The notes under the pieces were generated by a model. The model had not been told where the DNA came from. It made no database searches and saw only the letters and a program-made list of their open reading frames with translations. Shown here in pieces: positions 1 to 64,000 of a DNA stretch of 64,000 bases. Every line of letters starts with the position of its first letter. Position 1 is the stretch's first letter. Source of the stretch: Acidihalobacter aeolianus (GTDB lineage: Bacteria > Pseudomonadota > Gammaproteobacteria > DSM-5130 > Acidihalobacteraceae); contig NZ_CP017448.1 in assembly GCF_001753165.1 (NCBI RefSeq), positions 2,669,183-2,733,182 of the forward strand, read 5' to 3'. Made by a program: the position numbers and the translations under genes.

Positions 1-462
1 AAAATCATCCCGCTCGAGCATCCGCGCGACGGTATGCTTGGCCGCTAGGGCAACAAGATCGGCTGCGCTCATCTCTCCCATCCATGACGAATTGAACATC
101 ACGGTTGTTCTGGATGGGTCGAGTATTTTGTAGATCTGTTCTTCGTAGGTTCGGGCATTGGCCGCGACCTGATCGCGCGTCAATGGAGGGCGGGTCGCGC
201 TCTTGCCAGTAGGGTCACCGATCATCCCCGTGAAGTCGCCAATCAGAAACAGGACCTCGTGCCCGAGTTCCTGAAATTGGCGAAGCTTGTTAAGCAGCAC
301 CACGTGCCCCAGGTGTAGGTCAGGTGCCGTGGGGTCAAACCCAGCCTTTATCCTGAGTGGCCGATCTTCTTTCAACAGATTGACCAGATCCTCGCCCGGC
401 AGAATCTCTTCTACCCCCCGGCTCAACTCGGCCAAAGCCTTTTCCACCGAGACCTTCTTCAT
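1..462 (-). CDS. tyrS: Tyrosyl-tRNA synthetase, N-terminal part (cut by window edge)
   Basis: Class I aminoacyl-tRNA synthetase that charges tRNA-Tyr in the cytosol. Reading the minus strand from the ATG at 462 gives a protein beginning [20 protein letters not shown], followed by the class I nucleotide-binding signature [15 protein letters not shown] at about residues 33-47 and the stretch [14 protein letters not shown]. About 154 residues are visible; the C-terminal catalytic part and S4 domain lie outside the window. The start has GGAG six bases upstream and a TATGAT hexamer at 479-474. It is divergent from the M23 peptidase gene, an arrangement common in gammaproteobacteria. Confidence 0.95.
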
Positions 463-488
463 AAACCACTCCAATCATATGGCCATCA

Positions 489-517
489 TTGACCCGCCGC
501 CACCACCCGTTTATGTT
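489..517 (+). promoter_or_regulatory. Candidate sigma-70 promoter for the M23 peptidase operon
   Basis: TTGACC (489-494) and TATGTT (512-517) are separated by 17 bases and lie about 35 bases ahead of the GTG start at 553. The region is the short divergent spacer with tyrS. The call rests on hexamer similarity and spacing only. Confidence 0.45.
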
Positions 518-552
518 GCTTCCAACCCCATGCTGCATGGAGATACCAGACG

Positions 553-1941
553 GTGCGCGGGCAGGACTTCAAATACCTTGTCGATCGGCGCAAGCCTCGC
601 CGCCGCCGATATCTGCGCTACACGCTGCTCGTGGCAACGATCTGCATGGTAGCGATCGCAATCGCCACAGCCACACATTCAGACGCAAGCATCGGCAACA
701 AACTGACACACTCCAACAAAGCCGTCGATCATATCGAAAAACCCAAGGCAACCGCACGCCACTACATTCCACTGGCGCTCCCACCAAATTCTGATACCCA
801 AAAACCTGCGCAACCCCGGGCCCACACGGAGGGCAAACTCAAAACCATCGCCCTGGATGTGCGCCGCGGAGACACTCTCACTTCCCTATTGGCCCAGGTG
901 GGCATGGGTGATGCCACCTCTCTGCTCATAAAGGCCGATACAGCAGATGAACGACTTAGCCGGCTAAGGCCCGGGCAGAAAATTGAAATCGCCATCAAGC
1001 ATGGAACGCTACAACGCCTGGACATGCCCAGTGGAGACACGACGTTCACCCGTTTCCTTCGCAATGGCAATGCCTATCGCCCCTACACCATAGAACGGCA
1101 TTACGAACACCGACTGACCCAAGTACACGGGGTCATCAGAGAGTCCTTGTTCATTGACGGACAAAAAGCCGGTCTATCCAACGCCCAAATCATGGAAATG
1201 GCTGAGATCTTTGGGTGGGACATCGATTTTGCGCAGGATCTACGGCCGGGCGACCGTTTCACTGTGGTACTGGAAGCACTCTACAACGCGAGTGGCGAAA
1301 AGGCGGGCGAAGGGCACATTCAGGCTGCGGAATTCACCACACAAGGGCGACGCCATGTGGCGATCCGTTATAGACGGAACGGCCATGCCGACTATTACTC
1401 TCCGGACGGACACAACAACCTCCGCAAAGCGTTCCTACGCACCCCAGTGGCGTTTACCCGAATCAGCTCACGCTTCGGCATGCGCAAACACCCGATCTTG
1501 AACCGAATACGCGCTCACAAGGGGGTGGATTATGCTGCCCCCATCGGCACACCCGTGCGTGCTTCCGGAGATGGGAAGGCCGTCTTCATCGGGTGGAAGG
1601 GTGGCTACGGCCGTGTCGTCGTACTACGCCACGGCCAGCATTACAGCACGGTCTACGGGCATCTATCGCGTTTTGCACATGGGCTCAAAGCCGGCACTCA
1701 TGTACGGCAAGGGCAGGTCATCGCCTATGTCGGCCGCTCGGGGCTAGCCACTGGACCACATCTACACTATGAGTTTCGCGTTGACGGCGTGCACCGCAAT
1801 CCTCTGACCGTCGTGCTGCCTGCAGCCCAACCGTTGCCTACCAGCGACTTAAGCGACTTCCAGGCTCGAGCGCAGCCATTGGTCGCCATGCTGACGACAT
1901 ATCGCAATACCGCAATCGCCATGAACGGGCCGACTCCGTAG
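553..1941 (+). CDS. M23 family murein endopeptidase (OapA/LysM-like N-terminus)
   Basis: Periplasmic zinc metallopeptidase that should cleave peptidoglycan cross-bridges, as MepM/YebA-type proteins do. The protein has a basic N-terminus with one membrane segment (about residues 22-42, LRYTLLVATICMVAIAIATA), an OapA/LysM-like region around residues 95-150, and a C-terminal M23 domain with zinc-ligand motifs HKGVDYAAP near residue 325 and GPHLHYEFRVDG near 400. At 462 aa it fits the long gammaproteobacterial form. The start is GTG at 553 with GGAGA nine bases upstream. The stop is immediately followed by the anmK ATG, so the two are probably co-transcribed. Confidence 0.92.
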   Translation: MRGQDFKYLVDRRKPRRRRYLRYTLLVATICMVAIAIATATHSDASIGNKLTHSNKAVDHIEKPKATARHYIPLALPPNSDTQKPAQPRAHTEGKLKTIALDVRRGDTLTSLLAQVGMGDATSLLIKADTADERLSRLRPGQKIEIAIKHGTLQRLDMPSGDTTFTRFLRNGNAYRPYTIERHYEHRLTQVHGVIRESLFIDGQKAGLSNAQIMEMAEIFGWDIDFAQDLRPGDRFTVVLEALYNASGEKAGEGHIQAAEFTTQGRRHVAIRYRRNGHADYYSPDGHNNLRKAFLRTPVAFTRISSRFGMRKHPILNRIRAHKGVDYAAPIGTPVRASGDGKAVFIGWKGGYGRVVVLRHGQHYSTVYGHLSRFAHGLKAGTHVRQGQVIAYVGRSGLATGPHLHYEFRVDGVHRNPLTVVLPAAQPLPTSDLSDFQARAQPLVAMLTTYRNTAIAMNGPTP

Positions 1942-3069
1942 ATGCAACGGTTTTATATCGGCCTGATGTCAGGCACCAGTCTGGACGGCGTTGACGCCGT
2001 ACTCGTCTCAATAGACGACGACTTGATACAACACATATCGGCAACAACCAGGCCCATGCCGGGCGAGTTGCGTCGTGAAATCCTGGAGATGATCGCCTCG
2101 CCGCAAACCATCGACCTGGATCGCCTGGGTATGCTGGATTCCCGCCTGGGCAAGCTTTTCGGACAGACGGCGCTCGACCTGCTGACGGGAACTCACACAA
2201 AGCCCGATGAGATTCACGCAATCGGCAGTCACGGTCAGACCCTATGGCACCGTCCAGCTCTGCCCACGTCGTTTACGATGCAACTGGGTGATCCCAACGT
2301 GATCGCCGAAGTCACCGGAATTACGACGGTAGCAGACTTCCGTCGACGCGACATGGCGGCCGGCGGGCAAGGCGCCCCACTCGTACCGGCATTCCATCGG
2401 GCATACCTTCGCCAGGCGCATGAAGCCAGGGTCGTTCTCAACCTTGGTGGCATGGCCAATATCTCCCTGCTCCCGAGCGACGCGGATCACGACGTAACAG
2501 GCTTCGATACAGGCCCAGGCAATGTGCTACTCGACCTGCATGCCCTTCGGCATCTTGATCGACCCTGCGATCATGCGGGGGAGTGGGGAGCCAGTGGACA
2601 CATCGATCAAAACTTGCTCGACAGGATGCTTACCGATCCATATTTCATGGCACAGCCGCCAAAGAGCACTGGACGCGAGTACTTCAACGAGGCTTGGCTC
2701 CAGAGGCAGCTGGCCGCAGGGCCCGAACTTGCTCCAGCCGACATTCAGGCCACGCTAACCGAACTCACGGCCCGCAGCGTTACCGACGCCATCCACGCGC
2801 ACAGTTCAAAATGCGACCGCATGCTGGTGTGTGGCGGCGGGGTTCACAACAAACATCTGATGCGACGCTTGTCGGCATTATTGGCACCCGCCACCGTGGA
2901 GTCGACGGAAACGTACGGCATTGCACCGGACTGGGTGGAAGCAACGGCCTTCGCCTGGCTGGCAGACCGCACACTGAAAGGATTCCCGGGTAACCTGCCC
3001 TCAGTGACCGGGGCAAGACACCCCGTGATTCTTGGTGCCATCTACCCAGGCGCAAGCTATTCCGCCTAA
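1942..3069 (+). CDS. anmK: Anhydro-N-acetylmuramic acid kinase
   Basis: Phosphorylates and hydrolyses 1,6-anhydro-MurNAc released during cell-wall turnover, feeding it back into peptidoglycan recycling. The 375-aa protein starts with the family signature YIGLMSGTSLDGVDAVL and has the kinase-fold motifs GSHGQTLWHRP, NLGGMANISLLP and GFDTGPGNVLLD. The ATG directly follows the M23 peptidase stop, suggesting an operon that joins wall cutting and recycling. AmpD, another recycling enzyme, is encoded at about 44 kb. Confidence 0.96.
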   Translation: MQRFYIGLMSGTSLDGVDAVLVSIDDDLIQHISATTRPMPGELRREILEMIASPQTIDLDRLGMLDSRLGKLFGQTALDLLTGTHTKPDEIHAIGSHGQTLWHRPALPTSFTMQLGDPNVIAEVTGITTVADFRRRDMAAGGQGAPLVPAFHRAYLRQAHEARVVLNLGGMANISLLPSDADHDVTGFDTGPGNVLLDLHALRHLDRPCDHAGEWGASGHIDQNLLDRMLTDPYFMAQPPKSTGREYFNEAWLQRQLAAGPELAPADIQATLTELTARSVTDAIHAHSSKCDRMLVCGGGVHNKHLMRRLSALLAPATVESTETYGIAPDWVEATAFAWLADRTLKGFPGNLPSVTGARHPVILGAIYPGASYSA

Positions 3070-3141
3070 TGAAGACACAGCGAAGCCCACGAAAAAAACG
3101 AATCGCCTCGCCGTGTCCTGAATAGCGTCTACTGGACTACC

Positions 3142-3501
3142 TTAAACCGAGAAGGACGAACCACAACCGCAGGTGGTCGTGGCATTGGGGTTGCGAATGA
3201 CAAACTGAGCCCCCTCCAACCCCTCGGTATAATCGATCTCGGCACCCACCAGATACTGATAACTCATGGGATCGATCAACAAGGTCACACCGGCATTCTC
3301 AACGGTGGTGTCGCCATCACCGATGTTTTCGTCGAATGTGAATCCGTATTGGAAACCGGAGCACCCCCCGCCGGTTACAAACACCCGTAATTTGAGATTC
3401 GGGTTGTTTTCCTCATCGATGAGTTCCTTGACCTTGCGAGCCGCAGAATCGGTAAACAAGAGCGGATCGGGCATCGTGGTTTCGGCAGTTTCGATACTCA
3501 T
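3142..3501 (-). CDS. erpA: Iron-sulfur cluster insertion protein ErpA
   Basis: A-type carrier that delivers Fe-S clusters to apoproteins. The 119-aa protein has the HesB/IscA fold signature, with the three cluster-ligand cysteines in [11 protein letters not shown] and the C-terminal [10 protein letters not shown]. The start ATG at 3501 has GGAGGGA seven bases upstream. The upstream spacer contains a palindrome matching the IscR type-1 site (3557-3573), so control by cluster status is likely. It lies in the bactofilin / DUF6776 / argC neighbourhood. Confidence 0.96.
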
Positions 3502-3556
3502 GAACGCTTCCCTCCATCGCAGCGTTTCCCATCACGGGAAACAACGCTATCTTAAG

Positions 3557-3573
3557 TTGACTAATTTAGTCAA
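3557..3573 (-). promoter_or_regulatory. Putative IscR type-1 operator upstream of erpA
   Basis: On the minus strand the site reads TTGACTAAATTAGTCAA, a perfect 8+8 dyad around one base. It fits the core of the published IscR type-1 consensus (YYGACTRWWWYAGTCRR) at every position. It overlaps the bactofilin stop codon at 3570-3572 and sits 56-72 bases ahead of the erpA start. TTGACT could also serve as a -35 box. Binding itself is inferred. Confidence 0.7.
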
Positions 3574-3995
3574 GAATCCACTGTATTCTCAGGCTGCTCA
3601 GTAGCCTCTCGACGATCCTCGAGCTGAGGCTTTCCGCCCTTCCGATGCACCAAGTTACCGTTGACTTCGGCACCCACAGCCATCTCAAGGAGATTGTAGT
3701 AAACATCCCCCCTGATCTTCGCATTCGCCGCCAGTTCCAGATGCTCTGACGAATGGACGTCGCCGTCAACCGAACCGTTGAGCACGATGTTCGGGGCATG
3801 CACCTCACCTTCGATAGCACCGTTGCCGCTGAGCACCAACATCGTCCCACTGGTATCGCCCGCTGTTACGTTGCCCTGGACGCGTCCATCAATATGCAAT
3901 CCGCCCACGAAGCTGACTCCACCCGTAATGACGGTACCTTTGCCAATCAAGGTATCCACCTTCACGGCTTGCAACTTCTTTTTGCCTCCCAACAT
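3570..3995 (-). CDS. Bactofilin (polymer-forming cytoskeletal protein)
   Basis: Small self-assembling beta-helical protein of the CcmA/bactofilin family, which forms membrane-associated filaments involved in cell shape or polar organisation. The 141-aa sequence has a short N-terminal tail (MLGGKKKLQAVKVDTLIGKG) and repeating G-x-V/I-x-G turns such as GRVQGNVTAG, GAIEGEVHAP and GSVDGDVHSS, typical of the beta-helix. The C-terminus is a polar, disordered-looking tail. It begins 3 bases after the DUF6776-like gene, so it is probably co-transcribed with argC. Its stop lies inside the putative IscR site of erpA. Confidence 0.93.
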   Translation of the reverse strand: MLGGKKKLQAVKVDTLIGKGTVITGGVSFVGGLHIDGRVQGNVTAGDTSGTMLVLSGNGAIEGEVHAPNIVLNGSVDGDVHSSEHLELAANAKIRGDVYYNLLEMAVGAEVNGNLVHRKGGKPQLEDRREATEQPENTVDS

Positions 3996-3998
3996 GAG

Positions 3999-4724
3999 CT
4001 AACCCTCCATGCTCGTAGCCTGCTTCCAGGATACTTTCTGCTCGACGCCGGCCACATGCCGGGTAAACGGCGTCACCCGAATATCGATTTGCTCAGGTGT
4101 GAACCCGGCCGGCAAGGCGAACCCTCCGCTGAAGGCATGAAAGTAACGGAACGAAAAATCCATAGTCCCTGCGCCCATCTGGTTCAGATCCAGTGTCTTT
4201 GCCTTGCCACCCATCTGCCCCAGTATCTGCACCGCGATCTTACCCTTGACCACCCGGTGCTTGTCCTGAACCTGAGTCAGCACCAAACGGTACCGGTATT
4301 GCTTGCTCTGTCCACCCGTTATCTGGAAATGCTGTAGGTGTAATCCGGGCTTGAGTTTATGCGGCGAGACGATACTACGGTAAAATGAAACCTCTTCCGT
4401 CAGGTCGGCCAACTTCCCCTGCATCTGATTGAGCATTGCTTGTACGCGTCGCATCGCTTCGCGATCGATCTCGCCGGCGCGTCCCAGCTGGGCACTCTTG
4501 TCGAGCAATGCGCTGTTGCGCTTCTGCAAATAAGAAACCTGTGTCCGAAGCTGCGAAAGTTCGCTGCGCATGTGCCCCGCCACCATGCCAGAAGCCCTAT
4601 ATCCAGCCAGGTACAAGCCTACACCTGCTATCACCAACGCCACGGCCGCAAGCGCAAACCCCAGACGCTTACGTACGGGGTGGTGCACGCGTAGTTCATA
4701 ACCTTTGCTCACCGGACGGCGCAT
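3999..4724 (-). CDS. DUF6776-like inner-membrane coiled-coil protein
   Basis: Protein of unknown function found between argC and a bactofilin gene in many gammaproteobacteria. It has a basic cytoplasmic N-terminus, one membrane segment (FALAAVALVIAGVGLYLAG, about residues 23-41), a coiled coil (about residues 50-115, rich in L, Q, R and E heptads) and a periplasmic C-terminal domain of about 110 residues. I use ATG at 4724; a TTG at 4733 would overlap the argC stop. The topology next to a filament-forming bactofilin suggests a membrane partner, but that is inference. Confidence 0.75.
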   Translation of the reverse strand: MRRPVSKGYELRVHHPVRKRLGFALAAVALVIAGVGLYLAGYRASGMVAGHMRSELSQLRTQVSYLQKRNSALLDKSAQLGRAGEIDREAMRRVQAMLNQMQGKLADLTEEVSFYRSIVSPHKLKPGLHLQHFQITGGQSKQYRYRLVLTQVQDKHRVVKGKIAVQILGQMGGKAKTLDLNQMGAGTMDFSFRYFHAFSGGFALPAGFTPEQIDIRVTPFTRHVAGVEQKVSWKQATSMEG

Positions 4725-4729
4725 TCTGC

Positions 4730-5764
4730 TCAAGGCACCACCGGTGCATATCGGAGACCGGTATCCTCGGGCAGCCCAAACATCAGATTCATATTCTGCA
4801 CGGCTTGACCGGCGGCCCCTTTAACTAAGTTATCGATGACGGAAAGCACGATCACATGACCAGACTCACTTTGCCGATGCAACGCAATGCGGCAAAGATT
4901 AACACCGCGCACGCTCGCCGTTTCTGGATGTGATCCTTGAGGAAGAACATCGACGAAAGGCTCCCTCTGATAAGTTTCTTCATATAAGGCCTGCACGTCG
5001 ATATCAGGCGCGACCTGAGCGTAGCAGGTCGCGTGAATACCTCGAATCATCGGCACAACATGCGGAACGAAAAGCAACTCGCGCGTCTGGCCGGCCACTG
5101 CATCGAGAGCCTGCTTTATCTCGGGCAGATGGCGATGCCCTGAAACTCCGTACGCTTTGAAGTTTTCACTTAGCTCCGCCAGCAAATTACCCACGACGGC
5201 TCGCCGGCCGGCACCACTGACGCCGGATTTGGCATCTGCAATGAGCGCACCCAACGGGGCCGCTCCACTACGCAGCAACGGCAGAAACGCCAGGATCACC
5301 GCAGTTGGGTAGCAACCTGGGTTCGCAACCAGACGGGCATCGCGCAGCGCATCGCGATTTAACTCCGGCAAACCGTAGACCACATCCTGCAACAGCTCGG
5401 GACAGGCATGTGGTTCACCGTACCAACGTGCCCACAGATCCGGGTCGCGCAACCTGAAGTCAGCGGCCAAATCGATAACCCGGACACCGTTCTCCAACAG
5501 CACGGGCACTTGCCGCATGGCGACCCCGTTAGGGGTAGCGAAAAAAACCAGGTCGCAGGATGTCAGGTCTGCCGTCTCCTCAGCCTCGAACATCAGGTCA
5601 GTATGTCCGCGCAGATGTGGGAACACAGCATCGACCCGGCGACCGGCTTCACTTCGCGATACCAAGCAATGCAGCATTGCCTGCGGGTGCGAGAGCAACA
5701 AACGCATGAGCTCAATGCCACCGTACCCGGTGCCGCCAACAATGCCGACGCGTATCCGTTCCAT
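4730..5764 (-). CDS. argC: N-acetyl-gamma-glutamyl-phosphate reductase
   Basis: NADPH-dependent third step of arginine biosynthesis. From ATG 5764 (AGGAAG seven bases upstream) the protein is 344 aa, the usual length, and opens with the Rossmann motif [19 protein letters not shown]. The catalytic cysteine lies in [20 protein letters not shown], near residue 150. An in-frame extension to 5944 exists but lacks family similarity. It heads the run argC, DUF6776-like protein, bactofilin on the minus strand. Confidence 0.97.
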
Positions 5765-5942
5765 ATCTTCCTGCTGTGCTTCATGAATGATGGTGCGACA
5801 TCTTATAAGCACACTGGGTATGGACGCCACCGGGTGCGCTTGCCTTGCGTTCGGGAGGCGCATACACAACAATAAGCGACTTTTCGCGGCCACTGCTGTC
5901 TGGGGGCCGCATTCATCCGCACCGTTTCCATCCATAGGCTCC

Positions 5943-7283
5943 ATGTTCAGACGGCTCGTGCAATCGACCCTTGGCCGCCTCGCCCCTGACGGCTGGCGTA
6001 TTCGGCTGATTTTTTGGGTCGGTGCGGTGCTGGTCGGCGTGGTTGCAAGCTTCTTCGCCAGCGCGGCTGATTATGCCAACGCGCTCTTTCGACATCTGGT
6101 GGCCATCTCGCCCTTCTTGCCGCTGGTCGTCACGCCCGGGTTGATCATGTTGGCCGCCTGGATCACCCAGCGCTGGTTTCAGGGAGCGGAAGGCAGCGGT
6201 ATCCCACAATGTATCGCCGCGCTCGATATCCACGAAGAATCCGTGCGTGCACGCATGCTGTCTTGGCGTATCGCCTTCGGCAAGATCATCCTGACTCTGC
6301 TCGGCCTGTTAAGCGGTGCCTCGATCGGACGTGAAGGACCAACCGTGCACATCGGCGCTGCCGTGCTCTTCAGCCTGGGGCGCCTAGGAAGGTTTCCGTT
6401 TCACTATATGGATCGCGGGATGATACTGGCCGGCGGCGCTGCCGGTATTGCTGCTGCGTTCAACACCCCGCTGGCCGGAATACTTTTCGCGATCGAGGAA
6501 ATGAGTCGCTCTTTCGAGGAAAGAACCAGCGGAACGCTAATTACCGCAGTGTTGTTGGCTGGTATCACCTCAATCGCCCTACTCGGTAACTACACCTATC
6601 TTGGTGTCGTGCCCGCCAATGTTTCAGTCAGAACCGGATTGCTCCCAGTCTTGGTATGCGGGGTCGCCGGAGGACTGCTCGGCGGGCTGTTCAGCACACT
6701 ATTGATCCGCGGACAACGTTGGCTGAGGCCCATCTACAAACGCCACACACTCATCGTCGCCGGCATTTGCGGCCTCGGCATCGCGTTCATCGGACTAGCA
6801 TCGGGTGGTCTGACATACGGCTCTGGCTATGAGGCCGCGAAGGGACTGGTGCAGCATACCGAAGCCGTCAATGACACATTCCCATACCTCAAGCTGCTGG
6901 CGACCGCTATCTCCTACTGGAGCGGCATACCCGGCGGCATCTTCGCCCCCTCCTTAGCCACTGGTGCCGGACTTGGCGCACACCTTGCGCATTGGTTCCC
7001 ACATACCGAACTCGCGGCCATGGTTTTGCTCGGCACAGTGGCCTATTTTGCTGGCGTAGTACAAACCCCCATTACCGCGTTCGTCATCGTGATGGAGATG
7101 ACGCACAATAACGACCTGCTCATTCCTTTGATGGCTACGGCCTTCATTGCCTACGGCACCTCGCGTCTAGTCTGCCCGAAACCCATTTATCGCGCGCTTG
7201 CGGAGGATTTCCTGGCAACCGCCCCGCGCCCGGAGCCCGTTGCTGCGGCAGAAACAGTCGCGCCAGACGCAAAAGCCCCATAG
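5943..7283 (+). CDS. ClC family chloride channel / H+-Cl- antiporter
   Basis: Polytopic inner-membrane anion transporter. The 446-aa protein carries the ClC selectivity motifs: [22 protein letters not shown] (with the gating glutamate), [20 protein letters not shown] and [19 protein letters not shown]. There is no C-terminal CBS pair, so it is the short bacterial form. The ATG at 5943 is chosen because the homologous region starts at MFRRLVQ; an in-frame extension to 5787 overlaps the argC 5' end. The C-terminus is a Pro/Ala-rich tail. The next gene starts 4 bases downstream. Confidence 0.93.
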
Positions 7284-7287
7284 CCGC

Positions 7288-9960
7288 ATGCTGTCGGTCA
7301 TCGTTCCCACCTACAACGAGCGCGACAACGCCGCAGCCCTGCTCCAACGCACACTCGATGCATTCGGGCAAATCCCCGAACCGGCGGAGCTGCTGATCGT
7401 CGACGACGACTCCCCCGACGGCACCGCTGCTGCAATGGAGGCGGAGGCCACAGCACGCCGGGCCGGCGACCGAGTACGCGTGATCACGCGTACCACCGAC
7501 AAGGGTCTCGCCAAGGCCGTTTCCGCCGGTTTCGCAGCTGCCAGCGGGGATGTAGTAGCTGTCATGGACGCCGACCTTTCACATCCCCCCGAACTTTTGC
7601 CTGAATTGCTGGCCGCAGTCCGCAAAGGTGCGGATGTCGCGATCGCCAGCCGCTACGTCAGCGGCGGCGGCACGGAAGGCTGGCCACTCAAGCGCCGTAT
7701 CATTTCGCGGGGTGCCTGCTGGATGGCCCGCCCACTGACCCCGATCCGAGACTCCACATCGGGGTTCTTCGCCTTACGCAAGGAAGTGCTCGAGGGTATG
7801 GAGTTCGTCCCTCGCGGTTACAAGATCGGGCTAGAACTGTTCGCACGCCTGCCCCAAGCGCGTGTGACTGAGGTACCTTTCGTCTTTCGCGACCGCACAC
7901 ACGGCGTCAGCAAGCTCGGTAGTGCCGTCATTCTCGCCTACCTAGTCCAACTCGCCACACTTTACCGTAATCGCTTTCCGCGCTTGGTCGGCTATCTGCA
8001 GTTCGGCCTTATCGGCCTGCTCGGCATGGCCGTCGACTCGGCCATGTTCGCACTTGGCTATTGGTACATCGGGCTCAAGACACTCGGTCCGACACTGGGA
8101 GGATTCTTCGCGCAGACACTGTCCTTCGTCATCGCTGCACGTTTCAACTTCGCACTCAATCGATTATGGACCTTCCGCGAACGACGCCGGCACGCACGCA
8201 TGAGTGTATTCCTCGCAGTCAGCATGATCGGTTTCGTATTGCGCAGCCTGCTGTTCGAATTCATCGTCAGTCTGCCACCGCCTACCAACGGCGGCTGGTG
8301 GGCTGCGCTCGTCCACGCGGTTACTATCGAGCAGATAGCGCTGGTCCTGGGCGTGGTGACCGCGAGCTTGTGGAATTTCTACGGCAGCCGGCGCTGGGCG
8401 TTCCCAGCCGGTGACGAGGAGCTGCCTGCGGGACTACCAAGACCGGCCGAGCTAATTGCGCAAAGCTGGGTGGTCATCCTGCTGGTTAGCGCCGGCATAC
8501 TCAGCGTGTTGTTCGCCTCGCAGACACCGCTTACCTTCGACGAGGCTTACTACTGGCAGTGGTCGCGCCATCTCGCCTGGGGGTACTTCGACCACCCGCC
8601 TATGATCGCGTACCTCATCTATGCCGGCACTAGATTGGTAGGCACCAACCCATTGGGCGTACGCCTGATGCCGGGCATCCTGGCCGTCACCCTGGCCTGG
8701 ATGATCTACCTGTTGGGCAAGGCGTACTGGCGCAATTCCCGGGCCGGTTTATGGGCACTCGTACTAACGGTCACCACGCCACTGTTTGCGGTTGGCGACA
8801 TGATCAGCACCCCTGACACCCCGCTACTGTTCTTCTGGGCCTCTACCATCCTGCTGACACTACGTGCGCTCGAATACGGCCGTCTCGTAGATTGGCTGGC
8901 GGTCGGCGTCAGTGCCGGGCTTGGGATGCTCAGTAAATTCCCCATGATCGTGCTCTATCTCGCGCTCCTGCTCGCCCTGCTCGCTACTGCACGCGGACGA
9001 CGTAGTTTGAAGTCGGCAAAACCCTGGCTGGCACTTGTTATTTCAGTGGTAGTTTCACTTCCCATGATCCTGTGGGAATACCGCAATAACCTCGATTCCA
9101 TCATCTTTCACCTAAAGCAGGGTTTCGGCCCCGCAGCTGGCGCCCATGATCACGCAACCGGCATCGCCACCTTTGGGCAATACCTTTTGGGACAGGCGGG
9201 TGTATTAACCCCACTCGTGTTCATACTCGTGGCGGTTGCCATCGGCTACGCTTGGCTGCGCCGACCACCTGGAGGAGATGAAAGCAACCGTTTGGCACCA
9301 GCCGAAATTCGTCCGTTTCTGCTATTCCCCGCCTTATTGACCTTTGGGCTGTTCGGTGCTGCCAGCTTCCTGCAGAGTAGCGGCCCCAATTGGAGCGCCC
9401 CCGCGTATGTAACAGGCCTCCCGCTAGCAGGTGGCTTACTGGCTGGGATGATTCATCACCGGCTGCGTTTATTGCGCTGGCTTGCCGTCATCACTGTCGG
9501 TTTCGCTGCAGTTGTCTCGCTGTACGCACATATAGAAGTCGCGCACCCGCTCATCCCGTATCCAAATTACCCCCTGACCTTCCCCCTTGACCGACGTCCG
9601 CTGGCACATTGGGTTGACGAGTTGCGGCACAAGGAAACGCAGGATGGACGTGCCCCCTGGATCGTCGGTTCAGATTACAAGATTGCGAGCGTACTCGCCT
9701 TCTACATGAAGGGCCGGCCGGCGACCTATGATCCCTTCGAGGTCGGTTCGGGCAGTGCTTATCTCGCCTGGCAGCGCCTACCGACAACGAGTACGGTCGG
9801 GATCTACATCGGACATGACCCACGCCCAGGGGAACTGAGCCGTCTATTCGTGAGCTACCGCCCCTTGGGCAGCTTCGAACTCAAGCGACTCGGCGTAACT
9901 CTGCGCCGCTACTACGCCTTCGCCGGACCTCTCAAGCCGCAGGCATTTTCACGACACTAG
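7288..9960 (+). CDS. Fusion: polyprenyl-phosphate sugar synthase (GT2) + GtrA + GT39-like transferase
   Basis: An 890-aa protein with three consecutive modules. Residues about 1-230 are a DPM1-like GT2 transferase (SVIVPTYNERDNAAALL, VDDDSPDGT, MDADLSHPPELLPELL). Residues about 235-375 are a GtrA-type four-helix membrane domain (YLQFGLIGLLGMAVDSAMFA, FNFALNRLWTF). Residues about 390-890 are a PMT_2/ArnT-like GT-C domain with the acidic first-loop motif TFDEAYYWQW and many membrane segments. Known roles of these families suggest one protein that loads a sugar onto undecaprenyl phosphate, helps it cross the membrane, and transfers it to a periplasmic acceptor. Sugar and acceptor are unknown. 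The start is the ATG at 7288, 4 bases after the ClC gene. Confidence 0.9.
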   Translation: MLSVIVPTYNERDNAAALLQRTLDAFGQIPEPAELLIVDDDSPDGTAAAMEAEATARRAGDRVRVITRTTDKGLAKAVSAGFAAASGDVVAVMDADLSHPPELLPELLAAVRKGADVAIASRYVSGGGTEGWPLKRRIISRGACWMARPLTPIRDSTSGFFALRKEVLEGMEFVPRGYKIGLELFARLPQARVTEVPFVFRDRTHGVSKLGSAVILAYLVQLATLYRNRFPRLVGYLQFGLIGLLGMAVDSAMFALGYWYIGLKTLGPTLGGFFAQTLSFVIAARFNFALNRLWTFRERRRHARMSVFLAVSMIGFVLRSLLFEFIVSLPPPTNGGWWAALVHAVTIEQIALVLGVVTASLWNFYGSRRWAFPAGDEELPAGLPRPAELIAQSWVVILLVSAGILSVLFASQTPLTFDEAYYWQWSRHLAWGYFDHPPMIAYLIYAGTRLVGTNPLGVRLMPGILAVTLAWMIYLLGKAYWRNSRAGLWALVLTVTTPLFAVGDMISTPDTPLLFFWASTILLTLRALEYGRLVDWLAVGVSAGLGMLSKFPMIVLYLALLLALLATARGRRSLKSAKPWLALVISVVVSLPMILWEYRNNLDSIIFHLKQGFGPAAGAHDHATGIATFGQYLLGQAGVLTPLVFILVAVAIGYAWLRRPPGGDESNRLAPAEIRPFLLFPALLTFGLFGAASFLQSSGPNWSAPAYVTGLPLAGGLLAGMIHHRLRLLRWLAVITVGFAAVVSLYAHIEVAHPLIPYPNYPLTFPLDRRPLAHWVDELRHKETQDGRAPWIVGSDYKIASVLAFYMKGRPATYDPFEVGSGSAYLAWQRLPTTSTVGIYIGHDPRPGELSRLFVSYRPLGSFELKRLGVTLRRYYAFAGPLKPQAFSRH

Positions 9961-9966
9961 GCCTAA

Positions 9967-10956
9967 TCAGCCGCAGGCATGTACGTGGCCAGCATGTTCC
10001 GGGTCGTCGTCCGGACATGCTCCGGACTCGATCTGCACAGCCGAATGGGTGATGCCATAACGTTGCGCGAGCAGACGCTTGACGGCAGCCAACATTCGTT
10101 CCGAATCGCAGTCTGGAGAGGTGCGTAGGTGCAAGGTCAACAACGGTCGTTCCGGCGTCAACGACCAGACATGCACGTGATGCACGTCGAGCACGCCCGG
10201 AACCTCGTGCTGCAGCACCGAGCTCAGTTCCGCCACGTCCATGTCAGACGGTGCCGCCTCGAGCAACACCTGCCCGCTCTCGCGAATCACTGCCCATGTG
10301 CTCCTGAGGATCAGCAAACCGATCAACAGTGACAACAATGGGTCGATGGGCATCCAGCCGGTAGCGAGAATCACCAGGGCAGCAATGATCGCAGCGACGG
10401 AACCCAGCAGGTCGCCCGCCACGTGCAACAGCGCCGCACGGCGATTGAGATTGGCGTGCTCGTGTTCGTGCTGGCCACCATGCAGCAGCGCGAAGGACGC
10501 GATATTGGCCAGCAGACCGATGAAGGCAATGACCAGCATCTCGCCGGCCGCTACCGGTTCCGGACGAAACAGGCGGAGCGCCGCCTCATAATAGATGCCC
10601 CCCACGACCACCAGCAACACCAGCCCATTGACGAAGGCCGCCAGCACCTCGAAGCGGTGATAGCCGTAAGTCCGATCACGATCCGGCGGGCGGCGCGCCA
10701 CGCCTACGGCCATCCATGCCAGGCCCAGGGCAAAGGTATCCGTCAGCATGTGCCCCGCATCCGCCAAGAGGGCCAGCGAACCCGACCACCAACCGCCAGC
10801 TGCCTCGACCACCATGAAACCACCGGTCAGCAACAGGGCAGCCAGCAGGCGCTTGCGATCGGAAGGCACGTGGTGACGATGGTGGTGCCCGCTACCGCCA
10901 TGATCATGCTCATGATCATGTTCGCAATCGCCATGGGAATCGTGCGTGTGCGGCAT
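9967..10956 (-). CDS. Cation diffusion facilitator (CzcD/ZitB-type metal exporter)
   Basis: Proton-driven exporter of zinc or related divalent metals in the inner membrane. From ATG 10956 the protein is 329 aa. It starts with a His/Asp-rich stretch (HDHEHDHGGSGHHHRHH) that probably binds metal, followed by six membrane helices with the transport-site motifs HMLTD in TM2 and HVAGD in TM5, and a C-terminal ferredoxin-like cytoplasmic domain (VLDVHHVHVWSLTPERPLLT). It is convergent with the glycosyltransferase fusion, with a 6-base gap. Confidence 0.93.
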   Translation of the reverse strand: MPHTHDSHGDCEHDHEHDHGGSGHHHRHHVPSDRKRLLAALLLTGGFMVVEAAGGWWSGSLALLADAGHMLTDTFALGLAWMAVGVARRPPDRDRTYGYHRFEVLAAFVNGLVLLVVVGGIYYEAALRLFRPEPVAAGEMLVIAFIGLLANIASFALLHGGQHEHEHANLNRRAALLHVAGDLLGSVAAIIAALVILATGWMPIDPLLSLLIGLLILRSTWAVIRESGQVLLEAAPSDMDVAELSSVLQHEVPGVLDVHHVHVWSLTPERPLLTLHLRTSPDCDSERMLAAVKRLLAQRYGITHSAVQIESGACPDDDPEHAGHVHACG

Positions 10957-11039
10957 GGTGGATTGTGCCTCGGACGGTGGGTAATACTTCACTGTATGAC
11001 AGGCGGTGCGTCGCTGCCAAGCCACATGTGGATCCTCAA

Positions 11040-12998
11040 TCAGCGGGTAGTCACTCCACGCAGCAACAACACCGCGATGTGCCCATTCTCCGTCTGCCGA
11101 TAGACCACCCGTGACTCCAGGCCACCTCCGGCCAACCAGGGTGTTGTCGTCACGGCCGCCTCCCCGTAACGCGGCAACAGCAACAGCCCCAAGGGGGCGA
11201 GCAGGCGGCGCTTGCGCAGACTGCCGATCCACACGGGACGGCCATCGGCAAGCCGCACTCCGCTCGGCCACAAACGCAGTACCAGTTCACTATTACCACC
11301 GGCACCGGATTCCAGCGCGTGTATGCGTACCAGCGCAGGTCTCCGCCCATCGTTCAGGCGGGGCAGCAATGGCAAATTTCGCTGTGTCCCCGGCAGCAGC
11401 CAGTTCAACGCATCGCCCAGCCGAAGCGGCGGGGGCGGTTGCCAACCGGCAGCAACCAGCAAACTCATGATCTGCCCGAGACTCCCCGCCCACTGGATAT
11501 TCAGCGGTTCTCCACGATCATCGTCCAGGCGGACACGATACGCCGGCAGGCGGTGCCACCCTGCCTGCCACCAATCCGTTTCCACCTGCTCCGGCCTGGG
11601 ATGTTTGGGTATGACCGGTGGCGAGTGGGGCAATTGTGGGTGAAAACCAAGCACCAGTCCGAGCAAAGCTGCGCCGATGGCTCCCGGCAGCAAACCACGG
11701 ACCGGGCGCTCCGGCCCGACATGGGTCAGACAGGCAACCCCGACCAGGGTCACCCAGATAACACCCAGCAATGCGCCGCCAAGCCAAGCCGAAAAACCTT
11801 CGCTGCCCAGATACACACGTGCCAACCCGCTTGCCGCCAAGATCAATCCGGCCAACGAATAGGGTAGCCAGCGCAAGTCCCCTCGCATTCGCCGTGCCGC
11901 AAGCATGGCGAGCAGACCGTATAGAGAAACCTGCCAGGCAGCGCCGGCGCTGAGCCGCACCGTCAAGACCGACATCAGCCCGGTCTCCAATGTCTGCAGG
12001 ACCACGCCTACCAAGGCAGCAGCCAGCCAGTAGAAAAGCAGGCGCCGCCGCCGACCCAGGGCCAACCACAAGCCACCCCAAAGCGTTACCGCCGCCAGGG
12101 AAGCAGAGGTACCCAACCCGCCCAGCCACTGCATGACATGGTCGCCCCACGGCGAGCGAACCTTGGCCAGATACCCGTAGATGGCCTGATCGGCCTGGGA
12201 CCAGACACGGTCTCCGGCCAGTTCATGCAAGCCCCAGGCAGCTCCGGCAACCACGACCAATGCCGCTGCGAGGGCGCCGAGATCGGGCGACCTCGGATCA
12301 ATCAACAAGCCGGCAAAACGTCCCAACCAGGGACGCTGCTCACGCTGCGCCACGAGCAGCGCCAGCGTCGCGTTAGCACGCGGCACCAGCCAGCCATGCA
12401 TCCGATGGATGGCCCATCCGGTGAGCCACATCAAGCCCACCAGCAAGCCGAACAACAGCGCCAGACGCAATGTGATCCTGCTGAACAGATCAAAGGCCAC
12501 ACCGAAGCCGATGCCGGGGGCCATGTAGGCCGGCGCCCAGAGCAGCGCCGACAGCAGGTTGGCCCATAAGAAGCGGCGCGGCGACATACGCATCATCCCG
12601 GCCACCACCGGGACGATGGGCCTCACCGGCCCAACGAAGCGACCGAACAAAACGCTCTTGCCACCGTGCCGCTGAATGAAGCGTTCGCCGGTCTGCAACC
12701 ATTGCGGGTGTTTACGAAACGGCCACATGTCGCGAACATGGTCGCAATAGTGATAACCCAGCCAGTAGCTCAGACTGTCCCCGACCACCGCACCCACAGC
12801 CGCCGCCGCAAGCGTGGTCCAAAGATTCAATGCCCCAGCTGCGACGAGTGCGCCGATGGCGAACATGATGGCACTACCCGGTATCAACAGGCCGACCACG
12901 GCAAGTGACTCCCCCAGGGCGATCAGGAATACCACCCCCCAGGCGAGTTCAGGGTGATCCGCCACCCAGGCAACGATAATCTGCAGCCAGGCGTGCAC
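11040..12998 (-). CDS. DedA (VTT) - degenerate PAP2 - LssY C-terminal fusion membrane protein
   Basis: A 652-aa membrane protein. Residues 1-200 are a DedA/VTT domain (GESLAVVGLLIPGSAIMFAI, FGRFVGPVRPIVPVVAGMMR), linked to lipid scrambling and envelope homeostasis. Residues about 270-425 align with PAP2 phosphatases, and residues about 440-652 resemble the LssY C-terminal domain. The PAP2 catalytic residues are missing: the usual PSGH is VSLYG at 357-361, and the usual SR...H...D block is ARVYLGSEGFSAW near 393-405, where Arg394 stays but His and Asp are Glu400 and Ala404. Phosphatase activity is therefore unlikely. The GTG start at 12998 follows the MFS stop by 6 bases. Confidence 0.85.
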   Translation of the reverse strand: MHAWLQIIVAWVADHPELAWGVVFLIALGESLAVVGLLIPGSAIMFAIGALVAAGALNLWTTLAAAAVGAVVGDSLSYWLGYHYCDHVRDMWPFRKHPQWLQTGERFIQRHGGKSVLFGRFVGPVRPIVPVVAGMMRMSPRRFLWANLLSALLWAPAYMAPGIGFGVAFDLFSRITLRLALLFGLLVGLMWLTGWAIHRMHGWLVPRANATLALLVAQREQRPWLGRFAGLLIDPRSPDLGALAAALVVVAGAAWGLHELAGDRVWSQADQAIYGYLAKVRSPWGDHVMQWLGGLGTSASLAAVTLWGGLWLALGRRRRLLFYWLAAALVGVVLQTLETGLMSVLTVRLSAGAAWQVSLYGLLAMLAARRMRGDLRWLPYSLAGLILAASGLARVYLGSEGFSAWLGGALLGVIWVTLVGVACLTHVGPERPVRGLLPGAIGAALLGLVLGFHPQLPHSPPVIPKHPRPEQVETDWWQAGWHRLPAYRVRLDDDRGEPLNIQWAGSLGQIMSLLVAAGWQPPPPLRLGDALNWLLPGTQRNLPLLPRLNDGRRPALVRIHALESGAGGNSELVLRLWPSGVRLADGRPVWIGSLRKRRLLAPLGLLLLPRYGEAAVTTTPWLAGGGLESRVVYRQTENGHIAVLLLRGVTTR

Positions 12999-13004
12999 CT
13001 TCGT

Positions 13005-14195
13005 TCAACCCCTGCGCAATACAGACAGCATGCCCAAAGCAGCAATCCCCGTAAGTACCGCCGCCAGATGGAAGGCGGCCATCTCGCCGAATCCCTGCCA
13101 GACCGCACCGAAAAGCACCGCGCCAGGCAACGCCAGCGCCCCGGTCAGCAGATGGTACAAACCGAAGGCGGTGCCCTTGAGGCGTGCCGGTGCATGGTCG
13201 CCGATCAGCGCGCGCTCGGCTCCCTCGGTCAGCGCCAGAGCCCCGGCGTACCCTAGAAACAACGCCCAGATCACGCCGGTCTGTTCGCCGGCATGCGCCA
13301 ACAGGACGAGCAGGATAACCCGCAGCGTCCAGCCCGTAAGCACGACGGGCACCCGGCCGACGCGATCGGACAGCGCACCCGCGGGCCAGGACAGCAGGCT
13401 CTTCACTAGACTTGCAGCCGCCCAGATCAGCGGCACCCACACCACGTGCAGACCGCGCGACTGCGCCCATAGAACCAAAAACACCTCCGGCACGGCGGCA
13501 AGCGCAAGACCGCCTGCAGCCAGCAGCAGTCCCTTAAGGCGGCTGTCGAGATCCCGCCAATGCAGGCTGGGCGGTGGTGTGGCAGCCGCGGGCGCCAAGG
13601 TGGTTTCATGCCCACGGAGTCCGAACACCAGCAGACCGATAACCAGCAGACCGGGCACGACCGAAGCTAGGAAAACATGTCCCAGGGGAACTTGCAGACC
13701 GAGCAGCGCAAAGGCCAACAAGGGGCCGACGACCGCTCCGGCGTTATCCATCGCTCGATGGAACCCAAAGGCGTGGCCTCGTCGGTCGTCGCCGCTCGCG
13801 GCAGCGATCACGGCATCCCGCGGCGAAGTGCGTATGCCCTTGCCGACACGATCGAAAAAACGCAGGGCCAAAACCCAGGTCCAACCGAAGGCCAACCCGA
13901 TCAAGGGTCTGGCTGCGTTGGAAATGCCATAACCGCCGAGCAGCAATCGTTTGGGGGGAATCCCACGATCCGCTAGCCGGCCGGAAACCAGCTTGAGCAG
14001 GCTGGCGGTAGCCTCGGCCACGCCTTCGATAAGCCCCACAACCACCGGCCCGGCCCCCAGTGTCATGGTCAGGAACAGCGGCAACAGTGGCGTGATCATT
14101 TCCGATGCCGCATCGTTCAGGAAGGAAACGGCACCCAGCACCACCACGCTGCGCGGCAACCCAAGCCGCGTGCCGGAACCTCCTCCAGAACTCAC
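13005..14195 (-). CDS. MFS family transporter
   Basis: A 396-aa major facilitator with 11-12 hydrophobic segments. The subgroup signature is in the loop after TM4: FFDRVGKGIRTSPRDAVIA, then GFHRAMDNAGAVVGPLLA. TM1 contains SFLNDAASEMITPLLPLF. The substrate cannot be told from sequence. The GTG start at 14195 overlaps the motB stop by four bases (GTGA), and the DedA fusion follows after 6 bases, so motA-motB-MFS-DedA may be one transcript. Confidence 0.88.
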   Translation of the reverse strand: MSSGGGSGTRLGLPRSVVVLGAVSFLNDAASEMITPLLPLFLTMTLGAGPVVVGLIEGVAEATASLLKLVSGRLADRGIPPKRLLLGGYGISNAARPLIGLAFGWTWVLALRFFDRVGKGIRTSPRDAVIAAASGDDRRGHAFGFHRAMDNAGAVVGPLLAFALLGLQVPLGHVFLASVVPGLLVIGLLVFGLRGHETTLAPAAATPPPSLHWRDLDSRLKGLLLAAGGLALAAVPEVFLVLWAQSRGLHVVWVPLIWAAASLVKSLLSWPAGALSDRVGRVPVVLTGWTLRVILLVLLAHAGEQTGVIWALFLGYAGALALTEGAERALIGDHAPARLKGTAFGLYHLLTGALALPGAVLFGAVWQGFGEMAAFHLAAVLTGIAALGMLSVLRRG

Positions 14196-15112
14196 GGATG
14201 CGGCGGTGTAGGTACGGGCGCGGCAACGGGCGCAGAAGCTGTTTGAACCGTGGATGTCTGCGCGCCTGTGAGATAGGCATCACCTTTGGCCATCGCCTCT
14301 TCAGTCTGCTTGTTCAGCACGATGATACTGATGCGCCGATTCACGGCCGCGAGCGGATTTTTCTTGTCGAACAATACCGTATCGCCCAAGCCGACGATGC
14401 GCGCCACCTTGCCCTTGTCCATACCACCGGCAATCAATGCACGACGCGCCGCATTCGCACGCTCGGTGGACAGTTCCCAGTTGCTCATATTCGCATTGAG
14501 GAACTGATGCGCGTCGGTATGGCCGGTAATGCTGATCTTATTCGGCACGTGATTGAGAAAATCTCCGATCCTCTCCAGGATCGCGCGTGCATACGGCATC
14601 AATACATCACTGCCCAGGTCGAACATTGGCCGGTTCTCTTTATCCACGATCTGGATACGCAGACCCTCAGGAGTGATGTCGATCAGCAACTGATCCTTGA
14701 ACGGGCGCAACGCCTGACTGCGATTGATCGCCTTGCGCAACTCAACCTCCAGCGTCTGCATCCGCTGGCGCTCCTTTTCCTCGGCTGCTCGCCGGATTTC
14801 CTCCTGAGTCGGTGCCCGCGAACCGCCGATACTATGCATCTGGGTAGGCCCCGTAGGCATATCCTTGGTACCGCCCAGCTTGATCATGCTGGTACTGGCA
14901 CCACCAGGTCCCTGGATAGCGCTGGGGTGCTTGAAAAAATTCGAGATACCTTGCTGCTGCGACTTGGACGTAGACCCAAGCAACCACATCAAGAGGAAAA
15001 AGGCCATCATCGCCGTCACGAAATCGGCATAGGCCACCTTCCAGGCTCCGCCATGGTGGCCGTGGCCCTTGAAGACTTTCTTGATGACGATTGGCTGTTT
15101 TTTGTCGTCCAT
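14192..15112 (-). CDS. motB: Flagellar motor stator protein MotB
   Basis: Stator component that anchors MotA to the peptidoglycan and carries the proton-accepting aspartate. The 306-aa protein has a basic N-terminus (KKVFKGHGHHGGAWKVAYAD), one membrane segment with the critical Asp in AYADFVTAMMAFFLLMWLLG, and a C-terminal OmpA-like peptidoglycan-binding domain (ISITGHTDAHQFLNANMSNW, ELSTERANAARRALI). A Pro/Val/Ala tail ends the protein. It starts 11 bases after motA. Confidence 0.96.
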   Translation of the reverse strand: MDDKKQPIVIKKVFKGHGHHGGAWKVAYADFVTAMMAFFLLMWLLGSTSKSQQQGISNFFKHPSAIQGPGGASTSMIKLGGTKDMPTGPTQMHSIGGSRAPTQEEIRRAAEEKERQRMQTLEVELRKAINRSQALRPFKDQLLIDITPEGLRIQIVDKENRPMFDLGSDVLMPYARAILERIGDFLNHVPNKISITGHTDAHQFLNANMSNWELSTERANAARRALIAGGMDKGKVARIVGLGDTVLFDKKNPLAAVNRRISIIVLNKQTEEAMAKGDAYLTGAQTSTVQTASAPVAAPVPTPPHP

Positions 15113-15123
15113 AGGGCGGAAAC

Positions 15124-15981
15124 CTAGTTTCTGCTTCCCTTGAGATGTTCCTCAAGCTCCTGAAAGCTCGGGCGGACCGCTGCATACATCGCCTTACGCC
15201 CAAACTCGACAGCGATCTGAGGACTGTAGCCCTGCACCTGCGCAAGAATGCAGGTCTTGATGCATTCGAAAAAGTTGGCTTCCTCCTGCGCGCGGTGTTC
15301 GAGGGCTATTGCGAGAGGGCCAACAAAGCCATAAGCCAAAAGGATGCCCAGAAACGTTCCCACGAGCGCTGCAGCCACGTGTTCACCGATAACCTGGGGA
15401 GGCTTGTCCAGGCTGCCCATGGTAATGACTACGCCCATGACCGCAGCCACGATACCGAATCCGGGTAGGCCATCAGCAACCCGTGTCAGCGCATTGGGTG
15501 TCTGATGCGACTCCTGATGATGTGTCTCCAGTTCCAGACTCATCAGGTTATCCAGCTCAAATGGATTCATGCCACCGGAAACGATGAGGCGCATATAGTC
15601 CACAATGAATTCAAGTGCGTGATGATTTTTTGTGATTTTGGGATATTTTGTAAAAATTTCGCTGTTCTCGGGCTCCTCGATATCCGATTCCACAGCCATC
15701 AGCCCTTCCTTGCGCGCCTTGGTAAAAAGGTCATACATCAGGGTCAGCAGGTCGAGGTAGATCGCCTTGCCATATTTCGACCCGCCCAACAGGCTGGGAA
15801 CGCCTTTGATGGTCTTCATCACCAGGCTCATCGGGTTGGAAATCATGAACGCCCCGAAGGCGGCACCGGCAATGATGAGCAACTCGTAAGGCTGAAATAG
15901 TGCGGCAAGATGGCCGTGCGACAGGATATAGCCGCCGATCACACAGCCGATGACGATAATGGAACCGATGATGGTATTCAC
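15124..15981 (-). CDS. motA: Flagellar motor stator protein MotA
   Basis: Four-helix stator subunit that couples proton flow to flagellar rotation. The 285-aa sequence shows the first segment (IIGSIIVIGCVIGGYILSHG), the cytoplasmic loop with charged residues, and the paired C-terminal helices (FGIVAAVMGVVITMGSLDKP, HVAAALVGTFLGILLAYGFV). The start is ATG 15981. The 159-base divergent spacer with the HDOD gene has no convincing sigma-28 promoter. No other flagellar structural gene is in the window. Confidence 0.96.
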   Translation of the reverse strand: MNTIIGSIIVIGCVIGGYILSHGHLAALFQPYELLIIAGAAFGAFMISNPMSLVMKTIKGVPSLLGGSKYGKAIYLDLLTLMYDLFTKARKEGLMAVESDIEEPENSEIFTKYPKITKNHHALEFIVDYMRLIVSGGMNPFELDNLMSLELETHHQESHQTPNALTRVADGLPGFGIVAAVMGVVITMGSLDKPPQVIGEHVAAALVGTFLGILLAYGFVGPLAIALEHRAQEEANFFECIKTCILAQVQGYSPQIAVEFGRKAMYAAVRPSFQELEEHLKGSRN

Positions 15982-16140
15982 ACAAAAACCCCTGGTGACG
16001 CCCCAATGCCGATTGATTATTGTTCCGAGCCGAAAAGGTTAAGGTATCAGTCCTGCATCATAGCGAAACCCGGACCCGTGATGTAGGCTTTTGCTTGAGG
16101 TGCCGCTTAGAAGCCATGGAGAAATAAGGACAATAAGCCC

Positions 16141-17553
16141 ATGCAGAAACCCGAATTCCCGTGCCTGGCCGACACCGTCGATCGCTTGCAAATCCTGGGC
16201 GCCGACGAAAACCTGTCGTCCAAACAGCTTGGGCGTGCGATCGCCACCGACCCTGCCCTCGCGGCTGCAGTGATCTACCACGCCACGCACATCCGGCATC
16301 GCCACCTGGACAACCCGATCAACAATCTCCGCCAGGCCGCCATGATGCTTGGCGTCACGACGGTCCAGGATCTGGCCAAGAGCCTGCCCATAGCGGACAA
16401 ACATTTCAGCGATGGGCCGCGCGAACATTATCACGCGCTCATGGGGCACGCCGCTCTCGGTGGCATGCTCGGACTAGCCGTCGCACGCGAACGTCGCGAC
16501 CTGGAACCCGGCGAAGTGGCTCTGGCCTCTCTGCTGTTCCCATTGGGCATGCTCGCGCTCTGGGCGGTCAGTCCCACCGAAATGGAAACACTGAGCAACC
16601 TGCTAGGGCAGCCAGGCGTCCAAGCTCAGGAAGCAGAATACATCGTGTTCGGCACGGGTATCGAGGATGCCGGACGCACGCTGGCAGAAGCCTGGAAGAT
16701 GCCCGAACTGCTCTGCCGCGCCCTGGAACCCACGAATGCACTGGAACCACGCGCACTAGGCGTCATGCTGGCGGGCAAGGTCGCCTGGCACGCCGTCTCA
16801 CGTTGGAATAACGAGGGGCTCATTAGCGATCTGCGGCTCATGGCGAGCTATCTCGGCCTGAATCAGAGCGGCCTCGCGGATCTTGTGGACGAGTGCATCG
16901 AGGAGTTCAACGAACACTGCGACACCTACGGCCTGGCGCCACTCCCGCTGCTCAAGCACGTACCTTTCCAGGAAATCCGTCCCCGCCCACCAGCGTTTTG
17001 CCTGGCGCCCCAATCAGACGTCTGCGCGCGGGTAGAACGACGCCTTGAGGCATTCAATCGAAACGATGCCCCCGCCATTTTGGAATCCTGCATTTATGTC
17101 CTGCACCGCGGTCTTGGCCTCAATCGGGTCATTTTCGCCCGTATGGAGCAGCAGGGCGAACCTGTCCCTTCGCTGATCGCGGACAGCGTCATCGGCACCG
17201 ACTACGAACCGGACTTCAACCGATTCAGACTGCGCCTCGAAGGTGGGCATCTATTCTGCCGGTTGATGGCAAAGCCCACCGCTTTCTGGCTCAAGGGCCG
17301 CGAGCAAAAGGCGGCCTGGGACCTGCTACCGTCGGAAGTTGCCAGCCTGATTGGCACCGAACAGTTTCTAGCTTGTTCCCTGTTCGTCAACGGTACCGCA
17401 AAGGGCATGATTTATGCCGATCGGAGGCATCCGGCCTGTGGGATTGACGAAGCAACTTTCCGAAACTTCAAACGCATCTGCCAGCAAACGGTCAAAGCGC
17501 TTTCGCGCGACCCACCCCTTCCGAATCCCGACGCCCAGACTGCGCGGACTTGA
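16141..17553 (+). CDS. HDOD domain signalling protein with C-terminal GAF-like region
   Basis: Cytosolic 470-aa protein. Residues about 5-210 form an HDOD domain (QLGRAIATDPALAAAVIYHA, LGVTTVQDLAKSLPI, HALMGHAALGGMLGLAVAR), a non-catalytic HD-like helical fold common in bacterial signalling and motility regulators. Residues about 300-455 resemble a GAF domain (ILESCIYVLHRGLGLNRVIF, GTAKGMIYADRR). The ATG has AAGGA ten bases upstream. Its place opposite motAB fits a role in motility or second-messenger control, which is inference. Confidence 0.82.
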   Translation: MQKPEFPCLADTVDRLQILGADENLSSKQLGRAIATDPALAAAVIYHATHIRHRHLDNPINNLRQAAMMLGVTTVQDLAKSLPIADKHFSDGPREHYHALMGHAALGGMLGLAVARERRDLEPGEVALASLLFPLGMLALWAVSPTEMETLSNLLGQPGVQAQEAEYIVFGTGIEDAGRTLAEAWKMPELLCRALEPTNALEPRALGVMLAGKVAWHAVSRWNNEGLISDLRLMASYLGLNQSGLADLVDECIEEFNEHCDTYGLAPLPLLKHVPFQEIRPRPPAFCLAPQSDVCARVERRLEAFNRNDAPAILESCIYVLHRGLGLNRVIFARMEQQGEPVPSLIADSVIGTDYEPDFNRFRLRLEGGHLFCRLMAKPTAFWLKGREQKAAWDLLPSEVASLIGTEQFLACSLFVNGTAKGMIYADRRHPACGIDEATFRNFKRICQQTVKALSRDPPLPNPDAQTART

Positions 17554-17570
17554 CGCCACCACTGCCTGAC

Positions 17571-17591
17571 GGTCGCTCTAGACCAGCGACC
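17571..17591 (+). terminator. Hairpin after the HDOD gene
   Basis: GGTCGCT and AGCGACC form a perfect 7-bp stem with a 7-base loop, 18 bases after the HDOD stop. There is no T-run, so it may be a weak or factor-assisted terminator. Confidence 0.35.
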
Positions 17592-17620
17592 CGTGGGGCG
17601 CCAGGGTTCGAAAAAATTCA

Positions 17621-18712
17621 ATGACTGAGAGAAATATGCGCCCAAAAACACACCGATGGGCATCTACATTCCTGGCACCGCTCGCCTTGACGGCTGGCGC
17701 AGCCGGTGCCGATCCGACCTATCATGCCAGCCTGCTCTGGAACAACGAGGCGGTCGACACGCCTGACGGCACACTGCGCAGTGGCGCCACTTACGACAGT
17801 ATGTTGCTTGCGGCCCTGGATGCGCGCATCGGTGACGACACCGCACCCGCCAACGGCAAACTTCACATTTCCTTCCTGGGCGTGCGCAGTGGCCTACCCA
17901 GCACGAATTACATAGGCGATTTCCAGACAGCCTCGAATATCGAGGCCCCCGATGCCACCCGAATTTACAGCGCCTGGTACCGACAAACCTGGGCACATGC
18001 CAACAGCATCCAGGCCGGGCTGATCGACCTCAATACCTTGTTCGATGTCACCGACGCGGCTGGCCTTCTGCTGAATGCCTCTTTTGGTCTGGATCCCACC
18101 CTGAGCGGCAACCTGCCCGTCTCGACTTATCCAGAACCGGGATACGGCATCGTTTTCGGGCGTACCCAAGGCACCTTCGCCCTGAATGTGGGGCTGTTTC
18201 AGGCCGACCCAACGCAGCGCATGGGACCGATCGGCCAGGGAGCACTCGCTATCGCCGAACTCGATTACGGTTATGCAAACAATCTACCGACCCAGATCGG
18301 CATCGGTTTATGGCGCTATCGACAACCTAACCCCATCATTGCCGCCACTTCACTCACAGGCGGCTACATCAACCTATCGCAATCGCTCAACGGTAGCGGT
18401 GTCCGGCATACGCGTGCCTTCCTTCGTCTGGGTATGGCACCCGGCAGCGACAGCCCCGTACCTCGGCACTTGAGCGTAGGCTTCGACATGTCCTCCCCGA
18501 TCGCCACACGCCCAGACGATCACTTGAGCATCGGCATGACCAGCGCTGCGCTGCGCGGACAAAATACGGAAACAACCTATGAGGCGACCTATCAGATCGC
18601 TTTGAACGAGCAGTTTGCGCTGCAACCGGATTTTCAGTACATCACCCACGTATCCGGTACGGATCGCAACGCATCTGTATTTATACTGCGCCTACAACTT
18701 GCTCTGGATTGA
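17621..18712 (+). CDS. OprB-like outer-membrane carbohydrate porin
   Basis: Secreted beta-barrel of 363 aa. A signal peptide is clear (basic MRPKTHRW, then a hydrophobic core ending AGAAGA near residue 30). Barrel-like alternating strands and OprB-type landmarks follow: FDVTDAAGLLLNASFGLDPT, YPEPGYGIVFGRTQGTFAL and ATYQIALNEQFALQPDFQYI, ending in an aromatic/aliphatic strand. The start may be ATG 17621 or ATG 17636; only the latter has a purine-rich GAGAG upstream. The stop is two bases before a structured repeat. Confidence 0.82.
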   Translation: MTERNMRPKTHRWASTFLAPLALTAGAAGADPTYHASLLWNNEAVDTPDGTLRSGATYDSMLLAALDARIGDDTAPANGKLHISFLGVRSGLPSTNYIGDFQTASNIEAPDATRIYSAWYRQTWAHANSIQAGLIDLNTLFDVTDAAGLLLNASFGLDPTLSGNLPVSTYPEPGYGIVFGRTQGTFALNVGLFQADPTQRMGPIGQGALAIAELDYGYANNLPTQIGIGLWRYRQPNPIIAATSLTGGYINLSQSLNGSGVRHTRAFLRLGMAPGSDSPVPRHLSVGFDMSSPIATRPDDHLSIGMTSAALRGQNTETTYEATYQIALNEQFALQPDFQYITHVSGTDRNASVFILRLQLALD

Positions 18713-18714
18713 AC

Positions 18715-18877
18715 TAGGGCCTCTTCACTCTATGGAGCGGCATGCTGGTTGTGACTGAAGCAGCGCAGAGTGGCGATTTTACAGCCCCCCGTAAGGTCTG
18801 TTTTTGCGTCTCGCAGCGCCTGGCAAGCCGCGAAAAGCAGTTCCGGAAGCAGTCTACCGATAGTGTGGACAGAGGGC
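18715..18877. repeat. Structured non-coding repeat, short copy
   Basis: A segment of about 163 bases that is homologous to the longer element at 50863-51132. The left ends share TAGGGCCT, TCAC-CTATG and TTGTGACTG; the middles share GAGTGGCG and CAGCC-CCGTA; the right ends share CGCCTG-AGCCGCG-AAA and TCCGG-AGCA. The ends are inverted relative to each other (CACWCTAT), though less well than in copy 2. An internal part of the copy 2 hairpin is absent here. It starts right after the porin stop. There is no coding sequence in it. Confidence 0.75.
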
Positions 18878-18929
18878 TGATTAGTCCTGCTGGTGGCGGC
18901 ATATCATCCGGCGATACATAATCCACCAT

Positions 18930-18956
18930 TAAAGATACTTTATAGCCCGCCGATAA
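18930..18956 (+). promoter_or_regulatory. Sigma-28 (FliA) promoter for the chemoreceptor gene
   Basis: TAAAGATA (18930-18937) and GCCGATAA (18949-18956) are separated by exactly 11 bases. The -10 box is a perfect match to the flagellar sigma-28 consensus, and the -35 box starts with the required TAAAG. It lies 110 bases ahead of the chemoreceptor ATG. This explains most of the 354-base gap together with the repeat at 18715-18877. Confidence 0.8.
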
Positions 18957-19066
18957 ATTGATCGAGCAGGCTTTCCCGACCTCAGCTCCTCCAGAAAGGG
19001 GTGCCGTCGTTCTTCGGCGAGTCGGAGTCGAAAAACATAATTCCAAGATAACTATAAGGAATCATT

Positions 19067-20749
19067 ATGCCAATTATGGTTCGTACGATTACGGCACGCA
19101 TCATGGCCAGCGTGGCCGCGGCGGCAATACTGGCCATCGCCGCCGTGTTGACCCCGGTCTGGTTCAGCACCGTCATCCGCACCGACACCCTGCGTAGCGA
19201 CCACGAAGCCGCACTGCTCAACTCGCTACAACGAATGGGCGGTGCAACCCTGCGCGCCGGGCTCGCCATTCGCGACAACGTGCTCAACATGAATCTCACC
19301 CGCATTGGCGGTGTGAATCCGCAACTCACGCAGGCGTTGATGGAAAAAAGCCTCAAAGGGGTGTACGCAGAGGCCGCGCTCAAACATGTAGCGGAAGCGG
19401 ATGCGGCCTATAAGCGTGCCACTTCGCTCGCTGCGGACACGCCTGAATTCAAGGACAAACTCGCCCACATCGGCAAGTTGTGGGAGAAGAGCAAGGCTGA
19501 CTATGAGCTAACCATTTCGCGCCTCAAGACGATGGAGTATGCGTCAGCCGAAAACGAGCTCGTTACTGCGGCTTACCCCCTGTCCGAACAGATCGATGCC
19601 GAGCTGATCACGCTCACAGAAATGGTTCATGCCCGTGCGCTCAAAGATAAACAGCAAGTGATCAAGGACCTCCGGCTGTCCAACATCTATAGCCTGAGTC
19701 TGCTGGCCTTGGCCTTGGTGCTGGGCGCCACGCTTATCGGTATCGCCGTACTGAGTATGCGCAACCGCCTACATCTTACGGTAGACACCATGCGCGACAT
19801 TGCACAGGGCGAAGGCGACCTGACTCGACGCATGACCACACGCGGGCAGGACGAACTCGACCAGCTCGCCGTTGCCTTCAACCAGTTCGTCGAACGCATC
19901 CAGAACGTCGTCAGTCAGGTGGCCGGTTCGACCGCACAGCTTGCAGCCGCCGCGGAAGAACTGTCCGCCACCAGTGAGGAAACCAGCCGCCACGTCGGCA
20001 ACCAGCAAAACGAAACCGACCAGGTCGCCGCGGCCATGAACGAAATGTCCTCCACCGTGCTGGAAGTGGCCAAGAACGCCAACGATGCTGCGCACGCGGC
20101 CCAGGATGCACACGGTGCCACGGTGCAGGGTCAGAAGGTCGTGGGCAACACCATCTCCGCCATCAGCCAACTGGCCGACGAGGTGGAACGTACCGCACAG
20201 GTCATTCATGCACTGGAAAGCGACAGTGCGCAGATCGGCCGTGTACTCGAAGTCATCAACGGTATCTCTGAACAGACCAACTTGCTGGCCCTGAATGCGG
20301 CAATCGAGGCTGCCCGCGCCGGCGAACAGGGACGCGGATTCGCTGTGGTGGCCGACGAGGTTCGTACCCTAGCCATGCGGACCCAGGACTCGACCGAAGA
20401 AATTCGCGGCATGATCGAGCGCCTCCAAGATGGCTCGAAGAGCGCCGTCAGTGCCATGACCACGGGCCGAGAGAAGGCTCAGGCTAGCGTCACCCAGGCT
20501 CGCGACGCTGGCGTCTCACTCGACACGATCAGTCAGTCCGTCACCCGAATCAACGACATGAACGCGTTGATCGCAAGCGCAGCGGAGGAACAGTCCTCGG
20601 TAGCCGAGGAAATCAACCGTAACATCAGCAATATCAGCCACGCTACCGACCAGACGGCAACCGGAGCACAGCAGACCGCCACGGCTAGCGAGGAACTGGC
20701 CAGATTGTCGGCAGAGCTGCAGTCGCTGGTGAACCAATTCAAGATTTAA
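19067..20749 (+). CDS. Methyl-accepting chemotaxis protein
   Basis: Chemoreceptor of 560 aa that signals through CheA/CheW. It has an N-terminal membrane segment (residues about 10-32), a periplasmic region of about 165 residues that is predicted helical and Ala-rich, a second membrane segment (residues about 208-228, [20 protein letters not shown]), a HAMP domain ([20 protein letters not shown]) and the conserved cytoplasmic hairpin tip [20 protein letters not shown]. The ATG has AAGGA nearby. A sigma-28 promoter upstream ties it to the flagellar regulon. The ligand is unknown. Confidence 0.95.
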
Positions 20750-20770
20750 GCAGGATCAACACGCACGCGA

Positions 20771-20786
20771 GCCGGCAGCTGCCGGC
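20771..20786. terminator. GC-rich palindrome after the chemoreceptor gene
   Basis: GCCGGCAGCTGCCGGC is a perfect 16-base palindrome starting 21 bases after the chemoreceptor stop. No T-run follows, so a terminator role is tentative. Confidence 0.35.
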
Positions 20787-20900
20787 CTGCGCGCGAAACA
20801 GGACGGAACCTTTCGCCGTTTACGCTCGTGTTTTCAGGTGAGCGCGGGACAAACCGCAGCTCCGGACAAAACTTAAGAAACGGATCAGGAGACCGACCTC

Positions 20901-21242
20901 ATGTACCAGAATCCCCACACCCGTCGTCTGCTCGTCGCACTTATCGCCGCCTTCGGTATCAACCTCGCCACCTTCGGCGCGGCAGTCGCGGCGGTGGACA
21001 ACACCCCTGATGTAACCACCCCGTCCAGCCTCGGCAGCACCACCCCAGACACCCCGGACGGTGACTCGATCCAACCCGACAACAACGGCGCCAGCGTCGA
21101 CCTCCCCGATGTCGAGACTCCGGAAGTGGAGAAGCCTGAGGTGGAGAAACCGGAAATCGATCATCCGGATATACAGACACCTGACATCTCGGCGCCGGAT
21201 ATCCAGCGCCCCGACGTACAAAAGCCCGAAGTCGATCACTAA
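20901..21242 (+). CDS. Small secreted protein with P[DE][VI]xx pentad repeats
   Basis: I do not recognise a family. The 113-aa protein has a signal-peptide-like N-terminus (HTRRLLVALIAAFGINLATF, cleavage likely after AVAA near residue 31), a Thr/Pro/Asp-rich linker (residues 32-69), and from residue 70 to the C-terminus about nine units of period five following [DE][VI]xxP: DVETP, EVEKP (twice), EIDHP, DIQTP, DISAP, DIQRP, DVQKP, EVDH. It contains no cysteine. Such Pro-spaced charged repeats are usually extended and rigid, like the spacer of TonB. AGGAG lies eight bases ahead of the ATG. An outer-membrane protein gene follows. Confidence 0.75.
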   Translation: MYQNPHTRRLLVALIAAFGINLATFGAAVAAVDNTPDVTTPSSLGSTTPDTPDGDSIQPDNNGASVDLPDVETPEVEKPEVEKPEIDHPDIQTPDISAPDIQRPDVQKPEVDH

Positions 21243-21251
21243 GCCACACGT

Positions 21252-21289
21252 CCCCCGATACGGCCGCTTCTTAACCGACGCATCGGGGG
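21252..21289 (+). terminator. Hairpin between pentad-repeat gene and outer-membrane gene
   Basis: CCCCCGAT and ATCGGGGG form a perfect 8-bp stem enclosing about 22 bases, 9 bases after the pentad-repeat stop and 40 bases before the next start. It could be a terminator or an mRNA-stabilising element in a bicistronic message. Confidence 0.35.
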
Positions 21290-21329
21290 CACGCATAACA
21301 ACAACATCTGGTCTCAGGGAGAGGCAATC

Positions 21330-22127
21330 ATGCAAGCGACCTATCGAGCGACGATCGCGTGCGCCGTGGCAATGCTGTGCGCATCACCGCTGGCACAAGC
21401 CGGGCAAGCACGCATCACCGTGGGTAGCGTACCGGCCTATTTCAGCGGCACCTACGGCACTGCCAACAACATCGATATCTTCTACGTTCCGATCTACGCC
21501 CAGTACCGCAAGGGTCGTCTACGGGTCAAAATGACTTTGGCCTACGAGTCTGTCAGCGGGCTCCCGCAGGGAGCCACCCTCGCCGGCAGCAACCTGTCCA
21601 GCCGCGGCGGCACGCAGACGCAGACCCGCTCGGCCTCCGGCATGGGCGATACATGGTTCACCGTGCGCTATTCGGCCACCCACGCACGCGACGGCCGCAT
21701 CGGCATCCATCCCTATGCCAAGGTCAAGATCGCCACCGCCTCGCATTCCGCCGGACTCGGCACCGGGCAGAACGACTACGAGGCCGGCCTGGGTTTCGAC
21801 GCCCGCGCGGGGTATTACACCTTCCCGTTCGCCCACATCGGCTATCGCCTGGTCGGCAAGCCGGCGAACTCGAACCTGCAGAACATCGCCACCTACGACT
21901 TCGGAGCGAGCTATGTATTGCCGCGTTCGCAGGCGAACATCATCACCGCGATGTTCTCCGGTTCGCAGTCGGAGCAGAAGGGTTACGCCGGACCGGCGGA
22001 CCTGATCGTCGCCTGGAACCACAACATCAACCCACAGGGCAGCGGTTTCCAGCTCTACTTCGACAAGGGCCTGAGCAACGGCAGCGCCAGCTATGGCATC
22101 GGTCTCGGGGGACAGATCGTCTTCTGA
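21330..22127 (+). CDS. Outer-membrane beta-barrel protein (transporter-like, unknown substrate)
   Basis: A 265-aa secreted protein. Its signal peptide is ATIACAVAMLCASPLAQA with cleavage after AQA (residue 24). The mature part is rich in alternating aromatic and polar strands (IDIFYVPIYAQYRKGRLRVK, WFTVRYSATH, SYGIGLGGQIVF) and ends in a terminal-strand pattern finishing with Phe, as expected for a BAM-inserted barrel. It resembles short bacterial transporter-type barrels. GGGAGA precedes the ATG. It follows the pentad-repeat gene on the same strand. Confidence 0.72.
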   Translation: MQATYRATIACAVAMLCASPLAQAGQARITVGSVPAYFSGTYGTANNIDIFYVPIYAQYRKGRLRVKMTLAYESVSGLPQGATLAGSNLSSRGGTQTQTRSASGMGDTWFTVRYSATHARDGRIGIHPYAKVKIATASHSAGLGTGQNDYEAGLGFDARAGYYTFPFAHIGYRLVGKPANSNLQNIATYDFGASYVLPRSQANIITAMFSGSQSEQKGYAGPADLIVAWNHNINPQGSGFQLYFDKGLSNGSASYGIGLGGQIVF

Positions 22128-22137
22128 TGTATTGGCG

Positions 22138-22180
22138 CTTCTGACCCACGCGGCCTTTCAACCCGGCGACGGGTCAGAAG
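22138..22180. terminator. Bidirectional terminator between converging genes
   Basis: CTTCTGACCC and GGGTCAGAAG form a perfect 10-bp stem. A competing 9-bp stem CGCGGCCTT / AAGGCCGCG overlaps it. The structure spans the space between the outer-membrane gene and the converging NUDIX gene and includes the NUDIX stop codon. Confidence 0.55.
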
Positions 22181-22578
22181 GCCGCGTAGTTGATGCGCCC
22201 AGTGAAATCCAGGCAGGCGGTAACGCGCTCGCGTTGCACCGGACGCAGGGCTTCGAGCGGAAAATATCCCCATTCGGAATGTTCCTCGCTGAGCATGATT
22301 TGCGCCGGCTCCACCAGTGAAGCCCGGTAGATCGCCGAGTGCGAATTGAGCGCGCCGTGATAGTAGATCCCGCTGAGGTAGGTCACCTCGACCTCGCATC
22401 CAAGTTCCTCACGGCATTCGCGCACCACAGTTTCTAGCAGGGTTTCCCCCGGATCGACGGCTCCGCCTGGCAGACCCCAGCGTCGCTCCGCGTAGTTCGC
22501 CTTGAGCATCAGTACCCGCCCCTCGGCGTCGGTAATGACCGCGTGCGCGGAGAGTCGGTAAAAATCGTCGAAGGCCAT
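22174..22578 (-). CDS. NUDIX hydrolase
   Basis: A 134-aa enzyme expected to hydrolyse a nucleoside diphosphate linked to another group. The complete NUDIX box is visible from residue about 38: GAVDPGETLLETVVR followed by ECREELGC, with all catalytic Glu residues present. The start is ATG 22578; an in-frame extension upstream overlaps the antisense LysE gene and lacks similarity. The substrate is unknown. Confidence 0.88.
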   Translation of the reverse strand: MAFDDFYRLSAHAVITDAEGRVLMLKANYAERRWGLPGGAVDPGETLLETVVRECREELGCEVEVTYLSGIYYHGALNSHSAIYRASLVEPAQIMLSEEHSEWGYFPLEALRPVQRERVTACLDFTGRINYAAF

Positions 22579-22698
22579 GGCTACATCCTCGTCGCAGGAT
22601 GCCTCAAGCTTACCTGCCACAGATGACACGCTCCACACTCCGGCGCGTACCGCCCCAGGCACTGCTAGAATCGCCCGCTCATCAACGGACCCGCCTGT

Positions 22699-23328
22699 AT
22701 GCTCGAAGGCTACACCAATGGATTGCTCATGGGCCTGAGCCTGATCGTCGCGATCGGCGCACAGAACGCCTATGTACTGCGTCAGGCGATCCGCCGCGAG
22801 CACCATTGGCTGATCGCCGCGATCTGCAGCCTGAGCGATCTCGGACTGATCCTGCTGGGCGTGATGGGACTCGGCGCCCTGGTCGAGGCCAGTCCGCGCG
22901 TCGAAACCGCATTTTATTTCTTCGGCGCGCTGTTCCTCGCGCAGCATGCCTATCGTGCCGGGCGCGATGCCCTGCTCGCCAATCAGGCGCTGACGATCGA
23001 TACGGGCTCACAGACCGCGCCGCGCCGCGGCATCGTGCTCAACACCTTGGCGCTAAGCTGGCTCAACCCGCATGCCTGGCTGGACACTGCCGTACTTCTC
23101 GGCACGTTTGCGCTACATTATGCGGGGCCTGCCCGCATCGCCTTTACCGGCGGTGCCGTAACCGCTTCCGTCAGCTGGTTCTTCGGCGTCACGCTGCTCA
23201 CCGCCCTGCTTTCGCGCTGGCTCACCCGCCCCCGGGTATGGCGCATGATCAACCTCGGCATCGCCGCGGTCATGCTCTACGTCACCTGGATTTTCCTCGA
23301 TGCGGGCATGGCCCTGCTGCGGGGCTAG
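22699..23328 (+). CDS. LysE/ArgO-type amino acid exporter
   Basis: Inner-membrane exporter, 209 aa with about six hydrophobic segments. The N-terminus GLSLIVAIGAQNAYVLRQAI matches the LysE/ArgO signature (G-x-QN), and the central TLALSWLNPHAWLDT carries the conserved NPH-W-D motif. The likely role is export of basic amino acids. It is convergent with the DUF1003 gene with an 8-base gap. Confidence 0.9.
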   Translation: MLEGYTNGLLMGLSLIVAIGAQNAYVLRQAIRREHHWLIAAICSLSDLGLILLGVMGLGALVEASPRVETAFYFFGALFLAQHAYRAGRDALLANQALTIDTGSQTAPRRGIVLNTLALSWLNPHAWLDTAVLLGTFALHYAGPARIAFTGGAVTASVSWFFGVTLLTALLSRWLTRPRVWRMINLGIAAVMLYVTWIFLDAGMALLRG

Positions 23329-23336
23329 CGCCCGCT

Positions 23337-24050
23337 TCAGCGACGCCCGCGGCGGGCCAGCTCGTCGATCATCTCCATCTGGATTTCCTGCACCTCCAGC
23401 AATCGGGTGAGCTGGTGGTGGATCAACTGGTCGAGCTTTTCGTTGATTAATCGGATTTCGAGTTCGGCCTTGAGATTGACCTTATAGTCGCTTTGCGCAC
23501 GCAGGCGGTCGCGCGCCTCCTGCCGATTCTGGCTCATCATGATCACCGGAGCCTGAAAGGCCGCAAGCATGGACAGCACCAGGTTGAGCAGAATGAAGGG
23601 ATAGGGATCGAAAGGCCGCCAGATGAGCAGCACGGTGTTGAGCAGTACCCAGACGAAGATGAAGGCGATGAAGCTCAGAATAAAGCTCCAACTGCCACCG
23701 AATTCCGCCACCTTGTCGGCGATCCGCTGGCCGATGCTCAACCGCTCGTCGAAGGCCTCGTTGATGTTTTCGGCGAGCAGCTCGTGCTCGGAAAGGCTCT
23801 TGGCGACGGCCCGTTCGAGTTCGTCGAGCTCGCCGAATTCACGCTCCATCAGGCGCTCGACATACTCACTACGCAAGCGGTTGAGACAGCCCAGGCAGAC
23901 GTACCCCGATTCGTCCCAATCGGGATGCGACTCGCGGATCAGATCGACCACGCCACGGCGTATCAAGCTGCCGGGGAGCAGTTGGTGACGCGGAAACACG
24001 TTTCCGCAGACCTGGCATACCGACCTAGGCTCGTGCTTGCCGGTGCTCAT
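23337..24050 (-). CDS. DUF1003 membrane protein with N-terminal zinc-finger-like motif
   Basis: A 237-aa protein. The N-terminus has two Cys pairs (CQVCGNVF and CLGCLNRL), suggesting a small zinc-binding knuckle. DUF1003 follows with two membrane helices (FILSFIAFIFVWVLLNTVLL, ILLNLVLSMLAAFQAPVIMM) and the conserved MSQNRQEARDR. The C-terminus is a charged helical region ending in Arg-rich residues. The function of this family is not established. The Cys pairs are commonly present in longer DUF1003 proteins. Confidence 0.85.
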   Translation of the reverse strand: MSTGKHEPRSVCQVCGNVFPRHQLLPGSLIRRGVVDLIRESHPDWDESGYVCLGCLNRLRSEYVERLMEREFGELDELERAVAKSLSEHELLAENINEAFDERLSIGQRIADKVAEFGGSWSFILSFIAFIFVWVLLNTVLLIWRPFDPYPFILLNLVLSMLAAFQAPVIMMSQNRQEARDRLRAQSDYKVNLKAELEIRLINEKLDQLIHHQLTRLLEVQEIQMEMIDELARRGRR

Positions 24051-24088
24051 TCAGCTCCTCCACTGCTGCATACACGAGATGGAGAGAC

Positions 24089-24745
24089 TCAGCGCCGATG
24101 CAACACGAACACGCGCTCGCGCAACCGCGTCAACCCCGCCTGACGAAAGCGTGCGTTTTCAGCCAATGCGTCGAGGTCGGCAAGCTTGCGGATGGCAAAC
24201 GTATCGTCGTAGAGCCCATGTACTTCATCCTCGCTCACCGCGAAGGGCGGACCAGACATCTCGTCCTGCGAATAATCGAAGGTGACCAGCAGGATCTGTA
24301 CGTCTGGCGGCAGCAAATGCGCCATGTGCGCGGCATAACGCTGGCGCATGTCCGGCGGCAACGCGACCAGCGAGGCCCGATCGTAGACCGCGGTCACGCC
24401 CGCCAGATCCTCTGCCGAAAGCGCGAAAAAGTCACCGCAGAAAATCTCGATCTCACCTGCGCTGCAGACTTCAAATATCCCTTGGTGTCGCCGCGTCGGC
24501 GCGAGGTCGCTCTCGGCGAAGAAGGCCTCCACCGCGAGCGGACTGAGCTCGATGCCGGTCACCCGATAACCCTGTGCGGCCAACCAGAGCATGTCGCGGC
24601 TCTTGCCGCACAGCGGGACGAACACGCGGGTGCCTGCCTTGGCGTCCAGTGCCGGCCAGTGTGCCTCAAGGTGCGGGTTGATGCGTTCCTGATGAAATCC
24701 GATCTGCTGGTTGCGCCAGCGTTCGAGCCAGAACTCCGATTGCAT
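24089..24745 (-). CDS. tpm: Thiopurine S-methyltransferase family protein
   Basis: SAM-dependent methyltransferase of 218 aa; bacterial members methylate selenium/tellurium species and thiopurines. The N-terminus FWLERWRNQQIGFHQERIN is the family hallmark, with the SAM-site FVPLCGKSRDMLWLAAQGY and VTGIELSPLAVEAFF following. I use ATG 24745; an upstream in-frame extension to 24835 has no similarity. Confidence 0.93.
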   Translation of the reverse strand: MQSEFWLERWRNQQIGFHQERINPHLEAHWPALDAKAGTRVFVPLCGKSRDMLWLAAQGYRVTGIELSPLAVEAFFAESDLAPTRRHQGIFEVCSAGEIEIFCGDFFALSAEDLAGVTAVYDRASLVALPPDMRQRYAAHMAHLLPPDVQILLVTFDYSQDEMSGPPFAVSEDEVHGLYDDTFAIRKLADLDALAENARFRQAGLTRLRERVFVLHRR

Positions 24746-24786
24746 ATCGCCTCCTCCCGCTGCGCGGGCTGTTGGGCCGGGCGGGA

Positions 24787-25212
24787 TCAGATGTAACGCG
24801 CCTCGTGTACCACCGGCTTGCCGGCCTGCGTCCAACCGCCAAACCCACCGGCCAGACTGTACACTTCTCCGAACCCCATCATCTGCAGCACTGCGGCAGC
24901 CATGGCCGAGCGGCCGCCGGCGGCGCAGTAGGTGACTATAGGACGGTTGCGGGCCGCCACCAGAATCTCGTCGTGATTCGGAAAGGCAGGATCTGCAGCC
25001 GCCTCGATGATGCCCCGCGGGACCAGATGAGCGCCTTCGATGTGCCCCTGCTCATGCTCGGAGGACTCCCGCACATCCAGAATCAGCAGATCGGGCTTCT
25101 CCGCCTTCATGCGCTGTAGCTCGTCCGCGTCGATCTCGTGCACGCAGGATTTGGCGGCCTTGACGAAATCCATCAGGCTTGCAGGTTGTTCGGGTTTGAA
25201 CAGATCGTACAT
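24787..25212 (-). CDS. Rhodanese domain sulfurtransferase
   Basis: Single-domain rhodanese of 141 aa that may move sulfane sulfur. The core LLILDVRESSEHEQGHIEGA and the active-site loop TYCAAGGRSAMAAAVL with the catalytic Cys are intact, followed by GFGEVYSLAGGFGGW. The 35-residue N-terminal lead (FKPEQPASLMDFVKAAKS) is longer than in minimal members. It lies between tag and tpm on the same strand, with short gaps. Confidence 0.9.
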   Translation of the reverse strand: MYDLFKPEQPASLMDFVKAAKSCVHEIDADELQRMKAEKPDLLILDVRESSEHEQGHIEGAHLVPRGIIEAAADPAFPNHDEILVAARNRPIVTYCAAGGRSAMAAAVLQMMGFGEVYSLAGGFGGWTQAGKPVVHEARYI

Positions 25213-25242
25213 ATCGGATGCCTCGGGTCGTTCGTGATGGGT

Positions 25243-25860
25243 TCAGCGAGTCTGCGCCCGCATATTCGACAAGCTGTCGTTCGGTGCCATGGCCACGATC
25301 TCCGCATGCCGGAAACAGCCGATCAGGTGATCGTTGACCATCCCCGCCGCCTGCATCAGGGCATAGCAGATCGTCGGTCCGACGAAGCGGAAGCCGAGCC
25401 GCTTGAGTTCTCGGCTCATGGCCGCCGAAGTCGCCGTCGAGGCCGGCACCTCGCCGGGCTCGCGCCAGTGATTATGCACAGGCTGGCCGTCGACGAAACC
25501 CCACAGGCAGTCGGCAAGGCTATCCCCGCGCTCGCGCAGCTTCAGCAGGGCGCGTGCATTCGCGATGGCCGCATCGATCTTCAGGCGGTTGCGCACGATG
25601 CCCGCGTCGGCCAGCAGTGCCGCCCGCTGCCGCTCGTCGAAACGCGCGATGCGTTCAGGATCGAAGCCAACGAAGGCGCGCCGGTAGCCTTCGCGTTTGT
25701 CGAGTACGGTGCGCCACGACAACCCGGCCTGCGCAGCTTCGAGGATCAACCGCTCGAACAGCCCGCGCTCGCTACGGCAGGGCACGCCCCACTCGTCGTC
25801 GTGATAGGCGATCTCGCACGCCGACGATTCATAGGCCCAGGCACAGCGGCCGCGGCCCAC
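25243..25860 (-). CDS. tag: DNA-3-methyladenine glycosylase I
   Basis: Base-excision repair enzyme that removes 3-methyladenine. The protein (205 aa from GTG) begins GRGRCAWAYESSACEIAYHD and continues DEWGVP. It has the helix-hairpin-helix region and the C-terminal zinc ligands typical of Tag (ICYALMQAAGMVNDHLIGC, then FRH). I choose GTG at 25860 because GGAG lies ten bases upstream and the homologous region begins here; this start is 4 bases after the metH stop. Confidence 0.93.
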   Translation of the reverse strand: MGRGRCAWAYESSACEIAYHDDEWGVPCRSERGLFERLILEAAQAGLSWRTVLDKREGYRRAFVGFDPERIARFDERQRAALLADAGIVRNRLKIDAAIANARALLKLRERGDSLADCLWGFVDGQPVHNHWREPGEVPASTATSAAMSRELKRLGFRFVGPTICYALMQAAGMVNDHLIGCFRHAEIVAMAPNDSLSNMRAQTR

Positions 25861-25864
25861 GGCC

Positions 25865-29563
<3,699 letters not shown>

Positions 29564-29610
29564 CGGAAGGGCTGCGTCGCTGTGTGAAAACGAACGCGGG
29601 ATTCTAGCAT

Positions 29611-29639
29611 GCCGACGCCGCCGGGCCGGCGGCGTCGGC
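29611..29639. terminator. Strong GC hairpin between wrbA and metH
   Basis: GCCGACGCCGCC and GGCGGCGTCGGC form a perfect 12-bp stem with a 5-base loop. It sits 8 bases past the wrbA stop on the minus strand and about 48 bases ahead of metH. No T-run follows in the wrbA direction, so it may terminate weakly or fold in the metH leader. Confidence 0.5.
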
Positions 29640-29647
29640 TGGGGCGA

Positions 29648-30268
29648 TCAGCTGCCGGCCTTGAGGCGCTTGGCAATACCGGTCACATGTTCGCCCTGGA
29701 AACGGGCGATGGCGAGTTCGTTCTCGTTCGGCTGACGCGAACCGTCGCTCGCCGCCAGGGTGCCGGCACCGTAGGGCGAACCGCCGCTGATCTCTTCCAT
29801 GGTCAGCAGGCGCTGCTCGCTGTAGGGCACGCCGACGATGATCATGCCCTGATGCAACAGGGTCGTATGGAAGCTGGTGATGGTGGTTTCCTGGCCGCCG
29901 TGCTGGGTGCCGGTGGAGGTGAACACGCTGCCGATCTTGCCGATCAGCTTGCCCTGCATCCACAGCCCGCCGGTCTGGTCGAGGAAATTTCGCATCTGCG
30001 CGGTCATCATGCCGAAGCGGGTCGGCGTGCCGAAAATGATCGCATCGGCTTCCGCCAGCAGATCGGGCTGGATGACGGGCACATGCGAATAGACCGTCTG
30101 CGCCTGCTTGGCGCCGTACTTTTCGAGCACCTCGTCGGGCACCAGTTCGGCCACGCGGTACACATCCACATCGGCGCCTGCCGCACGCGCACCCTCGGCA
30201 ACCGCCTCGGCCATTTTGTAAATGTGGCCGTACATGCTGTAGAAAACGACCTGTACTTTGACGGACAT
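29648..30268 (-). CDS. wrbA: NAD(P)H:quinone oxidoreductase, WrbA type
   Basis: Flavodoxin-like FMN enzyme that reduces quinones by two electrons. From ATG 30268 (GGAGGTG upstream) the protein is 206 aa, with the FMN phosphate loop [19 protein letters not shown], the motif [20 protein letters not shown] and the WrbA-specific [18 protein letters not shown]. The start was chosen from the family alignment; an in-frame ATG 39 bases upstream is less likely. Confidence 0.95.
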
Positions 30269-30454
30269 GTGCAACACCTCCACGATGGATGCCAAATCTG
30301 CGGACATAGACTACGGCGCGGAAGCGGGGTATTCAGTGATGATTTCGCAACGATTCGCTCAAAATTTCTGATTGAATCGCCACTGGAACGGTGGCGACTT
30401 ACGGAACCGTGCTGTCGCAACTATGCTCTGACATAAAGGGAGGGAGATTTCCCG

Positions 30455-30505
30455 ATGCGGGTGAATCACGGCGGCAAGATCGCCAAACCGGTGCCGATTA
30501 CATGA
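30455..30505 (+). CDS. 16-codon upstream ORF overlapping the bpt start
   Basis: The plus strand encodes MRVNHGGKIAKPVPIT and then TGA. A strong Shine-Dalgarno (GGGAGGGAG) ends about eight bases ahead of its ATG, whereas the bpt ATG at 30502 has none. The uORF stop and the bpt start share ATGA (30502-30505). This is the usual layout for translational coupling, so the short ORF may serve as a ribosome landing site for bpt. No regulatory residue run is obvious in the peptide. Confidence 0.5.
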   Translation: MRVNHGGKIAKPVPIT

Positions 30506-31218
30506 AGCGCCTGAGATTTTACGCAACGGTTCCACACCCCTGTCCATACCTGCCTGATCGCAGCGCGGTGGACGTGGTGACCGACCCCGGCATGCCCATC
30601 GACCAGCGAACCCTGAGCGATCTTTTCCGGCTCGGCTTTCGACGCAGTGGCATCTTCGTCTATCGCCCCGAGTGTCCGGGCTGCCATGCCTGCATCGCGG
30701 TGCGCATCCCGGTACGCGACTTCCGCCCAAACCGCTCGCAGCGGCGCTGCCGCGCGCGCAATCGCGATCTCACGCTGGAGTTCCAGCCACCGCATTACAC
30801 GGAGGAACTGTTCAAGCTCTACCGTGCCTACCTCAAGGAACGCCACACCGGTGGCGGGATGGACAAACCCACGCCGGACTCCTTCCGTGAATTCCTCTGC
30901 ACGCCGGGCGTCGAGAGCGAATTTCTGCTGTTCAGACGGGACGAACGTCTGATGGCCGTGGCAGTCACCGACCAGCTCAGCGACGGACTCTCGGCCAACT
31001 ACACCTTCTTTGCCCCGCACGAAACGGAACGCTCGCTCGGCACCTATGCGATCCTCATCCAGATCGCCGAGGCGCGCGCCCGCGGTCTCGACTACGTCTA
31101 TCTCGGCTACTGGATCGCCGAATCCCCCAAGATGCGCTACAAGAATCGCTTCCGCCCGCTGGAGTTCTACGGCGACGAATATTGGCATCGCTGCGAAAGG
31201 CCGGCTGTCGACAACTGA
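30502..31218 (+). CDS. bpt: Aspartate/glutamate leucyltransferase (bacterial N-end rule)
   Basis: Transfers Leu from Leu-tRNA to N-terminal Asp or Glu, marking proteins for ClpSAP degradation. The homologous region starts at MKRLRFYATVPHPCPYLPDR and includes FRRSGIFVYRPECPGCHACI (Cys-rich site), RNRDLTLEF, and the C-terminal GNAT-like block GLDYVYLGYWIAESPKMRYK. Length from ATG 30502 is 238 aa, as usual. An open frame extends to 30391 but is not conserved. Translation probably depends on the coupled uORF upstream. Confidence 0.93.
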   Translation: MKRLRFYATVPHPCPYLPDRSAVDVVTDPGMPIDQRTLSDLFRLGFRRSGIFVYRPECPGCHACIAVRIPVRDFRPNRSQRRCRARNRDLTLEFQPPHYTEELFKLYRAYLKERHTGGGMDKPTPDSFREFLCTPGVESEFLLFRRDERLMAVAVTDQLSDGLSANYTFFAPHETERSLGTYAILIQIAEARARGLDYVYLGYWIAESPKMRYKNRFRPLEFYGDEYWHRCERPAVDN

Positions 31219-31288
31219 AACACGGCGAACCCGAAGGCCGTCGTACCTGTCCAAATGCATGTCCCCGGCCGATCAGCGTGCTGCCGCC

Positions 31289-31924
31289 ATGAATGCCGAA
31301 CCTACCCAACAGCTCGACCTGATCGTCGTCCGCCACGGCGCCACGCCCTGGAGCGTCAGCGGACGGCATACCTCGCATACCGACCTCGGTCTGACCCCGG
31401 CCGGACGCAACGAAGCCGAGCGCCTGCGCCCCTGGCTCGCTGCCTGGTCGCCCGTCGCGGTGTGGACCAGCCCGCTGCGCCGCGCACGCGAAACCGCGGA
31501 GGCCTGCGGTTATGCGGGTGCCCAGGTCGTGCCGGAACTACGCGAATGGGATTACGGCGACTACGAAGGCCTGACCACGCCGGAGATCCAGCATGATTCT
31601 CCCGGATGGTCGGTGTTCGTGGGTGGCGGTGCAGGTTCTCAGGGAGAGAGTCCGGAGGAGGTGGCCGCACGGGTGGATGGCTTGATCGCACGCATTCGGG
31701 GGCTCGGAGGCCGACCGGTACTTGCCTTCGCGCACGGTCACGTACTGCGGGCGCTGGCGGCCCGCTGGCTGGGGCAAAATATCCGTCTCGGCGCCCGTCT
31801 GGGCCTGGATTCGGGTTCGCTCGGGCTGCTGGGACGCCTGCACGGAGAGCCGTCACTGCTGGCCTGGAATATCCACCCGCCGCAGGCAGACGGCCGGGCA
31901 GGCGACCTCGGGCGAGGAACCTGA
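31289..31924 (+). CDS. Histidine phosphatase family protein (phosphoglycerate mutase-like)
   Basis: A 211-aa cytosolic phosphatase of the PhoE/GpmB type. The catalytic motif IVVRHGATPW and the second conserved site TSPLRRARETAEACGY are present, along with AFAHGHVLRALAARWLG carrying the late His. Substrate is not predictable. ATG 31289 and ATG 31259 are both possible starts; I chose the one closest to the conserved core. It converges on the IMPase-family gene. Confidence 0.87.
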   Translation: MNAEPTQQLDLIVVRHGATPWSVSGRHTSHTDLGLTPAGRNEAERLRPWLAAWSPVAVWTSPLRRARETAEACGYAGAQVVPELREWDYGDYEGLTTPEIQHDSPGWSVFVGGGAGSQGESPEEVAARVDGLIARIRGLGGRPVLAFAHGHVLRALAARWLGQNIRLGARLGLDSGSLGLLGRLHGEPSLLAWNIHPPQADGRAGDLGRGT

Positions 31925-32080
31925 CCTTGCGACACCCCCTGGGAGGAGGACCAAGGCGCCGCGGGCCCTTCGTCCGAGTCCGCCTGCCCGGCCACCCGGC
32001 TGTCGCACCGGGTGAATCGACCGGACAGGGTCAGACTAGGCCCTCGGCGGCGGCGCGCCAAGTGACATATTGCCGCAGCG

Positions 32081-32851
32081 CTAGCCGCGCAGGGTCTCGA
32101 GCGCGCGGGTATGCAGTGCCGGCGTGCCGGCGGCAAGCACGCTGCCGATCTCGAGATCGATCGGGCTACCGTCGAGCGCGGTGAACACGCCGCCTGCCTC
32201 CTCCACGATCACCGACAGCGCAGCGACGTCGAGCACGTTCAGGTCGGATTCGACGACGAGGTCCAGTTGGCCGGCCGCGAGCATGTGGTAATGGCAGAAG
32301 TCGCCATAGCCGCGGGTGCGATTGACCTGCGCCACGATGCGTCCCAGGCCAGCCCAGCCGGCACCCTGCGCCAGGGTCTTGATGTTGCCCAGCGAGATGG
32401 CCGCGTCGGCAAGCTCGGTCACCTCGCCGCAGCGGATCTCGCGGCCGTTGAGCCAGGCGCCGCCGCCACGCTCGGCCCAGGCCATCTCCCCGTAGAGCGG
32501 CGCATTCGACACGCCGAGCAGCAGGCGCCCGGCCTGCATCAGCGCAATCTGGGTGGAGAAGAACGGCGTCCGCCGGATGAAGCTCTTGGTGCCGTCTATG
32601 GGGTCGATCAACCAGGTGAATTCGGCCTCCTCACGCGTCCGCCCGGTCTCCTCGCCGTAGAAGCCGTGTTCCGGGAAGGCGCTCAGGATCACTTCGCGAA
32701 TCGCCTGTTCGGCCGCCACATCGGCCTCGGTGACCGGGCTCGCGTCGGCCTTGAGGCGGACCTCCACACCTTCCTCCCAGTAGCGGCGAATCACGTCCTC
32801 GGCGGCGCGTGCCGCAGTCAGCGCGGTCTGCAGATATGGACTCTGTTTCAT
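32081..32851 (-). CDS. Inositol monophosphatase family phosphatase (HisN-like)
   Basis: Mg-dependent, Li-sensitive type phosphatase of 256 aa. Metal-site motifs are visible: FYGEETGR, WLIDPIDGTKSFIRRTPFF and VLDVAALSVIVEEAGG. The IDGTKSF block and the GYGDFCHYHMLAAGQLDLV segment resemble histidinol-phosphatases of the HisN group, but related families act on inositol phosphates or PAP. I use ATG 32851; an alternative TTG lies 15 bases upstream. The 156-base gap to the preceding convergent gene holds a CTGACC / GGTCAG inverted pair and no gene. Confidence 0.87.
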   Translation of the reverse strand: MKQSPYLQTALTAARAAEDVIRRYWEEGVEVRLKADASPVTEADVAAEQAIREVILSAFPEHGFYGEETGRTREEAEFTWLIDPIDGTKSFIRRTPFFSTQIALMQAGRLLLGVSNAPLYGEMAWAERGGGAWLNGREIRCGEVTELADAAISLGNIKTLAQGAGWAGLGRIVAQVNRTRGYGDFCHYHMLAAGQLDLVVESDLNVLDVAALSVIVEEAGGVFTALDGSPIDLEIGSVLAAGTPALHTRALETLRG

Positions 32852-32959
32852 GGGTGGTCCCGACAAAAATGAGCGCGTATTGTAGCAGCGCCGCGGGCTT
32901 GAGCCCCCGCGCCTGCGTGTCTAAACTGCGCGTCCACTTCCCGCAAGCGGTATGCCTGC

Positions 32960-33289
32960 ATGTCAAGCTTCGAAGACAACCTCAAATCGCTGAAACAGCC
33001 GTACGAACACATCGCCGTGCTGGAAGGCTACGCCGACGGCTACGAACCCGCCTTCGCGATCGAGAACCGGCCTGGCAGCCAGGGCGCGCTGGCCGTGTAT
33101 TACGAAGTCGCGGTCAAACACGGTGGGCTGACGCCCAAGGCGGCGGAGGAAGCGCTTGCGCTGTTCGCGGAGCATACCGATGACGCGCGCAAACATCCCG
33201 GCGCGCATCCCAACATCGACCGCCTGTTCGCGATCATCGAACAGGAGCTGTACTACTCGGTGAAGGCCGTCCCCAAGCCTGATGCATAA
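32960..33289 (+). CDS. Conserved-looking hypothetical protein, 109 aa
   Basis: I do not recognise the family. The protein is soluble and acidic, with no signal or membrane segment. It begins MSSFEDNLKSLKQPYEHIAV and has a Gly/Tyr-rich strand (LEGYADGYEPAF), then helical segments (TPKAAEEALALFAEHTDDAR, NIDRLFAIIEQELYYSVKAV). Coding potential is good: sensible composition, typical codon use and an ATG shortly downstream of a divergent promoter region with the IMPase gene. Confidence 0.7.
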   Translation: MSSFEDNLKSLKQPYEHIAVLEGYADGYEPAFAIENRPGSQGALAVYYEVAVKHGGLTPKAAEEALALFAEHTDDARKHPGAHPNIDRLFAIIEQELYYSVKAVPKPDA

Positions 33290-33366
33290 GCATTACTGAT
33301 CCGCATCATGGCGCGCGCCGCCGCCCGCGGCTAGGCTAGAACGGTCAGCCGCCGCAGGGAGACGCC

Positions 33367-34524
33367 ATGCGCCTGTTCCGCCCCCGTTACCTAGTCCCGT
33401 TACTGCTCGTGGCGGCCGCCGTCGCCGCCTTCATCTGGCTGTCGCGCCCGCATCCGGTGCTGGTGACAGTCAAGGCGCTGGGAAAGGGCACCGTCGAGGC
33501 CACCGTCAGCAACACGCGCGCTGGCACCGTGAAGGCCTGCCGCCGCGCCGAGCTTTCCCCGGGCATCGGCGGCCAGATCGCCACCCTGGACGTACACGAA
33601 GGCGAGACGGTAGCCAAGGGCCAACTCCTGCTCAACCTGTGGAACGCGGACTTAAAGGCGCAGTTGGCGCTGGCCCGCGACGATGCGCGCGTCGCCGCGG
33701 CCCAGGCACGCTCGGCCTGTCTGCAGGCGGCCGCGGCGCAACGCGAGGCAGACCGCCAGACGGCTCTGCGACGGCGCGGCATGACCTCGGCCGAGCAGGC
33801 GGACAAGGCGCAAAGCGCGGCCAGCGCGCGCGCCGCCGACTGCACCGCCGCCCGCGCCGCCAGCGATGCTGCCGGCGCACGCATCGATCTCGCGCAGGCG
33901 AACCTGGAACGCACCGAACTGACCGCGCCCTTCGCCGGCGTGGTCGCGCAGATCAACGGCGAGGTCAACGAATACGTCACGCCCTCGCCGCCCGGGATTG
34001 CCACGCCGCCGGTGATCGACCTGATCGACAACGCCTGCTTCTACGTGCAGGCGCCGATCGACGAAGTGGACGCCTCGCGCCTCGCCGTCGGGCTGCCGGT
34101 ACGCATTTCGCTCGACGCCTTCGGCAAGCAGCAGTTCCCCGGCCGGGTAACGCGCATCGGCGCCTACGTGGTCGACCTCGAAAAGCAGGCGCGTACGGTG
34201 AACGTGGACGTGCGCTTCGACCGCGCCGACGACATCAAGCGCCTGCTCGCCGGCTACAGCGCGGACGTCGAGATCATCACCCAGTCGCGCAAGGACGTGC
34301 TGCGCGTGCCCACCGAGGCGGTGGTGAACAACGACCAGGTCTACGTCTACCAGCCCGAGTCCGGCACGCTGCGGCTCACCACCTTCAAGTCGGGCATTTC
34401 CAACTGGGCCTGGACCCAGGTCGAGTCGGGGCTCAAGGCGGGCGAGCAGGTCGTCACCAGCGTCGACCGCAAGGGCGTGGCCGACGGCGCGCAGGCGGAG
34501 GTCGAGCATGCCGGAGGCGGATAA
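33367..34524 (+). CDS. MacA-like periplasmic adaptor (HlyD family)
   Basis: Membrane-fusion subunit of a tripartite ABC exporter. The 385-aa protein has an N-terminal anchor (residues about 8-26, YLVPLLLVAAAVAAFIWLSR), a lipoyl half-motif (AELSPGIGGQIATLDVHEGE), a long Ala-rich alpha-hairpin (residues about 95-180), the second lipoyl half (TELTAPFAGVVAQINGEVNE) and a beta-barrel/membrane-proximal C-terminus. It has GGGAG ahead of its ATG and overlaps the ATPase gene by 17 bases. Confidence 0.9.
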   Translation: MRLFRPRYLVPLLLVAAAVAAFIWLSRPHPVLVTVKALGKGTVEATVSNTRAGTVKACRRAELSPGIGGQIATLDVHEGETVAKGQLLLNLWNADLKAQLALARDDARVAAAQARSACLQAAAAQREADRQTALRRRGMTSAEQADKAQSAASARAADCTAARAASDAAGARIDLAQANLERTELTAPFAGVVAQINGEVNEYVTPSPPGIATPPVIDLIDNACFYVQAPIDEVDASRLAVGLPVRISLDAFGKQQFPGRVTRIGAYVVDLEKQARTVNVDVRFDRADDIKRLLAGYSADVEIITQSRKDVLRVPTEAVVNNDQVYVYQPESGTLRLTTFKSGISNWAWTQVESGLKAGEQVVTSVDRKGVADGAQAEVEHAGGG

Positions 34525-35230
34525 GCCCGGCGCGCACGGCGACACGCCCCTGATCGCGCTGCAACGCATCAGCCGCAGTTTCCAGGTGGGCGACGAGACG
34601 GTCTACGCGCTGCGCGACGTCGACCTCAAAATCGCACGCGGCGAATACATCGCCGTCATGGGCCCCTCGGGCTCGGGCAAGTCCACCCTGCTCAACATCC
34701 TCGGCCTGCTCGATCGCCCCACCGCCGGGCACTACCTGCTCGACGGCACCGAGACCACGGCGCTGTCCGACGCGCGCCAGGCGCAGGTGCGCCACCGCAA
34801 GATCGGCTTCGTGTTCCAGTTCTTCCATCTCATCCCGCGCCTGACCGCGTTCGAGAACGTCGAGCTGCCGCTGACCCTCGCCGGCGTCGAGGCGGGCGAG
34901 CGCCGCCCGCAGGTGGAGCGCGTGCTGGAGGAACTCGGTCTCGCCGACCGCGCCCACCACCGCCCCGATCAGCTCTCCGGCGGCCAGCGCCAGCGCGTGG
35001 CCATCGCCCGCGCGACCATCATGCAACCCGAGGTGCTGCTGGCAGACGAACCCACCGGCAATCTCGACAGCGCATCCGGGATGGACGTGGTCGGCATCCT
35101 CGAGGCCCTCAACAGGCGCGGCATCACCCTGATCGTGGTCACCCACGACGCCGACCTCGGCGCGCGCGCCAGGCGCATGGTGCGCTTCGTGGACGGGCGT
35201 ATCGTCAGCGACGAGACGCAGCCCGGATGA
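34508..35230 (+). CDS. ABC transporter ATP-binding protein (MacB/LolD type)
   Basis: A 240-aa cytosolic ATPase that drives the exporter. It has Walker A GPSGSGKSTLLN, signature LSGGQRQRVAIARATIM, Walker B VLLADEPTGNLDSASG and the switch His in VVTHDADL. It overlaps the adaptor gene upstream and shares ATGA with the first permease (35227-35230), so the four genes form one tightly packed operon. Confidence 0.95.
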   Translation: MPEADKPGAHGDTPLIALQRISRSFQVGDETVYALRDVDLKIARGEYIAVMGPSGSGKSTLLNILGLLDRPTAGHYLLDGTETTALSDARQAQVRHRKIGFVFQFFHLIPRLTAFENVELPLTLAGVEAGERRPQVERVLEELGLADRAHHRPDQLSGGQRQRVAIARATIMQPEVLLADEPTGNLDSASGMDVVGILEALNRRGITLIVVTHDADLGARARRMVRFVDGRIVSDETQPG

Positions 35231-36455
35231 GCGTCGTCGCGCGCGGCGGGATGGTTTTCGAGGACGCCGTGCGTTTCGCGGTGCGCGCCGTCGGCGCGGC
35301 GCGCGGGCGCACCGGCCTGATGACCCTGGCGATGGCCATCGGCGTGGCCGCGGTGGTCGTGCTGACCGCGCTCGGCGAGGGTGCGCGCAACTACGTGCTG
35401 GGCGAATTCGCCAGTCTGGGCAGCAACATCGTGACCGTCGTCCCCGGACGTTCGGAAACCACCGGCGGCCTGCCGCCGCTGCTCGGCATCACCCCGCGCG
35501 ACCTCACCCTGAGCGACGCCCTCGCGTTGCGCCGCAGCAGCCTGGTGCAGGGCGTGGCCCCCATCGTTGTCGGCGCCGCACCGGTTTCCCGCGGCGCCCG
35601 TTCGCGCGAGATCAACATCATCGGCTCGACCGCCGAGATCAAGCCGATCCGCCACCTGGAAATGCAGCAAGGGCAGTTCCTGCCGGCGGGCGACCCCTCG
35701 CCGCGAGCGCCGTGTGCGTGCTCGGCGAGAGCCTGCGCGCCGAACTCTTCGGCAACGCACCCGCCATCGGCGAAACCGTGCGCATTGGCGACCGACGTTT
35801 CCGTGTCATCGGCATCCTCGCCCCCAAGGGGCAGTCGCTGGGCATGGACATGGGCGACGTCGCGATCATCCCGGTCGCCGCCGCCCAAGCCCTGTTCGAC
35901 ACCCACACGATGTTCCGCGTCCTGGTCGAGGTGCGCGGGCGCGAATCCATCCCCGCGGCCAAGCGCTTCATCGATGCCACCATCAGCGCGCGTCACGAAG
36001 GCGAAAACGACGTCACCGTGATCAGCATGGACGCGATCCTCTCGACCTTCGACCGCATCTTCGCCGCCCTGACCCTGACCGTCGCCGGCATCGCGGCCAT
36101 CAGCCTCGCGGTGGCCGGTATCCTGATCATGAACGTGATGCTGGTGGCCGTCTCCCAGCGCACCACCGAGATCGGCCTGCTCAAGGCGCTGGGCGCTCCG
36201 CCGCGCCAGATCGCCCGCCTGTTCCTGGTCGAATCGGCGGTGCTTTCCCTGCTCGGCGCGGCGGCCGGCGTGGCGGTCGGCTATCTCGGGGTGTTCGCCC
36301 TGGGCCGTCTGTTCCCGAGCTTCCCGCTTGCGGCGCCCCCCTGGGCTGTGCTCGCCGGAGTCGGTGTGGCCCTGTTCAGCGGGCTGGTGTTCGGCGTGCT
36401 GCCGGCGCGGCGCGCCGCGCGTCTGGACCCGGTCCAGGCCCTGACCCGGCACTGA
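35227..36455 (+). pseudogene. MacB-like permease 1, interrupted by a single-base frameshift
   Basis: FtsX/MacB-type permease whose reading frame is broken. The first frame runs from the ATG at 35227 through the first membrane helix and the MacB periplasmic core to about GQFLPAGD (near 35690). The rest (AVCVLGESLRAELFG..., three membrane helices, final RRAARLDPVQALTRH) is in the -1 frame from about 35700 to 36455. Adding one C to the CCCC run near 35692 restores a continuous 409-aa protein of normal length. This is either a real recent mutation or a sequencing error; codon use on both sides looks normal. Confidence 0.85.
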
Positions 36456-36462
36456 GTGCGGC

Positions 36463-37662
36463 ATGCTGAGCGCCGACTTCGTCCGCCTCACCCTGGGGGC
36501 CGTGATCGGCCAGCGCATGCGCAGCTTCCTCACCGCGCTGGGCATCGCGGTCGGCATCGCCGCCGTGGTGCTGCTCACCTCCATCGGCGAGGGCGTGCAT
36601 CGGTTCATGCTGCACGAATTCACCCAGTTCGGCACCAACCTGATCGCGATCAATCCCGGGCGCACCACCACGCTCGGCATGCCCGGCGGAGTGATCGCCA
36701 ACGTGCGACCGCTCACCCTCGCCGACGCCGACGCCATCGCGCGCCTGCCGATGATCGACGCCATGGTGCCGGTGGTGCAGGGCAACGCGCTCGCTGCGGC
36801 AAACGGCCGGACGCGACGCACCACCGTGTTCGGCACCGGTCCCGATCAGCCAGAGGTCTGGCAGGTACCGCTGGCCATCGGCCGCTTTCTGCCGCGCGAC
36901 GACGCGCGTACCGCGCGAGCCTTCGCCGTGCTCGGCGCCAAGCTGCGCGAGGAACTGTTCGGGGAAAGCAATCCGCTGGGCCAGCGCATCCGCATCGGCG
37001 GCGAAACCTTCCGCGTGATCGGCGTGCTGGCGCCGAAGGGACAGATCCTCGGCATCGACCTGGACGACGCCGTCTACATCCCCGCGGGCCGCGCGCTGGC
37101 GATGTTCAATCGCGACAGCCTGATGGAAATCGACGTGACCTACCCCCCCGACCTGCCGGCCAAGGTCGTGGCCGGACGGATCCGGGCCCTGCTGAAACAG
37201 CGCCACGGCAGCGAGGACTTCACCATCACCACCCAGGAAGACATGCTCGCCACGCTGAACGACATCCTCGGCGTACTCACCCTCGCGGTAGGCGCGCTGG
37301 GCGGCATTTCCCTGCTGGTAGGCGCGGTCGGCATCTTCACCATCATGACCATCGCGGTGAACGAGCGTACCGGAGAGATTGGGTTGCTGCGCGCACTGGG
37401 TGCGCGTCGCGCCCAGGTGCTGGGCCTGTTTCTCGGCGAGGCGGTGCTGCTCGCCAGTCTCGGCGGGTTTGCCGGTCTCGTGGTCGGCATCGGCGGCGCC
37501 CATCTCCTGCACCTGGCCGTGCCGGCACTGCCCACCCACACCGCCTGGGGCTACGTCGTCCTCGCCGAACTCACCGCCGCACTCATCGGTCTCGTCGCCG
37601 GCGTGCTCCCGGCCCGCAGGGCCGCGCATCTGGACCCGGTGGAGGCGCTACGCACCGAGTAG
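36463..37662 (+). CDS. MacB-like permease 2
   Basis: Intact 399-aa FtsX/MacB-type permease: first helix LTALGIAVGIAAVVLLTSIG, a periplasmic core with the shared motif FRVIGVLAPKGQILGIDL, three C-terminal helices (ISLLVGAVGIFTIMTIAVNE...) and the terminal ARRAAHLDPVEALRTE. It begins 7 bases after permease 1 and is clearly a paralogue of it. The exporter therefore probably uses two different permease subunits rather than a MacB homodimer. Substrate unknown. Confidence 0.92.
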   Translation: MLSADFVRLTLGAVIGQRMRSFLTALGIAVGIAAVVLLTSIGEGVHRFMLHEFTQFGTNLIAINPGRTTTLGMPGGVIANVRPLTLADADAIARLPMIDAMVPVVQGNALAAANGRTRRTTVFGTGPDQPEVWQVPLAIGRFLPRDDARTARAFAVLGAKLREELFGESNPLGQRIRIGGETFRVIGVLAPKGQILGIDLDDAVYIPAGRALAMFNRDSLMEIDVTYPPDLPAKVVAGRIRALLKQRHGSEDFTITTQEDMLATLNDILGVLTLAVGALGGISLLVGAVGIFTIMTIAVNERTGEIGLLRALGARRAQVLGLFLGEAVLLASLGGFAGLVVGIGGAHLLHLAVPALPTHTAWGYVVLAELTAALIGLVAGVLPARRAAHLDPVEALRTE

Positions 37663-37667
37663 ACGCC

Positions 37668-39941
37668 TCAGGCGGACCGCCACGTCTCCGGCAACTGCCA
37701 TTCGGCTGACCAAGCCGACAAGCTTGCCAACGGCAGCGGCGGTGCAATGGCGTAGCCCTGTAGTGAGTGCACCCCCAATTCACGCAACAGCTCGCCCAAA
37801 GCGACGTTCGCAACCCCCTCGGCGACAAGCCCGATCTCCAGACCCTCGGCCAGATGCACCACCGCGCGCACGATGGCCTGGTCGCGAGGGCTGTCGATGA
37901 GGTCGTAGACGAAGGACTGGTCGAGCTTGATCTTGCGGATGGCAAGATGCTGCAGGTAGTCCATCGAGGTGAAGCCGCTGCCGAAATCGTCCAGCGCCAC
38001 CGACAATCCCTGTTCGCGCAGCCAGGAAACCGTTTCCGTGGCCCGGCTCAGGTCGCCCAGATGCGCGGTCTCGGTGATCTCGCACTCGAGCACGCTGCGC
38101 AGGCCGGGGTAGCGCCCGAGCAGGTCGATGACGTCGCGTTTGAAACCCGGCGCCAGCAGGTGGCGCGCGCCGATATTGACCGCCACCGGCACACCCAGGC
38201 CTGCCTCGGCGAGACCTGGCAGGTCGGCCGCCACCGCCTCGATCATGGTCAACCCGAGCCGACGCACCAGACCGCGGTCGCCCTCCACCTCCTCGATGAA
38301 GTCACCGGGTTCGAGCAGCTTGCCGTCACGCCCACCCAGGCGTGCCAAGGCTTCCAGGCCGCTCACGCGGCCACTGCACAGATCGATCTGCGGCTGGTAG
38401 TGCGGGATCACCTCGCCGCTGTCCAGGGCGTAATCGATCTGCTGACGTATCTGATGCCGATATTCGAGCCGACGCTCCAACGCTGGCGAGTAAGCCACCC
38501 GCGACCCCGGCCCGGCACGCTTGGCGAGCTGCAGAGCCATGCTCGCGCGGCGCATCAGCGCCTCCGGGTGCGTGCCGTCCTCCGGGAAGCGCGCCGTGCC
38601 CTGTTCCGTCTTGAGCATCAAGGGTTCGCTGAGTCCCACGTCGAAGGGATGTTCAAGCTCGACATCGATGGCACGCAGCGCCCGCGCGAGACTTGTTTCG
38701 CTGCCGTCACCGGACTCCGTCAGCAGCACAGCGAACTCATCCGAGCCGAGACGCCCCACGAGCGGGCTGTCACCCGCTGCGGCAAGCAGACGTCGGCCAA
38801 GGGCGCGTAACAAGGTGTCTCCGACCTCATGGCCGAGTAGATCGTTGTGAAACTTGAAATCGGCGATGTCGATCAGGAGCAGCTGTGCGCGACGCACAGA
38901 ATCCATGCCAGTAAGCCACCGCGCCGCCATATCCATGAAATTCACCCGGTTGGGCAGGTCGGTCAACGGGTCGATCAGGGCAAGGTAACGAATGCGGTCG
39001 CGCTGCTCATAGGTGCGGATGGCGAAGCCCACATCGCTAGCCAATTCCTGCAGCAGCCGTACGAGTTCCGGGGTAAAGAAGTTGACTTCTGTCGAATACA
39101 CCGAGAGTACGGCCTCCACGCGATCACCTACCATGACCGGGATCGCGGCAGTCGAACGCCCGTTGTAACGCTTGAACAACGTGTGCCACGGGGCCATCTC
39201 GGGAGTGGCCAACACGTCATTGACCACCACGGTTTCATGGCTGCGCACCGCTCGCCCCACTGTGCCGCGGCCATAGGGGCTGGATTCATCCAGCTCCAAC
39301 CTTACGCGGGCAAGATCGGGGAAATCGGCGATCCGACACGCCTGCTGGGTGTAATTCAGCAAACGGGCTTCATGGTCGATGGTCGCGATCGCGGCAATCA
39401 GTACCGGCGTGTGGCTGACCACAATGCGACAGATGTTGCGGAACAGATCCTCGCGATCACTGTAGAGTTCACGCACGATGCCCTGATTGATCTCTGAAAG
39501 CGCATCGTAAAAGTCGCGCAGACGCTCGCCCTCGCTGCGCGCCGCTTCGAGTTCGGTTGTCTCGATCGCCATTGAGACAATGCCAAGCGCTGTGCCGCCA
39601 TCCACGCGCAATGCATATTTATAGACTCGGAAACTGCGCCCGAAGTAGGTTTCCTTGCGCTGAATCAAGCCCCGTGATTCAAGGGCCGCCAGATCGCTCT
39701 GCTGGCCGCTGGCAGCGTCAAGGGGGGGCATCAGACTGGCGTGAGTTCTGCCCCGATAGTGATATCTGTGCAGACCAAAGAGCCTCCGCGCGGCTGGATT
39801 GGCGTAGCGCCAACGCAAGGAAGCGTCTTTGACGAAAACGGGCATGGGCAATACCTGCGCCACGCGCAGCATGCCCCTCAACAGACCGAATGCACTGGCG
39901 CCCGACTCAGCCGGCGCGGTGACCGGCCTGCGTTCGTTCAC
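37668..39941 (-). CDS. PAS-GAF-GGDEF-EAL protein with degenerate GGDEF site
   Basis: A 757-aa c-di-GMP signalling protein. It contains a PAS domain (residues about 25-140, MPVFVKDASLRWRYANPAAR), a GAF domain (residues about 160-310), GGDEF (residues about 325-480) and EAL (about 490-745). The cyclase site reads GRLGSDEF instead of GGDEF, so synthesis is doubtful. The phosphodiesterase motifs are intact (GLEALARL, VNIGARHLL, ALDDFGSGFTSMDYL), pointing to c-di-GMP breakdown. GTG 39941 is preferred because GAGG lies nine bases upstream. It converges on the MacAB-like operon. Confidence 0.9.
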   Translation of the reverse strand: MNERRPVTAPAESGASAFGLLRGMLRVAQVLPMPVFVKDASLRWRYANPAARRLFGLHRYHYRGRTHASLMPPLDAASGQQSDLAALESRGLIQRKETYFGRSFRVYKYALRVDGGTALGIVSMAIETTELEAARSEGERLRDFYDALSEINQGIVRELYSDREDLFRNICRIVVSHTPVLIAAIATIDHEARLLNYTQQACRIADFPDLARVRLELDESSPYGRGTVGRAVRSHETVVVNDVLATPEMAPWHTLFKRYNGRSTAAIPVMVGDRVEAVLSVYSTEVNFFTPELVRLLQELASDVGFAIRTYEQRDRIRYLALIDPLTDLPNRVNFMDMAARWLTGMDSVRRAQLLLIDIADFKFHNDLLGHEVGDTLLRALGRRLLAAAGDSPLVGRLGSDEFAVLLTESGDGSETSLARALRAIDVELEHPFDVGLSEPLMLKTEQGTARFPEDGTHPEALMRRASMALQLAKRAGPGSRVAYSPALERRLEYRHQIRQQIDYALDSGEVIPHYQPQIDLCSGRVSGLEALARLGGRDGKLLEPGDFIEEVEGDRGLVRRLGLTMIEAVAADLPGLAEAGLGVPVAVNIGARHLLAPGFKRDVIDLLGRYPGLRSVLECEITETAHLGDLSRATETVSWLREQGLSVALDDFGSGFTSMDYLQHLAIRKIKLDQSFVYDLIDSPRDQAIVRAVVHLAEGLEIGLVAEGVANVALGELLRELGVHSLQGYAIAPPLPLASLSAWSAEWQLPETWRSA

Positions 39942-40122
39942 TCCGGTGGTCCTCCCCAGCAATCACGCCAATCCTGCGTCTCACACAAATTTCGCATGGC
40001 CGATCGCGTGCTCCTGAGTTTCTTTAGTCATGGCATCACCGGTAACAATGGCACAGGTCCCGGCGGCTTGCCCGGTGCAAGTCCGGGCCCCTAAGATACC
40101 CGCTTGCCACGGGAAAAACGAC

Positions 40123-40893
40123 ATGAACGACCCCATCGTGATCATCGGTATCGGCGAAATCGGCGGCGTGCTGGCGCGCGGATTCCTGCGTACCGGCCAC
40201 CCGGTCTACCCGGTCACCCGGGACATGGATCTCGCCCTGCAGGCGCAGCAGACCCCCGAACCCGCAATGGTGGTGGTCGCCGTCGGCGAACAGGCGCTGT
40301 CCCCACTCCTAGAGGTACTGCCGCCACCCTGGCGCGAGCGCTGTGTGCTGCTGCAGAACGAACTGCTGCCTGCTGACTGGACACGCCATCACCTGCCGTC
40401 GCCGACGGTCATGTCGGTCTGGTTCGAGAAGAAACCCGGGCAGGACGTCAAACAGGTGGTACCTACGCCCGTTTATGGCCCACATGCTGCGGCTGTGCTC
40501 AAAGCGCTGGGCGCGGTCGGCATCGACGGCGTGCAACTCGACGACCCCGACGCACTGCTGTTCGAACTGGTGCGCAAGAACCTCTACATCCTGACCACCA
40601 ATCTGTGCGGACTCGAGGTAGGCGGCGACGTAGCGGCGCTCGCCAACGAGCATGCTGACCTGCTCGTCACGATTTCCGGCGAGGTGCTCGACCTTCAGGA
40701 GGCCCTGACCGGGCAGAAGCTGGACCGCGGCGCCCTGGTCGAAGCCATGCACGTCGCCTTCGCCGGCGACCCGGCGCACCGATGCCAGGGACGTAGCGCC
40801 CCAGCCCGGCTGCAGCGGGCCGTGGCGCAGGGTGAGCGATTGGGCCTGAAGCTGCCAGCCCTGCACGAACTCGGCGCACGCCACCTGGGTTGA
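40123..40893 (+). CDS. NAD(P)-binding Rossmann-fold protein
   Basis: A 256-aa soluble protein with a clear dinucleotide site at the N-terminus (IVIIGIGEIGGVLARGFLRT) and a helical C-terminal half containing DPAHRCQGRSAPARLQRAV. The architecture is like 6-phosphogluconate-dehydrogenase or ketopantoate-reductase relatives, but catalytic residues of a specific enzyme are not recognised. ATG 40123 is chosen from the start of the fold. It is divergent from the PAS-GGDEF-EAL gene across a 181-base spacer with no feature I can assign. Confidence 0.75.
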   Translation: MNDPIVIIGIGEIGGVLARGFLRTGHPVYPVTRDMDLALQAQQTPEPAMVVVAVGEQALSPLLEVLPPPWRERCVLLQNELLPADWTRHHLPSPTVMSVWFEKKPGQDVKQVVPTPVYGPHAAAVLKALGAVGIDGVQLDDPDALLFELVRKNLYILTTNLCGLEVGGDVAALANEHADLLVTISGEVLDLQEALTGQKLDRGALVEAMHVAFAGDPAHRCQGRSAPARLQRAVAQGERLGLKLPALHELGARHLG

Positions 40894-40900
40894 CGAGGTT

Positions 40901-42265
40901 CTAGGACGCTTCCGATTCCGACAGGGACGCCTCCAACGCATCCAGACAGCGCACGTCGAGCGCGCTACCGACTTGGCTTCGCATCATGCGCAAGGCCTCC
41001 GGCACCGGAATCGCATCCCGGTAGGGGCGTGCCGCAGTGATCGCGTCGAAGATGTCCGCGGTGGTGATGATGCGCGTCTCCAGGGCGATCTCGTCGGCCA
41101 TCAGCCCATAGGGATAGCCCTTGCCGTCGAGCCGTTCGTGGTGCGCACCGGCCACCTTGGCCAGTTCGCCGAACAGCCCGATGCGTTCGAGAATTTCCTC
41201 GGTGTAGCGGGCATGCGCTCGCATCAGCCGCCACTCGTCCGCATCCAGTGCACCGGGCTTGTCGAGCAGCCCGTTGCTGACGCCGAGCTTGCCGATATCG
41301 TGCAGCAATGCGCCGCGCCGCAGCCAGCGCAAGCGCTGAGGCGGCACTTCCAAACGGCGACCGATCCGCTCCGCGAAATCCGCCACGCGCGCACTGTGCC
41401 CGTAGGTGTAGGGGCTCTTTGCGTCGACCACCTGACCGAAGGCGGCCGCGATGCCGTCCAGACGATCCTCGTCTACCAGAATCACGGATTCCGCAGGTTC
41501 GAGATCGGCGACGCGCTGGGCGACACCCTCCTCCGCCAGCCCCTCCCAGAACCCGGGAAGACAGGAAACCCGCTCCAGGGCCTCGACCAAGCCTGGATCG
41601 AACCAGCGTTCGGCGCGACCGCGCACCTCGGCCAACGCGGCCTCTGCCCCACCGGCGAGATGGAACACGTCGACTACCTGGGCGAGCAAGGCAATGCGCG
41701 CCTGCAGAGGGATGGCCTCTCCGGCGAGACCGTACGGGCGCCCCTGTCCGTTCCAGTGTTCGTCCAACGCGCGGATGCCATCGGCAACCGCGGGGGAGAA
41801 CCCCAGCTGCAGCGCGATGTCGGCACCGCGTTCGCAGCGCGTGGCGACGAGCTCTGTGCTCAGCTCATCGCCGTGCCGCACCAGATCCAGCACGCGGTGA
41901 AAGCGCTCACGTAGAGCCTCGCCCGGCGCCGTGTGGGTCAGCACGAAACGCCCCAGCTGGAGCAGGCTTTGCGAATCGACGCGCTTGTAGTCCTGCTTGA
42001 TCAGACGATCATCGCCACCGTAAAGCTCCCACAGGCGGGCCGCGTTGCTGCTACAGCCGGCATCTTTGAGCAACAGGGTGTAGTAAAGGTCGGTGCGCGC
42101 GGCGGTGGGCAGGCCCAGCTCGGCGCCGAGGTGCATGCCGATCCAGCAGCAGCGCAGGCAATGGCCGGGCGCCTGCCCCTCGGTCATGTCGAGCGCATGG
42201 CTCAGCGCGCCGATGACCTCCGACAGACGCAGCCCCGCGTCCGCCGCTGCCGCCTTTTGGTCCAT
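40901..42265 (-). CDS. HD-GYP protein with a degenerate first HD domain
   Basis: A 454-aa protein with tandem HD-like halves. The N-terminal half (residues about 10-190) has LYYTLLLKDAGCSSNAARLW where metal-binding HD would be, so it looks inactive. The C-terminal half is a canonical HD-GYP phosphodiesterase: HSARVADFAERIGRR, LLHDIGKLGVSNGLLDKPG, HHERLDGKGYPYGL (GYP present) and TADIFDAITAARPYRD. The expected activity is c-di-GMP hydrolysis. An in-frame GTG lies 6 bases upstream of the ATG used. Confidence 0.9.
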   Translation of the reverse strand: MDQKAAAADAGLRLSEVIGALSHALDMTEGQAPGHCLRCCWIGMHLGAELGLPTAARTDLYYTLLLKDAGCSSNAARLWELYGGDDRLIKQDYKRVDSQSLLQLGRFVLTHTAPGEALRERFHRVLDLVRHGDELSTELVATRCERGADIALQLGFSPAVADGIRALDEHWNGQGRPYGLAGEAIPLQARIALLAQVVDVFHLAGGAEAALAEVRGRAERWFDPGLVEALERVSCLPGFWEGLAEEGVAQRVADLEPAESVILVDEDRLDGIAAAFGQVVDAKSPYTYGHSARVADFAERIGRRLEVPPQRLRWLRRGALLHDIGKLGVSNGLLDKPGALDADEWRLMRAHARYTEEILERIGLFGELAKVAGAHHERLDGKGYPYGLMADEIALETRIITTADIFDAITAARPYRDAIPVPEALRMMRSQVGSALDVRCLDALEASLSESEAS

Positions 42266-42279
42266 CCGCACGGAACCGG

Positions 42280-42882
42280 TCAGCTAGCCGCGTGCGAACG
42301 CAGGTGCCAGCCGCGTGTATCGTGGGTCAGCCGGCTCAGACAGGCATACGGCACCTTGGTGCGCATCATCGCCGCGAGCGACCCATCGAGGGCGTGCGCC
42401 AGCGCCACCCGGGCGACCCCGGCATGCGCAACCACCAGCACCGGTCCGGGTCCCTCAAGCGCATCCAGCGCCGCCGCCACGCGGGTACGGAAATTCGCCA
42501 ACGGCTCGGCTCCCGGCGGCATGCACGCGACCGGGTCGGCGTAGTAGGCGGCATAGCCGTCGGGGTCCGCGGCGGCGATCTCGTCGGGCGCGCGCCCCTC
42601 CCAGCTGCCCATGCCGATCTCGCGCAGGTCGTCCTCCACGCGCCACGGCAGTCCGTTTCGCGTAGCGAAGGCTTCGGCGAAATCGCGCGCGCGGCGCAAC
42701 GGCGAGGTGACCACGCTGCCCCAGACGCCGGTCTGGGACATGCTCGCGTTCATCTGCCGCCAGCCCGTCGCGCTCAGGGGATCGTCCGCCCCGCTGCCGC
42801 GAAAGCGTCGACCGCCCACAGGTTCTCCGTGGCGCAGGATTGCAATGTCGAGCTGCGGCTGGAAGGTGCTCAAGTCGCCCAC
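42280..42882 (-). CDS. Histidine phosphatase family protein (CobC-like)
   Basis: About 200 aa with the catalytic AILRHGEPVGG, the second motif TSPLRRARDFAEAFA, acidic-site DDLREIGMGSWEGRAPDEI and VVAHAGVARVALAHAL. The length and E-x-x-G-x-W-E-G block resemble alpha-ribazole phosphatases, but no cobalamin genes are adjacent. The start is uncertain: GTG 42882 or TTG 42873, both overlapping or touching the ampE stop at 42870. It sits between ampE and the HD-GYP gene on the same strand. Confidence 0.82.
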   Translation of the reverse strand: MGDLSTFQPQLDIAILRHGEPVGGRRFRGSGADDPLSATGWRQMNASMSQTGVWGSVVTSPLRRARDFAEAFATRNGLPWRVEDDLREIGMGSWEGRAPDEIAAADPDGYAAYYADPVACMPPGAEPLANFRTRVAAALDALEGPGPVLVVAHAGVARVALAHALDGSLAAMMRTKVPYACLSRLTHDTRGWHLRSHAAS

Positions 42883-43805
42883 CCGCCGAGCGTCAGCAGG
42901 GCGAGCGCAGCCATCCACACGATCAGGTTGCGCTGGATGTGATTGGTCACGGTGGCGAATACCGCGCTCAAGGTTGCCGCATCCGCCTCGTCGTCGAGCA
43001 GATCGTCCAGACGCACGGCACCCGCTCCGCTTTCGCTGAGCAGCAACCGGCTGCCCCGGCGTAGGCCGTCCTCGCTGCTCCAGAAGTGCTCGCGCAGTCC
43101 GACGAGGGCATGATCGAAGCTGCCCGTGATTGCATAGCCCAAGGCCGCGAGGCGCGCCGGCGCCCACTCCATCAGGCCCGCCAGACCGGCCGCGACCCTC
43201 GCCAGCCCCTCGTTGACCTCTCCGGATTCGGCGTCTTCCCCGACCTCTGCTTCGTCAGCCGGCGGGACGGCGTCGTGGGCGCGGGCGATGCTGTGCACCA
43301 GGCGATACAGCACGGCCGCCGCCGGCCCCATCAGGGCAAACCAGAAGATCACCGTGAACAGGCGGTCGTTGGATTCGGCAAACCCCGCAAGCGCGACCCG
43401 GCGTGCGCGCACGCCCGCATCGTCCGGCGGAACGTCGCCGAGCAGGCGCGCCGCCACCCGCCGTTGACGCGCCTCGTCGCCCACCGCGACCGCCTCGATG
43501 TAGTTGTTGATCTCCTCCTCCAAATCTTCGGGGCCAAGGCAATAGAGCAGGATCGCGACGCCGAAGATGATCCCCGGCAGACCGAGCAGCACCGCGGACA
43601 ACCAGCCGCCGAGCCAGCCGACCACCAGCACCGGGGGCAGTGCTAGCACCAGCAGTCGGAAACCGGGGTGGGTGAGCCCGATGCGGTCGAGCAACGCGCC
43701 GAAACGTCCGACGTAGGCGTCGAGCCGGCGCGGATTGCGGAAATCGCTCATGTAGCCGAGAAAGCGCTCCAGCACCAGGGCAAGGAGCAGGGTGATCAGC
43801 GTCAT
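42870..43805 (-). CDS. ampE: AmpE regulatory membrane protein
   Basis: Inner-membrane protein of the AmpE/CobD-like family, genetically linked to AmpD and beta-lactamase control in enterobacteria and pseudomonads. The 311-aa sequence starts MTLITLLLALVLERFLG, has four or so membrane segments (LLVLALPPVLVVGWLGGWLS, FTVIFWFALMGPAAAVLYRL and the C-terminal LIVWMAALALLTLGGWA) and the conserved WAPARLAALGYAITGSFDHA. It follows ampD with a 51-base gap. Confidence 0.9.
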   Translation of the reverse strand: MTLITLLLALVLERFLGYMSDFRNPRRLDAYVGRFGALLDRIGLTHPGFRLLVLALPPVLVVGWLGGWLSAVLLGLPGIIFGVAILLYCLGPEDLEEEINNYIEAVAVGDEARQRRVAARLLGDVPPDDAGVRARRVALAGFAESNDRLFTVIFWFALMGPAAAVLYRLVHSIARAHDAVPPADEAEVGEDAESGEVNEGLARVAAGLAGLMEWAPARLAALGYAITGSFDHALVGLREHFWSSEDGLRRGSRLLLSESGAGAVRLDDLLDDEADAATLSAVFATVTNHIQRNLIVWMAALALLTLGGWAT

Positions 43806-43856
43806 GGGGTCCCCTTTTCTGAGTGTTGCGCCACGGGCACGCGCAGTGTTACGGGA

Positions 43857-44426
43857 TTAACCGGCGCTTGCAAGCCGCTTGTCCAGCTCGCCGCGCAGCC
43901 GGGACCAGTCGAAGCTGGCGCCGGGATCGGTCTTGCGGCCCGGCGCGATGTCCGCGTGTCCCGTCAGCCGCTCGGCGGAAAGCGTGGGATAGGCCGCGAA
44001 CAGCGCGGCCAGCAGTTCGGCGAGCCTTTGGTACTGCACCGCCTCGTAGGGCAGGTCGTCGGTGCCCTCGAGTTCGATGCCGACCGAATAGTCGTTGCAG
44101 CGCTCGCGACCGTTCCAGCACGACTGCCCGGCATGCCAGGCACGGCGATGCCAGGGCACGTACTGGATCACCTGCCCGTCGCGCCGGATCAGGGCATGTG
44201 CCGAGACGCGCAGATCGGCGATCACGGCGAAATAGGGATGATGGCGCGCGGGCAGCCGATTGGTGAACAGGGCATCGATCCAGGGCCCGCCGAATTCGCC
44301 GGGAGGCAGGCTGATGTTGTGGATCACCACCAGTTCCGGCTGCGCCCCCTCGGGGCGTTCGTCCGCGTTCGGCGACGGATGTTGATCCGCGCCTTCGGTC
44401 CATCCGCTGACGGCATCGATTCTCAT
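43857..44426 (-). CDS. ampD: 1,6-anhydro-N-acetylmuramyl-L-alanine amidase AmpD
   Basis: Cytosolic zinc amidase that cleaves anhydro-muropeptides during wall recycling. From ATG 44426 it is 189 aa, with zinc ligands in VVIHNISLPPGEFGG and LTGHADIAPGRKTDPG, and the AmpD block RRAWHAGQSCWNGRERCNDY. It overlaps the thioredoxin-like gene by ATGA (44423-44426). With anmK at 2 kb, the window encodes two recycling enzymes. Confidence 0.95.
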   Translation of the reverse strand: MRIDAVSGWTEGADQHPSPNADERPEGAQPELVVIHNISLPPGEFGGPWIDALFTNRLPARHHPYFAVIADLRVSAHALIRRDGQVIQYVPWHRRAWHAGQSCWNGRERCNDYSVGIELEGTDDLPYEAVQYQRLAELLAALFAAYPTLSAERLTGHADIAPGRKTDPGASFDWSRLRGELDKRLASAG

Positions 44427-44764
44427 GGCGCCTCCTCCGGCGGCTGCGCGGCCAGCGCCGCGACCGCGCCTTCCACGCGCGCGGGCAACGGCTCGGCCTG
44501 CACCGCTGCGTGATAACGTCCGCCGCGGTACAGAAACAGCCCCGGCAGGTGGAACACCTCGAATTCGCGCGTCAACGCCAGATCCTCGCCCGCGTCCACC
44601 TCGAAGAAATGCCACTCCGGATGCCTCGGCCGCAATGTCGCGAGCGCCGCGCGCATGCTCCGGCAGGCACCGCAGCCGGAAGTGCTGAACAGCACCAGCG
44701 CCGTTCCGGGCGTATCGGCCAAACGATGATGAAAGTCGAACTGGGTCAGGCGCGTGAAATCCAT
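44423..44764 (-). CDS. Thioredoxin-like protein with CGAC active site
   Basis: A 113-aa thioredoxin fold (LVLFSTSGCGACRSMRAALA, FEVDAGEDLALTREFEVFHL, then the cis-Pro segment LPGLFLYRGG). The redox motif is CGAC rather than CGPC, which usually shifts the redox potential. There is no signal peptide, so it is cytosolic. A TATACT hexamer (44777-44772) ends 7 bases before the ATG with no Shine-Dalgarno, compatible with a leaderless message. It is coupled to ampD. Confidence 0.85.
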   Translation of the reverse strand: MDFTRLTQFDFHHRLADTPGTALVLFSTSGCGACRSMRAALATLRPRHPEWHFFEVDAGEDLALTREFEVFHLPGLFLYRGGRYHAAVQAEPLPARVEGAVAALAAQPPEEAP

Positions 44765-44895
44765 GCGCCATAGTATATAAGTTCCGTCTTGTATACGCTG
44801 CGGACATGTAGCGACTTGCCTGGCAACCAGGGCCACCGCAGAATCTCACGCTTCCGCGAAAGCCTCGATCGCCCCATCCCTGGAATACCGCACGT

Positions 44896-45603
44896 ATGTT
44901 CTACAACCTGGCCGGCCTGCTCAATGCCGCGATGGTGCTGCTCAGCCTGTTCGGCATCGCCGCGCAGATCCGCACCATCTGGCGGCGCAAGGCGGACCCC
45001 GCGCTTGGCGCACCGACCTCGCGCCTGTCGCTGAATCAGTTCGCATCGAGCTATCTGTCCTATTTCGCGGTCTTCGTCTACGGCTATTCGATCACCCCCT
45101 TCAATCCGTATCTCGTATGGTCGCGTCTCACTGCCCTGTGCCTGGTGCTGCTGATCCTCTACGAAATCTGGCACGACCGGCGCAGCCGCCCGGCCGCCGC
45201 AGTGCTGTGGATTGCCCTCGGCGGGCTCGCCCTGGGACTGCTCGGGCTGCTCTGTGGCGGCCGGCTAAGTGATGCCGGACGCCACATCTCCACCGCGCTG
45301 ATTCTGGCCAACGCCGTGATCCTGGCCCAGGGCGGCATCCACCAGATCCGCGTGATCCTGCAGGCGGGCGACGCCGGCGCGGTCAACCTGCGCATGAACC
45401 AGCTCGTCCTCGGCATGCACCTCTCCACCCTGCTGTTCGTGTTCGCCATGGGCCTGGGCACCGGCTGGCCGCTGATGATCCTGGCGCTCTCCGGCGGCTC
45501 GGTGAAGCTCGTGGTGCTGTACCTGTTCCGCTGGATCCGCGTCAGCGAGACCGCACGCAACCGTCGCCTCGCCGCCGCACCTCGCGCTACACTCAATCCA
45601 TGA
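44896..45603 (+). CDS. PQ-loop-like (SWEET-type) membrane protein
   Basis: A 235-aa protein with about seven hydrophobic segments. The segment GIAAQIRTIWRRKADPAL followed by SYLSYFAVFVYGYSITPFNP resembles the PQ-loop repeat, with the Gln kept and the Pro replaced by Ala. A second repeat may begin at ILANAVILAQGGIHQIRVIL. The likely role is small-solute transport, but no substrate can be named. It shares ATGA with the next gene (45600-45603). Confidence 0.65.
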   Translation: MFYNLAGLLNAAMVLLSLFGIAAQIRTIWRRKADPALGAPTSRLSLNQFASSYLSYFAVFVYGYSITPFNPYLVWSRLTALCLVLLILYEIWHDRRSRPAAAVLWIALGGLALGLLGLLCGGRLSDAGRHISTALILANAVILAQGGIHQIRVILQAGDAGAVNLRMNQLVLGMHLSTLLFVFAMGLGTGWPLMILALSGGSVKLVVLYLFRWIRVSETARNRRLAAAPRATLNP

Positions 45604-45950
45604 ACGCTCAGGAAAAACCCACCGTCGACCCGCTGCGCGACGCCCTCTACCGCGACGCGCACGCACAATTCCTCGCCCACCAGCGCCAGCCCGGCATCGC
45701 GCTGATGCTGAGTCTGGTCGCCACCGGCGCCGGGCAGTTCTACAACGGCGAACGTCTGCGCGGCCTCCTGCTCGCCGCCCTCTACCTGGTCGGAGCCGTC
45801 GCGACCGTGCAGTACGGCTGGCCGCTGTTTCTGTGGATTCCCTTCTGGATCTGGGGCATGGAGGACGCGCGCCGCGGGGCCCGCCGCGGCAACCGCGCCC
45901 TGCTCGACCGCCTCGCCGCCGACGTGGCCACGCACCAGCCCCACGCCTGA
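45600..45950 (+). CDS. Small TM2-like membrane protein
   Basis: A 116-aa protein with two or three hydrophobic segments. The motif GAGQFYNGERLRGLLLAALY matches the G-x-G-x-F-Y-x-G-x-x-x-x-G pattern of TM2-type domains, followed by YGWPLFLWIPFWIWGMEDAR. The function is unknown. It overlaps the upstream PQ-loop-like gene by four bases and is presumably co-translated with it. Confidence 0.7.
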   Translation: MNAQEKPTVDPLRDALYRDAHAQFLAHQRQPGIALMLSLVATGAGQFYNGERLRGLLLAALYLVGAVATVQYGWPLFLWIPFWIWGMEDARRGARRGNRALLDRLAADVATHQPHA

Positions 45951-45980
45951 TCGCCGAATGCGCCCGCATGGCCGCAGAGC

Positions 45981-46012
45981 TTGACCCTGTAGCTTACTTT
46001 AAGGTGTAAAGT
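45981..46012 (+). promoter_or_regulatory. MerR-type operator-promoter of the copper operon
   Basis: TTGACC (45981-45986) and a TAAAGT hexamer (46007-46012) are separated by an over-long 20-base spacer that contains an imperfect dyad, ACCCTGTAG ... CTTTAAGGT (45984-46005). Extended spacing with a central dyad is the hallmark of MerR-family activated promoters. It lies 31 bases before the regulator gene, so the operon is probably auto-regulated. Confidence 0.75.
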
Positions 46013-46042
46013 CTCTAACGTACCCGGATACGGAGAGACGCC

Positions 46043-46453
46043 ATGCGCGAGGACATCACCATCGGCACCCTGGCGAGTCGCGTCGGTCTGACCGCGGAGA
46101 CCCTGCGCTACTACGAACGCCTGGGTCTCATCGAACCGAGCCGACGTACCGCCGCCAACTATCGCCTCTACGGAGAGGATGCGGCGCGGCGCCTACGCTT
46201 CATCCGCCGCGCGCAGACCCTCGGCTTTTCGCTGGGCGAAATCGCACAGCTGCTGTCGCTGTACGCCTATCCCGAATCGGACATGGCCGAGGTCAAGCAG
46301 CTGGCGGAAACCAAGATCCGCGAGATCCAGACCCGCATCGACGACCTCGAGCGCATGAAACAGGGCCTGGAGGCCCTCTCGCAGCAATGCCCGGGGCACG
46401 GCTCCACCGCCGAATGCCCGATCCTGGCCGCCCTGACCGGGACGGAGGCCTGA
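46043..46453 (+). CDS. cueR: CueR-like MerR family metal regulator
   Basis: Copper-responsive activator, 136 aa. The N-terminal winged helix-turn-helix is canonical (IGTLASRVGLTAETLRYYER, GLIEPSRRTAANYRLY), followed by the dimer coiled coil. The C-terminal metal loop reads CPGHGSTAECPIL, very like the CueR Cys loop but with eight rather than seven residues between the cysteines. The copper assignment rests on that loop and the CopA/CopZ genes that follow 4 bases downstream. Confidence 0.85.
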   Translation: MREDITIGTLASRVGLTAETLRYYERLGLIEPSRRTAANYRLYGEDAARRLRFIRRAQTLGFSLGEIAQLLSLYAYPESDMAEVKQLAETKIREIQTRIDDLERMKQGLEALSQQCPGHGSTAECPILAALTGTEA

Positions 46454-46457
46454 TCCC

Positions 46458-48978
46458 ATGAACGCCGTTACCGCCCAGAACAACCACCGCACGCTGGAAA
46501 TCGACGTCGGCGGCATGACCTGTGCCTCCTGCAGTGCCCGCGTGGAACCGCGGGCTGCGCAAGCTGCCCGGCATCGACACCGCCACCGTCAATCTCGCCA
46601 CCGAACGCGCCGAGGTCGCATACGATCCGCAGCAGCTCAGCCCGGAACGCATCGCCCAGGCGATCACCGACATCAGCTATACCCCGCTCTTCGACGAGGC
46701 CGAACTCGCGGTCGAGGGCATGACCTGCGCCTCCTGTGTGGGCCGCGTCGAGCGTGCACTGCGCCGCGCGCCCGGCGTGCTGGAGGCGACCGTGAACCTC
46801 GCCACCGAACAGGCCCACGTACGTTTCCTGCCGGCGATGACCGATGCCGTCACGCTGGCCGCGGCAGTGGATTCGGCCGGCTATGCAGCCCACCCGCTGA
46901 CGCCGGGCGCCGCCCCCGACGAGGATGCGCATCAACAGGCGGTCCATGCCATGCGTCGGGACGTGATCGTGGCCGCGGTGCTGGCGCTTGCCGTGATGCT
47001 CCTCGCCATGGGTGCCGATCTGATGCCCTCGGTCCGCCATCTTCTCGCTGCGGCCAGCCCGTTCCCCGGTTTCTGGGTGTGGGTGCAGTTCGCGCTCGCC
47101 AGCGCGGTACTGTTCGGCCCCGGACGCCGCTTCTTCCGCCCCGGACTGATCGCCTACCGGCATCTTTCTCCGGACATGAATTCGCTGGTCGCCACCGGCA
47201 CCGGCGCGGCCTGGCTGTACAGTGCCCTGGTGCTGCTGCTCCCCGGCCTGTTCCCGGTCGATGCACGCCACGTCTACTTCGATTCCGCCGCCGTGGTGAT
47301 CGCCGCCGTACTGCTCGGCAAGTATCTCGAAACCCTCGCCAAGGGCCGCACCTCGGCAGCCATCCGCAAGCTGGCCGGCCTGCAGGTGAAGACCGTGCGA
47401 AGACTGGACGCGGACGGCCGCGCCGAGGACGTGCCGATCGCCCTGCTGCGCGTCGGCGACCGCCTTGAGGTACGCCCCGGCGAGCGCCTGCCGGTCGACG
47501 GCCGCGTCGCCGAGGGACGGGCCCACGTCGACGAATCCATGCTCACCGGCGAATCCCTGCCCACAACCAAGGGAACCGGCGACGAGGTGGTCGGCGGTAC
47601 CGTCGACCTCTACGGGCGCCTGGTGGTGGAGGCGACCTCGGTCGGCCGCGACACCGTGCTGTCGCAGATCATCTCGCTGGTCGAACGCGCGCAGACCGGC
47701 AAGCTGCCGATCCAGGGCGTGGCCGATCGCGTGGTACGCATCTTCAGCCCGGCGGTGATCGCGATTGCCGTCCTCGCCTTCGCCGCCTGGATGCTGTTCG
47801 TCGGCAATCTCAGCCTCGCCCTGGTGGCTGCCGTGGCGGTGCTGGTGGTCGCCTGCCCCTGCGCCATGGGACTCGCCACGCCGGCCGCCATCGTGGTCGG
47901 CACCGGCCGCGCCGCGGAGATGGGCGTGCTGTTCCGCAAGGGCGAGGCGCTGGAAGCGCTGTCCGGCGTGGACACCGTGCTGTTCGACAAGACCGGCACG
48001 CTCACCGCCGGCCGGCCGGGCGTGACCGAGATCGCCGCCGCCGACGAGGACGACCTGCTGCGTCTCGCCGCCGCCGTGGAAGGCGCCTCGGAGCACCCGC
48101 TCGGGCGCGCCGTCGTCGAGGCGGCCAAGGCCCGCGGCCTCGATCTGCCGACGACCGAGGGCTTCGAGGCGGTGGCCGGACATGGCGTGCTCGCGCACAT
48201 CGAAGATCAGACGGTACGCATCGGCGCAGCCCGCTTCATGCGCGAGGCCGGTAGCGCGATCGACGCAGCCCTGGGCGAACGCGCCGCCGCGCTGGAGGCC
48301 GCGGGCCGCAGCGTGGTTTTCGTCGCCCGCGAACAGCAACTGCTCGGCCTCATCGCCATCTCCGACCCGATCAAGGACGAGTCCGCCGCCGTGGTCGAAG
48401 CCCTCCGCCGGCACGGGCTACGCGTCGCGATGGTCACCGGCGATGCGCAACGCAGCGCGCAGGCGGTGGCCGCGCGGCTCGGCATCGAAGAGGTCCACGC
48501 CGAGGTGCTGCCGCAGGACAAGGCCGCCGTCGTGACCGCGCTGCAGCAATCCGGACACCGCGTCGCCTTCGTCGGCGACGGGATCAACGACGCCCCGGCG
48601 CTGGCCCAGGCCGACGTCGGCATCGCGCTGGCCTCGGGCACCGACATCGCCATGGAGGCGGCCGACGTCACCCTCACCCGCGGACATCTCGGCGGCGTGG
48701 TGACGGCCGTGCTCGCCGCCCGGCGCACCCTGGGCACCATTCGCGGCAACCTGTTCTGGGCCTTCGTCTACAACATCCTGCTGATCCCGGTCGCCGCCGG
48801 CGTAGCGGCGCCGCTCGGCATCCACCTCAACCCGATGCTCGCCGGCGTGGCCATGGGGCTGTCGTCGGTGTTCGTGCTCGGCAACAGCCTGCGGCTCAAG
48901 CGCCTGCGGGGATTCGAAGACGCCGCGCCGACCGGCGCGGATTCCGCCCCCGCAACGGCACGGCCCGCACACCCCTGA
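46458..48978 (+). pseudogene. copA: Copper P1B-type ATPase, frameshifted in the first metal-binding domain
   Basis: Heavy-metal exporter with two N-terminal HMA domains (GMTCASC at residues about 19-25 and again [16 protein letters not shown]), membrane CPC motif ([15 protein letters not shown]), phosphorylation site [13 protein letters not shown] motif ([11 protein letters not shown]) and hinge [20 protein letters not shown]. The ATG frame from 46458 is lost at a CC pair at 46548-46549; dropping one C gives a continuous 839-aa protein (ARVE followed by RGLRKLPG). Without that repair, translation could restart at GTG 46522 and still include the second HMA domain and the full transporter core. 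This may be a sequencing error or a real lesion. Confidence 0.88.
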
Positions 48979-49008
48979 AGTCCCATCGATCCCACAAGGA
49001 GACCTGAC

Positions 49009-49212
49009 ATGAACGACATCAAGCTCAAGATCACCGGCATGACCTGCAACCACTGCGTGCGTGCCGCCACCCAGGCGCTGGAATCCGTGCCCGGCGTCAC
49101 CAAGGCCGAGGTCACCCTCGAACCCGGCGAAGCGCTGGTGCATGGCGAAGCGCCGCTGGACGCCCTGATCGCGACCGTGGCCGAGGAAGGCTACACCGCC
49201 GAAAAGCTGTAA
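49009..49212 (+). CDS. copZ: CopZ-like copper chaperone
   Basis: A 67-aa heavy-metal-associated domain. The metal site is ITGMTCNHCVRAATQALESV, with the two Cys ligands, and the C-terminal EEGYTAEKL closes the ferredoxin-like fold. It should bind Cu(I) and pass it to the ATPase encoded 30 bases upstream. AGGAG precedes the ATG. Confidence 0.92.
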   Translation: MNDIKLKITGMTCNHCVRAATQALESVPGVTKAEVTLEPGEALVHGEAPLDALIATVAEEGYTAEKL

Positions 49213-49217
49213 GACCC

Positions 49218-49460
49218 ATGGAATCCGGCGTGCTGCTCTATACCAGCCCCGGCTGCCCGGACTGCGCCGCCGTGCGGCGCTATCTGCAGGCGCATGGCGT
49301 CGCGTTCGAGGAACGCGACGTCACCGCCCCGGGTATCGCGGACGAAGCCAAACAGCGCTACGGCGTACGCATCGCGCCGATCACGGTCATCGGTGGCAAG
49401 GCGCTTTACGGCACCTTCGCCGCCCAGAAGCCCGTGCTTGATCGTCATTTCCAGAACTAG
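49218..49460 (+). CDS. Glutaredoxin-like protein (CPDC)
   Basis: An 80-aa NrdH/Grx-type fold with active site LLYTSPGCPDCAAVRRYL, the glutathione/cis-Pro region APITVIGGKALYG and a short C-terminal helix. It sits 5 bases after copZ, so it belongs to the copper operon, where a thiol reductant could protect copper-binding thiols. That role is inferred from context. Confidence 0.87.
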   Translation: MESGVLLYTSPGCPDCAAVRRYLQAHGVAFEERDVTAPGIADEAKQRYGVRIAPITVIGGKALYGTFAAQKPVLDRHFQN

Positions 49461-49587
49461 ACAGCTTTATCGAGTTTATCGAGAAAATAAGGGATTCGAG
49501 GACTTTTATCGGGAATGTGGTCTGCTGCACATTTACGTTCATTTCTAAGACGTCTTCCTTATCATTCATGCGCTAAACTGATTAGCG

Positions 49588-50865
49588 ATGATTGAGACCC
49601 ATGACGCCATGTCCTCGAACAATCCACAGACACCGTCAGATACGCACCTCGCCTATCTTGCGCGCCAGCCTATCCTGAACACCCAGCTGCAAATCGTTGC
49701 ATTCGAACTCCTGTATCGCAGCGGCACCCAGAATATTGGCCCAGGGCCATCCGTCCAGAATGCAACTGCAACCGTCATGCTGCATGCATTGGGTGTCATC
49801 GGGCTTTCGTCCATTGCCTCCGGCCGGCCTGTGTACATCAATTTTGACGACGCAAACCTATTGGCAGATCTGCCAGAGCTGCTTCCGCCAGATAAGGTCG
49901 TGCTAGAGATACTGGAAACTGCGAAACCCACCACACAACTGCTGGAACGATGCAAGGAGTGGCTCGGTATCGGTTATCGTTTGGCACTGGATGACTTCAT
50001 CTACCGGCCTGAATGGGAGCCATTCCTCAAGATCGTTCAGATCGTCAAGCTCGATGTACGCGCTCTGGGGCTCGATACCTTTGCTGCGCATGTGAAGATG
50101 ATGAAGTCGCATGGACTGAGCGTCCTGGCCGAGAAGGTCGAAAGCCAAGAGGAATACGAGACCTGCCTGAAGCTCGGCTGCGATTTGTTTCAGGGTTATT
50201 TTTTCGCGCGTCCGGAAATTATTTCCGAAACCAAGCTGCCCGTCGTAACCACGACCTTGCTGGAAGCGCTGCGCCGCATTCGGCAAGACAGCGACACCCG
50301 GGAACTGGAACACACGATCAGCCGGGATGCAGCGGTTCTATACCGCATTCTGCGCTATGCAGCATCCATAGGCTTTGGCGCAGGAAAGGCCCCTCAAACG
50401 CTCACCGCCGCCATCATGCGCTTGGGTCGACGCAATCTACAGCGCTGGCTCACCTTGGAACTCTACGCCAGTGCGCACGATATCAATATTGCTGCCGGCT
50501 CATTGCTCGACCTCGCTAATTATCGGGCTGAACTGATGTCCATTCTGGCTAGTGAGGTCGGCTTGCATCACGAGGATATTGACGAGGCAGGCGCAGTCGG
50601 ATGCCTATCCCTGCTGGATGCATTATTCAAGCGCCCAATGGATAAAGTCATTGACGGCCTGGCCTTGCCGAGCATGATCACGGATGCCTTGATTCACGAA
50701 ACTGGACCGCTGGGACAGATACTTTCTCTCACCCGCGCGCTCGAACAAGAAGAAAGTCATACTATTGCCAGGCTTTGCGTCCAAATCGGCATCAGCGAAA
50801 CATCGCTACCCGAGCTACAAGCCAAAGCCCTGGAAAATCAGGCCAAGTTTTCGGAAAACTACTAG
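49588..50865 (+). CDS. YuxH-type EAL-HDOD signalling protein
   Basis: A 425-aa protein with an N-terminal EAL-like domain (ARQPILNTQLQIVAFELLYR; LALDDFIYRPEWEPFLKIVQ) and a C-terminal HDOD domain (AVLYRILRYAASIGFGAGK, IMRLGRRNLQRWLTLELYAS). The EAL signature is ELL and other catalytic acids are absent, so it is probably a non-enzymatic signal-binding protein. A CGCTAA / TTAGCG hairpin (49571-49587) abuts the ATG at 49588 with no Shine-Dalgarno; ATG 49609 is an alternative. Its TAG stop doubles as the first bases of the downstream repeat. Confidence 0.87.
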   Translation: MIETHDAMSSNNPQTPSDTHLAYLARQPILNTQLQIVAFELLYRSGTQNIGPGPSVQNATATVMLHALGVIGLSSIASGRPVYINFDDANLLADLPELLPPDKVVLEILETAKPTTQLLERCKEWLGIGYRLALDDFIYRPEWEPFLKIVQIVKLDVRALGLDTFAAHVKMMKSHGLSVLAEKVESQEEYETCLKLGCDLFQGYFFARPEIISETKLPVVTTTLLEALRRIRQDSDTRELEHTISRDAAVLYRILRYAASIGFGAGKAPQTLTAAIMRLGRRNLQRWLTLELYASAHDINIAAGSLLDLANYRAELMSILASEVGLHHEDIDEAGAVGCLSLLDALFKRPMDKVIDGLALPSMITDALIHETGPLGQILSLTRALEQEESHTIARLCVQIGISETSLPELQAKALENQAKFSENY

Positions 50866-51132
50866 GGCCTACTCACACTATGCGGTGGGGCGCTGTTGTG
50901 ACTGGAAAACCGCCCATCAAGGCGCGAGAAGCGCAGTTTGGTGATTCCAAATCAGCGACGAGCAACGCCGAGTGGCGGTTTCTCAGCCGCAACCCGTAGG
51001 ACCGGCCGCTTTCCGTGTCTCGAGGTGTTGCCGCTCGCTCATGTGGCCGACCACACCGCGCTCGCGGCGCCTGCTGAGCCGCGGAAAATAGCTCCGGCAG
51101 CACCCCACCGCATAGTGAGTGCGAACAGGCCT
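50863..51132. repeat. Structured non-coding repeat, long copy
   Basis: About 270 bases with good terminal inverted repeats: the left arm contains CACTATGCGGTGGGG and the right arm CCCCACCGCATAGTG, flanked by AGGGCCT and AGGCCT. Inside is a nested imperfect hairpin from GAAAACCGCCC (50904 on) to GGCGGTTTC (near 50982), capped by TTTGG-TGATT-CCAAA, and a second stem TGTGG-CCGA-CCACA. It is homologous to 18715-18877. No credible gene is present. Like the other copy, it begins at the stop codon of the preceding gene. Confidence 0.8.
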
Positions 51133-51135
51133 GGT

Positions 51136-51244
51136 GATTTCGCCCAACCGACACCGGGCGAACGTATTCAGATTATCGCCGTAATATTATTCGACACAGC
51201 GGGTTGCAATGATTCAGTGGCGTACAAAATAAATGGGCGAAATC
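51136..51244. repeat. 11-bp perfect inverted repeat in the 51.1-51.4 kb spacer
   Basis: GATTTCGCCCA (51136-51146) and TGGGCGAAATC (51234-51244) are perfect inverted copies 87 bases apart, starting 4 bases after the structured repeat. The enclosed sequence is lower in GC. The remaining bases to 51355 show no gene or recognisable signal. Confidence 0.45.
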
Positions 51245-51355
51245 GCACCGACTGAATTAGCCAGCGCAAGCTCGTGCCGCACGACTTAATCGACCCGCAC
51301 AAGTTCACCTCAGAGGCTTACGTAGGGTCAAGGACACTGGACCTAGGTTTGTCAT

Positions 51356-53644
51356 TCAAGAATATTCGTAGCGACGCTGCCAATGCTCAAGCCATTCACC
51401 AGCGATATCGAGTACCGCATCGGCAGGAACCGCCGGAGAAATACGAAATCCCTGGGCAGCAAAACAACCGAGCTCCGACAGCACCAGCATTTGATCGTCG
51501 GTTTCAGCACCCTCGGCGATACAGGCAAGACCCAGCATGCGGCAGGTGCCGATAACCCCGCCCACAATAGCGCGATCGCGGTAATCTTCGGTAATACTCG
51601 ACACGAAACTACGGTCGATTTTCACATAATCGATGGGTAACCGTTGCAGATGGTGCAGCGATGCCTGCCCCGTGCCGAAATCGTCCAATGCAAGACGCAG
51701 CCCCTGGTTCCGCGTGAAATCGAAAGCCGCGTATGCGGTTTTTACGTCAAGCGGCGCTCGTTCGGTGATCTCAACGACCAGGCGGCTGCGGACCAGGGAA
51801 TCGTGACGACCCAAAATTTCGTTCAGATCAGCGGCCCAGGCAGGATGCATGATGTGCCGCGCGCCAATGTTGACGCTGATGTAAAAGTCGCCGCCAACCT
51901 CGCGCCAAGCCATGAGCTGTTCGCATGCCTTACCCAGGACAATGCGACCGACTTCGCGAATGAGCACGGCATCGTCCTCCACGATCTCGAGCAATGGACC
52001 GGCAGAAATCACGCCCTGGGTGGGATGCACGATGCGCAGCAATGCCTCCACACCCACCAGCCGCCCATTCTCCAGATCGACGATCGGTTGGTAATGCAAC
52101 ACCAACAGTTCGTCGCGCATGGCGATACGCAGCATGTTGATGCGATCGGCACGCTCGTCAATACCGCGTGCCAGTTCCGCCGAAAACAACGCGTAGCGCG
52201 AGCGCCCCGACTGCTTCGCGTGATACATCGCCAGATCGGCGTGGTGCAGCAGAGTATCGGAGTCCGAATAATCGTCCGGGTAGATGGAAAGCCCGATGCT
52301 CGCCGACAGATGTACCGTCATGCCGTCGACGTTGAAGGGCTCGCACAATGCCTGATTGATCCGCGTGGCGAGTTCGGCCGACTTGAGCGCGGCGTCGCCG
52401 CGAATGTCGCCGACCAGAATCGCGAACTCGTCGCCGCCCATGCGCGCAAGCGTATCGCCGGCGCGCAGACAAGACTTGATCCGCTTGGTGGTTTCGCAGA
52501 GCACGAGATCGCCGGCAGAATGGCCGAGGCCGTCATTGATCTCCTTGAACAGATCCAGGTCGATCATCCCCACGATGAGTTTCGTCTGCTCTCGGTCCAC
52601 GCGCGAACGCGCGACCGAAAGCCGATCCTTGTACAGCGTCCGGTTCGGCAATCCGGTCAGCGCATCGCGCAGGTTCTGCGCGCGCAGCGTCAGAACCAAC
52701 GCGCCAATCCGCGCCATCGAGTCAAAGAAACCCAGGGCGAAGCGACTCAGATAACCTGGTTGGTTCAGGGCCGCCATCCCCACGCCCCGATAGACTCGCC
52801 CCATGCCTTCGAACGGGAAAATACCGATTTCACGCACACCGGGAAGATCGATGCCCATTCGTCCCAGATCGAGATGAGAAAGCACCTTGCGCCGCCGATT
52901 CTGTAGCGCGTCGACACACTCCCCGATCAGCAGATTCCAGGTGCGATTGTCCACAGAAGGCTGCGCCATGCCGTCGGCGGGGATGAATTCGTAGGACATC
53001 CGGCGGTCGGTCAACCCATACCAGGCCCACACGACGTGTCCGGTCCTTTTCGGCAGGGATTGCGCCAGACGACGCAGCAGCGCATCCGGCTTTTCGCCCG
53101 ATTGGGCATGATTGAATGACTCGATCAGCAGGTCGAACAACACCCTGATTTCGTGGTCATCCTGGGCCCTTGCCTGGGCATAGCCCTCCAATTGAATCGC
53201 AAGATCGGCCAGCAGCAAGCTCACCACGGCACTGCGCAGTGCCGTACGCACCGAGCGGTTCTTGATCCGGAAAATCTGTTTCGACAGATGCCGATAGTAA
53301 AGCGAATACGCACCGGCAGCCCATGCAGGCTCGACGTTCCACAGATGATGCGCCCGCCCTATCCTGCGTGAGCTCTCCACATGTCCTTCGGAAAGACCGT
53401 CGGTAATCAGCGAAACCAAGTGTTTCATCTGATTTACGTGCAGACGCTCCAAGCTGGCGGGATTCATGTTTGCGAACACCGCCTGCATCTCGGAGAAATT
53501 CATCAAATAATCGTAAAACTCATCGGAAAACTTATCCGCCTCACGAGTCAACACGGCGGCATATTTCAACACGAGATTTTTGGCAGTTTCATCCAGGCCG
53601 ATGAAATCCACCAGTCCAGCCGGGCCTCTGACGTTTACGGCCAT
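51356..53644 (-). CDS. Globin-coupled GGDEF-EAL c-di-GMP enzyme
   Basis: A 762-aa bifunctional signalling protein. Residues about 15-165 form a protoglobin sensor (FSDEFYDYLMNFSEMQAVF, RLHVNQMKHLVSLITDGLSE, RIGRAHHLWNVEPAWAAGAY with a likely haem-ligand His). A middle region (about 170-320) is unassigned. GGDEF (about 330-490) has an intact RMGGDEFAILVG site, and EAL (about 500-750) is intact (GVEALLRI, VNIGARHIM, LDDFGTGQASLHHL). It should adjust c-di-GMP to oxygen. The ATG has AGGA six bases upstream. Confidence 0.9.
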   Translation of the reverse strand: MAVNVRGPAGLVDFIGLDETAKNLVLKYAAVLTREADKFSDEFYDYLMNFSEMQAVFANMNPASLERLHVNQMKHLVSLITDGLSEGHVESSRRIGRAHHLWNVEPAWAAGAYSLYYRHLSKQIFRIKNRSVRTALRSAVVSLLLADLAIQLEGYAQARAQDDHEIRVLFDLLIESFNHAQSGEKPDALLRRLAQSLPKRTGHVVWAWYGLTDRRMSYEFIPADGMAQPSVDNRTWNLLIGECVDALQNRRRKVLSHLDLGRMGIDLPGVREIGIFPFEGMGRVYRGVGMAALNQPGYLSRFALGFFDSMARIGALVLTLRAQNLRDALTGLPNRTLYKDRLSVARSRVDREQTKLIVGMIDLDLFKEINDGLGHSAGDLVLCETTKRIKSCLRAGDTLARMGGDEFAILVGDIRGDAALKSAELATRINQALCEPFNVDGMTVHLSASIGLSIYPDDYSDSDTLLHHADLAMYHAKQSGRSRYALFSAELARGIDERADRINMLRIAMRDELLVLHYQPIVDLENGRLVGVEALLRIVHPTQGVISAGPLLEIVEDDAVLIREVGRIVLGKACEQLMAWREVGGDFYISVNIGARHIMHPAWAADLNEILGRHDSLVRSRLVVEITERAPLDVKTAYAAFDFTRNQGLRLALDDFGTGQASLHHLQRLPIDYVKIDRSFVSSITEDYRDRAIVGGVIGTCRMLGLACIAEGAETDDQMLVLSELGCFAAQGFRISPAVPADAVLDIAGEWLEHWQRRYEYS

Positions 53645-53820
53645 CCCTGGTCCTTAGGTTTCGTATTCAAGAGGAATCGCTGAGAAACCAGCGGGTGGTC
53701 TCGATCGTGCGAGACAGGCCTGCAAACTACATAGGGTTTACGAAAATCTCTCATAAAAATCGAATTTACTTGACCTTCGTCAATCAGGTGCACGGCGAAG
53801 TAAAATTCCTTCCCCGTCAT
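53635..53820 (-). CDS. Possible 61-aa ORF overlapping the globin-GGDEF-EAL start
   Basis: Open frame starting MTGKEFYFAVHLIDEGQVNS and ending 10 bases inside the following gene. No family is recognised and the Shine-Dalgarno is weak. Overlap with the next start is compatible with translational coupling. The gap 53645-54093 is otherwise AT-richer than its surroundings and holds only the sigma-54-like site at 54039. Confidence 0.25.
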   Translation of the reverse strand: MTGKEFYFAVHLIDEGQVNSIFMRDFRKPYVVCRPVSHDRDHPLVSQRFLLNTKPKDQGWP

Positions 53821-54038
53821 ACCCTGAAAAAAACGAAATTACATACATAAGCAATTAACAAGCCATGCATAAACCATTGTCAGCGCTGAGGACTGACCCA
53901 CGCTCGCGTAGCAAAGCATACAAAATGTCACGGCAGCGTCGACATCACGACAGTTTTTTTGCCCTCGTAGCGTGTGCAAACCTGACTTTATTGTCCTTTT
54001 ACCTGGAAATCGGCCACTCGACAGGCTTGCGGCAGCGC

Positions 54039-54053
54039 TGGCTCAATTCCTGC
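54039..54053 (+). promoter_or_regulatory. Candidate sigma-54 promoter for the SIR2-like gene
   Basis: TGGCTCAATTCCTGC has GG (54040-54041) and GC (54052-54053) separated by exactly 10 bases, the diagnostic -24/-12 spacing, and a T follows as in TTGCT. It would start transcription near 54065, ahead of the ATG at 54094. No exact TGT-N10-ACA NifA site is found in the 230 bases upstream, so activation by NifA is unproven. Confidence 0.5.
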
Positions 54054-54093
54054 TTTGTACATACGGGCAAATCCACGATACGGAAGCACACCG

Positions 54094-54939
54094 ATGTTCG
54101 AATCGATACTCAACGAGCTCGCAGAAGGCATCCGCAAGGGCGAGGTCGTCCCCTACCTCGGTCCTGGCGCCTTGCGTGGCATCACCGACAAGGTCAGTGG
54201 CGAGCAGATACCGGCGACCAGTGACGAACTGATCCTGGCGCTCAACCAGGGCCAGCCCATGGCGCCGCGTCTGATGTACGAATTCCCGCGTGCCGCCATG
54301 CACGTGGAACTCAAGCGCGGGCGCAGCGCGGTCAACCGTTTCCTTACCGAGACCTACGGCGAGCGACAGTGGACGCGCTCACCGGTACATCAGGCGCTGG
54401 CGGAGATGCAGGCGCCCTATGTCATCGATATCAACCGCGACACCCAGCTGCAGGAACTCTATGCCGACCGCGCACACCTGCTGATCCTCGGCATGGCCCG
54501 CATCGGCGGCACGGACTACCGCTACAAGCTGTATCAGTACGACGGCAGCAGCTACAGCGAAATTGCGGCCGAAGACGCGGACACCAGCCTGCCCGTACTG
54601 TTCAAGCCGATGGGCTCGCCGGTGCCGGAACCGAGCTACATCGCCTCCGACGCGGACTATGTCGACTACATCACCGAGCTCATGGGTGGCTTCGCAGTAC
54701 CCGCCTTCGTCAAGCGCCGGCGTGAGGGCGTGCGTTACCTGTTCATCGGCCTGCGCCTGCAGCGCGACACCGAACGCATGGTGATGAGCGACCTGATCTA
54801 CGCCAATGCAGGTAGCCCGGCCGGATGGGCACTGATCCCGGATGCCACACCCAAGGAACGCCGCTTCTGCGCCCGTCAGGGCATCGAGGTGGTCGAGGCG
54901 GACATCTCGGATCTGATGTCCGGTTTGCAAGCTGCGTAA
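54094..54939 (+). CDS. SIR2-like domain protein in the nif region
   Basis: A 281-aa soluble protein with a SIR2_2-type NAD-binding fold: an altered glycine loop VVPYLGPGALRG near residue 20, an INRDTQLQEL segment near 112, the K-x-x-G-S block LFKPMGSPVPEPSYIASDAD with the typical following acidic Tyr, and the late RYLFIGLRLQRDTERMV strand. Catalytic deacylase residues are not clearly identifiable, so the activity (NAD hydrolysis, ADP-ribose chemistry, or binding only) is open. GGAAG precedes ATG 54094. It converges on draG with a 21-base gap and has a sigma-54-like promoter. Confidence 0.75.
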   Translation: MFESILNELAEGIRKGEVVPYLGPGALRGITDKVSGEQIPATSDELILALNQGQPMAPRLMYEFPRAAMHVELKRGRSAVNRFLTETYGERQWTRSPVHQALAEMQAPYVIDINRDTQLQELYADRAHLLILGMARIGGTDYRYKLYQYDGSSYSEIAAEDADTSLPVLFKPMGSPVPEPSYIASDADYVDYITELMGGFAVPAFVKRRREGVRYLFIGLRLQRDTERMVMSDLIYANAGSPAGWALIPDATPKERRFCARQGIEVVEADISDLMSGLQAA

Positions 54940-54960
54940 ACCGACTGGCGGACACGCTGC

Positions 54961-55884
54961 TTAACAGCGCGCGTCCGCCAGTCCGATCAGTGCCTCCGCC
55001 TGCTGCTCGCAGGCACGCTTCACTTCGCGATCGAGCACGGCCAGCCAGCGCCGTGGAATTGCCTCCACGCCATACCAGGCCCCGGCCAGCATGCCGGTGA
55101 TCGCGCCCGTGGTGTCGGCATCTCCACCACGGTTGACCACATCGACCACGCTTGCCTCGAATCCGCCGGCCTCGAACAGGGCCTGAAAAACCGCCTGCAG
55201 GGTCTCGACCACATAGGCACTTGGATTTTCCCGGCGCGTCCGCCTGAACTCAAATGCAGCGTGCCTTTCTACCAGAGCTCTCGCACGCGTGTGCAACACG
55301 GCAAGCGTCGCCGTGCCCGGCAGCGCCAGCTGCAACATCTCCACGAGACATACGCAGGCTACATCCGACAGCTCGTTGCGATGCGTCACCCAAGCCTGCG
55401 CCAGGGTAGCACTACGCACCGCTTCCGTCGGCCGCCCCAGCGTCGCCAGGGCCACGGGCAGACAGCGCATCGCAGCGCCGTTGCCGGCGGCATATTCGTC
55501 CGGAGCAACCGTGGGATTACCGCTACTGCGATAGTGCAACAAACCGCGGCGTACGGTGTTGCCGATATCGACCGGTTTGCCGCGCATCCAGGTATCGAAG
55601 GCACGCGCGGCACCCTCCGCATCGACCGTGTCGCCCTGCGCGGGCATCGCCTCACCGAGGGCGAGACTCATGGTGGTATCGTCGGTGACCTGACCGCGGG
55701 GTAGATGCAGCCAGCCCCCGCCGCGGATGCGGTCATGCACCCCATAGGTGGCACGGATCTCGCGCGGCGTCATGAACTCGAGCGTTGCGCCCAGCGCGTC
55801 GCCTACCGCAAGCCCTAGATAGGCGCCGCGTGCGCGAGAAAGCAGTGCCGAGCGGTCAGTCCTCGGGCCCGAAGCAGCGAGCAT
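54961..55884 (-). CDS. draG: ADP-ribosyl-[dinitrogen reductase] hydrolase
   Basis: Removes ADP-ribose from the arginine of nitrogenase iron protein, restoring activity. The 307-aa protein has the ADP-ribosylglycohydrolase metal motifs GQVTDDTTMSLALGEAM near residue 65 and NRGGDADTTGAITGMLAGAW near 250, and the family start GAYLGLAVGDALGATLEFMT. ATG 55884 lies inside nifQ (29-base overlap), so the two are likely co-translated. The matching transferase draT is not in the window. Confidence 0.9.
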   Translation of the reverse strand: MLAASGPRTDRSALLSRARGAYLGLAVGDALGATLEFMTPREIRATYGVHDRIRGGGWLHLPRGQVTDDTTMSLALGEAMPAQGDTVDAEGAARAFDTWMRGKPVDIGNTVRRGLLHYRSSGNPTVAPDEYAAGNGAAMRCLPVALATLGRPTEAVRSATLAQAWVTHRNELSDVACVCLVEMLQLALPGTATLAVLHTRARALVERHAAFEFRRTRRENPSAYVVETLQAVFQALFEAGGFEASVVDVVNRGGDADTTGAITGMLAGAWYGVEAIPRRWLAVLDREVKRACEQQAEALIGLADARC

Positions 55885-56455
55885 AATCGACGCAGACCTC
55901 GCACGAGGGCGCGCGACACACGTAGATCCCCTCGGCCTGACAGAGTTGCTTGTACAAAAAACGCTTCCACTTCATATCGCGATCGTTGCGTTCCGCCAGT
56001 GCCGGAAAATTCTCCGTCATCAATCTGCCAAGGTCCGTGCGCGACCAGAGACCCAGGTCCTGCCACAGGTGATCGCCACCCATGCAGGCAGCGGCGACGA
56101 TGCCCGCCAGCCAGACCTCGCTCCCCGCACGGCCACTGCGGTGCGCCAGTAGCAGCACCTCGATGTCTTCCCGCTCGTTGCCGCGTTCGTGCCAGTCGTC
56201 GTCGCCGATGCCGGCATCGGGCAGCAGGGCGGCCGCCCGCGGGAAATGCGCCTGCAGCAACGCCGCGAAAGCCTCCGGATCCAGCCCCAGCCGCGCGGGA
56301 AGCGCGCCGATGCCGGCCTCGCGCGAGGCCAGGATTTTCGCCAGCAGACTGTCGTTGGGCTGGCCTGCGGCGTGCGCCATCCAGTAGCCGTAGCGTGCCT
56401 CGCGCGAGCGGAACGATGCCGGCGACAATGCCTCTGCGCTGGTGAGCCAGGTCAT
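55856..56455 (-). CDS. nifQ: Nitrogen fixation protein NifQ
   Basis: Molybdenum-handling protein that donates Mo for FeMo-cofactor synthesis. The 199-aa protein has the family segment WLAGIVAAACMGGDHLWQDL and the C-terminal cluster motif CRAPSCEVCVDYARC (C-x4-C-x2-C-x5-C). ATG 56455 shares ATGA with the stop of the NifX-like gene, which sets the start. It precedes draG in the operon. Confidence 0.92.
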   Translation of the reverse strand: MTWLTSAEALSPASFRSREARYGYWMAHAAGQPNDSLLAKILASREAGIGALPARLGLDPEAFAALLQAHFPRAAALLPDAGIGDDDWHERGNEREDIEVLLLAHRSGRAGSEVWLAGIVAAACMGGDHLWQDLGLWSRTDLGRLMTENFPALAERNDRDMKWKRFLYKQLCQAEGIYVCRAPSCEVCVDYARCFGPED

Positions 56456-56826
56456 GCCGACCGAACGGCCGCAAGCGGCCGCCTCGCCTCGCCGCACCAG
56501 CGGCGCCATCCCGCCAGAACCGCAGCGCCGCGCTCGCCCCTGCCCAGGCGGCGCATCGGGACGCCGCGCGCGACCAGGTGTGCATGCAGATCGGGACGTC
56601 GCGCGTCCACCAGCACCAGATCACAATCCGACAGGCGCCGGGCGAGCACATCGGCCTCGCCGGTCGGGACGCCAACACGCCCGATCAATGAAAGTCCGCG
56701 CTGAGAGCAGTCGTACAACGCGAACGCCTCGCCGTCATCGACGGCGACCACTGCCCGATCACTCTCTCCGGGCAACGACCCGGACTCGCACAGAGTCCAG
56801 GCCGGTTCTCCGTAATGCGCATGCAT
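56452..56826 (-). CDS. NifX/NifB-C-type cofactor-binding-like protein
   Basis: A 124-aa protein resembling the dinitrogenase iron-molybdenum cofactor domain: N-terminal strand WTLCESGSLPGESDRAVVAV, then the typical SDCDLVLVDARRPDLHAHLV and RGVPMRRLG. The middle region is shorter than in NifX, so the assignment is a family-level one. GGAGG lies seven bases ahead of ATG 56826. It is translationally coupled to nifQ and probably handles a cofactor precursor. Confidence 0.65.
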   Translation of the reverse strand: MHAHYGEPAWTLCESGSLPGESDRAVVAVDDGEAFALYDCSQRGLSLIGRVGVPTGEADVLARRLSDCDLVLVDARRPDLHAHLVARGVPMRRLGRGERGAAVLAGWRRWCGEARRPLAAVRSA

Positions 56827-56845
56827 AACGATCCCTCCGCAACGA

Positions 56846-57070
56846 TCAATGACGCGGTAGACGTTTTGCCGCCGTGAGCAGTGCGCCGTGACGCGCCCAG
56901 ACCCGCGGCGGGATCCGCTCGAAGCCAAGCCGGACCCGGGCGGTAGCCACCCGGCGGCTGGAGGCGCGATGCGCCAGCCAGCCACGGGTGGCGCTCTGCC
57001 ACCACTCGCGCCAGACCCGGTTTCCCGGGGCGGGCGCCGCTTCCAACTGCAATCTCGATTCGAAGTCCAT
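56846..57070 (-). CDS. 74-aa basic protein in the nif operon, unknown
   Basis: I do not recognise it. It is strongly basic and Trp/Arg-rich (RVWREWWQSATRGWLAHRAS, RVRLGFERIPPRVWARHG), with no Cys and no membrane segment. The ATG at 57070 has GGGAGA nearby. It lies 20 bases after fdxN and 19 bases before the NifX-like gene, so it is co-transcribed with cofactor-assembly genes. Confidence 0.6.
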   Translation of the reverse strand: MDFESRLQLEAAPAPGNRVWREWWQSATRGWLAHRASSRRVATARVRLGFERIPPRVWARHGALLTAAKRLPRH

Positions 57071-57090
57071 GCGCTTTCTCCCGGCGCGCC

Positions 57091-57369
57091 TCAGCGCGCC
57101 CTGATTTCGGCCTGGGCAGCAGCCACCATCTCCGGCGGGATGCCGGTGAGCGAACCGGGCGGGTTCATCGCCTCGCCGGCGGCATTCGTGATCGCCCCTT
57201 CGATGGGACAGATGCTCGCGCACTGCGGGACGTCGTAGCTGCCCTCGCACTCGGTGGACTTGCGATCGTTGATCACGAAATGCTTGGGTGCCTGCAAGAT
57301 CGCGTCGCTGGGGCATACCGGTTGGCAGGCCCAGCAGTTGACGCAGGATGAAACGATCCTCAATGACAT
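57091..57369 (-). CDS. fdxN: nif-associated 2[4Fe-4S] ferredoxin
   Basis: Electron carrier of 92 aa. Two cluster motifs are visible: CVNCWACQPVCP and the longer CEGSYDVPQCASICP, the spacing typical of FdxN-type ferredoxins encoded beside nifB. A C-terminal extension of about 30 residues (MNPPGSLTGIPPEMVAAAQA) follows. It starts 15 bases after nifB. Confidence 0.9.
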   Translation of the reverse strand: MSLRIVSSCVNCWACQPVCPSDAILQAPKHFVINDRKSTECEGSYDVPQCASICPIEGAITNAAGEAMNPPGSLTGIPPEMVAAAQAEIRAR

Positions 57370-57384
57370 CGTCCGTTCCTCCTC

Positions 57385-58860
57385 TTAGGCAACGACCAGC
57401 TGTTCATCGACAGCCGACAGCGCACCGGCCTCCCACATCTCGCGGTAAACCGCGGCGACGGCGTCCTCGATCCGCTCCATCGCATGCTCGCCGTTGGGCT
57501 TGATCCCGGCTGCTTCGAGCATGTCCCAGGGCTCGTAACCGATCTTCGAGCAGAGCACGGCCTCGCAGCCCGACAGCGTGCCGATGGTCCGCGACAGCAC
57601 ACTCTCGCCGTCGCCGCAGGTGTCGCCACCCTCGCAGTAGTTGTCGGTCTTGCGATGGCTGATGAAGCGCACACCGGCCGGCGAGGCCTCGTAGATCAGG
57701 AACTCGTGCGCGTGGCCGAAGTGCTGGTTGATCACGCCGCCGCCCTGGCTGGCGATCGCCATCAGCACCGGACGCGCATCGGGGTCGATGTCCGTCGGCG
57801 CCGCCGGCTTGGCCTGGGCATGCTGGTTGAGCTCGGCCTCGATCGAACGATGCACCTCGGCCCGTCGAACCATAGCGGCTTCGTAGTCGATCTCCATGGC
57901 TTCGATCTTGTCCAGGGTGAACTCCTCGCCGCGATCCTCGCCGAGCAGGCCGACCGCATCGGCGCGGCACTGACGGCAGTGGCGCATCATGTTCATGTCG
58001 CCGGCACAGGCGTCCTGCAGGTTCTGCAGTTCCTCGGGCTCCGGACCGCGCTGCCCCATCAGACCGAAGAAGGTGCCGTGCTCGGCCTCGCTGATCAGCG
58101 GCATGACGTTGTGCAGGAAGGCGCCCTTGGACTTGACGATGCGGCTGACCTCCTTGAGGTGCTCGTCGTTCACGCCCGGGATCATCACCGAGTTGACCTT
58201 CACCAGGATGCCGCGCTCGGTGAGCATCTGCAGACCCTTCTGCTGCTGCTCGATCAGGATCGCCGCTGCCTCGCGGCCCTTGATGCGCTTGTTTTCCCAG
58301 AAGATCCAGGGATAGATCTTGGCGCCCACGTCGGGGTCCACGGCATTGATCGTGATGGTCACGTGGTCGATGTTGTGCTTGGCCAGTTCATCCACGCTCT
58401 CGGGCAGCGCCAGACCGTTGGTGGAAACGCACAGCTTGATGTCCGGGGCCTGCTCGCTGAGCATGCGGAAGGTCGCGAAGGTACGCTCCGGATTGGCCAG
58501 CGGATCGCCGGGGCCGGCGATGCCGAGCACCGTCATCTGCGGAATGTTGGCGGCCACCGCCAGGGTCTTCTTGACCGCCTGGTCCGGGGTCAGCAGCTCG
58601 GACACCACGCCCGGGCGCGACTCGTTGCTGCAGTCGTACTTGCGGTTGCAGTAGTGACACTGAATGTTGCACGCCGGCGCCACGGCCACATGCATGCGCG
58701 CGAAGTAATGGTGCGCCTGCTCGGAATAACACGGGTGGTTGTAGACCTTGTCGCGGATTTCGTCGGGCAGGTGAGCGAGTTGGTCGTCTGTGCTGCCGCA
58801 TCCACTGGAAGAGCATCCCGACGCCTGCGTGTCGGTCGAATCAAGCACTGTCAGTTCCAT
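57385..58860 (-). CDS. nifB: FeMo-cofactor biosynthesis radical SAM protein NifB
   Basis: Builds the 8Fe core (NifB-co) of the nitrogenase cofactor. The 491-aa protein has the radical SAM motif CNIQCHYC within VAPACNIQCHYCNRKYDC, the SAM-binding GIAGPGDPLANPE, auxiliary Cys at CRQCRADAVGLLG, and a C-terminal NifX-like domain (residues about 365-460, HFGHAHEFLIYEASPAGVRF). It heads the operon nifB-fdxN-unknown-NifX-like-nifQ-draG and has a sigma-54 promoter with a NifA site. Confidence 0.97.
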   Translation of the reverse strand: MELTVLDSTDTQASGCSSSGCGSTDDQLAHLPDEIRDKVYNHPCYSEQAHHYFARMHVAVAPACNIQCHYCNRKYDCSNESRPGVVSELLTPDQAVKKTLAVAANIPQMTVLGIAGPGDPLANPERTFATFRMLSEQAPDIKLCVSTNGLALPESVDELAKHNIDHVTITINAVDPDVGAKIYPWIFWENKRIKGREAAAILIEQQQKGLQMLTERGILVKVNSVMIPGVNDEHLKEVSRIVKSKGAFLHNVMPLISEAEHGTFFGLMGQRGPEPEELQNLQDACAGDMNMMRHCRQCRADAVGLLGEDRGEEFTLDKIEAMEIDYEAAMVRRAEVHRSIEAELNQHAQAKPAAPTDIDPDARPVLMAIASQGGGVINQHFGHAHEFLIYEASPAGVRFISHRKTDNYCEGGDTCGDGESVLSRTIGTLSGCEAVLCSKIGYEPWDMLEAAGIKPNGEHAMERIEDAVAAVYREMWEAGALSAVDEQLVVA

Positions 58861-58903
58861 CCGTCTGGCCTCGCAATTTGGTGGGTTCGTAGATCTCTAT
58901 CTG

Positions 58904-58918
58904 GCAATCTCCGTGCCT
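58904..58918 (-). promoter_or_regulatory. Sigma-54 (-24/-12) promoter of nifB
   Basis: On the minus strand the site reads AGGCACGGAGATTGC, matching TGGCACG-N4-TTGC except for the first base, with the -24 GG and -12 GC in register. Transcription would start near 58892, about 32 bases ahead of the nifB ATG. Confidence 0.85.
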
Positions 58919-58996
58919 ACCCGAGACGAGATTTTAATTATATGTTTTTTAATGATTTTTTTTGATCACACCCCTGTCATCGTCGGATTTTGGAGG

Positions 58997-59012
58997 TGTA
59001 GACAAACGAACA
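58997..59012. promoter_or_regulatory. NifA upstream activator sequence for nifB
   Basis: TGT-N10-ACA (TGT 58997-58999, ACA 59010-59012) is the exact NifA-binding consensus. It is centred about 90 bases upstream of the -24 element, a normal distance for DNA looping to sigma-54 polymerase. Confidence 0.75.
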
Positions 59013-59131
59013 TCGACTGTGGCATGTGCGATATGCGACGCGCGCGCTGCGAAACATCGGAAACATCGTCGAACACGACCTTGGGCCGAACCCGGCCGCG
59101 GTCGGGAACACTGGGCAGATATCGGGGAAAC

Positions 59132-60676
59132 TCAGATCTGACGAACGCGGATCTTGAGGGTCTGGATACGATAGGCGATCTGCCGTGGCGTCATGCCCAG
59201 CAGACGCGCTGCCTTGGCCTGCACCCAACCGGCCTGCTCCAGGGCAGCGACCACGCGTTCGCGTTCGCTGAGTTCGGGATCGTTGAGATTGGAGGGCACT
59301 GCCGCGGCGGATTCCTCCACCTGCGGCCGCGCACCCAGGCCGGAAGGCATGACCAGATCGCTGTCGATGCTGCCGTCTTCGCTCATTACCGCAGCACGTT
59401 CGAGACAGTTTTCCAGTTCGCGTACGTTGCCCGGCCAGTCGTGGTTGGCCAGCGCACGCAGCGCACCGCCAGTCAGCGCCAGCTGACGACCCTGGCGTTC
59501 GGCGATCTTGTCGAGCAGGAACTGGGCCAGTTCCGGCAGGTCGCCGACGCGATCGCGCAGCGGCGGCAGATAGATCGGCATGACGTTGAGCCGATAGTAG
59601 AGATCCTCGCGGAACTCGCCCTTGACCACGGCGTCCTCGAGGTTGCGATTGGTCGCCGCGATCACGCGCACGTCGACACGCAACGTCCGCGTACCGCCCA
59701 GGCGCTCGAATTCACCCTCCTGCAGCACGCGCAGCAGCTTGGCCTGGAAGGCCGGGGTGATTTCGCCGATCTCGTCCAGGAAGATGGTGCCGCCTGCGGC
59801 CTGCTCGAAGCGCCCGCGGCGGCTGGCCACCGCGCCCGTGAAGGCACCCTTCTCGTGACCGAACAGCTCGGACTCGAGCAGGTTGTCCGGCAGGGCCGCG
59901 CAGTTGAGCTTGATGAACGGCGCGTTGGCGCGCGGCGAGTTGTAGTGCACGGCATTGGCCACGAGTTCCTTGCCGGTACCGGACTCGCCGCGCACCAGCA
60001 CGGTGGTATTCCACTTGGAAACCTGACGCACCTGCTCGAACACCTGACGCATCGCCGGGGCGTGGCCGACCAGGGTGTCGAAACCGTATTCGCCGCGCAG
60101 TTGCCGACGCAGCGAATCGCGTTCCTCCTGCAGGGCACGCTGGCCGTGCTCGACTTCCCAGGCGCGCCCCACGCTGCTGCCGACAAGATCCGCGATCATG
60201 CCGAGAAAACGCTCCTGAACGTGCAGGGCGGCGGCATTCGAGGGCTGCGCGGCAAGCACGCCTGAGACGTTCCCGGCAATCACGATCGGCACCGCCAGGA
60301 ACGGCAGGTCACGGTCGTACACCCCCATGCGGTCAAGAAAGCGCGGTTCGTCGCCCAGGCGCTCCGCCACCACCGGCTGCCGATGGGCCAGCACCCAGCC
60401 GATCACACCCTCGCCGCTGCGGTAGCGCACCGCCTCGCGATCGGCACATTCGGCGTGCAGGGCGTGGACCGACAGGGCCGCGCCCTCGGGCTCGCGCAGG
60501 GCGACCATGCCGTGATGCAGGTCCGCCTGTTCGTGCAGGATGCCCAGCATCGACTCCAGCGTCGCATGCAGGGCCTCTGCGCGGCTGAGCACCAGACCGA
60601 CGCGATAGAGCGTCCGCAGCTGGTTCTGCAGCATCGCCTGGCTGGCGGACTCCATGATCGCGTTGGCTGCGCTCAT
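59132..60676 (-). CDS. nifA: Nitrogen fixation transcriptional activator NifA
   Basis: Enhancer-binding protein that activates sigma-54 nif promoters. The 514-aa protein has an N-terminal GAF domain (residues about 20-180), the AAA+ domain with Walker A GESGTGKE and the sigma-54 contact loop GAFTGA, and a C-terminal helix-turn-helix ([20 protein letters not shown]). The inter-domain linker lacks the Cys-x4-Cys of oxygen-sensing NifA proteins, which fits control by the NifL encoded upstream. It overlaps nifL by four bases (ATGA). Confidence 0.95.
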
Positions 60677-62289
60677 AGCTCTCCGGCCCGCCGCTGGGCA
60701 CGCGACGACAAGGGGAAGGAGACGTGCACACTGGCGCCCGGCGTATGCTCGGAATCGATCCAGATCAAGGCGTCATGTGCATTGATCACGTTCTGCACGA
60801 TGGCAAGGCCCATACCTGCCCGGCCGTTTGAGGTGCGTGTGGTGTAGAACGGCTCGAAGATCTTGAGCTGATGCTTCGGGTCGATGCCGGGGCCACTATC
60901 CTCGATCGCGATCTCGATCTCGCCGTTGTTGAGCTGGCTACGAATCGACAGTACCCGCGCGCTTGAAGACACTTCATCAAGCGCATCCAGGGCATTCTCG
61001 ATCAGCTGCCGGAACATGTCCTGCAGCGCCACGGGATCGCCCAGATAAGTCGGCAGGGCGCGCGCTGGCTGCCAATCCACCACCACGCCGGCGGCGAGCA
61101 TGCGCGGCGTGGCGAGGGCCAGCACGTCACGCAGCACCTCGTTCAAATTGACATTGGAGCGCCGTATGCGACGTTCCTGTGGTAACGCTCCGGAAAGCCG
61201 CTGCTTGGCCGCCTCGCCGGCCTCGCGCGCCAGCAACAGGCCTTCGAGCAGGCCGCTGTCTCCGGGGTGTTCGCGACATTCGATCAGCGAATGCAGGGCG
61301 CCGATCCTGCCGACCAGGCTGTCGAGCTGGAACACCGCGCCATTGACCGTCTCGCGCACGCCCTCGGTCAGCTCATGCTCGGTGAGCACCGCACGCAGGG
61401 CGCTGATGCGCAGTTCCTCGCGGCGTCGGCGCTGTGCGGTGACGTCGCTCACGGCAAGCAGCAGATAACCCTTGGCCTCGGGCTCGAAAAAGGCATCGGG
61501 GCGTGTCTCGACGCCGTCGACGCGTGTGGTCGAGCAGCTCAACCAGCGCGCGGGCCGCTCATCCTCGCCGCCGATGCCGACCTCGCGGTCCTTGAACTGC
61601 ACCAGGGCACCGGCATCCTCCCAGGCGGCCAGCTTGAGGCCGAGCGAACCGAACACGAGACTGGCCGGATCGCCGCCCAGTTCGGTGCGCAGGCGCAGGT
61701 AGGCTGCATTCTCGCGGATACGCTCGCCGCCAGGACCGATCAGTACGATGGCCACGGGTGCGAGAGTGAACACCGACTCGACCAACGCCATGTGGTCGCG
61801 CAGTTCGCGTTCCAGGCGGTGCATCTCGGTGATGTCGCGATGCATGCCGATGTAGTGGGTGGCGCGATCTTCCGCATCCACCACCGGTGCGATGGTGACC
61901 TCGGCGAGATAGGGTTCGCCGTCGCGACTGCGATTGAGCAGCGTTCCGGTCCACGGCCGCCGCTCCGAAAGATGTCGCCAGAGGTCCTCGTACAGGGCCC
62001 GCGGCGTGACCTTGTGCGACAACACCGATTCGTTGCGGCCGATGATCTCGGCACGCGGATAACCGGTGACGCGGGTGAACGCCGCATTGGTGTAAAGGAT
62101 GTTCGCGCGGCTGTCCGTGATCGAGATGGCGACGGGCGCCTGCTCGACCGCAGCCATGAACAGGCTGGGCAGCAGCGAAGTCACGGGTTTGGCGTCGACG
62201 TCGGCGGGTCCCTCCGCCGCGAGCACGCCATCATCCGGCGGGGCTTCGTCGATCTGTGGTGCGCGGTGCCCTCCGCTGTCTTTGATCAT
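60673..62289 (-). CDS. nifL: Nitrogen fixation negative regulator NifL
   Basis: Redox and nitrogen sensor that inhibits NifA by binding. From ATG 62289 (GGAGGT four bases upstream) it is 538 aa. A PAS domain of the FAD-binding NifL type (ITDSRANILYTNAAFTRVTG; RPWTGTLLNRSRDGEPYLAE) is followed by a second PAS-like region (about 160-280), a helical linker, and a GHKL ATPase-like domain with ENALDALDE, IEDSGPGIDP and AGMGLAIVQNVI. No phosphoacceptor His is evident in the linker, as expected for NifL, which does not signal by phosphotransfer. Confidence 0.9.
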   Translation of the reverse strand: MIKDSGGHRAPQIDEAPPDDGVLAAEGPADVDAKPVTSLLPSLFMAAVEQAPVAISITDSRANILYTNAAFTRVTGYPRAEIIGRNESVLSHKVTPRALYEDLWRHLSERRPWTGTLLNRSRDGEPYLAEVTIAPVVDAEDRATHYIGMHRDITEMHRLERELRDHMALVESVFTLAPVAIVLIGPGGERIRENAAYLRLRTELGGDPASLVFGSLGLKLAAWEDAGALVQFKDREVGIGGEDERPARWLSCSTTRVDGVETRPDAFFEPEAKGYLLLAVSDVTAQRRRREELRISALRAVLTEHELTEGVRETVNGAVFQLDSLVGRIGALHSLIECREHPGDSGLLEGLLLAREAGEAAKQRLSGALPQERRIRRSNVNLNEVLRDVLALATPRMLAAGVVVDWQPARALPTYLGDPVALQDMFRQLIENALDALDEVSSSARVLSIRSQLNNGEIEIAIEDSGPGIDPKHQLKIFEPFYTTRTSNGRAGMGLAIVQNVINAHDALIWIDSEHTPGASVHVSFPLSSRAQRRAGEL

Positions 62290-62329
62290 AGCCACCTCCG
62301 ACATGGGTTCTGCAGCGCCGGGCGGCGCA

Positions 62330-62638
62330 TCAGCCGAACTTGAACAAAATCCCATACCCTCCGCGCGGGTACCACCATTCCACGTTTTGGTGTTCCGCGC
62401 AAATGATCCGGCAGGTGCCGCATTCCAGGCAGCCGTCCACGCTCAGGGTGACCCCGCCGCTGGCGTCCGGGGCGTAGCAGCCGGCCGGACAACAGAAGGT
62501 GCAGGCCTTGTCCTGACAGGCGTCGCGGCACACGCTGGAGTCGCGCACGGAAATGTGCGGGTGTCCCTCGTCGACGCGATAGCGGTTCTGGAACAGTTTT
62601 TCCTCGATCTTGACCGGGGTTGCGGTATTCGTGCTCAT
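62330..62638 (-). CDS. fixX: Ferredoxin-like protein FixX
   Basis: A 102-aa iron-sulfur partner of the FixABCX bifurcating complex, which makes low-potential electrons for nitrogenase. Cluster cysteines are in CRDACQDKACTFCCPAGCY and CLECGTCRIIC. ATG 62638 shares ATGA with the fixC stop. nifL starts 40 bases downstream, so fix and nifLA are probably one transcript. Confidence 0.93.
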   Translation of the reverse strand: MSTNTATPVKIEEKLFQNRYRVDEGHPHISVRDSSVCRDACQDKACTFCCPAGCYAPDASGGVTLSVDGCLECGTCRIICAEHQNVEWWYPRGGYGILFKFG

Positions 62639-63936
62639 CGTAACGCTCTCCACATTTTGTAGGCGTCAGTCAACATGCCCAGCATGCCCCGCTCCTCGCG
62701 GAATTCCTGCGAGATCTGGCGCTGCTTGGATTTCTTGTCCGCTCCGTCAACGTGCAGCATGTGCTTGGCTGCGCGGCTCATCAGCTCGGGATAAGTGGTG
62801 AACAGGTGCGGACTGGCGTGCAGCACGTCGGGAACGTGCTTGTACTTCTTCAGATCGGACATCACGAAGCTGGCGTCGAGGCGGCGCTTGTACTCGCCCA
62901 GATTGCGCGCACTCATCACGCGGCGATGCTCCTTGAGATCGATGATCGTCTCTGCCGCCAGGCGACCGCTGGTCATCGCCAGGTTCGAGCCCTCGCGGTG
63001 CACCGCGTTCACCAGCCCGCCGGCATCGCCGACCATCACCCAACCCTCGCCGTAAAGCTGCGGCACGGCCTTGTAGCCACCCTCGGGGATCAGGTGGGCG
63101 GCATATTCCTTGCCCTCGGCGCCGCGCAGCAGCGGACGGATCGCCGGGTGGTTCTTCATGTCCTCGAGCAGCTGGTAGGGCGGGATGCCGCCCTCGCGGA
63201 AGCTCGACAGCATGCAGCCCACGCCGATGGTCAGCGATTCGCGATTGGTGTAGAGGAAACCGGTGCCGATCATGCCCTGGGTGATCTTGCCCATCATCTC
63301 GATCACCACGCCCTCGTCCTCGCCGATGTTGAAGCGCTGCTCGATGACGTCGGGCGCCAGGAACAGCACCTCCTTGACCGCGAGCGCCACGTCCTTGGGC
63401 TGCAGCTCGCCGTGGAAGCCGGCACGCTTGGCGACCAGGGAATTCACCCCGTCGGCCAGCACCACCACGTCGGCATAGACATCACCGCCCATGCGATCGG
63501 TCTGCACGCCGATCACCTTGCCGGCATCGTCGCGCAGCAGGCCGGTGACCGTGGTCTCGCAGATCACCAGCGCGCCGGCCTCGCGCACCTTCTCGGAAAA
63601 CCAGCGGTCGAACTCGGCGCGGATGATAGTGTAGCGGTTGGGCGGGCCGCTCTTGAATTCCTCGGAGCGGAACGTGCTGCCGATATAGGACGCCTCATCC
63701 AGCACCCACAGGCGCTGTTCGAGCACCGGCCGTTCCAGCGGCGCGTCCTCGCGGAAGTCGGGGATGATGCGCTCGAGCGCGTCCGAGTACAGGATCGCAC
63801 CCTGCACGTTCTTCGAACCGGGGGTCTCTCCCCGCTCGATCTGCAGCACGTTGAGACCGCCCTTGGCGAGGGTGTAGGCGGCGGCGTTGCCCGCCGGCCC
63901 GGCACCCACCACGATGGCATCGAAATGTTCGCTCAT
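62635..63936 (-). CDS. fixC: FixC flavoprotein (ETF-quinone oxidoreductase-like)
   Basis: A 433-aa FAD protein of the FixABCX complex, passing electrons to quinone. The N-terminal dinucleotide motif IVVGAGPAGNAAAYTLA and the second FAD block GWVMVGDAGGLVNAVHREGS are intact, and VVLADGVNSLVAKRAG lies between. ATG 63936 is chosen from the motif position; an in-frame TTG lies 30 bases upstream. fixA and fixB should lie just beyond the right edge. Confidence 0.94.
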   Translation of the reverse strand: MSEHFDAIVVGAGPAGNAAAYTLAKGGLNVLQIERGETPGSKNVQGAILYSDALERIIPDFREDAPLERPVLEQRLWVLDEASYIGSTFRSEEFKSGPPNRYTIIRAEFDRWFSEKVREAGALVICETTVTGLLRDDAGKVIGVQTDRMGGDVYADVVVLADGVNSLVAKRAGFHGELQPKDVALAVKEVLFLAPDVIEQRFNIGEDEGVVIEMMGKITQGMIGTGFLYTNRESLTIGVGCMLSSFREGGIPPYQLLEDMKNHPAIRPLLRGAEGKEYAAHLIPEGGYKAVPQLYGEGWVMVGDAGGLVNAVHREGSNLAMTSGRLAAETIIDLKEHRRVMSARNLGEYKRRLDASFVMSDLKKYKHVPDVLHASPHLFTTYPELMSRAAKHMLHVDGADKKSKQRQISQEFREERGMLGMLTDAYKMWRALR

Positions 63937-63962
63937 GAGATAACCCTCAGTGTTTGATTCAC

Positions 63963-64000
63963 TCAACTCGCGGCGCGCGCCACCGCCAGCCGCTGGCGAA
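63963..64000 (-). CDS. 3' end of an upstream gene, possibly fixB
   Basis: The last bases can be read on the minus strand as an open frame ending RQRLAVARAAS and TGA at 63965-63963, 26 bases ahead of fixC. The position suggests the end of fixB, but only 12 codons are visible and another frame also has a stop nearby. Confidence 0.3.
   Translation of the reverse strand, partial: RQRLAVARAAS

Follow-up and report, generated by a model that had tools for sequence, protein, structure and literature searches.

A gene for a SIR2-like protein that lies tail-to-tail with draG, among nitrogen fixation genes of the gammaproteobacterium Acidihalobacter aeolianus, raises the question of what such a protein does for nitrogenase and whether its partner is the DraT/DraG system. 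The gene, here termed pnfA (54094..54939, plus strand, with the ATG at 54094 and the stop codon ending at 54939), is located in a window of 64,000 nucleotides, meaning the whole stretch of DNA that was analyzed, and encodes a protein of 281 residues whose sole Pfam match is SIR2_2 (PF13289, 27.9 bits against a cut-off of 24.5). It is preceded by a probable ribosome-binding site, GGAAG (54082..54086, plus strand), and its convergent neighbor at a distance of 21 nt is draG, the gene of ADP-ribosyl-dinitrogen-reductase hydrolase (54961..55884, minus strand; TIGR02662, 382.5 bits against a cut-off of 337.05). A first-pass annotation had described a SIR2_2-type protein encoded tail-to-tail with draG, and both points hold, the former also through the SIR2-fold model described below. 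Beyond draG, the minus strand carries nifQ (55856..56509; PF04891), nifB (57385..58860; TIGR01290), nifA (59132..60676; TIGR01817), the likely activator of the pnfA promoter, and nifL (60673..62355; TIGR02938). A fixX-like ferredoxin (PF05187) and a frame judged by eye to be fixC-like are also found in this nif neighborhood, and nifH and nifD are located elsewhere in the genome, where draT adjoins nifH. A strong hairpin lacking a T run lies between pnfA and draG and overlaps the 3′ end of draG (54943..54983, no strand assigned); the region 54930–54995 has a folding energy of −32.7 kcal/mol (z −4.0), and the hairpin is absent from the terminator predictions for the window. Divergent from pnfA is a gene for a Protoglobin-GGDEF-EAL protein, likely an oxygen-sensing cyclic-di-GMP enzyme (51356–53644, minus strand).

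An AlphaFold2 model of the window protein (pLDDT 91, pTM 0.91) has a SIR2 fold. It was built from a 73-row alignment (A1) that leaves out eight of 80 relatives, namely L045 (containing X), L046 (containing a stop) and six judged to be near-duplicates. The best structural matches of the model are BcThsA (Z 17.5, rmsd 3.4 over 237 residues), DSR2 (17.4) and KomC (17.4), all of them NADases, where the best chains give VIA Z values of 17.4 to 17.5 over 237 to 243 residues and other chains range down to ∼14, while true sirtuins reach 11.6–11.8. When solved structures were searched by sequence, the window protein gave nothing relevant, a 12-row profile gave weak matches to KomC and other SIR2 proteins only, and Pfam SIR2_2 recognizes 10 of 12 family members at E values up to 1.

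The relatives of the protein form two branches, designated G, the close relatives with ∼57–66% identity to the window protein over the full alignment, and A, with ∼29% identity. Canonical SIR2 proteins have GAGxS at the glycine loop. This loop reads GPGAL in the window protein, and among the 86 branch-G proteins (window included; L046, which has an internal stop, is left out of all residue counts) column 23 is Gly in all 86 and column 24 is Pro in 59 and Ala in 23. It was therefore fair to describe the loop as altered. Over both branches the glycine of column 23 is kept in 99 of 99 sequences and Asp116 in 98 of 99. The His of SIR2 NADases has a catalytic role, with which the PDB titles of the H171A mutant of DSR2 and the H146N mutant of KomC agree. 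When aligned with solved chains, His179 of the relative L087 falls on H152 of ThsA and H146 of KomC, and a Trp of L087 falls on N112 of ThsA (positions counted by hand). The N112 column is Asn in 86/86 branch-G proteins and Trp in 13/13 branch-A proteins. No branch-G protein has His in the His column (Met 78, Thr 3, Leu 3, Val 1, Cys 1), and in branch A this column is His in 7, Tyr in 3, Leu in 2 and Trp in 1 of the 13. The window protein itself retains Asn114 and has Met173 where the catalytic His would be.

The catalytic Asn and His thus occur together in none of the 99 sequences, and among 24 further loci both motifs could be read by pattern in 22, none having both residues, with L178 and L181 incompletely read. 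Since no sequence holds the pair, NAD hydrolysis by the window protein would not be expected, and a hydrolase action on NAD or on ADP-ribose, the latter a substrate considered in the first-pass annotation, is unlikely, as neither branch keeps both residues; the NAD sensing also raised there may still apply. The comparison of the NAD pocket with known SIR2 proteins that the annotation had proposed led to a ThsA/DSR2/KomC fold with a broken Asn/His pair. The branch-A pocket may not bind NAD, given the Trp in the Asn column and, in 4/13 proteins, an Asp where the loop has its second glycine.

The expression signals connect the gene to the nif regulon. The string TGGCTCAATTCCTGC (54039..54053, plus strand), which has the form TGGC-N8-TGC / GG-N10-GC, lies 41–55 bp upstream of the pnfA ATG and is assigned as a sigma-54 (−24/−12) promoter. 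The string alone is weak evidence because such strings are common in the window. Those of the GG-N10-GC type number 38 against 19.6 in shuffles, and a stricter pattern with one mismatch allowed gives 10 against 5.4, with at least 10 reached in 5 of 100 shuffles. A promoter call from string counts was therefore dropped as too weak, and what makes the promoter convincing is its fixed place across relatives. NGG-N8-YTGC is found at −45 to −70 from the start in 67/86 branch-G loci (66/85 without the window) and in at most 6/86 in any other 25-bp bin, and the looser GG-N10-GC in 69/86 at that place against 6 to 19 in other 25-bp bins, so that the sigma-54-like promoter of the first-pass annotation is borne out. 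A NifA site, TGT-N10-ACA, is present within 400 bp upstream in 69/86 branch-G loci against 6.65 in mononucleotide shuffles (69/85 relatives when the window is not counted), although in loci with a divergent nifH the NifA site is common to both genes, and these counts are not independent. All of these counts refer to branch-G loci whose upstream DNA spans 250 bp or more, L015 being left out for having too little. When near-duplicates were thinned and the window removed, the promoter was present in 56/73 branch-G loci and the NifA site in 61/73. A weighted promoter score reached p ≤ 0.05 in 15/25 loci with draT just upstream and in 45/73 others, branch A included.

No exact TGT-N10-ACA site was found upstream of pnfA in the window, where three one-mismatch versions occur within 300 bp, a number that is uninformative. 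In the congeneric genome G001, pnfA has both promoter and NifA site. Over the whole window TGT-N10-ACA strings are not in excess (5 against 6.7 in shuffles); one of them, at 58997–59012 between nifA and nifB, is a NifA-site match where the nifB enhancer is expected. In branch A the promoter string falls at −45 to −70 in 1/13 loci and at −70 to −95 in 8/13. The latter are read as chance or coding matches because this place falls inside nifT in those loci in which nifT directly precedes the gene and because none of the 13 loci has an exact NifA site.

The distribution of the family follows nitrogen fixation. A search with a profile of 12 members (A2) found the gene in 17 of 398 genomes of a sample of the window's phylum. 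Of these carriers 15 have nifD above cut-off, and two (G072 and G257) have only a match of ∼306–310 bits whose assignment as nifE-type is our own. No carrier was found among the 354 genomes of the sample that do not count as nif genomes, 22 of which have weak matches, and co-occurrence with nif is strong (Fisher 2e-18; 1e-14 for nifD alone), while 27 of the 44 nif genomes are without the gene. In a sample of the class (n = 369, presumably Gammaproteobacteria plus betaproteobacterial orders) all 28 strong carriers have nif genes, 26 of them with nifD above cut-off. The nifD gene of G628 is split into two pieces, and the 81% complete assembly of G475 lacks a nifD match, although nifH is present in it 376 bp from the pnfA-family gene. 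Conversely, 27 of the 32 nifD genomes in this sample are carriers and 5 are not; G610 has a nifD fragment only and no family member. A possible 29th carrier, G434 (E 9e-4), was dropped when a tblastn search with three members of the family gave no relative in that genome. Of the five genomes sampled from the window's order, two have nifD, and the same two have pnfA. Matching plasmid records (n = 72) come from Rhizobium (55), Sinorhizobium (7), Mesorhizobium (7), Bradyrhizobium (1), Methylococcus (1), and Paraburkholderia (1), with ∼24–30% identity among the matches listed, and the two plasmid neighborhoods examined, those of R. etli p42d and Bradyrhizobium, are nif clusters.

Around the gene itself, nif or dra genes lie in the available flank of 66/80 close relatives, and nif genes are near it in 47 of the 52 whose flanks reach 8 kb or more on each side, the other five (L017, L023, L028, L041, L054) having no listed nif gene within these flanks. 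Locus counts are not independent, as some loci are near-identical (e.g., L017/L054, L030/L042, L038/L047/L050/L055, L086/L122/L123, and L125/L126) and six further loci of the set may duplicate contigs already counted. The family is tied to nitrogen fixation rather than to DraT/DraG; the first-pass expectations that a SIR2-fold protein goes with nitrogenase, and that its homologues would be found in diazotrophs and mostly near nif genes, were borne out in all 17 and all 28 carriers and in these neighborhoods.

The two branches differ in their surroundings. Frequent branch-G layouts are nifH< draT> pnfA> ... <draG <nifQ <nifB, or nifH< pnfA> without draT, and nifH is divergent upstream in 55 of the 80 close relatives, often with draT in between. 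In branch A, nifT is directly upstream in 10/13 loci, overlapping or within ∼50 bp (some of these loci are near-identical); the ten comprise two plasmids of rhizobia plus eight genomes that fall outside the class of the window. The remaining three, like further branch-A loci, have nifT ∼0.5 to 2 kb upstream of the gene. No genome of the phylum and class samples combined a full-length branch-G member with a full-length branch-A member, the extra matches in G047, G204, and G257 being fragments.

A gene of this description is known from Pseudomonas stutzeri A1501, in which PST1325, named pnfA, lies divergent to nifH, shows a 9.68-fold induction under nitrogen fixation, depends on NifA and RpoN, and is reported from diazotrophs only, with two subfamilies described (PMC2820453). 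As reported there, a non-polar mutant had 23% of nitrogenase activity at 0.5% oxygen with the nifH transcript unchanged, and lost nitrate-supported fixation (PMC2820453); complementation is stated by the authors as data not shown. Under anaerobiosis without electron acceptor the mutant resembled the wild type (PMC2820453), which is weak evidence because wild-type activity is itself low there. Since the mutant retained growth on nitrogen-free medium (PMC2820453), pnfA is not essential in P. stutzeri. PST1325 is also up ∼9-fold in engineered E. coli (PMC6053447), is labeled a SIR2 family protein elsewhere (PMC11332353), and its mutant result is repeated in a review (PMC5923616). Other SIR2-labeled proteins occur in nif clusters: Rcc03262 of Rhodobacter capsulatus is encoded by the last gene of the nifB1-rcc03265-nifZT-rcc03262 operon and was undetected in a nifA mutant (PMC6925177), ZMO1821 of Zymomonas mobilis is up under nitrogen fixation (PMC8600466), and Rhodovulum has a nifZ-nifT-SIR2 arrangement (PMC9412634). 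Rcc03262 and ZMO1821 are likened to the window protein by this description and would be expected in branch A, with PST1325 in branch G; with this proviso of likeness by label and not by sequence, the reported inductions and NifA dependence agree with the first-pass prediction of induction under nitrogen-fixing conditions. A SIR2 gene studied in rhizobia under mercury (PMC11227200) is unrelated, as is “PNFA” in PMC9144888, which is a different abbreviation.

The window gene is very probably the orthologue of P. stutzeri pnfA, as judged by SIR2 label, size, place, promoter and distribution rather than by sequence. The two share a size of ∼31 kDa, a sigma-54-type promoter, the nif link, the SIR2 label and a division of their relatives into two groups, and the occurrence in diazotrophs only, reported for PnfA, is also what was found within the window's phylum and the plasmid collection. 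They differ in that PST1325 is divergent from nifH and no DraT/DraG was found in its strain, whereas the window gene faces draG and is not divergent from nifH, beside which draT lies elsewhere in the genome. The window gene has the −24/−12 string without an exact NifA site, while most branch-G relatives have both. The 2010 study proposed a likeness of PnfA to UspA/ETF rather than a SIR2 fold (PMC2820453), and we found no paper in the open-licence literature that joins PnfA to SIR2 NADases. What appears to be new is the prediction of a ThsA/DSR2/KomC NADase fold lacking the catalytic pair, which is broken differently in the two branches.

With moderate confidence we favor an explanation in which the window gene, as a pnfA orthologue, would be transcribed by sigma-54 RNA polymerase under NifA as a proteobacterial nif accessory gene. 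Its product would consist of one SIR2 domain with the fold of ThsA, DSR2, and KomC, without an intact Asn/His pair of the kind that NAD hydrolysis requires. PnfA would act after transcription and independently of DraT/DraG, and would sustain nitrogenase activity in respiring cells, whether microaerobic or with nitrate. Its mechanism would most likely be that of a non-hydrolyzing protein that binds a nucleotide, NAD(H) or ADP-ribose, and contacts nitrogenase or its electron donors. The fold, the loss of the residue pair, the nif co-occurrence and the promoter come from the present analysis, and we infer the orthology to PST1325, the ligand and the target. Protection from oxygen alone is insufficient because nitrate acts without oxygen in the P. 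stutzeri phenotype, which would fit a link to the redox or energy state of respiration. A nucleotide-reading accessory protein is favored because the NADase fold lacks the hydrolytic pair; thus the pnfA protein is most likely hydrolysis-dead and possibly nucleotide-binding. An extension of this explanation, which we regard as tentative, is that PnfA is a domesticated anti-phage-type SIR2 NADase that lost hydrolysis twice, by loss of the His and by change of the Asn to Trp, and that reads NAD(H) or ADP-ribose to couple respiration to nitrogenase separately from NifL/NifA and DraT/DraG. The gene is widespread (27/32 nifD genomes in the class sample) and its likely orthologue has a reported phenotype, and in the records examined it is labeled “SIR2 family protein.” A NADase fold without its catalytic pair makes the mechanism directly testable by ligand binding, pocket mutants and partners, and pnfA may be relevant to the transfer of nif clusters into new hosts that respire.

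The alternative that survives best, although we think it unlikely, is that PnfA is a nitrogenase assembly or stability factor like NifT, NifZ, or NifW and that the SIR2 pocket is an unused relic. The position directly after nifT in ten branch-A loci and the degradation of the active site in two different ways agree with such a role, but a relic does not fit the conservation of the column-23 glycine and Asp116, and the resemblance of the P. stutzeri mutant to wild type without electron acceptor is unlike what an assembly factor predicts, with the caveat of the low wild-type activity in that condition.

That PnfA is an active NAD-consuming or deacylating enzyme is improbable. A deacetylase role has been guessed for ZMO1821, and the induction of that gene under nitrogen fixation would agree with it (PMC8600466), as would the SIR2 fold, the Asn retained in branch G and the His retained in part of branch A. 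The two residues never occur in one sequence, however, and the fold is closer to NADases than to sirtuin deacylases such as SIRT1, from which the window protein also differs in having no PF02146 (sirtuin) match in the Pfam scan, one Cys and no His base. Sirtuin deacetylases have a four-Cys zinc site, which the single Cys of the window protein therefore precludes. Judged by its residues, neither a deacetylase nor an active NADase is a plausible assignment, and both were rejected.

A role as partner or brake of the DraT/DraG switch, in line with the first-pass annotation, is very improbable. Among the 80 close relatives draT is upstream in the same direction in 41, draG faces the gene in 31, and both hold in 26. 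However, draT is present in only 5/17 phylum carriers and 13/28 class carriers (absent from 12/17 and 15/28), draG is above cut-off in 5/17 and 12/28 (below cut-off or absent in 12/17 and 16/28), and the congeneric G001, which has nif genes and pnfA, has no match for either. In the phylum sample draT is less frequent in carriers than in non-carrier nif genomes (5/17 against 22/27, p 0.001), a negative association that is probably phylogenetic because the non-carriers cluster in few families; in the class sample the difference (13/28 against 5/6) is not significant. The P. stutzeri mutant phenotype moreover comes from a strain in which the authors of that study did not find DraT/DraG (PMC2820453), and in Z. 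mobilis draT/draG are described as not annotated (PMC8594446). The partnership was rejected on the absence of dra genes from many carriers and from G001, and the special tie to DraT/DraG drawn by the first-pass annotation falls with it. Its further idea of a stand-in for a missing Dra partner is not supported because the window genome has both draT and draG.

Most improbable is that nif islands carry the gene as an anti-phage effector, for although the closest solved folds are defense NADases and 2/12 family members match the PADLOC ThsA model at E values up to 1 (best 1.5e-7), the window protein has no PADLOC match, it differs from ThsA, DSR2, and KomC in its single SIR2 domain, lost catalytic pair and nif regulation, close relatives were not found in viral contigs, and the nif tie, the NifA promoter and the nitrogenase phenotype all speak for another function, so that a defense role was rejected on distribution.

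Several minor features were seen among the relatives. Of the 86 branch-G proteins, 14 (e.g., L012, L015, L020, L120, and L121) have a C-terminal tail with Gly-Cys as its last residues, which the window protein lacks. In the congeneric G001 (L082, L133), pnfA faces nifQ directly at ∼109–163 bp with draG not in between. Downstream of pnfA on the same strand are genes for hemerythrin-like proteins in L006 (PF01814), L009, and L030 (the last two by eye) and for a short CxxCGR protein in L006, L009, L012, and L049, of which the L006 copy has no Pfam match. In branch A, a DegT-like aminotransferase (by eye) is encoded between nifT and the SIR2 gene in L131, L179, and L181, a 2Fe-2S ferredoxin (PF00111) is encoded there as well in L131, and a DUF6129 protein in L178.
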